A stretch of 64,000 nucleotides of DNA from positions 568,501 through 632,500 of the forward strand of contig OX359193.1 in the NCBI GenBank assembly GCA_947172415.1. The letters are read 5' to 3'. Positions 1 to 64,000 of this stretch are shown here, one piece after another. The translations under genes and the position numbers were made by a program. Numbering within the stretch: the first letter of the stretch is position 1; each line of letters begins with the position of its first letter. The notes under the pieces were generated by a model. The model did no database searches. It was not told the origin of the DNA and was given only the letters and a program-made list of their open reading frames with translations. Origin of the DNA: Chondrosia reniformis (lineage: Eukaryota; Porifera; Demospongiae; Chondrillida; Chondrillidae).

Positions 1-91
1 GTGAATAATAATTCAGCAAAGCAATCCATTGCCTAGGACAATACAAATTTGACAGCTGCATATGGCGACGCCTCATTCATGAATAACTTAC

Positions 92-3000
92 CTGGACATG
101 TTTCCTAGCAACGAGGTCCTTCATGTTGGCTACCCAGCCAGCAAATCTGGCTTCACTGAGCAATTGACACCAGCACTGCGTTCCCTCTTTGGAGTGCGTT
201 CCTTCTTTGGAGTGTGTTCCTTCAGCAAGCCATTTTGCTATCTTTGGAGAAAATGCAGTTAAATCATTTTCTGTAGTGTCATGTTGACAAAATAGGGTCT
301 GAAGAGTGTCTTTGATCTTCTGGTAATCCTTGCATGCCAATGAATCCTGTAGCCTTACTAGTAGCATACCTTCTGACGCTTCCGTATGCTACAGAAAGAG
401 TCACTGCTTAAAATACCCACTAATGGTACAAGTTATGCAAGTACTTCTGTGCACTCCAGTGAATCCTCGAGGTCTACAAAGTCTTCTTGTTTAAGTGTTC
501 CACTAGTCCTTACAGTGGATATGGAGCTGTGCATAACCTCTTCCCCTTCCTGTCCAGTCTTGTCTGCCCCTAATAAGTTCACCAAAAATGGCTTTGCTTC
601 ATTCTAGGAAGAAGAGAGAGAAAGAGAGATATACCTAGGTCTGATTTCCATATAAGGATAAGTGGATCACTACTGGTTGGCTCCACTAATGGATCACTAC
701 TGGTTGGCTCCACTAATGGATCACTACTGATTGGCTCAGCTAATGGATCGCTACTGGTTGGCTCCACTAATGGATCACTACTGATTGGCTCAGCTAATGG
801 ATCGCTACTGGTTGGCTCAGCTAATGGATCGCTACTGGTTGGCTCAGCTAATGGATCGCTATTGGTTACCTACATTTGGTGACTTGCCAGTTTTGCTGGA
901 TTTTCTTTGACTTGCTTCAACAAAGCCTTCCTGTGCGCACTGCATCAGGTGATCCACATCGACACCTAAGATGGCATGCAAGCCACTTTAACACAACTGA
1001 GGCAGGGAGTGTCAGGTATCCTTACCACTGTTGACAAAAGGATGATAGAGCAGCTGTGGCCACGACAACCTCTGTTTAGGATCTCTCTGAAGCAAGCCAC
1101 ACAGTAAATCCTTCAGTATACAATGGAAATAGTATTATATAACCACACAGTGTGATATACATACATGTACAGTCTATCAGGTGAAGTGATAAGGGGCTTT
1201 TGTTGCGTTCATAATAAGTATCCTAATTTATTGAGACTCAGCAACAATTAACAAAATTGAACGTTTCGACCGGAGGTATTCATCAGCATACAATTAGGAT
1301 ACTTAGTCTATTGGGTATACAAGGATTGAAGAGATATACCATATACAAAGAATGCTAACATCAGTTGCTATATAGCACCTCATACTATATAGCACCTCAT
1401 ATGCTGCTACTATATATGCACCTCATACTATATAGCACCTCATATGCTGCTAATATATAAGCACCTCATACTATATAGCACCTCATATGCTGCTAATATA
1501 TAAGCACCTCATACTATATAGCACCTCATATGCTGCTAATATATAAGCACCTCATATGCTGTTAATATATAAGCACCTCATATGCTGTTAATATATAAGC
1601 ACCTCATATGCTGCTACTATATATGCACCTCATATATAGCACCTCATATGCTGTTAATATATAAGCACCTCATATGCTGTTAATATATAAGCACCTCATA
1701 TGCTGTTAATATATAAGCACCTCACCTTAAATTGAGAACTCATATTTTTGGGATATTTCACCACCTTCTAAATAATACATTAGCCACATTACATCAACCA
1801 CACTGTACACATACGTATATATGACCATCTTACACATATAAATGAGCTGTTCCTACCTTAAGAACCATTGACATCAGCTGTATTATACTTTTTGTGTAGA
1901 AAGGGGGTTCCCCAGTATAGAGTTCATATAGAATGACACCTAATGACCTACATACATATTTATACAGGTAACCACTTGATAGGTATTACATATATATTGA
2001 TTATATATAAAATAAGCAATTAGGAATAATAATTAAAAACTCAATGAATAGTCTACTTTTCTTTGAGAATGTTTATCTTTGGTCTTTTGTGCACCTGGAG
2101 ACGCAGTTTGATTTCTGGAGAGTCAAAATGTCCAACTCTCAAAAAAACGAACGGCATCTTTAGATGCTCAAGACTAAAGATGAACCATCTCAAAGATAAG
2201 TTTGGCGCAGTTAGAAGAAATCTCTATCATCGGATAGTCAAATTATACAGTATAGTTAAATTGTGGCAATTGATATAAAGTTATCCCATGAGTGAGGTCC
2301 TACTGTGGTATACATAAGAGAGGTAGAAATGGGAACTCATAGTGTGTCATTTACCACAAGTCAGAGGTGTGGTCATAAGGCTGTTCTTGAATCAACTCCG
2401 GGGACATGTACAATGGAGTACCCTGCAGAACCAGGAAAATATGCCAACCTTCAAGTATGACACATCTGACAGTAGTCACTTGAGTAAGAATTCGACTGAT
2501 AGTTAATAATTATTTGAACTGTTCAACTATATTTTGACATACATGCACACCTAAATATATACGTATATATATACAGTGCAAGAAATATGATGACCTTTAT
2601 TGAGGTTAACATGATTGTATCGGAGCCCATTGCCCGGGCCAAGCCAAAGTCACAGAGTTTCATGGTACCACCTTTACCAATAAGAATATTTTGTGGCTTC
2701 ATATCGCGATGGAGAATGCGATAAGAATGAAGATAAAACAAGGCAGATACCAGTTGACAAGCTATCTTCTGAACCTACAGAGAAACACACTCAACAGGTA
2801 CAGAATAGGCTACAATTAAGTGTCCTATTGTAGCAGTGATCAATACATTAATATTACAAATGGAAGGTTCTTTGTATTATATACACTTATACTTACAAAC
2901 TATGGATTTTATGCATACACATGCATGCTAGATAAGCTATTTCATATACAAGTGTTGTTGACCGTTATGCAGTCATGTGACTTACATGTGCATGTGGGAG

Positions 3001-3509
3001 AATGTGCACTCATAACTCCTTTCATGTATATAATAAATGCTGCACTCACAACATCTTCTGGAAGTCGTTTATCATCTTCCAGAATATGAAACAGTTCTCC
3101 TTCAGCCAGTTCAGTTACAACACATATCTAATATTGAATTTAAAGAAGAAGCAAAGAGCAGCTGTTACCTGCAAAGTACTTGTACGAGTTTCTGAGATTG
3201 ACCTGCACTCACAAATGGTAAGTCGTACCTCGTTTTCTGTCTCGAACCAATCCAAAAATGAAATGATATTTTCGTGTCTCAACGTCTTTATTATACTTAT
3301 TTCTTGTCGCAGACGCTCTAGTTCATCAGGAGATCTTCCAAGCTTTGGAATAAACTTTAAAGCTACAAACTGAAGGAAGATAATATATAGCTGTATTTGC
3401 GACTCGACACATGCTTCAGACTTACTGTCGCGGTCCCTCGTTTTCTTCCTTTGTACACTCGTCCAAAGGACCCTTCCCCTATAAGTTCAAGTATGTGGTA
3501 GGCGTCCAT
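92..3509 (-). CDS. STK36: STK36/Fused-type serine/threonine kinase, N-terminal part (gene continues past the left edge)
   Basis: Multi-exon kinase gene. The start is the ATG at 3509, opening [20 protein letters not shown] with the glycine-rich loop; this exon (3426-3509) ends in phase 0 at a GTAAG donor. Later exons give the catalytic loop HRDMKPQN and DFGLARAM (2580-2770), [10 protein letters not shown] (about 2352-2430), SLGVILYEL (about 1857-1948), a short exon near 1726-1770, then [13 protein letters not shown] (1026-1110). Exons 874-965, 445-603 and 92-388 encode the linker, including [11 protein letters not shown], which resembles a linker stretch in vertebrate STK36. In bilaterians Fused/STK36 acts in Hedgehog signalling and in central-pair assembly of motile cilia. 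The order and spelling of the kinase motifs match STK36 more closely than other kinases. The C-terminal repeat region is not in the window. The catalytic residues K, HRD and DFG are present, so an active kinase is expected. Confidence 0.9.
661..865. repeat. 27-bp minisatellite in an STK36 intron
   Basis: About eight copies of a unit reading GGCTCAGCTAATGGATC plus about ten more bases. On the minus strand the unit is open in one frame (SDPLAEPTS-like). However, the flanking exons (ending at 874 and starting at 603) join in phase 0 with good donor and acceptor, so the repeat is best read as intronic. Confidence 0.8.
1186..1312 (-). repeat. Dispersed repeat with hammerhead-like core, copy 1
   Basis: Lies in an STK36 intron. 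The minus strand reads CTGATGA, a short hairpin, then GAAAC at 1261-1286, followed by GTTGCTGAGTCTCAATAAATT and ending in a CCCCTTATCACTTCAC box. Flanking AAGTATCCTAATT and its complement form outer arms. Confidence 0.7.
1369..1725. repeat. TA-rich tandem repeat (tataagcacctcatatgctg type)
   Basis: Imperfect tandem copies of ATATAAGCACCTCATATGCT and a related CTATATAGCACCTCAT unit, in the STK36 intron between kinase-domain exons. No coding potential seen. Confidence 0.85.
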
Positions 3510-3697
3510 ATTGCCTGATTCCACGTAGACTATATATAGCACTCATATCAGCATGCAGTAACCATTATATGTACCTCAGTTACTAGTTAAAATTGAAGTG
3601 CATTATTGTATTTGAGGAGACGTTCTTTAAGCCTTATTTTGTTTGAATAAAATTTACCTGTGCATTAATACAAGCTACACTTGAATAAATATACACA

Positions 3698-6600
3698 TCA
3701 AACATATTTCTCAATGCTCCATGTTATTTCCTTCACTGGGGATGTTGCCATAGTGATCTTGTATATCAGTTCACCATAATCAACCACAAACACTGTTCCA
3801 GTTTCAAGTTCTTTATAGAACAGATCACTAGGATCCGTACCTTTCCAAACAGACAAGAACCTCAAGGCTTGATCTCTTGTCACTGTCAAGGACATTTCAT
3901 CAGTTATCTCTAACTGAGTTAAATCAGGCCCTGTGATTAATGCAAGACACAAGTTACAAGCATTTGCTCACTGAATATTACACACAGAAAATAGTTTCTA
4001 GACAGCATATCAAGTTGGATGAGATCGGACTCATTCTACTATACAACCACTACATTTGTGAGGATATAAAAATATAAGACTTATTTTCGAACATGAGCTG
4101 TTGGACAGTTTCTGCAGCAATAATTGCGTAAGATAAGGAGATATTGTCCAATTGGAGATCACTAATATTGATTATCAGCTATATACATGTCTTTTTGCAA
4201 TGAGTCTTTTGGTTGCTGTACCTTCTTGACATCTGTCTCCTTTGTACTCCCTTGGACATTGACATATATATTCATCACCTTGTATTAGACATATGCCTCT
4301 GATATTACAGTATCCATCAGGACATGGAGCTATAAGAGTATACAGTATATATCACACAAACCATTAATTAACTAACTTGGGAGTAAAATTTTTATATACA
4401 CTAAGTGTAAACAATATATATACATAAGTGCCAAATATATTTCAAATGAGTAAGAAATTATATGTATGTACAGTACCTTGAAATGGAGGTATATACAACT
4501 TACGTACCTCTTACATTACATAGGTCTCCCTCATAGCCCTCAAAGCAGTGACAACTGTTTTGAGCAATACAAACTCCATTCATACATGATGGATCACAGA
4601 CTATTGATGAATATGGGATGAAATATCAAAGAAGACAGATGATATCTATGTATACAGATGCTAGATAAGTTTAATGCCTACCAATTGGTAATGGTGATGG
4701 AGACGGTATGGCACTCGATGTAGCCTCTTCAATGGAGATGCTTGTAAAAGAAACAACTGGTTCAATTTCACTTGATGTAGCCTCTGCAGTGGAGATGCTT
4801 GTTAAAGAGACAGCCGGTTCAATTTCACTCGATGTAGCCTCTTCAGTGGAGATGCTTGTAAAAGAGACAGCCGGTTCAATTTCACTCGATGTAGTCTCTG
4901 GAGTGGAGATGCTTGTTAAAGAGACAGCCGGTTCAATTTCACTCGATGTAGCCTCTGCAGTGGAGATGCTTGTAAAAGAAACAGCTGGTCCAATTTCACT
5001 CGATGTAGCCTCTTCAGCGGAGATGCTTGTAAAAGAGACAGCCGGTTCAATTTCACTCGATGTAGTCTCTGCAGTGGAGATGCTTGTTAAAGAGACAGCC
5101 GGTTCAATTTCACTCGATGTAGCCTCTGCAGTGGAGATGCTTGTAAAAGAAACAGCTGGTCCAATTTCACTCGATGTAGCCTCTTCAGCGGAGATGCTTG
5201 TAAAAGAGACAGCCGGTTCAATTTCACTCGATGTAGCCTCTTCAGTGGAGATGCTTGTAAAAGAAACAGCTGGTCCAATTTCACTCGATGTAGCCTCTTC
5301 AGCGGAGATGCTTGTAAAAGAGACAGCCGGTTCAATTTCACTCGATGTAGCGGAGATGCTTGTAAAAGAGACAGCTGGTCCAATTTCACTCGATGTAGCC
5401 TCTTCAGTGGAGATGCTTGTAAAAGAGACAGCCGGTTCAATTTCACTCGATGTAGCCTCTTCAGTGGAGATGCTTGTAAAAGAAACAGCCGGTCCAATTT
5501 CACTCGATGTAGCCTCTTCAGCGGAGATGCTTGTAAAAGAGACAGCCGGTTCAATTTCACTCGATGTAGCGGAGATGCTTGTAAAAGAGACAGCTGGTCC
5601 AATTTCACTCGATGTAGCCTCTTCAGTGGAGATGCTTGTAAAAGAGACAGCCGGTTCAATTTCACTTGATGTAGCCTCTTCAATGGAGATGCTTGTTAAA
5701 GAGACAGCCGGTTCAATTTCACTTGATGAAGTCATTGGTTTATTCTCTGCAGAAGCAATTGAGAAACATAGGTATTATAAAAAGGATACTATAAACTGTC
5801 CAGAAAAGTGCCATTTCAGCATCTAGTTTATCAGTGCGTCAACTAAACAGTACATGAATTTGTCAACATAGAATTTGAAGAGGAGTATTATATACAGAAG
5901 GGTACAACTCACTGCAACTTGATAGGATTGGAGTCTGTCAGTAAAGAGAAGAAAACAACATTTAACAGCTACATACATTCATTCATAATATGAGGATAGT
6001 TGCATGAATTAGGTCTCGGGAGTTGCTATACTTGGATCAGTGCTCAAATGATAGCACATTATATATATGAATAAATATAAAAAGGATATATTATTATTAA
6101 AACAATTCAATATCAACATTAAATACAGAAATAAACAATAAATTTTATATAGATCATCATGCATATGATTAGTATAAATAATACGAGCCTATAGGAAACC
6201 CCTTACTGCAATCATGCCTGGCATTTGTGCAAAGAAAGCTGATGGAGCTGAAACAACTGTGAACCTGTGATTAAGAAAGTAACCAATCAAATATAGACTG
6301 GGCTATGTATGTCATAAGCTTAGCAACACGCTCACCAAAACTTGGCATCCATGCCTGAATCAGGAGCAATCCAAGTGAATGAGACACTTTCAAGTATTGT
6401 GTTTACTCGACTCTGTGTGACTGCTTTCTGGAGTATGAAGAGATTAAGGCACTTTTGAATAAATGACATGAAACCTATCTTCCTTGGTAGGCAATTATTA
6501 TAACATTTCCTGGAGCTCCTTTATAACTCACCCCATTGCAGATAACATGTGAATCATCTGGTAAATTGACAATCCATTCTCCAACCAGGTTAGAATCTTC

Positions 6601-7403
6601 TATAAACTCTTCATCGGTATTGCTCATGGCAACTACCATATATCCTCTTAAAGTTCCCCTTGTCCCCTTAAGAGTAACTGTAGATATATTAACATATTAA
6701 GGTACAGACTCGGTAACTAGTTATATAGTGAAACCTGTCTAACCAGGTCACCTTTATCTGCCTACATTTGACAGGTGACCTGATTGTCAGAGTCAAAAAG
6801 TGCATTGAATTCAACCATACGTATGTCTAGGTAAATAGCTCAATTAAAGCATGATTAAAGCATAGATATACGACTCCTGAATATCTATGATTAAAGTGAC
6901 CATTCTAAACAAGTGACCGTCCGAGAGAGGTGACCGTTCGTACAGGTACGTATACCACTGTATTATTGAGTATAACATATGCTGACGAAGACCTCCGGGT
7001 CGAAACGTTCATTTTGTTTTTAAATACAATTGTTGCTGAGTCTCAATAAATTAGCATACTCATTATGAACGGAATAAAAACCCCTTATCACTTCACTGTA
7101 TTATTGTACAGCATGTCACAGACCCACGTAGTGCTCACTATTATAAGATGCTCCACACTCGTAGCTAAAGGAGGTTTGGTTTTCACTGCTATTCTCCACT
7201 GTAAGACTAAAACATTCCGGTAGTCCAAGGTTTATGTCATTAACATCACACTCTAAATTTGGTTGCAGCAAAGTCTCATTCGCATCTATAAAGTGAAGCG
7301 GAAAGATATCGCCACACGATTCGTTTGTTGCACCAGTAGGGTAGCAATTCACGCGAGCAACACTCAGAAACAACAACCAGCTCAGAAAAACAATAATTCT
7401 CAT
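3698..7403 (-). CDS. Secreted Reeler domain - mucin-like repeat - EGF protein
   Basis: The start is the ATG at 7403, with a clear signal peptide (MRIIVFLSWLLFLSVARVNC). That exon and those at about 6480-6680, 6350-6420 and 6190-6250 together read as a Reeler domain: paired cysteines, GTLRGYMVVAM, CNGVSYKG, SVSFTWIAP and FTVVSAPSAFF are the family's landmarks in order. A large exon (about 4682-5748) encodes a Ser/Thr/Glu-rich tandem array of a 19-residue unit (TSSEIGPAVSFTSIS core), mucin-like and probably O-glycosylated. Two EGF-like modules follow (exons near 4500-4600 and 4215-4335, each ending CPR..GDRC or FEGYEGDLC). A last exon of about 75 residues (3698-3930) has no domain I recognise, no membrane segment and ends in a stop. 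The product should be secreted and may act in matrix or innate recognition, as other Reeler proteins do. Exon edges are approximate. Confidence 0.75.
4690..5735 (-). repeat. 57-bp coding tandem repeat (19 residues)
   Basis: About 18 units, most of 57 bp, some of 45 bp with a 12-bp in-frame deletion. The units are very similar, so the array is recently homogenised. It is coding on the minus strand (TSSEI[E/G]PAVSFTSIS[T/A]EEA). The plus strand is also open through the whole array, which is a by-product of a stop-free unit whose length is a multiple of three. Confidence 0.9.
6963..7103 (+). repeat. Dispersed repeat with hammerhead-like core, copy 2
   Basis: Lies in the first intron of the Reeler gene. 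Plus strand CTGACGA, hairpin GACC/GGTC, GAAACGTTC at 6982-7010, then TTGCTGAGTCTCAATAAATT and CCCCTTATCACTTCACTG. Same order of boxes as the copy at 1186-1312. Confidence 0.7.
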
Positions 7404-8137
7404 CTTTCTCGTCAGCGACTCTATAATAAAACAATAATATACGTTAGAGTTTGTCCCTTAAATACGTAGTATACAAAGTAGCTATACACATTGAATCTTG
7501 AGTATGAGTAGTATATTCAAAGGCTCAAGTGTAGGTCCTCCAAATAGTAGCAATTGGGATATTGGGCACCCTACCGACATAGCTACCTGATGTCCACTAT
7601 AGAAGTTCGAAGTTTCTGTATCGAATGCCAAATGCAATCGATTATCCGATATATAGTACAAACGTTTTCGTTGCAACAACTCAAGGATAGACGAACTTGA
7701 CGAGAAGGCGTAGACCAGCTGGTGATGGTACGCCCCCAAGCTATATTAAACTGTAAACAACCACTTCCCGTAAACAGGTTGTCATAGGCGGTCATTGACC
7801 CTTGCAAAGCCCATGTTTTCACTTTTTGATTTACCTGGTAGCTTGTGTCCTAGGTAGTGAACTATTTCTTTTTGTTTGTAACTCTTGCTAATAATGCAAT
7901 GGTTTGAAATGAATAATCTGCCCAATCACTGTATCTTAAGGCCACACACTCGACACTATAATACTGTATATTCCATTCCATATAGGCCTACGGGTCAGAT
8001 GTATTGAAAATCACATTAGAAATTTAAATAGAATAAAATTTTCTACAAAGTAAGCAGTGTGCAGTTTTGCATTATTGCAAAGGAGTTGCAGTGATCCTCA
8101 AGTGAATCAATAACATCATCTGATCATGAGGCTAATG
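7404..8137. other. Intergenic, about 730 bp
   Basis: Between the 5' end of the Reeler gene and the 3' end of the VOC gene. Several short open frames on the minus strand (7482-7822) have no recognisable motif. It probably holds the promoter and 5' UTR of the Reeler gene; no specific site is supportable. Confidence 0.5.
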
Positions 8138-8635
8138 CTACTTTTGTTGGTGAATGACAACACATAGAGACCACTCGTATCCGAAAGGGTCTTCAAAGAT
8201 TCCAAATTTATCACCCCAAAACTGAACTTGGAAGACATCCTTTACTTTTGCTCCATTGTCCAGTGCACTTTTCCATAATCGGTCCCCTTCCGTCTCATTC
8301 TCAATATTCAACTGAAATAAGACGCCTTTATCTTTGGCCTTTTCGGGTGAGTATCTCTTTGCTCTCTCTTCGTACACGGCAAGGTCGCAAAGGTAGACGG
8401 ATCCACCATTAATTATCAAATGAGCGTGCTGAACTCTTTTATCTGGGTCGTCTTCCTTCCGCCAAATTCCTTTTACTTCGGCACCCAGACTGGCTTCCAG
8501 CCATTCTATGTGTTTAGCGCAGCTTGGGGACAGCAGAGTGGGGACGACTCCTTTCTGAAGAGATGTCGACATTGCAATCGTTCCCGTTAAGACTTCGTTA
8601 GCAAGCGTTATTAATTTCGCAGGTCTCTGCCACAC
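8138..8635 (-). CDS. Glyoxalase/VOC-fold (PhnB-like) protein, single exon
   Basis: Uninterrupted 165-codon frame. The sequence has the vicinal-oxygen-chelate signature: an N-terminal half ending RVQHAHLIINGG.VYLCDL and a C-terminal half ending WGDKFGIFEDPFGYEWSL, the pattern of PhnB/glyoxalase-like proteins. The histidine in HAHL and the glutamate in GYEWS are candidate metal ligands. Substrate is unknown; family members are lyases, isomerases or resistance proteins. The first ATG (8635) gives a 21-residue extension before MSTSLQKG (ATG at 8572); the second start leaves a normal family-length protein, while the extension could be a short targeting sequence. It is head to head with the PLAT gene, the two upstream ATGs being 9 bp apart. 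A lack of introns in such a compact gene may reflect late gain from bacteria, but that is only a possibility. Confidence 0.85.
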   Translation of the reverse strand: MWQRPAKLITLANEVLTGTIAMSTSLQKGVVPTLLSPSCAKHIEWLEASLGAEVKGIWRKEDDPDKRVQHAHLIINGGSVYLCDLAVYEERAKRYSPEKAKDKGVLFQLNIENETEGDRLWKSALDNGAKVKDVFQVQFWGDKFGIFEDPFGYEWSLCVVIHQQK

Positions 8636-8644
8636 CTTCTGAGA

Positions 8645-10979
8645 ATGTGTACGCCTTATGCTCCTAGGAGTAGCACAGCTCGCAGCGTCAGAGAATATCC
8701 TAGTACCTACAGGAGACCGCCTTCAGTTACCTACTCTCCGCTCTCAGACCCTCACTTGAAGCAGTACTTCCGGCAGAAGCTCTCCGCCGAAAGGTCTGTG
8801 ACGGTGGCGAGTACAAAAGTTCGTAAAAACACATCTCCTGGTAAGACCGGAAGGACTAGACCGCCATCAACTAATTATAAGGGTAAGACGCACCGAGGTT
8901 ATCGATATGCATCATACCATGTGAACTACGTACGTACCTGCTGTAGCTGATTTAACAACATATAAGGTGTCAGCGAAGGCTGGAACTTCAGACAATTCGG
9001 AGCCCCAAGTGCCAGCTGAGGGTGAAGTGGTGAGTGGTGATGTGGAGGGAGAGGGAGCTATTAATGGAACATCGAGTCAGGAGGTAGAACCTTATGAGAA
9101 CCAGCCAAGTAACAATGAGAGTGAGTATATAAGTACTCTATCAGTAACCTTTATCACATTTACAACATTACACTTTTCTTCTCTACAGGCTATATAGTCT
9201 CTTTCAGAACGTCTGATTTTAGAGATGCTGGAACTAACGCACAGATTTATATGACCTTGAATGGTCAAGAGGGGACCTCAGAAAAGATTTTACTTCCAAA
9301 TGATATAGAATTGTATGAAAGAGGAATGACGGATGAATTCAAGGTGCATAAGATATATACATCTGTTCTTGCTGGCAATTCCTACTTGAGTATATATATA
9401 TATATATATATATTTAAACTGTACTCTAAGTGTATATACAAATATAGTACGTATATACACTATATCTCAGAATCGTTACATTTATACAGTTTGTATTGCC
9501 AGACTTGGGAGAAATAGAGAAAGTTATTATTGGCCACGATGGTACAGGGGAATACCCTAACTGGCACCTAGCTGAGGTAGGCAAATATATAAGTATACAC
9601 AATGCATATACGTTCGTATGTGGTAATAAAGATAAGTAGAACAGTGAAATGTATGTACGTACGTACATGAATTTCCTATATGCTATGCCTACTATTAAAA
9701 GCAATTAGGGAACTAAACCTGGAGAGCATGGGATGAAGCTTTCTTCTTTTGTTTCACTGGGCCAGACAGCCATTTCCGCATGAATTCCACCCTTCATCAG
9801 TGACCCTGGGAATCTTTGTCTTTTTCTTGAATTCTTGGTGTTGCAATATTTGTGTACACAATCTCATGTTAGGTTACTGTGACACGTTGTACGAGTGGTC
9901 AGAAGTGGGTGTTCCCATGTGAAAGGTGGATAACAACCCAAGAAGAGACTAGCTTGTATTGCAGCAACGCAAAACATTCTCCACCCACAGTCACACTATG
10001 TAATTCACCAGTACAGACTACAGGAGAACAAGATAGCCTGAAGAAGGATTTAGAAAAGGAACATATTCCTAAAGACACTGGCTCTAGATCTTATAATGAT
10101 TACTTTGTTGATTTGTCTTCAGAAGAGAGCAAAGAGGAAGACCAATATGGAGATGATAGTAGTTTCTGTTCCAGTTCTGAACACGAGGAGAACCCTGAAA
10201 TTGATGATGAGGATATCCCTATTAATTCTATCAGTCACTCTAATAGCAGCATTGCTCAAGCTGAGAACTCTTTGCAAGGTGTGCCCAGCACCTAGGTATA
10301 TATATCACTTCTATAATAGTAGTAGTGTCTCTAGTATGTTTATATATAGTGTTACTGTAGGTAAGTATTCAATGTACGTATGTAAGATATGATGTATTTG
10401 TGAATTTTGTTATACGTATGTTGTGCTGTATTTGGATATGCAATAGGATATGAGATTAAAGTGGTTACTAGTGACAAGAAGGATGCAGGAACATGTAATG
10501 ATATTAAAATTCAGCTAAGAGGTTCAAAAGCTTCCTCTAGAGTATTTACAATTCATAACAAGCCTCAGAACAGGTTGTTTCAGAGAAATCAAGTGGATAC
10601 TTCACAAGTAGCTGCTCTGTGTTTGGGAACTATAAAGAGCATAAGGATATGCCATATTCAATCTCAAAGGAACAAAGGTCTGGTGACATGAGCTATATAG
10701 CAGTGTGTATAATACGTATACATTTGAACTTATTACTTAATACATTTATATCTTCTGTCAGGTGGAGCTCTTCCTAGCACTAATTGTCACTGGCACTTAT
10801 TTCAAATAACTGTCAGAGATTTAGTAACAAAAACAAGGTATGTAGATACGTAAAAATAAGTGAATACATGATCACCATATCTTCTTCCACTTTATAGGTA
10901 TTTCTTTTCATGTAAAAAGTGGTTAAATGCAGGAATATTTGAAGAATTTCAGCTTTCCAAACGTGACTGTTTAATATAA
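8645..10979 (+). CDS. Two-PLAT-domain protein, LOXHD1-like
   Basis: Multi-exon gene. Exon 1 (from 8645) encodes a basic, Ser/Pro/Arg-rich N terminus. A second exon starting near 8947 (after CTGCTGTAG) is acidic and disordered. Exons from about 9190, 9493 and 9875 form a first PLAT domain: SFRTSDFRDAGTNAQIYM, then VLPDLGEIEKVIIGHDGTG, NWHLAE and finally WVFPCERWI. An acidic linker (SSEESKEEDQYGDD) follows. A second PLAT domain comes from exons near 10448, 10762 and 10899: YEIKVVTSDKKDAGTCND, TNCHWHLFQITV, YFFSCKKWL, stop at 10977-10979. Joining Q|GYEIK uses the donor at about 10279, avoiding the stop at 10293. PLAT repeats bind lipid or protein at membranes; LOXHD1 in vertebrates has many more copies (15) and works in hair cells. 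The protein is short, with no lipoxygenase catalytic domain. Confidence 0.8.
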
Positions 10980-11080
10980 TACATAATAATGATTTTATCA
11001 TTTTTAGTACATGTACGTAGACATATATAGATTGTGTGACCACTATTATGTATATAATGTCTTCTATGCATGTATATTCA

Positions 11081-14000
11081 TTACAAAAGAGTGGTTTCGA
11101 TGGCATCATTCGTATGTGGATTTTCAATCACATTAGTCTCCTGTTCAATATTCTGCATCCTAGTTCTAGACTTAGCAGACCTGAACAAAGTACAATATTG
11201 CAATGCATATTATATATACAATATAAATTCAATAGACCTCTTTAGAGTATTATTTGCTGTATATACATACATGTGCCCATGTACCTGGAGATGAAGACTA
11301 TAAGGATGACCACTGCTATGGCAGCTACAATTACAATGCAGACTGCCACAGTAGGACCAGCTATAGCACCAGCCTCCACCGCCACCTGATGGTCAGCACT
11401 ACTATCTTCACTGTCCACTTCAACCTTTGCATTAGATCAGAAATGCATTACATAGACCATATACATCCTCAATGAGATTTATATATTTTTTAATATATAA
11501 TCCAATATGTATATATATATTATGTTTGTACGTATATACGTATACTGTACCTGCAATGTGGCGAAGCTGGTCAAATGATTACAGCCACATTTCACATTAT
11601 CACCAGCTTCCTCAAGTACAGAACATCCATCTTCTGACCATTCCCCAAGGCCGTCTGCACATTATATATACACATGCAAGTATATATAACTATAAGATCA
11701 AATGGAGACTACTGTATATGTTATATTATAAGTCATATATTATACACCTTCCACAGTTGGATATAAGAGATTGGCACTATACAATATATTTGTTTATACA
11801 TAGGTATTATACATACCATTTTTTGTTTTGTCCCAATATTGGCAAGATGTTTTCCAACCGATTTGAACTTCTGTCTGCATGCAAAAATGTACACGAGAAA
11901 TAAACGTTACACTTTAATCAGAATATACACGAGTAGTAGTGTACATGGTGGCCTTACAGTGGTTTTCTGAAATTCCAGGACTATCGGATTCTTGAGGTTT
12001 TTCACTTCAATTCCAACCACAGAGAGTGATATGATAGCACTGACTACTGACGTACTTGAACTCTGTCCTTGGAATAAAGTAGACTTCTCAATAACTGAAC
12101 TACTTATGCGTACACTAGTGCTGCCTGTTAAGTTTAGTTCGTTAAAGATAGACTTTGGCAGAGTTGCTTTATTACTACTATTCACTGCAAAATCAGGAAT
12201 GAATCCTTCGGTGGGGATGTCTGTGATATTGGTTGACTTGACCTCCAATACAAAGTTCTCCTTCCTCACTTTCAGCACTCCATTCCTGAGGATAGACTTT
12301 TCAGCTATTCTTTCAAACACATCAGTTATCCTGCACAGTGTCATCAAATAGGATATACGTATTGCTATATATACATGTACTGTATATATACTAGTGCTAC
12401 ATACAGTAGGTCCATGTGGGACACACTAAGCTTACTTTCCTGACGTGTCCGATGTCTCACCAGTTTCTTCCAGTACCTCATCTTCCACTGACAGTATATC
12501 ATCAACAATACTCAACAGACTATCTCTTGTCTGATCAGAAATGGAAGAAGCATGCATTTACTATATATACAGTTCTTTTTGGGTCGGTTGTCTAGATTGG
12601 ACGTTGCAATCAGTAATCAGTAAAAAGGTATTCACTGTATAGTGACGTCATTCTAGTGGGAATGGTAGTTGCGAGTGCTAACCGATTACCAATTGCAACG
12701 TCCAATCTGGACAACCGACCCAAAAAGTACTGTATACAATATTATTGAGGTTCATATATAAATTACGTCTTCATCCTGAAGGTTCTCATCAGAGGCAAGT
12801 GAGTCCACTACACTAGCCAGTAAGGCCACATCACCAGATCCCATTTCCTTAACATTGCTAGTGCTGTTTCTTATAACTGAAAGCAAATCACTTGTGCTCT
12901 ATATTTGAAAACAATGCGTGGATGATGAGATGAAGGAAAAGCTTTGAAACATATCGTGAACATGAACTATCATTATCAGTGCACCGGGTCATTGATTGTG
13001 TTCGAAAGGTGATATTCCCAGAAACAGTTGTCTGGCCCAGTTTAGCAGAAGAAGAGAACACTCTATCTATCTATCTCTATCTGTATCTCATCCAAAAATC
13101 ACACCAGGTTTATATATATACGTACATAGTTCCCTATATGCCTTTTACAGTAGAATAGATGTAGCATGTGGGAAAATGATGTTTTAGATTACTCATGCAG
13201 TGTGCTTATATAATCCTGCCATGTTGAACTTTGAACTCACTGCAGTGCAGAGGCGGTGCAGACTGGGAGAGAGCTGGCAGGAAGCCCAGTCTGTAGCACT
13301 CCAGGTGTCTGAGCCAATGCACTTTTTGACAGCAAATATTCTGGCAGTGAGATTGGGGTTAGATGTACAAGGACATTGCAACCTTGCAACTCCACCAACT
13401 GCAGTCTCTGGCCACATGAACACAAAATCAGTTGTGCCATCTTGAGCCTGGTCGTGTGAGAAACTTTCAGTCTCATTCAAACAAGAATATCCTACCAAAC
13501 ACATGCAGGTACTGTATACATTTGCAGACATATGTATCTGCATACGTATATACAGTATATACGTGTGATGTACAAGTGTGTATGTATATATATATGTATA
13601 CATATATATAGATTTAATTAGTAAATTATTACTTGTAAATTATTCAGCTTGATATGCTACCTTTTGGTCCCTGTTTTCTCTTCTGACACGCTTCCCCTTC
13701 CCAACCTTCAGGACAGATGCACTCTCCCTCAGAGCACTCCCCACCGTTGCGACACCTTGGCAGACCTGAGGGTACCAATCAAATGCATAGTTGGTAACCA
13801 TGACAGATAGTGACAGCTCATCTTTCCTTACACAATTGCTGCTCACAATGGAGACCACCAAATCTGTGGGGACACTTGCAAAGACCATCCTGACTGCAGT
13901 TACCTCCATTTAGGCACACATGTCCATAGCACATCTTCCAATCTATTTTGTCGGACAATGTCCCATATAAAATGAAGATATATAGGTATACATCCTAACT

Positions 14001-17000
14001 GCATATAAAATGGTGATACATTATAACACATTCATTTGTACCAGGTACCATATCTAGGTACTTGTCTATATACGTATATATAACAAGAAGGTGATTAGTG
14101 ATCAATTAGCTCACACTTATCACATTTTTGCTGATAATAGTCGTCCAGTTTGTTACAGTAGCACTCCTGCTTGTAGCAATAGCCATAAAGAGGACAGCCA
14201 TTTGCACCTATATATGTATACGTTCATAATCACATGCAATACATATGTATACATGTATACTGTATATACACAATACACATATATACGTAGCATTTATATG
14301 CATATATAGGCAAGGATAGTACATATATCATGTGTTATTGTGAGGATCTACATATTGCATACAAATGAATTGCTTGATCCATGCATGCTATATACAGTAT
14401 ATATACTGATTGACTCACACAACTCTAGGCTGCAAGTTGCTCCTGTAAATCCTTTTGGACATATGCATATGTCATCTTCGCACACTCCTCCATTCATACA
14501 ATATGTACTTCCACATTTTGTACCTCCTGCAGTATCGGTATCACATACAGTAGTAGCACTGATACTGAGTCTTGGGGAGAGGGACTCACCGTCCTCACAC
14601 TGTATCCCCCCATACCCCTGGTCACACACACAGTTATTGTTAATACAGAGACCTCTCTTGGAACAATCACTAGTACCTAATACAGTCATGTATAATAATA
14701 TATATGAACATACAATGTATTCCTCTTTTTATATAGGATCAAAGCACACAATTTATAATTATTTAAAAGATATATGTATACATATATATAAAAATTATTC
14801 TTGTCAGCAATAATACATTTTCCAGTATAAATAAGAGGCCATACAAGTTGGTTCTTTCAGAAACATCAGCTTACATAAAACATCTTCACAATGTTCTCCA
14901 GTGAAACCATGAGGACACTCGCAAGAGCTATCCCTACTACAAGTTCCATTGTTAGCACAATATGTTTGACCACAAGTGGTCACCTCTATGGCATTGCAAT
15001 AGAGATAGACAGTATTATGAAGTATTATGAAGGAGTTGTAGCACTTTGATATGCGTACCTTTCTCACAAGAGAAGCCTCCATATCCTGGAGGACAAATAC
15101 ATTGCATCACAAAGTGATCCACTAGACAGATGCCACCATTTTCACAAGGGAAATCACCTACAGGTAAAATTGTAAAGTCAGTACTTTATAGAGCATAAAC
15201 AACAGACCTTTAACAGGTTAGAACGTTTTAATCTGGAGGCCTTCGTCAGCAATCATATAATGATTGCAAAAATACCCTATGCCAGACCAATTGTATATAT
15301 AGATTATATAGGAGATTAATATTCACAAGGTCTACTATATATATACACATTTAATCTGTGATCTCAATAGATACTAAATACAATTAGGTATGTGCGTACA
15401 TTGCCTGGTTTCACAGAACTGTCCAGTTAGACTTGGAGGACAGATGCAAGTACTTGTAGCTTGATCACATGTTCCTCCATACAAGCAGTGACCCTCTCCA
15501 CATCTCTCAGGAGCTGTAAGCAATAAATCATATATACCTCATATATATATATACAGTGCAAGTTACAATATACTAAGGTAATCTAAATAAATAATATAAT
15601 ATAATATAATATAATATAATTAAATAATTCATATGGCTCCAAGAAAGGACCTAGAAACAAAATGGGCATATCATCATAAAGTTTAGGGTATAAAACTCAT
15701 TTTAAATTAAGGGAATTTTTTATTTAGGCCTCCGTTTGTTAGAAAACGGAGGACAAAATCTGCATATAAAAGGCCATAGGACTATAGAAAACCTATAGAA
15801 AATTTATATTCAAACCATGTGTTATATTAATAAAAATTTTCAATTTGTCAGATAACTGTGAAACCAACACATATCATGGTAAATGTACATAGGAAACGGC
15901 TGGCGAAGTTTTGCTTAATTAAATGAGCAAAATAATCAAGATATAATGAAGAATTCAAGGTTACGATTGCGCAATCTGGTGATGTATTATGATGTTTCTC
16001 TGGTGCGTCACCAACATCTCTCGTATGTCGCTCCGTATACACATTAGTGAATCTTGTGACGTTACGAAAACGTCACCGCCTCGTTGCTAAAGAAGATCAT
16101 CCCTTTTGTGAACGGTTATGACAAGTCGACGCTCTCCTACGAGAAGGAGCTACGGAATAAGCGAGTTGTAGCGAAGGTTAGATAAAGCGTATTTGTATAC
16201 GTTCCCGTTAAGTTTGAGGCAGAATTGTCCTTATATTGATGCAAAAGAAATTCGTTTAGTCGACCGTATTAAAACTTTGGTAATTTAAACTTAGTCTTCT
16301 CTTCGTATGTTTTTTGTTCATATTTTTACTTGCAATTGTCCATGTGTAGGAATAAGGAGTGTTATATATTATGCATGTTTAAATACAATCAAGTACTACA
16401 CAGTGCAAGTTACAAATTTATACACGGATGCAAGTGACTCCCAAGATAATCACACTGAGGTATATAATATAATACGGATGCAAATGACTCCCAAAATAAT
16501 CACTATCAGGTATATTAAACGCTACAAGACTTTAGCCACACTGAAATTCTCAACTGCTGCATACAGAGTAGTCCCTTGTGTGCAAGTTACTAAATTGTCT
16601 CTCACCCTGTTGTTTATGTGAATGCATGCAAGCAACCAACGGTACTCCTAGCTCACACTCAAGGCAAGTCAAATCTGCGGTGATTATTGGCTGAGACCCC
16701 CTGCATGAGACTGGAATTTTTGCTGATAATGGCATGCAGATGCAGCATCTTCAGTCTATACTAAGGTGTGAAAAGGTAATTGGAAGGCCATGTGTTTAAC
16801 CTTATATGATCTGTAGACTACTACTCTGTATGCAGCAGTTGAGAATTTCAACTAGTGTGGCTAAAGTCTTGTAGCGTTTAATATACCTGATAGTGATTAT
16901 TTTGGGAGTCATTTGCATCCGTATTATATTATATACCTCAGTGTGATTATCTTGGGAGTCACTTGCATCCGTGTATAAATTTGTAACTTGCAATTGCACT

Positions 17001-17004
17001 GTGT

Positions 17005-17035
<31 letters not shown>

Positions 17036-20000
17036 GTGCAAGTTACAAATTTAAAGAGATCCAAGTGACCCCTAGGATAATCAGTATTTTAAACAGTACA
17101 AGACTTTAGTCACACTAGTACTATTGCAGGCTTTGAAATCCTCAACTACTACATAGAGAGTAGTAGTTGATACAGATCATCCAATTGCAAGGTAGAACAC
17201 ATGACCTACCAATTACCTTTTCACATCTTAGTATAGACTGAAGATGATGCATCTGCATGCCATATATCAACAAAGGCTCCAGTATTAAAGGGGTCTCAGC
17301 TAATAACCACAGCAGATTTGATTTGCCTTGTGAGGGAGCTAAGAACACCGATGGTTGGTTGCATGCATTGGCATGTTAGAGACCATTTTGTAACTTGTAC
17401 ACAAGGGACATAAAGGCCAAGGCCTTTATATACGTATATGATGTTACCACCATCTCCCATAGAATGCTACTCCACTAACTCAACCGAAGACTTGGGGATG
17501 TCAATGCATATCAGCTAGTCTGGCTTACTAGACCATCCCATAAACACAACGATATCCTTGTTCGTATAAGGAAGGACAACTGACCACTATAGGAAGTCCA
17601 GTATTAGAGACCTTATCGGGGGCATGGCAGGGGTGAAAAACGAATAAGCTCACGCTCCGTGCGTATTTCGTACCTTTCGACTTAGTCTCTGATCAGATTA
17701 TAGGTATACAGTATATAACTCTAATAGATTACCTTAGTATATTGTAACTTGCACTGTATTTAGGCGAAAAATTACACGGCCATCTTATTAAAATTTACGA
17801 CAATGACTCTATAAAGTACCTATATAAGGTAGAAAATGGTTTTGAAACGAGTAAGATATTGCCTACCTATCCTAGGGCTGGTCGTTTTAAGCAATGCTGT
17901 TGTGTATTGGATGTATCAGTATTATTTCAATTTTAAGCCATTAATTTCAGTCGGTTACGTTAGTAATGAAGGTTTTCATGAAGTTGGATTAATTAAGACT
18001 ACAACGGAGAATATTGGGAGACAAGCACAGAAGGTAACTGAATCTGTTGGCAGAAATACAGCTAGTCATATTCGAATTCATAAGGAGTGTCATGCCACAG
18101 GCGATGATGTACTACCTCGTTGTCCATTTTGTGTTCAAAAGAGTGAAGTTGATTATTCAAGCGTAAGGGTCTTCATCGAAAGCTATGACGGTTTGGCTCA
18201 CCCTATGAATTATGGAATTACCTTCTCAAATGCTGTTAATAATGCATCTGAAACATGTCACACTTCTTCTGGAGGTGGTTGTGTAATGTTAACTGACATT
18301 TTAGATGCTCCTAGTGCTGACGTGGTTTTTAGGATGCATCGGAAATATATACCAAATGAACACAAGGTTAGATATTGCTATCCTCAGATCATGTCCTTCT
18401 TAAATACTGAAAAGGAAGGTGCACTTTTTTGGACAAGACCAATTATTAAACATGCAGAAATTTCCATCAATTCCCGTCTGTCCGCTGATGTCATATTTCA
18501 TGAAGGATGTCAGAAACGGTATACTAGCTATATAAACAGTTATAAACCAGTTCAACCTGAAAGTAGGCAGGGAGCAGTGATGATGTTGAGTGATTGTATG
18601 CCTGAGATGCAATGGAGAACAGACTATATTGAAAAGTTAATGACATTTGTTCACATTGACAGTCATGGACAGTGCTTCCATAATGTCGAAGATAAAGAAG
18701 ATCGTTTTGTACACAACTGGAAGGATAGAGCAATTGTAAGAATGAGCAAGTATAGAGTAGCTATTATGTTTGAAAATACAGTAGAAGAAGGCTACATCAG
18801 TGAAAAGATTTTCCTAGCTTATGCTGCTGGATGTGTTCCAGTTTACATGGGAGCACCTGACATACACTATTGGGTACCGGGCAATCACAGCTATGTGGAT
18901 GCGTCAAAGTTTGAAGGTCCAGAGAAATTGGCAGAACATATCAAGAAAATCCTCACTGACGACAAAGTGTATAAAACCTATATTTCAAGCCTAGAGATAG
19001 AAAGATTGAAAGAGTTTCAGAGAAAGCATTGTACCAAGGACCATTATCTATGTGAACTTTGTAGAAAGGCATATTGGTTGAAGAAGGAATCTTTTGAGAA
19101 TGGAAGCAGATCATGTCATTGTTAACCATGAATTTGCATTTTTAATGGGAATTAAATTTCTGTGATTTACAATGAGACTCCTGATTTTTTTCTAGTTTTT
19201 TTTAGCTTTCTAGTTAGTTTAAACCTAACTGTAATTGTAAACCATTAAATACAGTAACTATTTTTGTTTCCTTTCATCTTGATTGATGTCAACCATATGT
19301 AGAATATATCTTTAGGAATGGGTATTGTGGCTACATGTGTCATGGTTCCAGTGGAAGTATTGGAAGTCACCTTTTGTATATATTGAAATACAATCTATCA
19401 ACCATGTAGGACAAAACTAATGGAACATTTATTTATGATTCTTATGAAAAAAATAAGTACAAGCATAGAGTTTATAGAGAATCTGATGAAAAATATTCAT
19501 ACACTAATGAGCTGCATGATGTGTCAATCACAATGAAAATGTCTCAATTGTATCTGAATGTCCTTAATTCCTGTTTTCATGGGAGATTAATTTATTGTAT
19601 AATATGTATATAAACGTGAAGTTAATAGTTTTGCAGCTCATATACATATCAGAGAGTACGGTAGTACTCTCTAAGTAGGAATGGCCGGAAAAAAAATGGC
19701 CGCCCTATCCAATGTATTAGACACCTCATAAATCGCCAACGAAGCGATTTTCGGTTATATTCGGTTATTTGCAGCGATTAATGCACGCTTTCCTAAAATT
19801 AATGCCAAAACATGTTTCGACGCTCTACACGCTCTATAGCGTTCAAAAAGCGGCTAACTAGGAATAGACCCACTTCCAAAATTCATTTTTTCTTCTTCTT
19901 CTTTTATTGAATAGACTAGCGCTAATATGCGAACTTATGCGGGCACGTACTAGTTATAAATCGTCATAAATATTTCGGAACTATAGGGAATAGACAGCCC

Positions 20001-23000
20001 TAAATCTGAATGCGCTCTACAATAAGCATGTTAATTGTGAAGAGCGAAAATTGTGGTCTTCTCGGACGCCATTTTTTAATTAAGAGATCATGGTTTTCGG
20101 CATATTTCTCTTATCTAAGACGTTATTTTGAGATCTTCGCCAAGAAAACTTTCAAATCAATTTAAAACTAGTAATATTAAGGGGGAATACAAGTAAATAA
20201 AAACATTTACAAAAATGATGTTAGAAGTAGGAATGGTAGTGTTTACTAATACATCTGCAAAAAGTATCGAAACAAGACACTGATTATATGATAAGGCTAA
20301 TCATACAGAAGTTGCATATATACTGAAATTTAAGTAAATTAACCATACACTTCTGTGTTTGGGCGCATCATTCCTACTTAAGGTTAGTGCGCCCAAACAC
20401 AGAAGTGTATGGTTAATTTACTTAAATTTCAGTATATATGCAACTTCTGTATATGATTAGCCTTATCATATAATCAGTGTCTTGTTTCGATACTTTTTGC
20501 AGATGTATTAGTAAACACTACCATTCCTACTTCTAACATCATTTTTGTAAATGTTTTTTATTTACTTGTATATTATGGGGTATATACCATTTGTACCAAA
20601 ATGGTGACCTGTACGCAGCAGTTGAATTACTGGAAGGACCCAATAAATTATTAGCCACCTACTCAATTAACCAATATCGCTAACGCGAAAGTTGAGATAT
20701 CATAACAAGTAGTTCGAGTTTAAAAACTCGTGGGGCTACCGCCCCCCGAATTCACTCGAACTAGCTACTTGGCCGCATCGTTGGGCTTTAATATATTATT
20801 CTTAATCCTAACGATTGAGGACGACTAAACGAATTTCTTTTGCATCAATATAGGGAGCTACCGAATAAGCGAGTTGTAGCGAAGATTAGATAAAGCGTAT
20901 TTGTATACGTTAATTCCCATTAAGTTTGAGGCAGAATTGTCCTTCTATATATAGCAACAATTCTGGCTTAAACTTAACATGAACGTATACAAATACGCTT
21001 TATCTAACCTTCGTTACAACTCGCTTATTCCGTAGCTCCTTCTCGTAGGAGAGCGTCGACTTGTCATAACCGTTCACAAAAGGGATGATCTTCTTTAGCA
21101 ACGAGGCGGTGACGTTTTCGTAACGTCACAAGATTCACTAATGTGTATACGGAGCGACATACGAGAGATGTTGGTGACGCACCAGAGAAACATCATAATA
21201 CATCACCAGATTGCGCAATCGTAACCTTGAATTCTTCATTATATCTTGATTATTTTGCTCATTTAATTAAGCAAAACTTCGCCAGCCGTTTCCTATGTAC
21301 ATTTACCATGATATGTGTTGGTTTCACAGTTATCTGACAAATTGAAAATGTTTATTAATATAACACATGGTTTGAATATAAATTTCCCATAGGTTTTCTA
21401 TAGTCCTATGGCCTTTTATATGCAGACTTTGTCCTCCGTTTTCTAACAAACGGAGGCCTAAATAAGAAATTCCTTAATTTGAAACGGGTTTTATACCCTA
21501 TACTTTATGATGATATGCCCATTTTGTTTCTAGATCCTTTCTTGGAGCCATATGAATTATTTAATTACATTATTTATTTATATTATATTATTTAGATTAC
21601 CTTAGTATATTGTAACTTGCACTGTATATAAGCCCAGGGACAACAGATACACTTGCACAGTATATATATAGACATGTAAATATATAATATACGTTCCCTT
21701 TACTCAGTACGTACATACCTATTTCACACTGGTCTCCTTCAAATGGTCCATCACAAACACACTCCCCATTTACACAAATACCATGATTCATGCATGGAGG
21801 ATCACCTGTGAATAAACAGGGACATATGCATGGAATGTACAGTGAATAAAAGTCTATGGTATATTAAACCTGCACTGTATATATATATATATATACTTGC
21901 ACTGTATATATATATACGTATACATACATATATGTAAGTACATTTGGAAAATTTTCAGTCGCTGATGAAGACCCTCAGGGTCAAAATGTTTGACTAAAAG
22001 AATTATCAAGCCAAACTGCGTTTTTAGACGTTCAAAGATTTGAAAGATGTACCATCTAAAAGATTTGAAAATATGTACTGTATTATATGACTTCTCCTAT
22101 TGCCAACGTACAACTTCTCTCTTGACAGTATATTCCACTATAGCCCTCCTGACATATGCAGCTCATCTCTCCACACAAGCTTCCACTCAAACAGGGAAAC
22201 TTGCGGTCACAGAGTGTATAATCTGACAGAACAACACAACTTTGAAGAGCTGCATGCATTTTCATATACAGTCAACCCACAATCATCACATCCGGTGTGA
22301 TTTCTGATGCCCTCAAGGTTCTCCATGCACAGGCACCTGCCAGAATAGCAATGCCCAAATGGGTCACCGGGGCAACCATCACCTATAGGGTTAGAGCAAT
22401 TTGTATATACGTAACTAGTATCCGTTATCAATTAGCAGGACTTGTGTGATTGTAATTGACTGACTGGTTGTAACTTGCATACTGCTGCATGTATTCTGTT
22501 CTAGAACTCTCTGTGCATGTGCATATATATCTATGTACCCTTATTGTACGTTATTCTTATTGAAGTGGTATTACGGTTGAAGTTCATTTGTTAGTGCGGT
22601 TTATATAGCGTATCGTAACTAGTATTACAGTCACTTGCACACATGAGTAAGCATGATTGATGATATATTGGTGCATATATAGCACATACTACACATATAC
22701 ATTATAAGGTATACTACGCTGTTTATCTAAGAGTCTTATATAGGTACACTCATACGTACATATATATTGTACATAGTGCAGTGTGCCTTGCTTGCTTGTG
22801 TATATGTATATATACATGCAAAGGACTTACATATTTCATTCTCACAGTGCTCTCCAGTAAATCCGTCTGCACACATACAACCAGTGTCTGTACATGACCC
22901 GCGGTTTTGACAAAACGTTGTAGTGCAAATAGCAAACTCATCAACTATACATATATATATGAGTAGGTATATATATTAAATCATGTTTATATATGTTTAT

Positions 23001-26000
23001 TAATATATACGTACATATGTACGTATATATGTGTATATATGCACTGTAGTATACAGTATATATACCTATATGTATGTATCTATATACATAGGTAGTGTAA
23101 TATATACTAACAACTCATCAGTTTTTCACAGTTTATTCCACCATATCCAAGTGCACAAGCACAATGTCCATCAATACATGTACCGCCATTAAAACAGTGA
23201 GCATCACCTAATATTAACATGTTCAGCTATAAGGTACAAATTACCTAAAACATTGATATTGAGAAATCTAAAGGTATGAAAGGTACAACTTACATATAAC
23301 ACTTTGACAAGTTGGTCCAGTGAATTGAGGTGGACATTCACAATATAAATTATTCACACACTGTCCTCCATTATAACAATACACATGGTTACACTGGGAC
23401 AACTCTAAAGTGAATATAAATGTGCACACAGAATATTAATGAGGTACAAATCCGTGCTAATCAGATAGATTTCATAGTGAGCATAATGTATATGTGTACA
23501 TATATAACTCACTCTCAGTGCAATTGGCACCTTCATACCCATAAGGACATCCATATCTGCAGTAGCCATTGTCACAGTGCATTCCTTCATTACATTCAGG
23601 GAAACCTATAAGTGAGAGGCATGTACATGGTTTGAAGTAACAAATTATGTATACTATTCATTTGAATTCCTATCAATGAGACAGTAGTACTCTCTAAGTA
23701 GGGATGGCTGAAAAAATGGCCACGGTATACAATTTATTATCAATTAACATACATATATGTATATAACCAGCAGTGTTGCAACTAGAGCCAATTGTAAAAG
23801 TACATACGTATGTTTATATAGAAACTTACTAATAAGACATACATATTCAACTACTGTATGTACTAGAAACAGTAAATCTGCAAGTAGACTATGATTCTTA
23901 CGACCACCTACAGGCCTTGCTATCACAGTCAGGTCCAGCCAGTCCAAATGGACAATCACACTGGTTTGTATCATTGTTGCAAACACCTCCATTAAAGCAG
24001 TATCCTTTACCACATGGAGCACCAATCACTGTACATATATATCATATCATATTAACTCCAATTCCACTCCAATATATTGCAAATGAAATAATATATAAAT
24101 TACATATATACGTACCACTATAAGTACTGAAGTGATAGGGTTTATTTGTTGCGATCATGATGATATACGTATGAAGTTTATTGAGCAACAGCAACATTAA
24201 ATCTTTGGAATAGAACGTTTCTACCCGTAGGTCTTCATCAGCAATAGACCTACAGGTTGAAACGTTCTATTCCAAAGATTTAATGTTGCTGTTGCTCAAT
24301 AAACTTTATATATCATACTACAAGTACTATATACACAGTGCAAGTTATAGTGCATATTTGTACTACGTATGTATGTATATTACTTGTTTCGCATGCTTCT
24401 CCAGTGTATCCATAATTGCAATGGCATTTTCCTTGGTAGCAGTGACCATATTGGCAGTGAGGATTACCTGATTGTGGACACATACATATGTATCACTTAA
24501 AATACACTGTGTATATACGTACATATTCATATTGAACTTTATTTGTAAATATCACTGAATATATATATATGTATTAATGTATAATATAATATGTATTATA
24601 TATATGCATACTTCTGTCTTGTGTACGCCTGAGGCTACTGTTTTGTGTTTGTGTATGTTTGTATAATGTGTGGATGGTGTACGTAGTCACTCACATATTC
24701 CATGTTCACAGAAATAGCCTTCAAATCCCTTGGAACACTGACACACTCCAGTGTAGCTATCACAAGTACCATTGTTGAAGCATCTGTAATTGCTACAGTT
24801 TACTGCAGTATAAATAACACACTGGAGGGTCTGACATGTTGTACATGAGGCAAATATATTATTATTATTATTAATGTGGCGCCATGGTTTACAAAAAGTA
24901 AGGTAAAAGATGAATATATACGTAGAATACATAATTGTCTACATATAATTATTATGCATGCACTTACTATGTTTAAGATTCATACCTGTTTCACAGAAGC
25001 CATGCAAGCAGTCACAATCTGGATTAGGGTTGTAGTCACATAATTTGCTATCATTATAGTGACACTGTGTAGTATACTCCATACATTCTATAGCTACATA
25101 TATGTACATGGATTGAGGTAAATGTTGTCCAACTTTGAAGGTGCTACTGCAAATACCACGGGCTTACTTTTGTAACAATCTCCTTCAGACTCATTCCTGC
25201 ACATACAGTCCATTTCTGGGTCTTTGCAACTTCCGTTAATAGCACAATTGGTCATCGAAGACAAGCAATCCAACACTGTATATAAGTAGAACATTACGTA
25301 CATGTAATTATATATATCCACATGCAGATGTATAGCTTGCATAAATTCTCTATATAAAAAGTTACAACATTACACATCCTGTATCAGTTGTATACACATA
25401 TAGGCTACTTGCTTGGTTCACAGTGTTCTATGACTGTTTCATTACTACAGCTGCTGTTCTGGCTGCAGGTTTTGGTGTAGTTCCAGCACTCAGTAACTAT
25501 ATACAAGCATATCTTCCCATTGCATGAGCCCTTCCAACAGCGTATATATACTTAACATATTAGTAGTGGTCGCTTAATCCTCTACGTACTCACCTTGCCA
25601 AGGCTGGTATTCACAAAAGTGGCCCTCGTATCCGAAAGGGCATTCACATTCTCCAGTCAATACATTGCATGTGCCATTATGGTGACAAGAATGGTAACTA
25701 CAGTTGTATCCTAGTGGAGTGACAAGAATAGTAACTACAGTTGTATCCTAGTGGAGTGACAAGAATAGTAACTACAGTTGTATCCTAGTGGAGTGACAAG
25801 AATAATAACTACAATTGTATCCTAGTGGAGTGACAAGAATAGTAACTACAATTGTATCCTAGTGGAGTGACAAGAATAGTAACTACAATTGTATCCTAGT
25901 GGAGTGACAAGAATAGTAACTACAGTTGTATCCTAGTGGAGTGACAAGAATAGTAACTACAGTTGTATCCAGTGGAGTGATAAGAATAGTAACTACAATT

Positions 26001-28453
26001 GTATCCTAGTGGAGTGACAAGAATAGTAACTACAGTTGTATCCTAGTGGAGTGACAAGAATAATAACTACAATTGTATCCTAGTGGAGTGACAAGAATAG
26101 TAACTACAATTGTATCCTAGTGGAGTGACAAGAATAGTAACTACAGTTGTATCCTAGTGGAGTGACAAGAATAGTAACTACAATTGTATCCTAGTGGAGT
26201 GACAAGAATAGTAACTACAGTTGTATCCTAGTGGAGTGACAAGAATAGTAACTACAGTTGTATCCAGTGGAGTGATAAGAATAGTAACTACAATTGTATC
26301 CTAGTGGAGTGACAAGAATAGTAACTACAGTTGTATCCTAGTGGAGTGACAAGAATAGTAACTACAATTGTATCCTAGTGGAGTGACAAGAATAGTAACT
26401 ACAATTGTATCCTAGTGGAGTGACAAGAATAGTAACTACAATTGTATAAGTTGTGGTAGATTTGTAGGGTTTCTATGTATGTGTGTGTATGTACGTATAT
26501 CTTTGAATCCTCAAACCAGAAATATTCATAATTATCTCAGGCAATCCAAAGGAAAGAGGTAGACAACCAGGGCTAGGACATAGGGTGGCTCAGTGATGTC
26601 ATGTGCACTGTATTATTCCTGCATCTGGATGATTTGATTGCTGACCATACCGTTAGGGTAAGTGTAATCTTCACATTCACCATTGTGGTCACATACTGTA
26701 CAGTGGAACATTGAAGATTTAGTATATAATGAACACACTGTTATAAGGACCATAAACATGTACTGTATCTACATATTACTTATTGTATAGAACCATTGCA
26801 TGCAATCTTACAAGAATATTCACAGAAGAGACCTCCAAATCCATCATAGCATTCACAGACTCCATTGAAGTCGTTGCACACTCCGTTGTAGCATGCATAA
26901 TTTGTGCAATCAACCACTAAGTGAAGGAATGCTATGATTGTATGTATATATGTAGGCAACAAAAGACATGCTTATATAAGGTACGTACCTTTAATTTATC
27001 AGTGCAAACGCTATACATGAAGTGATAGGGAGAGATTTTAGTTGCATTCATTATGATAGATAAGTGATTTGGAGCTATCTGCAACGAAAATCAAGCTAGA
27101 TTGAACGTTTTGACCTGTAGCTTTAGGTTTCTTATTGCTGATGAAGACCTACGGGTCGAAAAGTTCAATCTAGCTCGATTTTTGTTGCAGATAGCTCCAA
27201 TAAACTTATCTATCACGCTATACATATATGTACATGTACAGTCCCAGCCTCATGTTGATACAAGCCATGTCCTTTTATAGGAAGATGGTGTTTATATCGA
27301 TCATGAATGTGCTACCTTTGTCAGTGCAAGTGTCCTCTGTACATCCACACTTTGAGTTGAGTGTTTCATTGTGACAGGAACCATTAACTATACAAGACTC
27401 TCTGTATTCCAAGCATAGTAACACTGCAGTAACATACAATTATATAAGGGTAGATATTGAAGTAATAAGGGGTATTTGTTGCATTCATAAATGAATTGGT
27501 TACATCAGCACCACCCATTATTAATCAGAGTATTAAGGCATTTCGACCCGTAGGTCTTCTTTTTATTGCTGAAGAAGACCTATGTGTCGAAACGTCCTAA
27601 CACTTTGATTAATAATAAGTGTTGCTGATTCTCAAATTCTAAGTAATTCAGGGTAGATGTTGTATATTATTATTACGATTCTCTTTTAATCTGTTTCATA
27701 CAATATTGGCATTCTTCCTCTGCACAAATGCAATGCAGATCCACTGACTCCTCATCGCAGGTATCATTGATGTGACAATTTTCAATAAAACTCATGCAAT
27801 TAAACACTAAAAAGAGTAAAGAGTAAGAAAATATAACAGATGAATTACTAAACAAATAGAGGATAAAGTAATAAAATATGTTCATTTCTTATATATACAG
27901 CTATGAACCTACTGTTATAACAGTGACCAGAGAACATTTCACTGCTGCAGTTGCCAAGGAGTGGACAAGTTGATGTATAATTCAAACACTCAAAGACTAC
28001 ACCATGAAGAAGGAATATGAGATTAACAGGTAACGTGAAAAAATATAATTCATAATATACTGAAAGCCAGCTATATGTACAATCTTTGTTGGACAGTTGC
28101 ATGTCAGGATATTGAAGATGTGTATTATGCTAAACTTTACAAATTTTCACAAAGTAATGGTCCTATATTGACTAACATGGCCACTCTTCATAACTGCAGT
28201 CCAGGCCTGCAAATCCTTGAAGGCAGTCACACTCTCCAGTCAAAGTGTTACATGTTCCATTATTATAGCAAGAGATATTTCCACAAACATTTTGCTCATA
28301 ACTTCCTGCACCACTTCCATATTCGGTGATATTCTTTTGAGCTTGAGACCTTGCTACACCTGCAGATGGATGATATATATACAGTTTGCACAGTCAAACC
28401 TCTCCCAACTTACTGTTGAGAATCGTAATGAGCAGGATGAGAGCTACATTCAT
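11081..28453 (-). CDS. Large EGF-repeat receptor with hormone-receptor-like Cys region, GAIN/GPS, one TM and short tail
   Basis: Roughly 35 exons. Proposed start at 28453 (MNVALILLITILNS, a signal peptide, phase-1 donor). Going downstream: an EGF exon at about 28190-28360; short Cys modules near 27.95, 27.75 and 27.37 kb; EGF near 26.85 and 25.65 kb; more Cys modules at 25.45, 25.22 and 25.04 kb; then a run of EGF exons from 24.75 down to 13.7 kb. An exon at 13225-13480 resembles the adhesion-GPCR hormone-receptor motif (MWPETAVGG..LQCPC.. SDTW). Exons at 12770-12900, 12440-12535, 11960-12335 and 11820-11880 form the GAIN domain. The GPS at 11556-11655 keeps GEWSEDGC and the cleavage triad in CNHLTSFATL. 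A single membrane helix (AGPTVAVCIVIVAAIAVVIL) at 11283-11425 is followed by a 33-residue tail ending ETTLL and a stop at 11081. Splice phases at both last junctions are consistent, so no 7TM region follows. Whether every EGF exon belongs to one transcript is unproven. A 6.1-kb element sits in one intron. Confidence 0.75.
12572..12736. mobile_element. Small inverted-repeat element (MITE) in the receptor intron
   Basis: Terminal inverted repeats of about 35 bp: TTTTTGGGTCGGTTGTC at the left and its complement GACAACCGACCCAAAAA at the right, continuing into AGATTGGACGTTGCAA. Flanked by TA-rich sequence. No coding capacity. Confidence 0.85.
15190..15262 (-). repeat. Degenerate fragment of the hammerhead-like dispersed repeat
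   Basis: Minus strand reads TTGCTGACGAAGGCC followed by a decayed core and AAAACGTTCTAACC. The GAAA is lost here. Intron of the EGF receptor gene. Confidence 0.5.
15554..16265 (+). repeat. Left long terminal inverted repeat
   Basis: Matches the reverse complement of 20822-21624 almost throughout, e.g. GGCGAAGTTTTGCTTAATTA and the stretch around ACGTTACGAAAACGTCACC. The few differences are single bases and small indels, pointing to recent origin or gene conversion between arms. Confidence 0.9.
16400..17756. mobile_element. Nested inverted-repeat elements sharing the CAGTGCAAGTTAC terminus
   Basis: A foldback at 16400-17001 has arms of roughly 185 bp (CGGATGCAAGTGACTCCCAA on the left, its complement on the right) and CAGTGCAAGTTAC ends. 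A second unit from about 17034 shares diverged internal sequence and ends at 17756 with CTTAGTATATTGTAACTTGC followed by ACTG, identical to the right end of the whole 6-kb element. No credible coding frame. Confidence 0.7.
17836..19125 (+). CDS. Alpha-1,3-fucosyltransferase (GT10 family), intact and intronless
   Basis: Uninterrupted 429-codon frame. A short basic N terminus is followed by one hydrophobic segment (residues about 9-30, LPILGLVVLSNAVVYWMYQY), the usual Golgi type II membrane topology. The C-terminal half holds the GT10 signature near residue 311-345: FENTVEEGYISEKIFLAYA then GCVPVYMGAPDI and PGNHSYVD, matching the GDP-fucose-binding motif of alpha-1,3-fucosyltransferases. Several N-glycosylation sequons and a Cys-rich C terminus (HYLCELCRK, CHC end) are seen, somewhat like the FUT10/FUT11 group. 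Expected role: transfer of fucose from GDP-fucose to GlcNAc on N- or O-glycans. It stands on the strand opposite the host receptor gene, inside a long-TIR element, with no introns; retro-copy or element capture are possible origins. Nothing in the frame suggests decay. Confidence 0.92.
   Translation: MVLKRVRYCLPILGLVVLSNAVVYWMYQYYFNFKPLISVGYVSNEGFHEVGLIKTTTENIGRQAQKVTESVGRNTASHIRIHKECHATGDDVLPRCPFCVQKSEVDYSSVRVFIESYDGLAHPMNYGITFSNAVNNASETCHTSSGGGCVMLTDILDAPSADVVFRMHRKYIPNEHKVRYCYPQIMSFLNTEKEGALFWTRPIIKHAEISINSRLSADVIFHEGCQKRYTSYINSYKPVQPESRQGAVMMLSDCMPEMQWRTDYIEKLMTFVHIDSHGQCFHNVEDKEDRFVHNWKDRAIVRMSKYRVAIMFENTVEEGYISEKIFLAYAAGCVPVYMGAPDIHYWVPGNHSYVDASKFEGPEKLAEHIKKILTDDKVYKTYISSLEIERLKEFQRKHCTKDHYLCELCRKAYWLKKESFENGSRSCHC
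20188..20570. mobile_element. Near-perfect foldback (arms about 180 bp, tiny loop)
   Basis: 20188-20370 and 20383-20570 are inverted copies (e.g. TGTTAGAAGTAGGAATGGTA and its complement), meeting at GTGTTTGGGCGCATC...GTGCGCCCAAACAC. Such a hairpin would extrude readily. It has no coding capacity and may be a MITE inserted in the larger element. Confidence 0.85.
20822..21624 (-). repeat. Right long terminal inverted repeat
   Basis: Inverted partner of 15554-16265. It includes an additional inverted duplication of the inner edge (AATAAGCGAGTTGTAGCGAA at 20865 and its complement near 21010), making this arm slightly longer. Confidence 0.9.
21955..21995 (+). repeat. Hammerhead-like core, short copy
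   Basis: CTGATGA, a perfect GACCC-TCA-GGGTC hairpin, then AAAATG in place of GAAA. The flanks TTTTCAGTC and GACTAAAAG are complementary apart from one bulged base, forming the outer stem expected of a hammerhead. Receptor intron. Confidence 0.6.
24122..24312 (-). repeat. Dispersed repeat with hammerhead-like core, palindromic copy
   Basis: Two inverted copies meet near 24243. The minus-strand copy has CTGATGA-hairpin-GAAAC at 24213-24241; the plus-strand copy lacks the CTGATGA. Both share ATTTAATGTTGCTGTTGCTC and AATAAACTT. Receptor intron. Confidence 0.7.
25700..26446. repeat. 37-bp minisatellite derived from an EGF exon start and its splice acceptor
   Basis: About 20 copies of a 37-bp unit (two of them 35 bp). 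Read on the coding (minus) strand each unit is ACTAG then GATACAACTGTAGTTACTAT TCTTGTCACTCC. This matches the acceptor plus first codons of the EGF exon ending at about 25715 (G-Y-N-C-S-Y-H-S-C-H). The array lies directly upstream, in the intron. Confidence 0.9.
27008..27222 (+). repeat. Dispersed repeat with hammerhead-like core, palindromic copy
   Basis: Inverted arms around 27130. Plus strand CTGATGA, GACC-TACG-GGTC hairpin, GAAAAGTTC at 27138-27166; ATTG before and CAAT after the core can pair. Receptor intron. Confidence 0.7.
27452..27650 (+). repeat. Dispersed repeat with hammerhead-like core, palindromic copy
   Basis: Begins TGAAGTAATAAGGGGTATTT and has a plus-strand core CTGAAGA-hairpin-GAAACGTCC at 27569-27597, with the inverted half at 27535-27560. 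Receptor intron. Confidence 0.65.
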
Positions 28454-28650
28454 GTCGCTGATTTAGTAAGGAGTATACAAACGTCATGACAACAAGTTTT
28501 CGCTTTAAAAAGAGCAACCAATGGATTCAAATTGCTGCAGCTTCTTGTCACGTGATTTAAGGGTCTTTCCGCAAGTCTACGGGGTTTCCCGTAACTTTTA
28601 TAAAATGGCTCCTCCTTTCATGAGTGCGTATTTCCTCAAATAGTTTCACA
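28454..28650. promoter_or_regulatory. Divergent intergenic promoter: EGF receptor (-) / DGCR8 (+)
   Basis: Under 200 bp separates the two start codons. It contains a palindromic E-box, TCACGTGA (CACGTG at 28549-28554), and a CCAATGG near 28518. A shared bidirectional promoter is inferred from spacing; no TATA box is placed. Confidence 0.5.
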
Positions 28651-31600
28651 ATGGATTCTTCAAATGATCCTGTAGTTTCGGCTCAGGAAGGTTCGTCTTA
28701 ATTTTGAAATAATATTAGCTGGTTTTGTAAATTGTATTGGAATCGTCAAAAGGTACGGTTTCTGCATCCACATAGCGGTATCAGAACTTGATGGCACAGA
28801 TACGAAAGAAACGCCTTCAGTACCTCCGTCACATAAAACAAATAGTAAGTCCACCTGTACGGTTATATGGCTAAGATGTAGCGGACATTCCTAAGCAATT
28901 TGTTCCTATAGTATACTTTTTAATTTATCAAGTAACTTGTAGCTCTGAGATGGACATCTAATGAAATCCAGACTATAGACATGGTTGATTAAGCAATAAA
29001 ATAGTCTGATTTCATCAGAATGGTGAGATCCTTGTGAAATAGTTTATGTTGGTTAGTCTATGAATAGTTTAAGTAAGACTTACAGTAACTGATTTCCAGT
29101 TGATGGTTAACTGGTACAACTATGTGATGAGGAAAATGAAAGTAGCTTTTATTTAGAGTAAGATATATTGCATTTCACGAGTGATAAGGATTGTTTGTGT
29201 GCGATCATGATGAAATCCAGAAGTATTATTGAGCAACAGCAACATAAATTATTGATATAGAACGTTTCAACCTGTAGATCTTCATCAGCAAATATATATG
29301 AAAAATGAGGAATGCATATGTATCATATAACAACTTATTCTAAATTTTATATTTGACCAAGTCTTACTTATTTCCAAAGTTGACACTAATCCTTTGTTTT
29401 ATTCAACATATTACATTCTAAAGGATTTGTAAAATGATTCCTTGTTTACGTATGTTCATCAGAGCCTTGGTAATTAAATGGATGACTTTTTGTGTCATGC
29501 AGGTTCTTTAGAGGAAATGCGTTTACCAGACGGTTGGGTAAGCATGATGCACCAAGTGGGAAGAAAACTCTACTTTCACAAGTCAACTAGACTGTGTACT
29601 TGGGCACAGCCATATGTCTTGCCTCTTAATAAGAAAGTCAGGGTAAGTCTGTTTGGCAGCCAAAGGTACAGGACATGTAACCCGCTGTAGCTAGTTCTTT
29701 ATACGTATGTGAGAGATATGCCTGAGGCTAGTGTAGTGACCGCTACTTTCTCCGTGATGTGTTCTGATTAATTTTGGCAAGTTTAATGATAATCCTGCAG
29801 CACAACAGTCTTTTTGCTAAGAAGCAAGTATTAACCCATCACGTTTTGGTAATCCTATTTAAAGAACTTCCTACCAACTCTCTCTCTCTGATAGAAGCAT
29901 AGAATTCCTCAAGTGGTTTTGTCTGGTCTCACACAAACTTCCACTGGAATACAAGATACGTCTGAGGTGCAATGTAAAGATGATTCAACTGAAATTGATG
30001 GTTAGTATATCTGATTATTGAAACAAATAAACACAACATCTAGACCACATGAATGTCTAGACTGTCTGTACATCTAGACCACCTGACTGTCTGGATGTCT
30101 AGACCACCTGAATGTCTAGACTGTCTGTACATCTAGACCACCTGACTGTCTGGATGTCTAGACCACCTGAATGTCTAGACCACCTGAATGTCTAGACTGT
30201 CTGGATGTCTAAACCACCTGAATGCCTAAACCACCTGAATGTCTAAATCATCTGGATGTTTACCAATACCTATCCATTTGTGTAACACATACAGAATCAT
30301 TTGATTACTCAAATAATGAAGAAGACATGCCCGAAGACAACACTGTATCTACTAGCAACCAGGAGTCGTCCAGGTGAGGTATACTACTGAGTTTTGGAGT
30401 ATGTTGAAATGCCTTTGTCAAACTTCATTCAGTGGTGATGCAATTCAAAGGGAAAACGGTCAGGTGAACACAAAGTGGAGAAAAAACAAGGGAAAGAAGG
30501 TTAATATCTCTAAATTCTTCATTTGTAGCAGTGACAGTATCATCTGCACATTCATGATCAGTGGACCTAGCCTACTTCTATACTGTGACAGCTGTGGTAT
30601 ACAAAGTTAAGGATTATTAGTGCGTAATAGAATAAGGATTCTTAAGGATTATTAGAATAAGTATTTCTTAAGGATTATTAGAAGAAGGATTTCTTAAGGA
30701 TTATTAGAAGAAGGATTTCTTAAGGATTATTAGAAGAAGGATTTCTTAAGGATTATTACAATAACTTGATGTGTATTTCCATAAAACAATGCATACATTT
30801 GTATACATTTGCATACATTTGCATACATTTGTAATATCTCAATGTGTTATTACTAGCGGGTCTAGGAGTGTGTGATTCAGTTTTCTTTATTAAAAGGATG
30901 TAGCCAAAGATTCTATAGCCATCCCTAAGCACATTCGGTGCTACCACCAGCAAAAGACCGGAAAACCGCTTCCAAAAGGTATCTATCTATATATACAACC
31001 TTGTCAATAGGGAGGGGCTGCTTGTACTAAAGGGGAGGGGCTGCTTGTACTAAAGGGGAGGGGCTGCTTGTACTAAAGGGGAGGGGCTGCTTGTACTAAA
31101 GGGGAGGGGCTGCTTGTATCGAAGGGGAGGGGCTGCTTGTATCGAAGGGGAGGGGCTGCTTGTACTAAAGGGGAGGGGCTGCTTGTATCGAAGGGGAGGG
31201 GCTGCTTGTATCGAAGGGGAGGGGCTGCTTGTATCGAAGGGGAGGGGCTGCTTGTATCGAAGGGGAGGGGCTGCTTGTATCGAAGGGAAATATATCTTGA
31301 GAGCATGTATATTTACACTATTTCCTATACAGTACATATATCTACAGTTGAGCAACTAAAGTAGTTTGATTACCAATGAAGTAAAACATAGCAGTAGATC
31401 CATCTTATTTGTATCTCATTAGCGTTGCTGGTTAAAAAAGGTCAGAGTTCTCTGGCGCAGGTGTACACTCTACCCTTCCCAGTTACAGTAACTACAAGAA
31501 CATTGGAGTGTGACACAAGTGTGTTTGTGTGTGTGCATACATGTGTGTGTGCATGCATGTGTGTGTGTACGTGATGAATAATCGTACATCTTGTGTTTAA

Positions 31601-34600
31601 AGGTAAATCATCCGAGCCTTTTGTTGGACTTCTGTGTTTTGATGGAATTATACACGGAAGTGGGTTTGGAAGCACAAAGAAACACGCTAAACAAGAGGCG
31701 GGTAAGTTTATATGTACTCTAAGCATAACCCAGTCAAATACTGTTGTATGTCACATGTATGTCACATGTGAGAGTGGTTGTGAATATGCACATATACATA
31801 GAATACGTTCTCTTTAATATAGATTTATTTGTACATAAATAATTTCCCTCTTTAAAACTACTGTTTATCTTGCTGGAGTGGGCAACTTTATTGATTTGTA
31901 GAAGGCAGGGCTAGGAGAGCTGGCCCTATGACTACTAGCACCTTTACAAGTAATTCAGCCCCTTCAATATCTCTCGCCATCCCACCTCCTTGTCTACCCT
32001 CACAAGTGTGTGTGCATCAGTTTCAATTTAAGACCTTCCTCAAGTATCCGTGGTCATGTGTACAGTATGGGTGTGGTCATGTGTACAGTATGGGTGTGGT
32101 CATGTGTACAGTATGGGTGTGATCATGTGTACAGTATGGGTGTGGTCATGTTGAAAGGGAGAATTAGGAAGTGGTTTAAGGAGAAAATTAATATTTATCT
32201 TAATTGAAAGTGATAATGATAAATCTATTAATGCAAACTGGCTAGATGGATTATAAATTTCACTTGCTCTTCAGTACATCATTCCCTTTGATAGAATGAA
32301 TGTATAGACTCTCTTTCCACATTTTCACAACTTTCTCCTTACTATAATTTAAATAAATCAAAAATTGCCTGTTAATAATCTTTATATACATCTATCTATG
32401 TATGTTATATCTTTCTTAGCTTATATGGCTCTGCATGCCCTGTTTAGTGAATCATTCCCACTTCGACCAAAGGACAGAAATATTGAAGGAATAGATGTAG
32501 GTCATTAGGTGTCAATAGATGTAGGTGTCAATCCAACGCAATTGTCAATCCAACATGTCAATGCAACATGTCAATCCAACAAGTCAATCCAACATGTCAA
32601 TCCAACGCATCTATCAATTCCACTCCGATTTATTGTGACTGCAGGAAATGGACAGCATTGCCTTGACATCTTCTGAGGCACTCACTGCTCTAAGTGAGAA
32701 TCATCACCCAAGTCCCTGGACTATATTAGAAGAATGTGTACAGAGGTGAACCTTGCTTCATTAGCTGTGTGTTTAATTAGTTTTTTTATACAAAAGGTTA
32801 TTAGGTTCTCTGAAGTTAGCATCAAGAGTTTTAGGTTCTCTGAAGTTAGCATCAAGTGTGTCTGTTATGTGGGAATCTACATACGTACTTGTGTTCAACC
32901 ATGAAAGACCATTTTCCCATAGACATGGTTGACATGAATATGAGGCTTTAGGAAAAAATATGAATTTGTATATTCAGTATTTGTGGTTCATCTAGAAAAT
33001 GGGAAAAATGGATAAAATCCTGTGAACGTCGATTGGCGGAGGAGAATAATATGGTGTATGTACGTTTTAAGTTTGTCTGTCCGGTATAAACAGTACAATA
33101 ATGGTTAATAATTAATACAGTTTGTCTACTAATTACTTTCTTTCCTTTAAACATTTGGCCTGGCCCTTTTAAATGTGTGTGGGCTGCAATGAACCATGGC
33201 AGGGTGATTGAATCCCAATTTCTAGCTGGCTTACCACAAACTGTTCCATCTTCTTTCCCTTTCTTGATTACTAATACACTGAAACAGTTGTGGTTTCTTA
33301 TCACTACTTTGTGGGTTGTTCATATATACACCTTCCCTATGTAGGAATAAGGATGTCTTTCCCAACAAAGGTGACATAGCACTCAATGACAGCAGTAGGA
33401 ATGAGCAGTACATCTGCGAGATGTCTTTAGGAGGTGATTTTGTCGCAGAAGGAGCTAACAACTCTAACAAACTACTTGCCAGAGAAGAAGCAGCTCAAAA
33501 AGTGTTATCAGTTAGTGTTTGGACATATTAAAATTAGCACTACTAATTATGTAGCAAGTTCAGTGTGTATGATTCTCTGCTTTTTGCTGAGTTAGGTTTG
33601 ACCTTCACTGAGTTAGGTTTGACCTCTACTCTACTTTAATTCAACTATAGATATGACCTCTATTCAATTGAATATATAGACAATTAGTGTATTATGGTGG
33701 TTAAACCAATCACCTCCCCACAAGCCATACATGTGGCTGATTCATTAGCCCTCATGTGTGGCGCTATTCTGAATACCCATCCAGTTGATGTTTCCCTACA
33801 TCAGCACTTGGAGAGGTCTCCTGTACATCTACTATACTCATCCAGATGCTAAAGTGGTACATAGCATGGTAAGTCACTTAAAAAAATATACATAGCCCGG
33901 TGCCCCTTAACCAGCACTGGTTGACATCTTGTGACAGACAGAGCTCTTTCGCCCTCACACTTGTGGTTTCATAATCAGTAAAGGTTAAGGCTTGCACTGG
34001 CGTAGTGTACCCTTTACTTCATGTGTACATAGTGTGTCACTATATAGCAGTACAGCTAACATGACCCTCTGTATGATCCTAGTACAGTAGGAATCATTCA
34101 AGTCTGGATAACCAGCACTTCCTACTGTGCTATTCAAATTTAAGACTTAATTTGCCAAATAAGCTTACTAAATTACAAAGGATAATTCTTTTAATGCAAT
34201 TGATAGGCATGTTTTGTATGCTCAAATATACATGATGACTCAGCATGTATGTAAGCTTATCAAATTTCATTCATTATTCCTCCATTTTGCTGCAGAAAGC
34301 AATGATTATAATCCTGCTTGATGTGTGCAATATTTTTGTATTGTTTATGCTGTTATTTCTAAATATTCTAGAAAGGTGAAGGAGAAGACAGTAATTTTGA
34401 TGCTACAAATAATGAGCTTCTCAGAAAGTTAAGGGATGGAATGAGATCGCTGGCTGCAATCTATCAGGTATACATACGTATATATATATTGCACAATTGT
34501 GTAGTTGCTAAGGACTAGGTCCCATATGTGTGGCATACCTGAACAGAATTACATCATAACCAAATATAAAATGTCTCATTCACAATACACTAAGGCAGTA

Positions 34601-34807
34601 ATGGTATATGCAAACCTGCAGTTATGTGTCTCATTTATAGTAGATTATAATGGTTTACTCTCTAGCCTTGTATAGATCTTAATAATGGGGTTATCCTCTA
34701 ATGTTCAGTGTTTGTATTTCTCACTGCAGGATAGACCAGTTCCTGTGGTTTGTTATAAGAAGGAATGTCTCATGGATTCCACCAGCTCTGGTTCCATTCA
34801 GCAATGA
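28651..34807 (+). CDS. DGCR8: DGCR8/Pasha, microprocessor RNA-binding subunit
   Basis: Start MDSSNDPVVSAQE at 28651. A short acidic exon follows (about 28785-28845). The WW-type exon (about 29503-29642) reads LPDGWVSMMHQVGRKLYFHK then TRLCTWAQPYVL and KKVR, joined to KHRIPQVVLSGL (29895-30000). An acidic exon at about 30291-30374 and less certain exons to 31.4 kb follow. The first double-stranded-RNA-binding domain is at 31602-31700 (KSSEPFVGLLCFDG, GSGFGSTKKHAKQEA). Its continuation, AYMALHALF, is at about 32420-32500; then SPWTILEECVQR near 32645-32745. The second dsRBD is at 33345-33510. The C-terminal tail (LLRKLRDGMRSLA) is at 34376-34470, and the last exon ends at 34807. DGCR8 dimerises, binds Drosha and recognises primary microRNA hairpins in the nucleus. 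The RKH after the WW region aligns with human, but the downstream cysteine that ligates heme there is missing. Internal exons 30.4-31.45 kb are not resolved. Confidence 0.88.
29178..29300 (-). repeat. Dispersed repeat with hammerhead-like core, copy in DGCR8 intron
   Basis: Minus strand CTGATGA-GATC-TACA-GGTT-GAAACGTTC at 29261-29288. Compared with sister copies the hairpin changed GACC/GGTC to GATC/GGTT, which still pairs (G-U allowed). Ends with the TCACTCG box at 29178. Confidence 0.65.
30036..30262. repeat. Minisatellite, CTAGACCACCTGAATGT unit
   Basis: Imperfect tandem copies of CTAGACCACCTGAATGT and CTAGACTGTCTG units in a DGCR8 intron. Confidence 0.85.
30600..30765. repeat. Minisatellite, TTAAGGATTATTAGAAGAAG unit
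   Basis: About six copies of a 26-bp unit in a DGCR8 intron. Confidence 0.85.
31012..31287. repeat. 23-bp G-rich minisatellite, GGGGAGGGGCTGCTTGTA unit
   Basis: About 12 copies in a DGCR8 intron, in two variants (ending CTAAA or TCGAA) arranged in blocks. Each unit carries two runs of four G, so neighbouring units could together form a G-quadruplex. Confidence 0.9.
32044..32150. repeat. 23-bp minisatellite, GGTCATGTGTACAGTATGGG unit
   Basis: Five near-identical copies in a DGCR8 intron; the last is truncated. Confidence 0.85.
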
Positions 34808-36564
34808 CACTCATACAGATTGCCTTATTTGTAACTTCATTTTCCTGTTAAGCAGATCTTTTATTGTGAATTCAAGTTGACCTTTGACCTTTGGTACTAT
34901 AGACTTGACTAGTCAGCTGCTACAACTAACCAATTGATAGAAATTTGATGGTGGAAGTTTGAAGTATTTGACTAAGATTCCTTTAATCTTTTAATTCTGA
35001 AATAATACAGTTAAGCATTACCTTGAATGATACATAATGTATTCAGGTAAAGAGATGGATGGAAAATGAAGTTATTGTATCCCATAGTAGACAAAAGGTA
35101 TATAGAAGTAGCTAGTTTTTAAGTAGTGCAGTTTTAATATATATCTTTTCATTCATTAGACATCAAAAACTACTATGTATGCATATTGAAAATGTACTTA
35201 TAACTCAGAAATCAGTAGAGAAATCAGTAGAGAGATACTAACAATATTTTATATATAGCAAATGTGACACTAACAATATGTACACCAACCCCATTTTAAT
35301 CATAATTATGTCTATGAGATTAATTGTTTTAGTATATATAATTAAATAGGTAGGTTGTATATTGCTAGGGACGTTACAAGGATATTAATGTTCTTTTTAA
35401 AAGTTGTGAATCATTTATAGATAATTCTTGTTGTTGCGAATTATAAATTGCATTTGGTGTTAGCACTGTTGCTTTGAAATTTACAATTCAATTCATATGT
35501 AACTGTTGTACACCTGTTAAATCTAATGGCTATATAGGAATCCTTATATAACCAGCCATAAAATAAAATTGTCGTTTTTAGATTGTTCATGATCATCTCA
35601 GAGAAGAGCTAGAGGTTATATATACAATGTGTGGTCTCTTGGTGATGTGCCCTGTCAAAAAATGAGGTTTCGTGGTATAGGAAGTTCAACACTCGATCTG
35701 CGCACGTCATTAACTTAATTGCATCATATTTTATAACTTATAATTGCGTATACCTCCGTGTTACTTGCGCGAAAATTTGTTCTTCTCGTAGCCGTAAGGG
35801 ACAAGGGTTTCGTATATACCGGTTGGTTACATATACATTTAGCAAATCATGAAATACTCGGTAGCTGTTACTTTAAAGATTTCAGTAGCAATCTTTTTAT
35901 TGTGTTCTTTGTCCGGAATCAAAAAAACAAGTGAGTGTATAGCAAGTATATTTAGCGTCGAAATCTATATATACCTCCACGTATAGATAGAAAATTTATA
36001 TGTAATAGAGTTTCTTGTAAAATTGTATTTAGAGCGTATAGCTTATAATGCAATTTAATGACGAAGATTTGTATACTATTTAAAACGAGCCGTTCGACGA
36101 ATATAATACGTATAATCTATACTAGCTATCCGGATCTATAACTACAATCAAGTACTGCGACTAACTTGCACTACTATATTATAAAATAAATTTGATTCTC
36201 TAGTTTTTCTAGTAGTCAGAGCATTTTGTAACTTGCACTGTGCAGTACTTGATTGTAGTTTTACACAAATTAGTCGCCTCATTGTGCACACATGCACCAA
36301 ATGTAGACTGTCTCCTGCTGGCAAACTTGAGCAATAGCTTACTGATTGTAAATTATACCACATGGTATACGAATTACATTTTCAGGTAGGTCTTAAATAC
36401 GCGTGTTACATTAAATCTAAAAAGAACTGGTCTTTTAAATATCTTTATAGTTACCAAGCACAGCAGATTTGCTGTATATATACATTGAGAGGGAGACTAA
36501 TAAGACCATAAAGTTTGATTCCATTTATGAGGTTCAGGATGTGTATAGCTTTTCCCTATAAGTA
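34808..36564. other. Intergenic between DGCR8 and the mucin-GAIN receptor
   Basis: AT-rich. It contains a possible alternative first exon (35849-35930) and a remnant at about 36120-36245 with the TTGTAACTTGCACTG terminus and ACAATCAAGTACT seen also near 16385. Otherwise nothing recognised. Confidence 0.5.
35849..35930 (+). CDS. Candidate alternative first exon encoding a signal peptide
   Basis: ATG at 35849 opens MKYSVAVTLKISVAIFLLCS followed by LSGIKKT and a strong GTGAGTG donor at 35931, phase 1. This is the same phase as the exon at 36565-36628, so either could splice to the mucin exon at 37094 and give a different signal peptide. It could instead start an unrelated small gene. Confidence 0.45.
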
Positions 36565-39500
36565 ATGGGTCTAGGAAATAGTCTGTTTTCCTTAGCGCTC
36601 ATGCTGACATCAGCAATGCTATCAGAAAGTAAGTAGTACTCTCTAATTAGAGATGGTCTATATATACAAGCAAGTTGATACTGTAAATCATGATATAAAA
36701 TTTAAACATCATTTTCTGTGGATGTGGTTGACATGCTTATAACTTAAGCTAAGGAAAAATAGACCATTTAGACTTATTACTTGGGTAAAGAGGTTTTATT
36801 GATGTGTGCATGGATATAGCTTATATCAATGCATGTTTCTTCCTTTTTATAATATATGTATGTACATTGCAGGACAGATGTTTCTGAGAGTATATACCAC
36901 GTACCTTCCACCAGTCTTCTCTAAATCTTGAAAAGTAATTAGCCATGTAAATATTTTTGTAAGAAGTAATTTTGGAGCAATGCATGTTATATATATATAA
37001 ATGATAGCTCTGTATGTTTATTCTAATTAGACACAATTATACCAAATATAGATGTACATTTGTCCATTTTTATTATTTTTATTTCTTTTAAGATGGTCAG
37101 AACATAACTAAACAAGTGATTTCAATGGATAGTTCAACTTCAGTTGGACCTACTGCATCAAGCTCAGTTGAAGCTACCGCATCAAGCTCAGTTGAAGCTA
37201 CTGCATCAAGCTCAGTTGAACCAACGGTATCAAGCTCAGTTGAAGCTACGGCATCAAACTCAGTTGAAGCTACCACATCAAGCTCAGTTGAAGCTACCAC
37301 ATCAAGCTCAGTTGAAGCTACCACATCAAGCTCAGTTGAAGCTACCACATCAAGCTCAGTTGAAGCTACCACATCAAGCTCAGTTGAAGCTACCACATCA
37401 AGCTCAGTTGAAGCTACCACATCAAGCTCAGTTGAAGCTACCACATCAAGCTCAGTTGGACCTACCACATCAAGCTCAGTTGGACCTACCACATCAAGCT
37501 CAGTTGAACCTACAGCATCAAGCTCAGTTGAACCTACAGCATCAAGCTCAGTTGGACCTACCACATCAAGCTCAGTTGAAGCTACCACATCAAGCTCAGT
37601 TGGACCTACCGCATCAAGCTCAGTTGAACCTACCGCATCAAGCTCAGTTGAACCTACAGCATCAAGCTCAGTTGAACCTACGGCATCAAGCTCAGTTGAA
37701 GCTACCACATCAACCTCAGTTGAATCTACCACATCAAGCTCAGTTGAAGCTACCACATCAAGCTCAGTTGGACCTACCACATCAAGCTCAGTTGAACCTA
37801 CCACATCGAGCTCAGTTGAAGCTACCACATCAAGCTCAGTTGAACCTACAGCATCAAGCTCAGTTGAACCTACGGCATCAAGCTCAGTTGAAGCTACCAC
37901 ATCAAGCTCAGTTGGACCTACCACATCAACCTCAGTTGGACCTACCACATCAAGCTCAGTTGAAGCTACCACATCAAGCTCAGTTGAAGCTACCACATCA
38001 AGCTCAGTTGCAGCTACCACATCAAGCTCAGTTGAAGCTACCGCATCAACCTCAGTTGAAGCTACCACATCAAGCTCAGTTGGACCTACCACATCAAGCT
38101 CAGTTGGACCTACCACATCAAGCTCAGTTGAAGCTACCACATCAAGCTCAGTTGGACCTACCACATCAAGCTCAGTTGGACCTACCACATCAAGCTCAGT
38201 TGAACCTACAGCATCAAGCTCATTTGAACCTACAGCATCAAGCTCAGTTGGACCTACCACATCAAGCTCAGTTGAAGCTACCACATCAAGCTCAGTTGGA
38301 CCTACCGCATCAAGCTCAGTTGAACCTACGGCATCAAGCTCAGTTGAACCTACGGCATCAAGCTCAGTTGAAGCTACCACATCAAGCTCAGTTGGACCTA
38401 CCACATCAAGCTCAGTTGAAGCTACCACATCAAGCTCAGTTGAAGCTACCACATCAAGCTCAGTTGGACCTACCACATCAAGCTCAGTTGAAGCTACCAC
38501 ATCGAGCTCAGTTGAAGCTACCACATCAAGCTCAGTTGAACCTACAGCATCAAGCTCAGTTGAACCTACGGTATCAAGCTCAGTTGAAGCTACCACATCA
38601 AGCTCAGTTGGACCTACCACATCAACCTCAGTTGGACCTACCACATCAAGCTCAGTTGAAGCTACCACATCAAGCTCAGTTGAAGCTACCACATCAAGCT
38701 CAGTTGCAGCTACCACATCAAGCTCAGTTGAAGCTACCACATCAAGCTCAGTTGAAGCTACCACATCAAGCTCAGTTGAACCTACAGCATCAAGCTCAGT
38801 TGAAGCTACCACATCAAGCTCAGTTGAAGCTACCACATCAAGCTCAGTTGAACCTACCACATCAAGCTCAGTTGAAGCTACCACATCGAGCTCAGTTGGA
38901 CCTACTGCATCAAGCTCAGTTGAAGCTACCACATCAAGCTCAGTTGAAGCTACCACATCAAGCTCAGTTGCAGCTACCACATCAAGCTCAGTTGAAGCTA
39001 CCACATCAAGCTCAGTTGAAGCTACCACATCAAGCTCAGTTGAACCTACCACATCAAGCTCAGTTGAACCTACCACATCAAGCTCAGTTGAACCTACCAC
39101 ATCAAGCTCAGTTGAAGCTACCACATCAAGCTCAGTTGAAGCTACCACATCAAGCTCAGTTGAAGCTACCACATCAAGCTCAGTTGAAGCTACCACATTG
39201 AGCTCAGTTGGACCTACCACATCAAGCTCAGTTGAAGCTACCACATCAAGCTCAGTTGAAGCTACCACATCAAGCTCAGTTGGACCTACCACATCAAGCT
39301 CAGTTGGACCTACCACATCAAGCTCAGTTGAAGCTACCACATCAAGCTCAGTTGCAGCTACCACATCAAGCTCAGTTGCAGCTACCACATCAAGCTCAGT
39401 TGCAGCTACCACATCAAGCTCAGTTGAACCAACAGCATCAAGCTCAGTTGAAGCTACCACATTGAGCTCAGTTGAAGCTACCACATCAAGCTCAGTTGAA

Positions 39501-42500
39501 CCTACAGCATCAAGCTCAGTTGGACCTACCGCATCAAGCTCAGTTGAAGCTACAACATCAAGCTCAGTTGGACCTACCGCATCAAGCTCAGTTGAAGCTA
39601 CCACATCAAGCTCAGTTGAACCTACCGCATCAAGCTCAGTTGAAGCTACAACATCAAGCTCAATTGAAGCTACCACATCAAGCTCAGTTGAACCTACGGC
39701 ATCAAGCTCAGTTGAATCTACCACATCAAGCTCAGTTGAACCTACGGCATCAAGCTCAGTTGGACCTACCGCATCAAGCTCAGTTGAAGCTACCACATCA
39801 AGCTCAGTTGGACCTACCGCATCAAGCTCAGTTGAAGCTACAACATCAAGCTCAGTTGAAGCTACCACATCAAGCTCAGTCGAACCTACGGCATCAAGCT
39901 CAGTTGAAGCTACCACATCAAGCTTAATTACTATTGGACCAACTCCACAACCAATAGAGGGTGGGTCAATATGTATGTGTTACATTTCAGTGTAACAACA
40001 TGTCAACTTAATTATAGATTACACCACATGCAGTAATTAATAATGAATTTATATATATGAAGGACACATGTACGAAAATTTCAACATTGTTTTAATAGTT
40101 TACTAGCAATTCACTGTCTTCTTGAAGTAGAGTAATTTAAACAAGCTTATGTAGTTCAAAAGAAGGCAGATGAATGTACGCATGTATACTGTATGTGTAT
40201 ATATATAGGAAGATATATGTGTGCATAATACTTCTTCAGAGTACATGGCACATCTGATGATATAGGTGCGACTCAAGGTTTGAACTGTATTTCTTGTATA
40301 CTTATAAAGGTTGCACTGAAGATATCACAAAGTACACGAATGAGGTGAATCTGACATGGCCAGTAACAGAACTCAATGCTACAGCAACACTTTCCTGTCC
40401 ATGTTCGGACAATTCCACTTCACTCTTCAATCTCACCAGAAAGTGTCATGGAAACGGAACATGGGGAGTGGTCTACACTGAGCAATGTCAGCTATTATAC
40501 GTCTGTGGAAATGTAATTGGCTTTAGCTATGAATGAGTATAGTATATGACAGTTTGTATAGAAATATAGCTTCACTAGAAGTAATACATATACAAAGTAT
40601 AATTAATCTTTTATATCTAGTCTATTAATCTTCTAGTCTATTAATCTTCTAGTCTATTAATCTTCTTCTTCTAGTCCATGGAGACAATTCTGGAGAAGTA
40701 CTCAAATAAAACAGCTAATGAGCATTTGAATGTAATTGAGGTATCATCCATAATCTATGCAGTGAGAGTGCTAGCATCAGTTGACAGTGTCTATAACAAT
40801 AGTGTAAGTATACCTTATAGACTGTACATTTAGAATTACATGCTGTACGAGAATGTTATTATTTTATGTGCATGACAATAGTTACTTTTTCTTGTCTTTC
40901 TACATCATCCTTCACAGACAAGGGATACACTGTTGAAAATACTGGATAACATTTTAGATGTAGATGCCAGTATATTGGAGATCATAGGTAGTAACCCTCA
41001 TTTAACTCTCAGGTACATATGAACATGTAATATAATATGTACACACCCCTTCACATGTCACACCCCTTCACATGTCACACCCCTTCACATGTCACACCCC
41101 TCACATGTCACACCCCTTCACATGTCACACCCCTTCACATGTCACACCCCTTCACATGTCACACCCCTCACATGTCACACCCCTTCACATGTCACACCCC
41201 TTCACATGTCACACCCCTCACATGTCACACCCCTCACATGTCACACCCCTCACATGTCACTCCCCTTCACATGTCACACCCCTCACATGTCACACCCCTT
41301 CACATGTCACACCCCTCACATGTCACACCCCTTCACATGTCACACCCCTCACATGTCACACCCCTTCACATGTCACACCCCTCACATGTCACACCCCTTC
41401 ACATGTCACACCCCTCACATGTCACACCCCTCACATGTCACACCCCTTCACATGTCACACCCCTTCACATGTCACACCCCTCACATGTCACACCCCTTCA
41501 CATGTCACACCCCTTCACATGTCACGCCCCTTCACATGTCACACCTCTCACATGTCACTCCCCTTCACATGTCACACCTCTCACATGTCACACCCCATCA
41601 CATGTCACTCCCTTCACATGTCACACCCCTCACATGTCACACCCTTCACATGTCACACCTCTCACATGTCACACCCCTCACATGTCACTCCCCTTCACAT
41701 GTCACTCCCCATGTGCATACACACTCCTTCATTTACACAACCTTTGTGCATTCTTTAGTAGCTAACAGACTCACTGTGTACGTGTACATTTGTGGGTAAG
41801 CAGACTTTACTATAAATCTGTTCTGTTTGTTCAAGGTTTATGGAGTCAATTGATATCATATCCAAATTAGCCAGCGAGTCCTTTACCTATTCTGGTAAAA
41901 TGATGCAAATTAGTGTGATGATAAAGGAGGCATCTGTAATCCTAGGGAATGGATTATTGTCAAACCTGGGTAAAGGTGGAATTATCTTGCCAAAGTCTCT
42001 GTTTGAAGAAGGGACTTTCAGGGTAGGGTTTATTGCATTTCGAGGAGACAGTGTTACCATATTTGGAAAGTCACACAGTCAGGCAACAGTTGGTAGTGAC
42101 ATATTTGGAGCTACAGTTTATGATAGAAAAAGTCCAGTTGAAGGATTGGAAAATCCTGTCAAAATTTATTTTCATAAGACCACAGTAAGTCTCCTTATAC
42201 TTGATCAAATAGCTGCAGTTATGTGAAATTACAGATATTTGTACATTTGTGGAATTCCCAGAAACAGCTATATACCGTATGGACCTAAATTTTCGTGGTT
42301 TTCGGTTTTTCACACTTTTCGCGTTTTTATTTTCGCAGATGATTAGTCCCACGAAAATTTAGGTCCATATGGTATCAGGCCCAGTGGTAAAGAAAAATAT
42401 GGAGAAAACCCTTGTATCCTCATCCAAAGCTCTCACCAGGTATAGTATGGGCCTTTTATTCTAAAGTAGATGTAGGATATTGAAAATGGTGTATTAGGTC

Positions 42501-44215
42501 CTTATCTGCTGATAAGGAAACCACAAGCTTTTTAGCTATAATTTGGGAGTACTTATAGTGGAGTAGCCATGCATTTAGACATACCATGTACTGATGAGTT
42601 ATAATAAAGACAAAATAGCTGTCTGTGACTCGACCATCTTTTTGAGTGGCTAGGGGGAGATTCTGGTTCTCATTAAGTGAACTTTGGTTCCACCCATTAG
42701 CTCATCGAGCTCCTCAGGAGACATGAGTGGGTGGAGTAAATCCAGAGTTCACTGAAGAGATATTAGGTTATTCATGGCAATGTTTACCCTTGTCTCCTAT
42801 GCAGTCTGATGAAGGGACTGTATCTTGCAGGTTCTGGGACCCAAGCAGCAGTGGAGGTACATATATAATGCTGTATAGTATAATATATACATAAGATACT
42901 TATATACATAATAATAATAATTATTCATATACAGTATATACATATATACAGATACATGAATACGCACATACAGAATATAGACGTATACGTACGTACGTAC
43001 TTATACATGATACATGATGTGGTGCTTATATTTCTGAAGTTAGGGATTAAACAAATGAGATCGATATACAGTAGTTTGATGTAGTACTTCAATATATGCA
43101 TAATATTATATATAATGACTGCTTTTGTTCAATTTGAGGTGTGTGGAATGGAAGGGGTTGTTCAAAAGTTTTTGAAACATCAACCACTGTCACATGTCAT
43201 TGCAACCATCTCACCAACTTTGCTCTTCTTAGATTACCAGTAAGTTCCAGTACATCAAAGAGCCTATATTGCCTCTAGTTACAGTATATACATAACATTT
43301 ATATGCAAGCAATGCCCTATATAAAAATTACCAGCCAGCTGATGAGGCAAACCCTACTCATTAATTAACCAACCACCATATTTGGTTATGATAGAGTACC
43401 AGTTCTACAGAGCGTTCAGTTCCAGTCTTGGCAATTGTGCTTCCAGTGATACTAGGTGTGGTAGTACTTCTTGTACTAATTGTAGCTGTTGTAATCCTTG
43501 TAATGCGATGGTGAGTATGTATACCTATATGAGAAGTAACAGTATATATATGTATAAAGAGTGGAATATACACACATAATGTATTCAAGTTATACATTAC
43601 AATAGTATGTAGTTTAGCAATCTAAACTATATAAATAAATTAGTGTATGATCCATGAACCCAATATATATATATATAAATATTATTTTATAAAGTATATA
43701 TATATAAATATCATATTGTAGTCAATAAAGTGCTGTGGGTTGAAACATGCTCATGGAATCATCATAATCATATAAATATGTGCAAAGTCTGCACATTAAC
43801 CTAAACACTTGTTTTTTTAATTTTATTGTTTATTCAGGAAAATGGCAGTTTACTTTCCATTCATTCACTTGTATATACGTATATATACTGTATTTGTCTG
43901 AATAGAAGCCCTGGCTTCTATTTTGTTCCAGTCATTTTTGACCTGGCCTCAATTCGAGCTGGGCTTCTATTCGAACCAGCTTCTATACAATTGTATATAA
44001 ATATATACGTACATCTTTGTATACGTATATATTTTAGGAGGAGAAGGCGTGCAAAGTGGAGGGCAATGGAGAAGGAATCCGAAGCCACAATGTTAACAGA
44101 GCTTGCAGAAATAGACAAGTATACTGAAATAAAAGGTAGTGAAGTGGAGGATAAAGATAACTTCGAAGGTCCACCCTCTTCTCCTGGCTATAAATACTAC
44201 ACGTCTGATCTTTGA
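36565..44215 (+). CDS. Mucin-repeat receptor with GAIN/GPS, one TM and short tail
   Basis: The first exon, 36565-36628 (MGLGNSLFSLALMLTSAMLS), is a signal peptide. A giant exon (about 37094-39960) holds roughly 115 copies of an 8-residue Ser/Thr-rich unit (SSSVEATT). An exon at about 40310-40525 has N-glycosylation sites and an adhesion-GPCR hormone-receptor-like pattern (LTWPVTELNATATLSCPC, KCHGNGTW). Exons at 40676-40803 and 40919-40988 form the GAIN subdomain-A region. Exon 41837-42186 is GAIN subdomain B (ILPKSLF, GFIAFRG, LENPVKIYFHKT). GPS exons near 42806-42857 (CRFWDPSSSG) and 43140-43240 (GRGCSKVF, CHCNHLTNFALL) keep the HL/T cleavage site. The membrane helix is at 43395-43512 (VLAIVLPVILGVVVLLVLIV). 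The tail, from 44038, has a basic stretch (RRRRAK), YTEI and a C terminus TSDL, stop at 44213-44215. All tail junctions keep frame, so it is a single-pass protein, like the receptor at 11-28 kb. Confidence 0.85.
37133..39930 (+). repeat. 24-bp coding tandem array, about 115 copies
   Basis: Unit TCAAGCTCAGTTGAAGCTAC plus CACA; variable positions are mainly the E/G-A/P pair (VEAT, VEPT, VGPT, VAAT). Blocks of several units recur in the same order (for instance near 37.7-38.0 and 38.5-38.8 kb), showing duplications larger than one unit. The opposite strand and a second plus-strand frame are also largely stop-free. Confidence 0.95.
41040..41710. repeat. 16/17-bp minisatellite, CACATGTCACACCCC unit
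   Basis: About 40 copies of CCCCTTCACATGTCACA and its one-base-shorter form CCCCTCACATGTCACA in an intron of the mucin-GAIN receptor. Long open frames across it are artefacts. Confidence 0.92.
42272..42375. mobile_element. 104-bp hairpin MITE
   Basis: Ends ATACCGTATGGACCTAAATT and AATTTAGGTCCATATGGTAT are complementary over about 27 bp, extending to TTTCGTGG/CCACGAAA. It interrupts a dispersed repeat whose uninterrupted form is at about 13018 (CCAGAAACAG...GGCCCAGT). Confidence 0.85.
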
Positions 44216-45009
44216 GATGGATGGCAGATGTAGAGTATCTTAACTTCAATTTTACATTATTTCTTGTTGCTAACACTTTAGGACTGCATGTTTGTATAGG
44301 CACATGTGTGTATATATGCATATAGCAGCTGTTTCATTGGCTCAATAGACAGTTGAGTAGTTAAATGTAACAGTAGCTTAATTTAGCATGAGTTTACATG
44401 TGAGTGATGAGTAGAATGCTCTAGTCAACTTACAAACTAGAGATGTAAAGCTAATGCCGTATTTAAAAGAGATAAGAAAATGACTTCATTTCTTGTGTAA
44501 TCTTTCCTAAAGGTCACACATGACTAGAGGGTCAATGCATTTGTCTCATATTACACGGCCAGAGCTTCACAATGCACAACAGAGTAGGTATTTCTGAGCA
44601 GGGTAGAGTAGAAGACCACGCAGCATGACCAAGGAACAGAGTGGGCCTTTGTTTTGCGTGTACTTGAACCAAAATTTGTACATATAATCTATTTGACGAG
44701 TTGTAGGTTGTGAAATGAATTGTGATTATGGCATATGGCAGGCAGTAAGAGGATTCTGTTTGTAGTTCTGCTGTATATGACGATGTATCTTCTAGCTCTA
44801 TGTAGCTGTTCTGTTAGTGCTGTTGTGTTAAATCTCAAAATTGTAATATATATAACCAGCAATTATCACAAAATTCAACAAATACATAAACAAACATGTA
44901 TAACTTCAACTAAACAAAGAGACAAATGTTGGGAAGTTGATTGTTACAATTAAAGAATGAAGTATTAATTTACAACAATAATCATGAAGATGAAGCTGGC
45001 TATTTGACA
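44216..45009. other. Convergent intergenic region, 3' ends of the mucin-GAIN receptor and strawberry notch
   Basis: About 790 bp. Nothing conserved recognised. A 72-codon frame at 44735 with a hydrophobic start was judged a chance ORF. Probably two 3' UTRs. Confidence 0.5.
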
Positions 45010-48000
45010 TCAAAGGAGAAAGCTAGTAGGGGCAGAGTCTAAGGGTTTGCCAGGATCTAAGTGTTCCTCACCAGCAACCTGTCTTGCCAGTGTAGTCAAA
45101 GTCTTGTGAAGGTCAGAGAGGCAGGATGTAGGGATCTCAATACCTAGTACAGTAAAGGGATCCCTTTGAATGATACACGAGCATCACATGGTTGTCACAT
45201 GAGCATCACATAGGTGTCACATTTAGTATCAATGGTTGTCACATGAGCATCACATAGGTGTCACATTAGTATCAATGGTTGTCACATAAGCATAAGCATC
45301 ACATGGGTGTCACATGAGCATCACATGGGTGTTACATAGTGTCACATGAGCATCACATGGGTGTCACATGAGTATCACATGGGTGTCACATGAGCATCAA
45401 ATGAGTGTCACATGAGCATCACATGAGTATGACATGGGTGTCACATGAGCATCAAATGGGTGTCACATGAGCATCAATGGGTGTCACATGAGCATCACAT
45501 GGGTGTTACAGGAGTACAAACTAACCAACTAATTTCCTTCCTTCCCTTGTTTGTATTCGGACAATCTGCATCTTGTAGTTCTGAGAGTGATGTCTACTGA
45601 AGACACCTTCCAAATGGTTCCATATTCCAAGAACAGAACCACTAAGTATGAAGTGCTCCCTTCTTCTCAAACCAACATTACAAGTACCAAACAGGGACAA
45701 CTTACATTTCCCCAACCTACGTAGGCATGGCAACAGGAAACAGTGGTACAAGCAGATGTGGAAGAACAGGAAGCAAGATAAAAAAGTGAGGTTAGAAAAT
45801 AGGAAGTGACATTCATGGGAAAGGTCGGAGAACAGGAAGTGAAGTGAAAAAGGTGAGAGAGGTATGTAGCTTGGCATACTACGTACATGTTTGGATTACA
45901 AGTATGTCATACAATGAAACCTTACGTGTACAAGTGTTGGCAAAATTTATTGGACGAAGTATACTGATGTTCCCACCACACTTGAGCTTCCTCTGGGGTA
46001 ACCTAGCAACATAAATCAATTAATAAGTTAGATTGTGAAATCAGCCAATATCTGTAATTAGTCCTTCAACTTGATGGTATTGCGCAACCTTTTGGCCAAT
46101 GAGCTCTTATAAAGGTCTTAAGAAGATAATACCTTTTTGTATTTTGCTTGTATAGCTGATAGTTTTTCATGCTTAGCTGATACTCCAGTGTTGGGTCTTG
46201 TTATGAGGTAGAGATTCTCTTTGACATCAGCACTCTTCACAAGAATGGCCATCTTCCGGTCCATTGCATACACCTAACACGGGACACAAAGGTGACACTG
46301 GATTGATAGCCACTAACAATGAAATTATAGTGGTGGAAATATTAAGCAGTGTAGAACCAGCCATATCTTAAGTTGATTGTGAAACTACATTTATCTAGAG
46401 CGATGCATGCATGAACTAAAAAGGAAATCGGTCATCACTCCATAGGGAATGAACCAGACCATTTCCTTATATGGGAATGAACCAGACCACTTCCTTATAT
46501 GGGAACGAGCCAGATCACTTCCTTATATGGGAATGAGCCAGACCACTTCCTTATATGGGAATGAGCCAGACTCACTCTTTTGGATATATAGAACCCTTCT
46601 CCTGGCTGCCTCTCATGTTCTAGCCTATCCACAGCTGATTGATATGAGACACCTCGCTCTATCAGTACCTTAACAAAGAAAACAAACTACACTCAGACCA
46701 TATGACAGGAAGCATGCAGGGATATGAACAGGAAGTAGACAGGTTGGCAGGAAGCAAACACACTGGTAGGAAACAGAAAGATTGACAGCAGTCTAAAGAG
46801 AGACTAACAGCCATTACTTTGTTTAAATAGGTTGTAGCAGTCCTAAAGGCTGGGTCTCCAATAAACTCTTCAGTTGTCACTATTTCAACATTCTCACCTC
46901 CGCTTCCAAAATCTACAGAATTTCAAACCACATTGGACTACAAAATCACTCTACGCACTGTGTTCATGCGACGAAGGTAGAGCCAACTCACCGACAATAC
47001 CCCCATCCCACTTCCCCATTCGCTTGGCCTGTAATATTAAGAGGTTTAGAGTGTCAGTGAAGTAACTGAATATTTGATTTTGAAGCTTAACAGGAACTCC
47101 CAGAAGTCGATTGAGGAACTTTGAGATGTTGGAAGCATCTGTCAATTTTGGAATAGGAAATGTGAAAAAGAACTTTAAGAACAGATTAGCAAATCAAAGA
47201 CAGCTTCCTAAGTTACAAGCTACACCTACCTTTGTCCATGTCCACTTTTCCAGAATATTCATTTCTGTGTAGCAACCCTGCTCCAATTAGAGCGGTCGTA
47301 GCTCCTATTGCAAGACAAGTAGACATGACTGGATGAACTGATCTCTCAGAGAGAAGAGAAGAGTGGTAGAACAGTTCTTCAACACTAGCAGCCTCGGCAA
47401 TGGCTTACTAGTCTAGATGAGCTAGCTGAGGCTAGAATATCATCTTAGCTACTATCTCAATAAGGCTCTTTTTACAAGTCATAATTCACTTTTTGATATC
47501 CACTTACTACTGAAGAAGTCAGCATTGTAGTCCTGTCCCGAGACTAGAGGCTTTGAAATGCCCACTACAGACTGAAGAACAAGTTCCAGCGCTGCTCTGC
47601 CGTACTGCATGGAAAGTAGGAAGGAAGGGGAGGGTAGCTGAATTATTATCAGAGTAACCAGAATATTAATGAGGGGCTCTTCTTGTGTATACCTTAGTAT
47701 CAATGTTGAATCTACTCAGATCGCGGGTCTCCCCTGCTCTCCTGTCACCATGTGTCAGTGCACCCTAGCACACATCACACATCACACAATCAGATATATG
47801 TACGTACATACTGGAATGATATCCACCACTCTATGTAGCACATATATGTAGGTGGGAATATGATCTCAGTGCGCTTACCAGGCTCTCCAGTCTCTTAGAG
47901 ACAGTTGAGGCAAACCTTTTCTCCCCTGCAAGTGCTGAAATGAGGAAGACATATTCAGGAGCTGAGGTCTGGTTGGACCTGTGAGTACGACCTGTAGGAG

Positions 48001-51000
48001 AACCAAGGGAGAGGGGATGGTGGATGGGCGGTGGTGGGAGGGCAGATGGGCGGGTGGTGGGAGGGCAGATGGGCGGGTGGTGGGAGGGCAGATGGGCGGG
48101 TGGTGGGAGGGCAGATGGGCGGGTGGTGGGAGGGCAGATGGGCGGGTGGTGGGAGGGCAGATGGGCGGGTGGTGGGAGGGCAGATGGGCGGGTGGTGGGA
48201 GGGCAGATTGGTGGGTGGTGGGAGGGCAGATGGGCGGGTGGTGGGAGGGCAGATGGGCGGGTGGTGGGAGGGCAGATGGGCGGGTGGTGGGAGGGCAGAT
48301 GGGCGGGTGGTGGGAGGGCAGATGGGCGGGTGGTGGGAGGGCAGATGGGTGGTGGTGTTTGGACATACCAAACTGCTGAATGGCCTTGTCAGCACTCCAA
48401 GGTAACTCAAGCGTAATGTGAACCCTTCTCTTTTGATTCTTAAGGGAACACAAAGAAAGAACAATGTTAACACATGATGCAATCATAACCAGTAGCTCTC
48501 GTGTTGGCTACCTTTTCTCTTCTATCTGCATGGAGGGATATCCCAGAACTGGCTGCCTCCGATATGATGGCTACATCCTGAGAGGTAGGATGGGATCACA
48601 GGGTTGGCTAAACACAAAATGAATCTTGTAAAAACATAATCTGAATACCTTTTCTCCATCCATGAATGCTTGCTTCTCTGCTAGGTTCATCATCTCCACG
48701 GGAATGTCCCCTTGACTCCTCAGCTGGTACTTGACTGTCCCATTGGGCTGGCTCACCAGACGACCTCTTCTCCCCGTCATCTGTAGCAAGGGAAAGACCG
48801 TGACGGACACTCAATCAAAATGGCCGACACTTTATACATGCCCTTGTGTAGTCACAGGACATAACAAATGGAACTACCTAGTACATTAATAATTTAACAC
48901 ACCAATTTTCTTACATGCTACATCTACTTTAGAGTAAACGTTCTATTGGGTTTGAGTGAGAGGTTTGGATGAGGATACAAGTGTTTTCGTCTTCTTCTCT
49001 TCTTCTCCACATGTCAGCATGCAGCATGCAGCATTCCAGGAATTAGCACAATCAGTTAACCTAACTTTATGACCTCACAAACAGGCAGTACCCACCTCTG
49101 ACACAAAGAGTGGTCCGCCAAGTCCTTTAATCAGCTCATCCAGTGTATTGTGTGGAAGATAGGGAGAGAGGACGTGCAACTTTTGCAACAACTCATCTTT
49201 TAACTTTGCTACTACAGAGCTCCTAGCAGCTGGGTCTGTGCTGTGCTTTGCTGACTCAACCAGTCCTTCTGTCTGTGCTGAAGAGAAGCTTGCTAGTGAG
49301 TCCCTTAAACTGCCTCCTGTTGCTAAGCTCCTGGGAGAAGGTTGGTTGCTATGACTACGGCCAATAAGGTTTAAATAAGGCTTCTCCTCCTTCATTAAGG
49401 AGGGTATAGCTATTGAATGTCTTCTGGAAGTTGATGGTTTTCCAGAAGACTTTAAGGGTTCTTTGTTCAGCTTTCTCTTCTTGGCTTGAGGTTTCTTCCT
49501 GTGAGAAGCAGCTGAAAACAAAAGAGACATCTCAATTTTAGAGAACTGTCATCATCACTGAATCATTTGGTTGTCATTGCAATTTAAATATTTAAAACTT
49601 ACCTTCAAACATTTTAAATGGATCTATGGAATCATCATTATCATCTGAGGACGGACTATCACTGTCAGTGTCACTATCAGTATCACTACTCTCACTGTCA
49701 TTACTAAAGTCACTGTCATCTTCAGAATCACTGCTGGCAACTGTGCAAATATTAAAGAGTCAAACTTATGCAATAAAGAGTCAAACTTATGCAATAAAGA
49801 GTCAACCTTATGCAATAACATATTTGGACACTAGCTTGTTGAAGCAAGTCAATCTCTTAGGCAACCTTGACTATCCTCACCTTCTTCTCCTCTGAGACGC
49901 TTTCTTAAGCTAGCGGGTAGTGTGGGGTCATCAAAGAGGTCGTAATGAAACAAACTACTTTTCACTTCAGCAGTTGGAAAGTGCTTCTTTATCAAACTTT
50001 CAAATACACCCCTGCAGCCAGATACAATTCAATCAACAAAGAAAGGTACATATACAGTGCTACACTGTCAGATTAGAGTGGAGATACACGAAACTAGATC
50101 AAAGGGATGAGCTTACTTAGCAGTTGACACAAACTCAGTTAGTTCCCCTCTGGCCTGCTCCAGTTGCTCTAATGTGCGAGCCTCTCCAGTAGACTGCAAA
50201 CCAATAACCACACACTACAGAAACAAGACAGCATTAAGATGGCTGACCATTATAAGAGCGACCATTATAAGAGCACATTAAGATGACCGCTAACTACAAG
50301 AGCACATTAAGATGACTGCTAACTACAAGAGCACATTAAGATGGCTGACCATTGTAAGAGCGACCATTATAAGAGCACATTAAGATGGCCGCTAACTACA
50401 AGAGCACATTAAGATGGCCGCTAACTACAAGAGCACATTAAGATGGCCGCTAACTACAAGAGCACATTAAGATGGCCGCTAACTACAAGAGCATATTAAT
50501 AGTAAAGCTAACCTTTCCCTCTTTTATTGATTTTTTGGCTAATGCAATAGCTTCTTTGACTTTGGCTGCTATGCATAGATACTTGAAGAATCGCTACATT
50601 ACAATAACATAAAGAAACTCAAAGCCTACGTAGCAAGGCACACTTCCTTTGAGGAATAAAGGGGTCACCCTCAGAGGGGGAAGAGCTGTGTGCTACTTAT
50701 AAACTTGCCTGGTGGGCAGCCCAGAAGAGGGACCACATGTGAGAGACATCAATATCCAGGAGTTGAGCTGCTTCTTCAAACTTCCTCTTTGCCTCCACCC
50801 ACTACAACAACAAGTGACTTCACATATCAGATGAGCCCATGTTGCCGACAATATTCCAAGTGATTGTGTTTGTTTGGAAAACACCACAACTATGACATTG
50901 TGTTCTTAAGGCACCAAAAACTAAATCTGTACTATCTAACTAAATCTGTACTAACTAACTAAATCTGTACTAACTAACTAAGTCTGTACTAACTAAGTCT

Positions 51001-54000
51001 GTACTAACTAAGTCTGTAGGATGAATGTGTGTGTGTGGCCACTCACAATGTCCACAGCTGCATCGTACATGTCTATAAAGTCCTCAGACAGCTGTACTTC
51101 CTTAATTTGAAAGGAGACTCCATGGAAACTAAGTTGGCGGGCAATGTATGCACCACGCAGCTGCACAAGTACACAAACAGCAAAATGGATGCCATACAGG
51201 TTGTGTATTGACACTAGTGCCAACCTTCATATCCATGGCAACCAGTTCCATGGCACCAACACCTCTCCTCTCTACAGCTTTCAGAAAGTCTAAAAAGTCA
51301 TCAAATTGGGTTCCCTTTCCCCAAATACCCAACCTGGACATGTAACCCATGTTACGAGGCTCAGATGCACCTATATGTGTAGGAACACAGTTTTAAGTAC
51401 ATTTCATCACATATACGTACACATCTGTCACCCACGGTACACATCTGTCACCCACGGTACACATCTGTCACCCACGGTACACATCTGTCACCCACGGTAC
51501 ACATCTGTCACCCACGGTACACATCTGTCACCATGACAACAAGTCTGTCACCCATGGTACACATCTGTCACCCATGGTACACATCTGTCACCCACATCAT
51601 GTCTGTCACCAGGACAACATTATGAATACACAGTCTGACCTGTAGCACTGCAGTAAACAATCCTGGCCTTGGGCAGTCTCTCCTGAAGTTCCAAAACTAC
51701 AGTTCCCGTCTTACTTGGCTTGCCTGACTTGGAGGGAAAGAGGTTCTTGGCTTTGTGACACTCATCTAGAACAATCTTGTGAACAGTCAAGGGTGTAACA
51801 CTTGTTAGCACTTTGTAAATAAGTACAAAACACAAGCATCACCTGATAAATACGTGCAGTACTTATCAAGGATTCCACACAGTGAAACTGTAAACACTAA
51901 ATGTATTTCAAAAGTGAACATCTGTGCATAGTCCGTTGAGGATACCAATCCATCAAATCCTGTACCCAACCAGTGCAAGAGCTGGTTAAGTCTTGTGCTA
52001 TACTTGCCTCCTGAAGTACTCTTGCCAATTAGTGCAGAGTAGGTACTGAATATAACTCCCTTTTTAACTCTGTCATTTCGTTTACCACTTATCTTTCCAT
52101 AGCGAAACTATTTCACAAATACAGCACAACTTTTAACTCTTGTAAGAAGGTTCATATAAAAACTTACTTTATTGAGAGCGTACACTTGAAGCTTTTTTGC
52201 CCCAACATCGTGTAAATCCCTAAAAAGAAGGAAAAAGGAGGAACTCAAAAAAACTTACAAAAAAACAAAAACTCAGGTATCTAATCCAGCTAATCCAGCT
52301 AATCTTCAATAAAGAGAACCAACTGTTATATTATTAACTACTTACTATATATCTATATATAAATTATTATTGTAATATTGCCATTTTATTGTTACACCTT
52401 GAAAAAAAAAAAAAAAAAAAGGAGGAAAAAAAAAGAAAAAAGTGCCGAAACCCGGGATCGAACCAGGGACCTTTAGATCTTCAGTCTAACGCTCTCCCGA
52501 CTGAGCTATTTCGGCAGCTTACTTAGGTCTCTTGTTTTGAATATTTAAACCAACCTCACCTCATCGCGTCATATTTCAAGTCGTTGGATACACTTAACCT
52601 GAATGAACACACGGAATGTAAACGAGTGTGAGAACATTACAACAATGTTATATTCATCTCAATCTTACCAAACTGCCTTCTTCCTTCCATCCAAATAATT
52701 TTGGTAAATAATCCCTAGGAGCACAAACAAGACTACCAATAATTCATGCTGCGCAACTTCATGTTGCAACAGAAGAGATCTATGATTTACCTGCAATGAT
52801 TCTTCCTTTACCAACACCAGCTCCGTCACCTAGAAAACATACAATTCATAACTGTGGTAATTTTTTGGGATAGTAAATTCAACACCATTATCAAATATAT
52901 TAAAGATGTGCTATTTTTTTGGGGCGCCAAAGGTTTTAATATGGATTCTTGTTCAGAACCTTGTATATACCGTCAACAAAATGGCAGACACTCAGGCTGG
53001 ATTTCGCTTACTAAGCTTAAAGCTAGCTTTCACTTCCTTTTGTTGAAACATTGAACCAATGAATAGGATTTAGAAACCACCTTTACTAATACTATGCAAC
53101 GTAAAGCCTGCACAAAACGTTTTCTACAATAGATGGCCTTGAAATTGACGGTATTCGAGCAACGACCAGAATCAGTTAACCAGACATCTAACAACTAGCA
53201 AGTAGTTTGAGTTTGGGGGCGTCAGGTGCCCCACAAGTTTTTAAACTCATTTATTTGTATTACATGTACAAAACATTACAGTGACATTGGATTTTACAAC
53301 AAAGTATTCAACATCTGGATACCAAGCATATATCATTGTAGTTGTAGCAAGTTCTAGAACTTTAATTAACAAAATATGATTCATAAAGTAGTAATTCATG
53401 AAACACTATTTTACTTCAGATATGGTTGACATCAAAAATAGACTGTTTTCAAGGCTTGTTACTAAGAGAAAGCTTATATAGAGCTTTAGGATGATGATAC
53501 AGCTTCATTCCAACCTAGTCATAGTTCACTAGATTCCAAACAGTTTAAAATGCCACTTCTGCATGTCCCTTACCAACAAGAAACCCAGCTCTACAGCCGT
53601 TGCCCAAGATATTCATGTGCTGTTGACAAGTGTAGACCACTGCTTCCAGCTGGAGGGCAGAGAGCTTCTTCTCCTCGATGATGCTGACAGGGAAGGTGAG
53701 ATCTAACCACACTGACGGAGGTTCCACACTGGACAATGTACTGTACATAATGGGGGCCAAAGATCAGTACATTAAGGGGGTGACAGGTGAGGACATGAAG
53801 GGGGGTGGTGGGTGAGGACATGAAGGGGGCGTGGTGGGTGAGGACATGAAGGGGGCGTGGTGGGTGAGGACATGAAGGGGGCGTGGTGGGTGAGGACATG
53901 AAGGGGGCGTGGTGGGTGAGGACATGAAGGGGGCGTGGTGGGTGAGGACATGAAGGGGGCATGGTGGGTGAGGACATGAAGGGGGCGTGGTGGGTGAGGA

Positions 54001-56147
54001 CAGGAAGGGGGCGTGCTGGGTGAGGACATGAAGGGGGCGTGGTGGGTGAGGACAGGAAGGGGGCGTGCTGGGTGAGGACAGGAAGGGGGCGTGCTGGGTG
54101 AGGACATGAAGGGGGTATACGTAGTAGGCTGAAGAGGTGAGTGTAAACAATTAGTGCAAACAGTGTGTTTATTAACCTGGACTCCACCACAGGGTCAGGA
54201 TGAGGATAACCAATTTTCACTGAACAAAGAGAGACAGAAAAAAATTAACAGATAAAGAAAAATAGGGGAACTTTAAGATCTAAAGCCAATCCTAAGGCAT
54301 TGATATCATCATCATTGAACTAGTAGTATCCAGAGTTCAATGATGAAGATAGAGTATACTTCAGAGGTGCTGATGGTTTTCTCATGCATACATAACTGTG
54401 CACTAGTGCTGTCGCCAGTCACACCAAATCGCACCAATAGATAGCCACTATTAGTATAAGCTCATAGTTTCTACTAGCCTGCCACTAGACTCTACTTCTC
54501 TTCCGTCTCCGCACGATAATGAGAAGTAGGGTCTAACGGCCAGACTAGGTTTGTTTTTTTAGAAAATGTCACAAGGGGAATAAAATACAATATAGTACAT
54601 TTTTAGGGCAACCTAGTTTACTGACTGTTTGATAGTAGATTTTTCAAGGGGGTGAATATGCATTTTTAAGAGGGGACAAATGCCCCCCCCCCCCCCCCCC
54701 AGGAAACCTGTCTACACCTAACTATTTTGTCTGTCCACTCACACTTGGAGGGTTTATATGTCGCATAAGTATCTCCGGATAAAAAATCATCATCTACTTC
54801 AGCTTCTGCCTCTACCTCTTCACTGATACCTGCGATACCCTCAGAGGCTTTCACTTCTCGAAGAACCTGTTTCACTGATATTTCTTCTTCTGTTGGGCCA
54901 GATCGTGAACTAATGAAGTCTATTTTCTTGACACTGTGAAATGAAAATTATACATTGTGTGGGTGTTTAGTAAAAATATGCATAAATGCATTATATGAAA
55001 AATCTAATGAACCATTTTCCTACATGCTATGCCTATTCTGTAAAGGAGCCTATAGGGAACTAAACCTAAAGAGAGCTTTGGATGAAGATACGGGTTCAGA
55101 TATTACGTATATATATTATGTATGTCTTCATACTCTAAGCAGATTGATTGAATTGACTGGACAACATCAGGAATGAGTGCATTTTAAATTAAAGAAGAAT
55201 CTTTAATTTGTTATTCATTTTCAGTTAATATTCAATAAAAGAGATTTAAACACAGATAGTGGAGGGCATTCCTCAAGCAAGTTTGGAGTGAACTAGAGAA
55301 TGTGGTTCTACATGACTTTTAGAAGATAGGCTTAGTAATTGTAGGGATTTTGAAGTAAATGGATGGTGTCTCTAAAGTGAATTGAAAGAGCTACCTACCT
55401 ATCCTTCAGAGTCAAATTTGGTGACAACTGGACTAGAGGTTTGCTGAGTTGTAGAGCACTAGTTAAACCTTGAATACTTGTCTTTGTTAAGCCACCAGTA
55501 AGAGGTACAGCTGAAGACATTGCCACTGTGGCAGGCTTTGAGTGCGACACAGCAAGAGGATAAGGCAGCCCTCCCATTGCAGAGGATGACGGAAGGAGAG
55601 GGAGAGACGGTTGGGGCATCAGTTGAGCCACGGCCTGTTTGCCTAGTATGTCAGAGTAACCTCCCATTTGGGTGGTGATGGGAGTTGACGAGGTGAGTGA
55701 GTTCAAAATTTCTGTCATGGGGTCTGGTGTAGCTATGGCAGAACTTCCAAATAAAGCCTCAAAGGAAGTATCCAAAAGTGCTGAGGTATGCGGGTCTGAA
55801 GAAGCGAGTATGTTTTGACCTGCTGTGGAAGAACTATACGAGACCGTCTCGGGAATTAGGGAGTTCAAATCCACCACACTACTGACAGGTGGATTTACTT
55901 TATTGCCGTCGTCTAGAAAGGAACCTAACACATCATCCACCGAAAGTTTTCCTTTTGAGAAGTTATTGGCTTGCGAATTCTGTTCCTTTGGCAACTGTAG
56001 GACTACGGGGTCGACGACTGTGGCGACCAACTTTCCTAAATCGTCAGAGACGAGGGGTACTGCACCAGAAGAACTCTTTGGTGTTTGACCGACCGACTGG
56101 TGGTCTATGCCACTGGAGCGTAGAGCTAGCGAAAGAATGTCATCCAT
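45010..56147 (-). CDS. SBNO1: Strawberry notch (SBNO) SNF2-like helicase regulator
   Basis: Long multi-exon gene. The start [17 protein letters not shown] (56147) leads a low-complexity N-terminal exon to about 55400. Next come [14 protein letters not shown] (54170-54220), [20 protein letters not shown] and [16 protein letters not shown] (53560-53745), the Walker A exon [14 protein letters not shown] (about 52793-52835), the DExH box [17 protein letters not shown] and the SAT motif CSATG (51640-51800), then [29 protein letters not shown] and [11 protein letters not shown] (51050-51340). A Ser/Lys-rich and acidic linker is at 49075-49740, [15 protein letters not shown] at 49090-49140, the [21 protein letters not shown] region at 48370-48440, SRDLSRFN near 47700, [17 protein letters not shown] at 47040-47120, and a C-terminal domain ending at 45010. 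These match the SBNO order throughout. SBNO proteins are nuclear transcriptional co-regulators linked to Notch and EGFR pathways. Introns carry six minisatellites and a tRNA gene. Confidence 0.93.
45175..45515. repeat. Minisatellite, CACATGAGCATCACATGGGT unit
   Basis: Imperfect copies of TGTCACATGAGCATCACATG in an intron near the 3' end of strawberry notch. Confidence 0.85.
46445..46575. repeat. 27-28-bp minisatellite, GGGAATGAACCAGACCA unit
   Basis: Five copies of CTTATATGGGAATGAGCCAG in a strawberry notch intron. Confidence 0.8.
48018..48350 (+). repeat. 23-bp G-rich minisatellite with G-quadruplex motif
   Basis: About 14 copies of GGGAGGGCAGATGGGCGGGT plus GGT. Each junction contains GGGCGGGTGGTGGGAGGG, four G-runs with loops of 1, 4 and 1 bases. 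The G-rich strand is the template strand for strawberry notch. Confidence 0.92.
50245..50490. repeat. 28-bp minisatellite, GAGCACATTAAGATGGCCGC unit
   Basis: About eight copies with a variant containing GACCATTATAAGAGC, in a strawberry notch intron. Confidence 0.85.
51414..51600. repeat. 20-bp minisatellite, ACACATCTGTCACCCACGGT unit
   Basis: About nine copies with a few variants in a strawberry notch intron. Confidence 0.88.
52433..52441 (-). terminator. Pol III terminator T-run downstream of tRNA-Phe
   Basis: On the minus strand, ACTTTTTT follows directly after the tRNA 3' end. This is the usual RNA polymerase III stop signal. Confidence 0.7.
52443..52515 (-). tRNA. tRNA-Phe (anticodon GAA)
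   Basis: 73 bases without intron. The acceptor arm GCCGAAA pairs with TTTCGGC. The A-box is TAGCTCAGTCGGGAGAG, the anticodon loop CTGAAGA carries GAA, and the B-box is GGTTCGATCCC. The D, anticodon and T arms all fold. It lies in a strawberry notch intron in the same orientation as that gene. Confidence 0.97.
53780..54115. repeat. 27-bp G-rich minisatellite, GGGGCGTGGTGGGTGAGGAC unit
   Basis: About 12 copies ending ATGAAGG or AGGAAGG in a strawberry notch intron. G-rich on the same strand as the 48-kb array. Confidence 0.9.
54681..54700. repeat. Poly-C tract
   Basis: An uninterrupted run of roughly 20 C in a strawberry notch intron; its exact length is likely unstable or misread. Confidence 0.8.
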
Positions 56148-56400
56148 TTGAATAGTGAAACGTCGTTAAGCAAGTGTTTCTGAATTTACTGGTATCCAGG
56201 GACCAAGGTTTTTATACTCATAAAGTAAAATATAGAGTCATTTCCTCAAAGGCCTCAGATCGATTGAACGTGGCATAGTTTGGGGATTTATGGAACTCCC
56301 CTTTTATATGGCGCCGATCTACATAGTGTATGACGAACACGTGATAATATGTTGGTCCGCAAGTTTACATGAGCATAAATAACAATTGATAAAAACAAGA

Positions 56401-57982
56401 CTACACGTCTCGAACTTCGCATGTAAATGATAGAGGAGATAAAGAGTGCTGTGTGATAGATGTTTCGGCTGTATTAGGAGGAGCTGGTGGCGTGTGTGCA
56501 TTAGACATTAAAGTAACAGGAGAATTTGCTGGAGATGGGTATACGGGCTTCTCTGGCGACGGATAGGCGGCCTGAATGGAGGAAAGATTGAGAATTAAGA
56601 GAGAATTTAAGATCTGTTTGCCCATGTCTGGCTCTTTGTAAACAAGTGTTAGAGTAGAAAATACAATGACTTTGTTTACCTGAAACTTTCTTTTTAATGC
56701 TCTGTGGATAGTTGGGGCAATCCCCTCTCCAACAAGAGAGTAGTCCTTATCTTTGATGAGTGGTGTTCCACCAGGACTCCTATGTACATGATATCAGTGT
56801 GGTACAAGGATATGTAAACCACAAGTGTTTTAATTTGTACCTGTCAATGTCCACTCTTCTTAAGCTGGTTCTCAATCTCTTCAACTCATATCTGTGATAC
56901 AATGTTGTACAAGTGTTTCATGTGTATTTTAAATTATATTCAATTGCTCAACTAACGGGGCTACATTTATCGATTTTCTTCGATTGCCAACTTTACCCCC
57001 AGATCTCAACCTTCTACTGGGAAAGCTCTCTGTGGGCTCTATACTTCTTCTCAGCTACATACACAAAGAAAAGAACAGGAAGTGAACAAAGAAAGCATTC
57101 TAGTATCATGACCAAGCCACATAAACAAATACCTTTATGGAGGATCTCTCTTTAGCATTCTTTAATCTCACAGACTTAATGTCATCCAAAGTTACGATTG
57201 GTTGATTGAGTGATTTTGCCTTTAGAGTATATAAGTATAGGGAAGCTTTAACAAATCTTACATTATACCTTTAAAATACATTGCTTATAATAGAAATCTC
57301 ACCTTTGCCATATTTTTAATTCTCAATGATGATCTTACTGGTAGAACAGCAACAGATAGTGGAAGAACAGGTGGAAGAGGCGGGGGAGGAGGAGGAGGAG
57401 GCGGGGCTACACCACCCTCATTTCCAGCAGCTATATCAACATTCTTTATTGAAAGAGAGAGGAATTGAATATAATTGAAATACATACCAAGACTTAGCTT
57501 GTTCTAACCTTTGTTATACGTTTCTTAGCTTGTCGAACTTCCTCAAGTTCATTCTCTAACAGTGCCACCTTCCTGTGAGCATTCTCGAGTTCCTTTCTCA
57601 GCACTCTTGAAGGAAACAGCATGTCTTTTGCAGCCTCCATGCCCTAAACAGATGGAGAAGGAGATAGAGCTTAATACGACAAGACGAACGTGAACATTAC
57701 TCGCTATTCCTCTATTATAGCTCGTACCTGTGATAGACCATTTTGACACCACGAGTAAAAGGTGGTAATGTTGGAATGGGTAGCTGGCCTCTCGTTCTCA
57801 AGGTTGTGAAGATCCGTTGGCAGACTCGCGGGTAGAGAACCAGAATGCTTCATGAGAACCGCTCCTCCGTCTTCCATCTGATTGGAACCAAGCTCTCTCT
57901 CCTTATCAAGCTTCCTCCTAACTCTTTCTAAATATTTCCTTTGGTTCGCGAGATTTCTCTTTCTGTGCCGAGATTGAGGCAT
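56401..57982 (-). CDS. PRR11: PRR11 (proline-rich protein 11) homologue
   Basis: Start chosen at 57982 because MPQSRHRKRNLANQRKYLER mirrors the basic N terminus of vertebrate PRR11; an upstream in-frame ATG at 58033 exists. Landmarks in order: TFYSWCQNGLSQ (57720-57760), AAKDMLFPSRVLRKELENA with a predicted coiled coil (57510-57640), a polyproline stretch VAPPPPPPPPPLPPV (about 57375-57415), PIVTLDDIKSVRLK (about 57165-57210), LRTSLRRVDIDR (56840-56895), SPGGTPL and TIHRALKRKFQ (56690-56780), then a Pro/Ser-rich C terminus ending at 56401. The pairs YSWCQN...DxxFPSR and RxVDxxRSPGGTPL are diagnostic. Human PRR11 is cell-cycle regulated and affects actin and chromatin; the role here is unknown. 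Confidence 0.85.
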
Positions 57983-58139
57983 TGTTGTGCTGATTAACTG
58001 ATGTATTGCGCTGTGACAGATGTACGTTGACACCTTTCCACTGTGTTCAAATATCGCTCTGTGACGTCATGAATCGAATAACCAATGAGAGATGGCTTTT
58101 TGTAATGATATTCATAGTCTAAATCCTTGTCCGGTTAAA
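57983..58139. promoter_or_regulatory. Divergent promoter: PRR11 (-) / TTD14-like (+)
   Basis: The two start codons are 157 bp apart on opposite strands. The interval includes GTGACGTCAT (CRE-like, near 58060) and ACCAATGAGAG (inverted-CCAAT type, near 58080). Bidirectional transcription is inferred from spacing. Confidence 0.5.
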
Positions 58140-61100
58140 ATGGAGTTGCGGGTTCTCAGTCCACCTGGGCGGCATGTCTCCTCTCCAGTGCTCAATGAGG
58201 ACATCAGGGTGGTACACAAAGTTGTTCTGACTGGAGGTGACTCCAAATAAGCATTTTCTTTTGTGCATTTAATCATCCATTATTAATGTGGGCGTGACTG
58301 CCTATATCATCATCACACCATCATCATCACCAGGGAAGCCCCTGCAGACTTATCGTCTGTTGCTATGGCGATTGTTTGCCCCTCCTATGCAGGACCATGT
58401 GGAGGAAAGACTACTACTGCATCTAGGTTGAGATCATTCTTCGAGACACTTGGTTGGAAGGTTGGTACTCTACTATCATACTGACTTTAAGGAAGTACTG
58501 TATTATCTCTGATATAAGCCCAGATCTCTAATACAAGCCCATCTCCAATAGAAGCCCACTTTTACAAGTTACTGAAAAATAGAAGCCACTTTCAGTCCAC
58601 GATATAAGCCCACTGACCCACTACTAAAGTACTTATGACATTCATACTTATCAAACATGCTGCTCTCTATACATAGTTTATGTGGAAATTGTCCCAACGA
58701 AGTTATGAATTGAGGGGTTGAAAAATAAAAGCCCAGTCTCTTATACCAGCCCATTCTCTAATAAAAGCCCAGTCTCTTATACCAGCCCATTCTCTAATAA
58801 AAGCCCAGGTTCAGAGGGGTTTGAAAAAATACAAGCCCCGGGCTTATATTAGAGATAATATGGTAATCTGTAGCTTTAAATGGAGCACTATTAAATATCT
58901 AGAATGAGTACGTCATAAGCTGTTAGTTGACATGTTGCTCTCCTGTAGGTTTTTAATGTCACAGAAGCAGCTACTATTCTCTTAGGGGGCGGAGTTACGT
59001 TTTCTGAATTAAGTCTTAAGCAAGGTCAGTTATCCAATGTCCCAGTGATCAAGCGTCATATGTGCATACTGGATGCTGGCTTAACTGAGAATGCTATAGA
59101 CTAGGTACTAATTCTATGTAATAGATACATTTGTTGATTTTGATGTTATTTACATGACCTTTAATTGTCTTTTGGAATTTTTCTGTACACAGTGGATTTG
59201 TTTCAAGAGAATATCATTCGGACAATAATTCAATTGGAAAAGGTGTATGATGACTTGGCAAAATTGCAAGAAGAGTGTGTCTTGATAATCTGTGACAGAG
59301 GTGTAATGGATCCTTCTGCATGTGAGACTCCCTCACATGCTAGACCCTACCTACCTACCTAAATGACAGCCATTTTAAATTTTTATGCCTCATAAAGCAG
59401 CTAATGTAGCATTTTTATGAAGTTTTGACATTGTGAAGTACTGAAACCAGTAAAGTCTAACTAACTTCTACCATGCATGCCTTTTGATTTTCTAAACACT
59501 GAAGTGTGTATTTGAAATGTAATTTGGAGGACTACAAAGACATTTCTAGAAGGAATCCTTACTCTATTAACATTTCTATATTGCCTAACCACTTTTGTAT
59601 TCTGATATTTTGAATATGATACATACATGTAAAGTTTCTGATTAAGTCTACTCTGCATGTCTTTGTTTGAATTTAACAGTGGAATGCAGAAACAAACTTG
59701 TGGTTTGTATCCAATGATAAAATTCCTTAATAGGTGGTTAGTATCCCTGATACTGTTGATTTGTACATTCTCTACGTACTGCCTTATATATATATACTAA
59801 TTTAATAAATAGTAATGGCTGCACTTACTTAGTACATGTTGTTATTTGAGTAGGTCATAAAACTCAAGTTTACCACCGTGCTATAAGGCCTTTTCGGAGA
59901 ATACCACTCCTCATCAGTAGCACTGGGTAGCAATTCTTTAGAGTAACCAAGCTACCAATTCTTTATCTCTCGACAAAGGATTGGCTGAAACACATTTATA
60001 AACATCAAACCTATAACTCAGAAAACTCTATAACCAACATCAATATTATTATGTAGGCAAAATAGTATGAACAAGGAAGTTATTAACTGTTTTAACACCT
60101 AAATCCAATGTAGGTGTTAAAACAGTTAATAATTTCCTTGTTCATAGGTTAGCTATACACACATACACATGCATACACACATTTATATAGTGGTATGGAG
60201 TATTTCCAGTTGCGTTCATATTGTAGAGATTAATCCAATCCACAACAAAATTTCAATTAATAGAACGTTTTGACCCGTAGGTCTTCTCCGGCTAAATGAT
60301 GTTTTCGTCAAATCATTTAGCCGAAGAAGACCTACGGGTCAAAACGTTGCTGATTGCTCAACTGAAGATTAATCTCTACACATTCATGTGTACGTATATA
60401 CCTGTGTATTCATTAGACTGTAGCAAGGATGCATGGGGTAAAATCTTGCAGGCACTTGGTACCAATGAGATTGATTTACGAGATAAGAGGTACCATCAGG
60501 TGATACATATGGTGACAGCTGCAAATGGAGCTGAAAAGTTTTACTCACTCGACAACAATGCTACAAGATCAGAGTCTCCTGAACTGGCTCGTGAATTGGA
60601 CACCAAAGTTTCTCAGGTTAAATATATAGCTACCTTATTAATGTGACTACCTACATATATGATATAGCTACCTTATTAATGTGACTATCTACCTATATGA
60701 TATAGCTATACCTCTCTGATAAGACTACCTACGTACGTATATGATATAGCTACCTTATTAATGTGACTATCTACCTATATGATATAGCTATACCTCTCTG
60801 ATATGACTATCTACCTATATGATATAGCTACCTTATTAATGTGACTATCTACCTATATGATATAGCTATACCTCTCTGATATGACTATCTATATGTATGA
60901 TATAGCTACCTTATTAATGTGACCATCTACCTATATGATATAGCTATACCTCTCTGATATGACTATCTATATGTATGATATGTAGCTGACATAGGGCAAC
61001 TGCCTGTTAGCTCCAGTTTTCTATGACACTTGTTAATGTATCTTTCAGTATCTTTTACATGTTTCTCCTATGAAGGCTTGGGTGGGGCATCCATACCTTG

Positions 61101-62918
61101 ATATTGTTGATAATTCAACAAATTTTGAGAAAAAGATTCTTCGTGTCATAGAGGTATGTTTCTTAGAGGAATAGTCTACTTTGGTGGTACTACAGAAGGA
61201 ACAATCCTCCATTTTCCTTACCTCTACAGGCTGTGTGCATGAGACTGTTTTACAGAGTTGGTGTTGAACTGGTCCCTCCAAACAGATTCAGTTCAAAGAA
61301 CATAAAGAGGAAGTTTTTGGTGCAGAAACTTCCTCCACTCATAGTATGTGCAGTATTTATTAACCAACCCTCTCCCTATGGCTGTTTATTGTACTAATCC
61401 TTGTGTAGTTGCACTTCATAGTATAGGAATTACTTTTTTTTGATTTGTAGGCACACTTCTTACATTTCTTACATGTAACTATATATTTGTGTACTCAATT
61501 GTTCAGAACAGTCTATATTCCTATAGTAACTGAAAATTTTAAAGTATTTTTACTGTATGTAACAGCGACCTCCTACTGAGGAGATGAACTACATGATGAA
61601 TTGATTGATTGACTCAATTGTTCATGTCAACTGTTTCCTATAAACTGTCTCTTTCAGCCATCCCTACTTAGCAGAGGGTAAGGGAGGAAACACGAATGGA
61701 GTATTGCTGTGGCAGTTGTAGCTCATAACCAGCTGTCTTGGGTTCAACTCCCAGCAATTGCTTATTTTGTTTTTTTCCTCTTTATGATGTTGATTACTTG
61801 TGCTTTACTACATTACTAAAATTCAATTAGGAGTTCCCAAGTACAACTAATTTTACAGTTCAACATGACTACCTGCATTCAAGTGAGGAGGCAACGGAAG
61901 CTAGAATTAGGAAGAGAGGTAGTGATGGACATTATATGTACACACACACTATCTGCAAGATTATCAACAGTGAGAAGGCAGAGACGAGGATGCAAATTAC
62001 AGCTAGAGAATATGATGTAAGTAATGTCATGAAGACATACCAGTTCCCTTAATTGCCTTGTGTTGCTGTGCAGGCCCTGATGTCACAGAGAGACCAGAGG
62101 AGACACCCGATCTACAAGGTTAGGCACTGCTTTCTGTGGAAGGGAAATTATTTTCAACTTGATCAGTACACTAATGAGTGTCCCGATAGGTAGGTCCACC
62201 CAAGATCCCTTTATACCAGTTTGATTGCTCAAACATTATGTATCCAGACTGTTTATGTATAGGAAATACTTTAAAAAAATTTCTATTATTTTTAAGTTTT
62301 CCTGTGCTGTATATGTGTAGTTATTCAAGCTTATAATATCTGCACAGTGTATAGTGTCCTGTATAATGTATGTACCTTGTATAGTGCTGTATATGTGTCC
62401 TAATGTTATGTACAGTGTATATTCCTACAGTACAATTATGTGTATTATGTGCGTGTGTGTAGCTGCAAAGGTTTGCTTTTATTGGAAACCTTCACTGCCA
62501 ACACTGGTGATGATCTGGAGCTACCCCAGTTCTTGAAGATAGTCAGAGAGGTCACAGGAGACCCTTGTTACTCCATGTATAATCTCAGCCTGATGGAGGA
62601 GTATAAAAATGTGAAACCCAACGACGCGGACAACTCAGTCGTAAGCCTCTTTACCTATCTGTTCATATGCTGTAAGGGAGGTAACAGATCTAGAGTAGGT
62701 TTCTTTAAACTGATTGGTTAGATTTGGCACATTAGTTTTCAGATAGAAAGTAGCGTGCTAATAATAATTTTACTTGAATGGATGAGTTATATCTCTTATA
62801 TTAGTGCAGTGCTGTACATGTGAATTGCTCGATTATAATTCACGCATGAACTTTAACATATTTTTTCTCTTTTTTTCATCTTCTATAGCCACCACCGAAA
62901 CAAGCCAGGATACAGTAG
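58140..62918 (+). CDS. TTD14-like protein: AAA-type P-loop ATPase plus CYTH domain
   Basis: Eleven or so exons. The start [18 protein letters not shown] at 58140 leads to VVHKVVLTG, joined by splicing to [17 protein letters not shown] (exon at about 58392-58460), a P-loop. [20 protein letters not shown] (about 58950-59023), [16 protein letters not shown] and [15 protein letters not shown] (59193-59320) complete the ATPase core (Walker-B-like CDRG). [31 protein letters not shown] (60418-60615) and [14 protein letters not shown] (61075-61155) follow. The C-terminal half ([58 protein letters not shown]) is a CYTH-type triphosphate tunnel fold with alternating charged residues. The last exon ends at 62918. 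In Drosophila TTD14 binds GTP and phosphoinositide and is needed for TRPL channel trafficking. An intron contains a hammerhead candidate. Confidence 0.85.
58493..58862. repeat. Inverted-repeat element built of AAGCCCA-type units
   Basis: Ends TATTATCTCTGATATAAGCCC and GGGCTTATATTAGAGATAATA are nearly complementary. Between them lie repeated CAGTCTCTTATACCAGCCCA units. A related GAATAGAAGCCCTGGCTTCT sequence is at 43900-43985. TTD14-like intron. Confidence 0.7.
59871..59931 (-). ncRNA. Candidate type I hammerhead self-cleaving ribozyme
   Basis: On the minus strand the order is: outer stem strand GTGCTA, core CTGATGA, hairpin GGAG-TGGTATT-CTCC, core GAA, minimal stem AAGGCCTT, cleavage-site A, then outer stem partner TAGCAC. 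Every invariant core base of the hammerhead (C3 to A9, G12 to A14, H17) is present. Stem I is 6 bp and perfect, then resumes as TACC/GGTA beyond an internal loop. Stem III has only two pairs, as in the short hammerheads of Penelope-like elements and retrozymes. It lies antisense in an intron of the TTD14-like gene. No protein frame accompanies it. Activity is inferred, not shown. Confidence 0.7.
60196..60385 (+). repeat. Dispersed repeat with hammerhead-like core, palindromic copy
   Basis: Inverted arms centred near 60304. The plus strand shows GCCGAAGAAGACCTACGGGT then CAAAACGTTGCTGATTGCTC; the core bases are partly mutated. TTD14-like intron. Confidence 0.65.
60640..60985. repeat. Minisatellite, CTACCTATATGATATAGCTA unit
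   Basis: Tandem alternation of ATATGATATAGCTACCTTAT and ATATGATATAGCTATACCTC units, each with TGACTATCTAC, in a TTD14-like intron. Confidence 0.88.
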
Positions 62919-64000
62919 TAATATATAATTCCTATGCACATCTGATACTCTATATTACTTTTTATATGTTCTACATTAAATTATTGTCTGTATAATTGGT
63001 CTTAAAAGTTTAATAACATATTACACCTGTTATCTATAAAATGTACATTTTAATAAAAATGGTACGTAAAGTGTTTTCTAATAACCTACAAACAAGAAGC
63101 TTAAGAAAGCAGAATAGAAATCACAGTGTTGTTGAAAGCTTAGCATCTTTATAATTTCAGTGGCCAACATCAAAGTGCATGTGGTAACGTGAAGGGACTT
63201 TCCCTTTAGCTTGTAAGATTTCAATTTTGCACATTGGATATATAGTTCTTATACTATCCATGATTTGCAGTATATATAATATTATTAGCTATAATACATC
63301 TAAATTCAAATTGAAAACCATCAAATATATATACTTTTTATGTACAAACATTTAAAGTGAAGATAAAATATACAAAAATAATCAAAAAAATGCAAGAGTT
63401 TACGAGTCAGGTATTAGCAACATTTTCTTTTGAATTGATCCATCCATTCAGTCGTAAAGTTTTCTTGTACTTCTTTTCGCATCATCTGCATGATAGATGA
63501 TCCCAGGGCACACCGCGGGGAGGTAGAAGTACTTCGTGCCCCAAAAGGCCTCCGGTTTCTCAACTCTGTTTGACACTTCCACTACTTGCGTCGTAAGAGA
63601 AGCTGCTCGGGAACGGTCCGGCGTACCTGACCGACCTGTGACCAGTTACTAGTCCTGCACTGCCTCACGCTACGGACAGAACAAGCCCGACCCTGGCGGA
63701 CCACAAACTCCCACCAATGAGAATCATCATGTGCACACAACGCAGCTTGAGAGCACTGTACACAGACTTTAGCTCATTGGGATCGGCCAGGCGCTTTAGA
63801 GTAGGGACCCATCAGTTCAATGAACTATAAGAAAAGAATTCAAAATACATGATATACAATGAAATACTATACATTGATGCATGGATACGAAAACTGAATA
63901 CAAATTGAAATGTAAATGTCTTCCAAACCAACCTGAAGCTGCAGCCTACAACAGGGGTTCCTGACCGACTACGTAGTGGCACTGGACCCACGCTCCTCCA
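62919..64000. other. Unresolved right edge; possible decayed or partial minus-strand gene
   Basis: 62919-63400 is AT-rich and looks like 3' UTR and intergenic DNA (an AATAAAA is near 63052). From about 63440 the sequence becomes GC-richer. On the minus strand one frame reads FIELMGPYSKAPGRSQ, a stop, then KVCVQCSQAALCAHDDSHWW and on to VVRQGRACSVRSV. It is protein-like and Cys/His-containing, but broken. It may be a transposase-derived remnant or the end of a gene starting beyond the window. No identification. Confidence 0.35.

Follow-up and report, generated by a model that had tools for sequence, protein, structure and literature searches.

A complete fucosyltransferase gene between inverted transposon arms in an intron of Chondrosia reniformis, probably a single-copy Pack-TIR

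The window analysed here, by which we mean the whole stretch of 64,000 nucleotides at C5:568501-632500 of the 117.4-Mb, 15-contig assembly of Chondrosia reniformis, contains a block of about 6 kb (15554-21624) inside an intron of a minus-strand EGF-repeat gene. The host intron (15514-21718, minus strand) has GT..AG ends and EGF-like exons on either side. It is 6205 bp long with the block and 134 bp long without 15554-21624, and six other introns of the gene, placed by eye, measure 73-778 bp, so the host intron consists of practically nothing except inserted DNA. Minus-strand EGF-like segments flank the block on both sides; of six compared with Pfam, two scored above a family cut-off, one equalled it and three fell below, and the exon adjoining the left arm, at 17.8 bits, is below the cut-off. 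These scores carry the host-gene label no further than EGF-like repeats. The initial annotation, which placed the insertion in an intron of an EGF receptor gene, was thus right about the intron, and the identity of the gene is reduced to EGF-like repeats; the opposite orientation that it described was also found, the fucosyltransferase reading frame being on the plus strand and the EGF-like segments on the minus strand. A search for an empty site in a paralogous intron returned the left flank itself only. For the right flank (best 40 of 585 candidates) the matches were its own locus, 86 bp at a single place on C1 and, apart from these, a short repeat. From left to right, the block is made up of an arm A, a palindromic unit B, TGTAGTACT plus a TA repeat, half of a related unit B', donor DNA, a repeat R and an arm A'. 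It is therefore a patchwork of several repeat pieces and a donor segment, which is more complex than a gene enclosed by two arms.

The gene itself (17836-19125, plus strand) is an intact single exon coding for 429 amino acids, with an N-terminal helix. Its product matches Pfam Glyco_transf_10 (E 6.6e-24), its FENT..EKIF stretch aligns to solved GT10 enzymes, and its solved relatives include mango FUT13, Arabidopsis FUT11 and human FUT9. The fold predicted from a 22-sequence alignment has a mean pLDDT of 74.4, with residues 25-79 poorly predicted, and the top matches in a fold search are again solved GT10 enzymes (7yro, human FUT9 and FUT11; TM on the query 0.4-0.5). By domain and by fold the frame is a GT10 fucosyltransferase, and its description as an intact, intronless gene of this family lying between the arms is upheld.

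The closest paralog, C8a (C8:4378010), is 97% identical to the C5 copy in amino acids. It is followed by the members of a tandem cluster at C8:4798316-4804147 (94, 90 and 85%, the 94% copy being referred to below as C8b2) and by a paralog at C10:4455114 (81%). All five are open single exons (38 of 38 candidates scored). The homology extends well beyond the coding sequence. Upstream, the plus-strand segment 17442-17724 is C8b2-like (262/273 aligned bases, 96.0%, over 17446-17724). Downstream, 19126-19649 (plus strand) has 97-98% of its aligned bases as in C8b2 and continues at 20559-20701 (95.7%), after a 909-bp repeat insert (19650-20558, with a perfect hairpin at 20199-20558) that has no counterpart in C8b2; the three downstream stretches match at 401/413, 98/100 and 111/116 aligned bases. 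Over all flanks this gives 95.7-98.0% of aligned bases with gaps left out; with gaps counted, the upstream piece is at 90.3% and the outer downstream piece at 90.1% in BLAST, and the outer pieces come down to 88% in the junction search.

The coding sequence is nearest to C8a (1266/1290, 98.1%), and in the coding-sequence tree the C5 copy and C8a are sisters, with C8b2 next. Between the C8b2-like DNA and the immediate upstream region retained from the donor (17770-17835, plus strand) lies a 45-bp remnant of an A-family tip (17725-17769), which is common to C8a (73/75 over 17695-17769) and not to C8b2. Being common to a paralog, this remnant predates the C5 copy, and the combination of a coding sequence nearest to C8a, flanks like C8b2 and a tip remnant present only in C8a makes the donor a C8-type copy of mixed descent, which has perhaps gone from the genome and was maybe a third C8 copy. 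These alignments show a C8-type origin and copying at the DNA level together with both flanks, in line with the earlier proposal of a gene within TIR-type repeats that came from elsewhere in the genome. No A arms were seen around the C8 paralogs in 15 kb at C8a and 20 kb at the cluster. The C10 paralog does sit between two family elements, and was considered as a second composite; it was rejected because the tips of both elements point toward the gene.

The C5 copy keeps the open frame, the predicted N-terminal helix and the FENT..EKIF stretch. Between it and C8a, dS is 0.040 and dN 0.013 (dN/dS 0.32), and 13 of the 23 differences are non-synonymous, where 80% would be expected (P = 0.009). 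This result may reflect C8a; on the C5 branch itself, the 4 synonymous and 6 non-synonymous codon changes are not different from neutral (P = 0.12). The predicted Golgi-type fucosyltransferase is probably still made from its own retained upstream region.

The arms of the block are inverted and measure 683 and 676 bp, with 96.6% identity over 675 aligned sites, close to the 700 bp first estimated. Its ends (15548-15590 and 21588-21630) are complementary at 43 of 43 bases, six of which are the TATATA flank, so the matching ends beside TA noted initially are there. The longer arm piece (15701-16236/20949-21484) covers 536 nt at 97% and the second (15596-15720/21464-21588) 125 nt at 87%. The left arm A (15554-16401, plus strand) starts with the tip CAGTGCAAGTTACAA, and the right arm A' (20822-21624, minus strand) contains a small internal fold. 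A 34-base tip pattern has 577 exact occurrences in 117 Mb, the reversed control having 0. From this genome density, 0.014 minus tips are expected within 6.1 kb of a plus tip, so the facing tips of the block exceed chance. Among the 100 of 577 tip places listed, 7 plus tips have a minus tip downstream at a distance of no more than 10 kb, as judged by eye. In one facing pair, at C2:3805742-3810398 (L076), the middle 3.3 kb holds B, R, tip pieces and short reading frames, the longest of 112 amino acids, and no cargo gene was recognised there.

Full-length relatives of the left arm occur on many contigs, in at least 49 matched stretches among the best 40 of 1352 candidates. Family copies begin with TATATACAGTGCAAGTTACAA or near it, and many run on into the palindromic B or B'. 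From these comparisons the arms can be classed as members of a common non-autonomous transposon family. TA flanks and CAGTG tips are seen on the family, and we take the latter to resemble the ends of Tc1/Tc3. Tc1-type DDE_3 transposase domains account for at least 124 matched stretches (best 150 of 253 candidates), some in open frames of about 350 amino acids. The block has no reading frame of 150 amino acids or more besides the fucosyltransferase, which leaves no space for an intact transposase; the claim that the element contains none is borne out to that extent. A complete 2.5-kb element of the form A-B-A', L021, has the same fold pattern as the window arms, absent from its left arm and present in its right arm. 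Eight copies were extended and compared by eye, and L021 alone showed its right arm in full over the stretch covered; in the remaining seven the right-arm match stops at differing points, in six of them at a TA-rich run.

Between arm A and the donor DNA, the inner palindromic unit B (16402-17003) has the same tip sequence as A and arms (16404-16542/16854-16992) that are 100% complementary. It is followed by the start of a right arm, TGTAGTACT, which passes over into TA repeats (17001-17033), and then by half of the related palindromic unit B' (17034-17444, plus strand), cut at its hairpin centre. At this centre, the intact copy L027 reads GATGT/CCCTTG, the window GATGT/TACCACC and C8b2 CTTGTTACCACC; comparison of these three readings gives TGT (17442-17444) as common at the left junction. 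The left junction therefore has a 3-bp microhomology, and B' is broken exactly where intact copies turn round. Among the best 40 of 475 candidates in a search across this junction, the full match occurs on C5 only, the B' part at 38 other places and the donor part at one, on C8. At the right junction, repeat R (20703-20823) is truncated where A' begins, and a 2-bp microhomology (CG) is common to both. Among the best 40 of 1190 candidates, R occurs at 39 other places, ending at 20821-20823 where A' starts, and only the window locus spans the R/A' junction. Another rearrangement has this B' centre as its breakpoint too: next to the family copy L002 it is joined to A'. The junction features fit break repair at a palindrome; a microhomology of 2-3 bp is in our judgement weak by itself, being close to chance.

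The locus is probably best explained as a single-copy Pack-TIR, that is, a broken palindromic transposon repaired with about 3.3 kb of filler from C8. A palindromic, non-autonomous element with a TA target (A-B...A') would have entered the 134-bp intron, and the palindrome would then have broken at or near its hairpin centre. Repair, to judge from the junctions, would have copied about 3.3 kb of the C8 fucosyltransferase cluster into the gap with the use of 2-3 bp of microhomology, closing on the right arm. In favour of this, only repeat lies between the arms and the donor DNA, the intron without the block is short, and L021 provides an intact A-B-A' element with a window-like fold pattern. 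None of the copies examined showed an intact A-B-B'-A' structure, which makes the form of the element before the break a conjecture. Against it stands the capture between chromosomes, from C8 to C5; in the survey of Tan et al. (2021; PMC8277862), 59.8% of captures came from the same chromosome.

Across 100 animal genomes that survey counts 370 Pack-TIRs, of which 115 are TcMariner, and it explains single-copy cases mostly by transposition-independent gap filling with microhomology (PMC8277862). It asks for TIRs of at least 10 bp from the same element, an internal segment of 100-5000 bp, a parent with at least 90% identity as unique best match, a length ratio of 80-120% and a parent free of TEs in the flanking 100 bp (PMC8277862). 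Here, the termini on both sides belong to one family and exceed 10 bp, and they were probably parts of one element. The donor segment (17442-20701) measures about 3.26 kb including the 909-bp insert. Most pieces are at or above 90% identity to their parent, the best match being C8a for the coding sequence and C8b2 for the flanks. The length ratio is 116% (3274 bp at 17436-20709 against 2825 bp at C8:4799758-4802582), where the window and the C8 parent each hold an insert without a counterpart. The segment is also no retrocopy of a multi-exon parent, given the single-exon parents and the copied flanks. As for the signs of gap filling, the breakpoints are internal, the microhomology is 2-3 bp and there is one copy among the candidates scored.

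The two inverted arms could also have come together by independent events, a C8 segmental duplicate having landed in the intron and at least two separate family copies having inserted beside it later. We consider this unlikely, if still a live rival, and it preserves the bracketing part of an alternative raised initially, that a retro-copied gene was flanked by two insertions of the same element. With 577 exact tips the family is abundant, the C10 paralog demonstrates that bracketing by separate elements happens, and the left piece may itself be a truncated copy that arrived separately, since TGTAGTACT(AT)n is also where L016 and L018 end. On the other side, an intron of 134 bp contains the insertion points of both outer tips, no intron sequence is recognised between the arms and the donor, where there is repeat, and facing tips at this distance are rarely expected. 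Of the arms scored, moreover, these two are each other's nearest when similarity is taken per aligned base. In the right-arm search the best other match is the left arm (1104 bits, 96%), followed by a match of 1058 bits and 95% (best 40 of 1414 candidates). The left arm, for its part, shows 96.6% identity to the right arm, against 95.2% to the nearest of 33 other arms. A tree of 35 arms pairs the two with a support of 0.991, and they have seven exclusive states, equal highest of 595 pairs. The tree omitted L001 and L003 as the window's own arms, dropped matches of fewer than 560 columns and kept one C10 arm; both it and the shared-state count were made without close copies found only by the right-arm search, such as C5:736526 (95%). 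By total bits, the left-arm search places L002 first (1118, 94%) and the right arm at 1104 (best 40 of 1352), the former having the longer match. Arm similarity is in any case no rule within one element, as the two arms of L021 are 92.3% identical and not sisters.

It is rather improbable that the gene was captured elsewhere and then moved to C5 as one unit bounded by the outer tips, although the fly Ssk-FB4, in which the element is of the foldback kind, provides an example, as described in PMC8277862. The outer tips are both complete and have TATATA beside them, and Tc1-type DDE_3 domains are present in the genome, some in the open frames of about 350 amino acids mentioned above. No transposase was linked to the family tips, a TA target duplication is unreadable within the TA repeat, and no second copy was found among the best 40 candidates per arm and junction search or among the 38 of 38 paralog candidates. 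The initial annotation had viewed the gene as mobile cargo, and had recommended looking for the same arms plus fucosyltransferase elsewhere. The composite was seen at one locus only (best 40 of 1190 and best 40 of 475 candidates), with no second composite among the candidates scored, and the C8 paralogs are armless in the stretches read, so a spread of fucosylation capacity by the element is unsupported. Taken together, the readings in which both arms belonged to one element, whether through gap filling or through transposition as a unit, are quite likely.

Long inverted repeats can be misassembled, and false inverted arms would be an artefact of this kind; this is very improbable here, as 3.4% of the aligned sites are different between the arms, the internal fold sets them apart as well, and the repeat family is dispersed. 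Retrocopying of a spliced parental gene, later bracketed, would account for the intronless C5 copy, and is rejected because the proposed multi-exon parent gives way to five nearest paralogs that are themselves single-exon and because 5' and 3' non-coding flanks came along.

The single-copy Pack-TIR that we favour shares features with several known systems. MITEs and foldback elements have short TIRs, a palindromic body, no transposase, high copy number and TA flanks, like the family here; ordinary copies of them carry no gene, unlike this block. Animal single-copy Pack-TIRs, in the description of Tan et al. (PMC8277862), likewise have non-TE DNA between the ends of one TIR element, a parent elsewhere, internal breakpoints, short microhomology and one copy. 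Animal Pack-TIRs are described there as fragmented (PMC8277862), whereas the gene taken up here is complete and has an open frame, comes from another chromosome and has other repeat pieces at the junctions. Ssk-FB4 of Drosophila, presented as the first potentially functional coding case, is also a foldback-type element with repetitive inverted ends and a coding gene, but it occurs in several copies, is polymorphic and is backed by evidence at the protein level, in contrast to our single locus known from its sequence (PMC8277862). The plant Pack-TYPE and Pack-Mariner elements are TIR elements with a TA target duplication and host gene sequence; in the examples given for them, an inserted element has supplied a gene with an additional exon (PMC8903248). 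A limited literature search found no report of a captured fucosyltransferase in titles and abstract openings, which is weak evidence.

The locus thus appears to be a neat instance of gene copying by an already known route, and not a mobile element of a new kind; it is unusual in that the captured gene is complete, the host element is palindromic and the source lies on another chromosome. More tentatively, since the same B' centre has been rejoined to donor DNA here and to A' beside L002, the hairpin centres of palindromic elements in this genome could be recurrent points of break and capture, the family may repeatedly capture whole genes, and the fucosyltransferase could be a working new gene formed by this route. 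With breakpoints as sharply defined as these, the hairpin-break and gap-filling model becomes testable. The C5 copy is a dispersed addition to a fucosyltransferase family that has a tandem cluster, and, as an enzyme gene that is complete, open and provided with its own upstream region, it would represent a clear case of whole-gene duplication between chromosomes mediated by a DNA transposon.

At a second locus on the same contig (L002, C5:4131307-4135047), arm A' of the TA-flanked repeat family directly abuts the hairpin centre of the inner palindromic unit B', near locus position 349. This B'/A' join is a second rearrangement at the same hairpin-centre point as in the window, where half of B' meets donor DNA of the C8 fucosyltransferase type. 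The repeat piece that interrupts this donor DNA carries a perfect palindromic hairpin element of its own (window 20199-20558; arms of 107 and 65 nt, 100%), and most of this insert recurs as a 97% copy on C2 (L043), close to a different GT10 gene.

The GT10 family is large in this genome, accounting for 36 matched stretches spread over eight contigs (C1, C2, C5, C6, C8, C10, C12 and C14), several of them clustered and many lying within long open frames. The C10 paralog, with 81% amino acid identity, lies between two A-family elements whose tips both face the gene (C10:4449000-4464000, L065/L066), an arrangement that constitutes bracketing without capture.

The window also contains a 967-aa tandem-repeat ORF of SSSVEATT units (37092-39995), a region in which both strands carry long open frames, two regions of short-period repeat ORFs (41023-41799 and 47831-48507), each with several frames open, and a minus-strand tRNA gene (52443-52515; Rfam RF00005, 69.8 bits).

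Repeat R adjoins the A element both at L018 and at L021, an intact A-B-A' element. Because R-type sequence reaches the insertion point at both loci, a TA site within R may be a preferred target of A elements.
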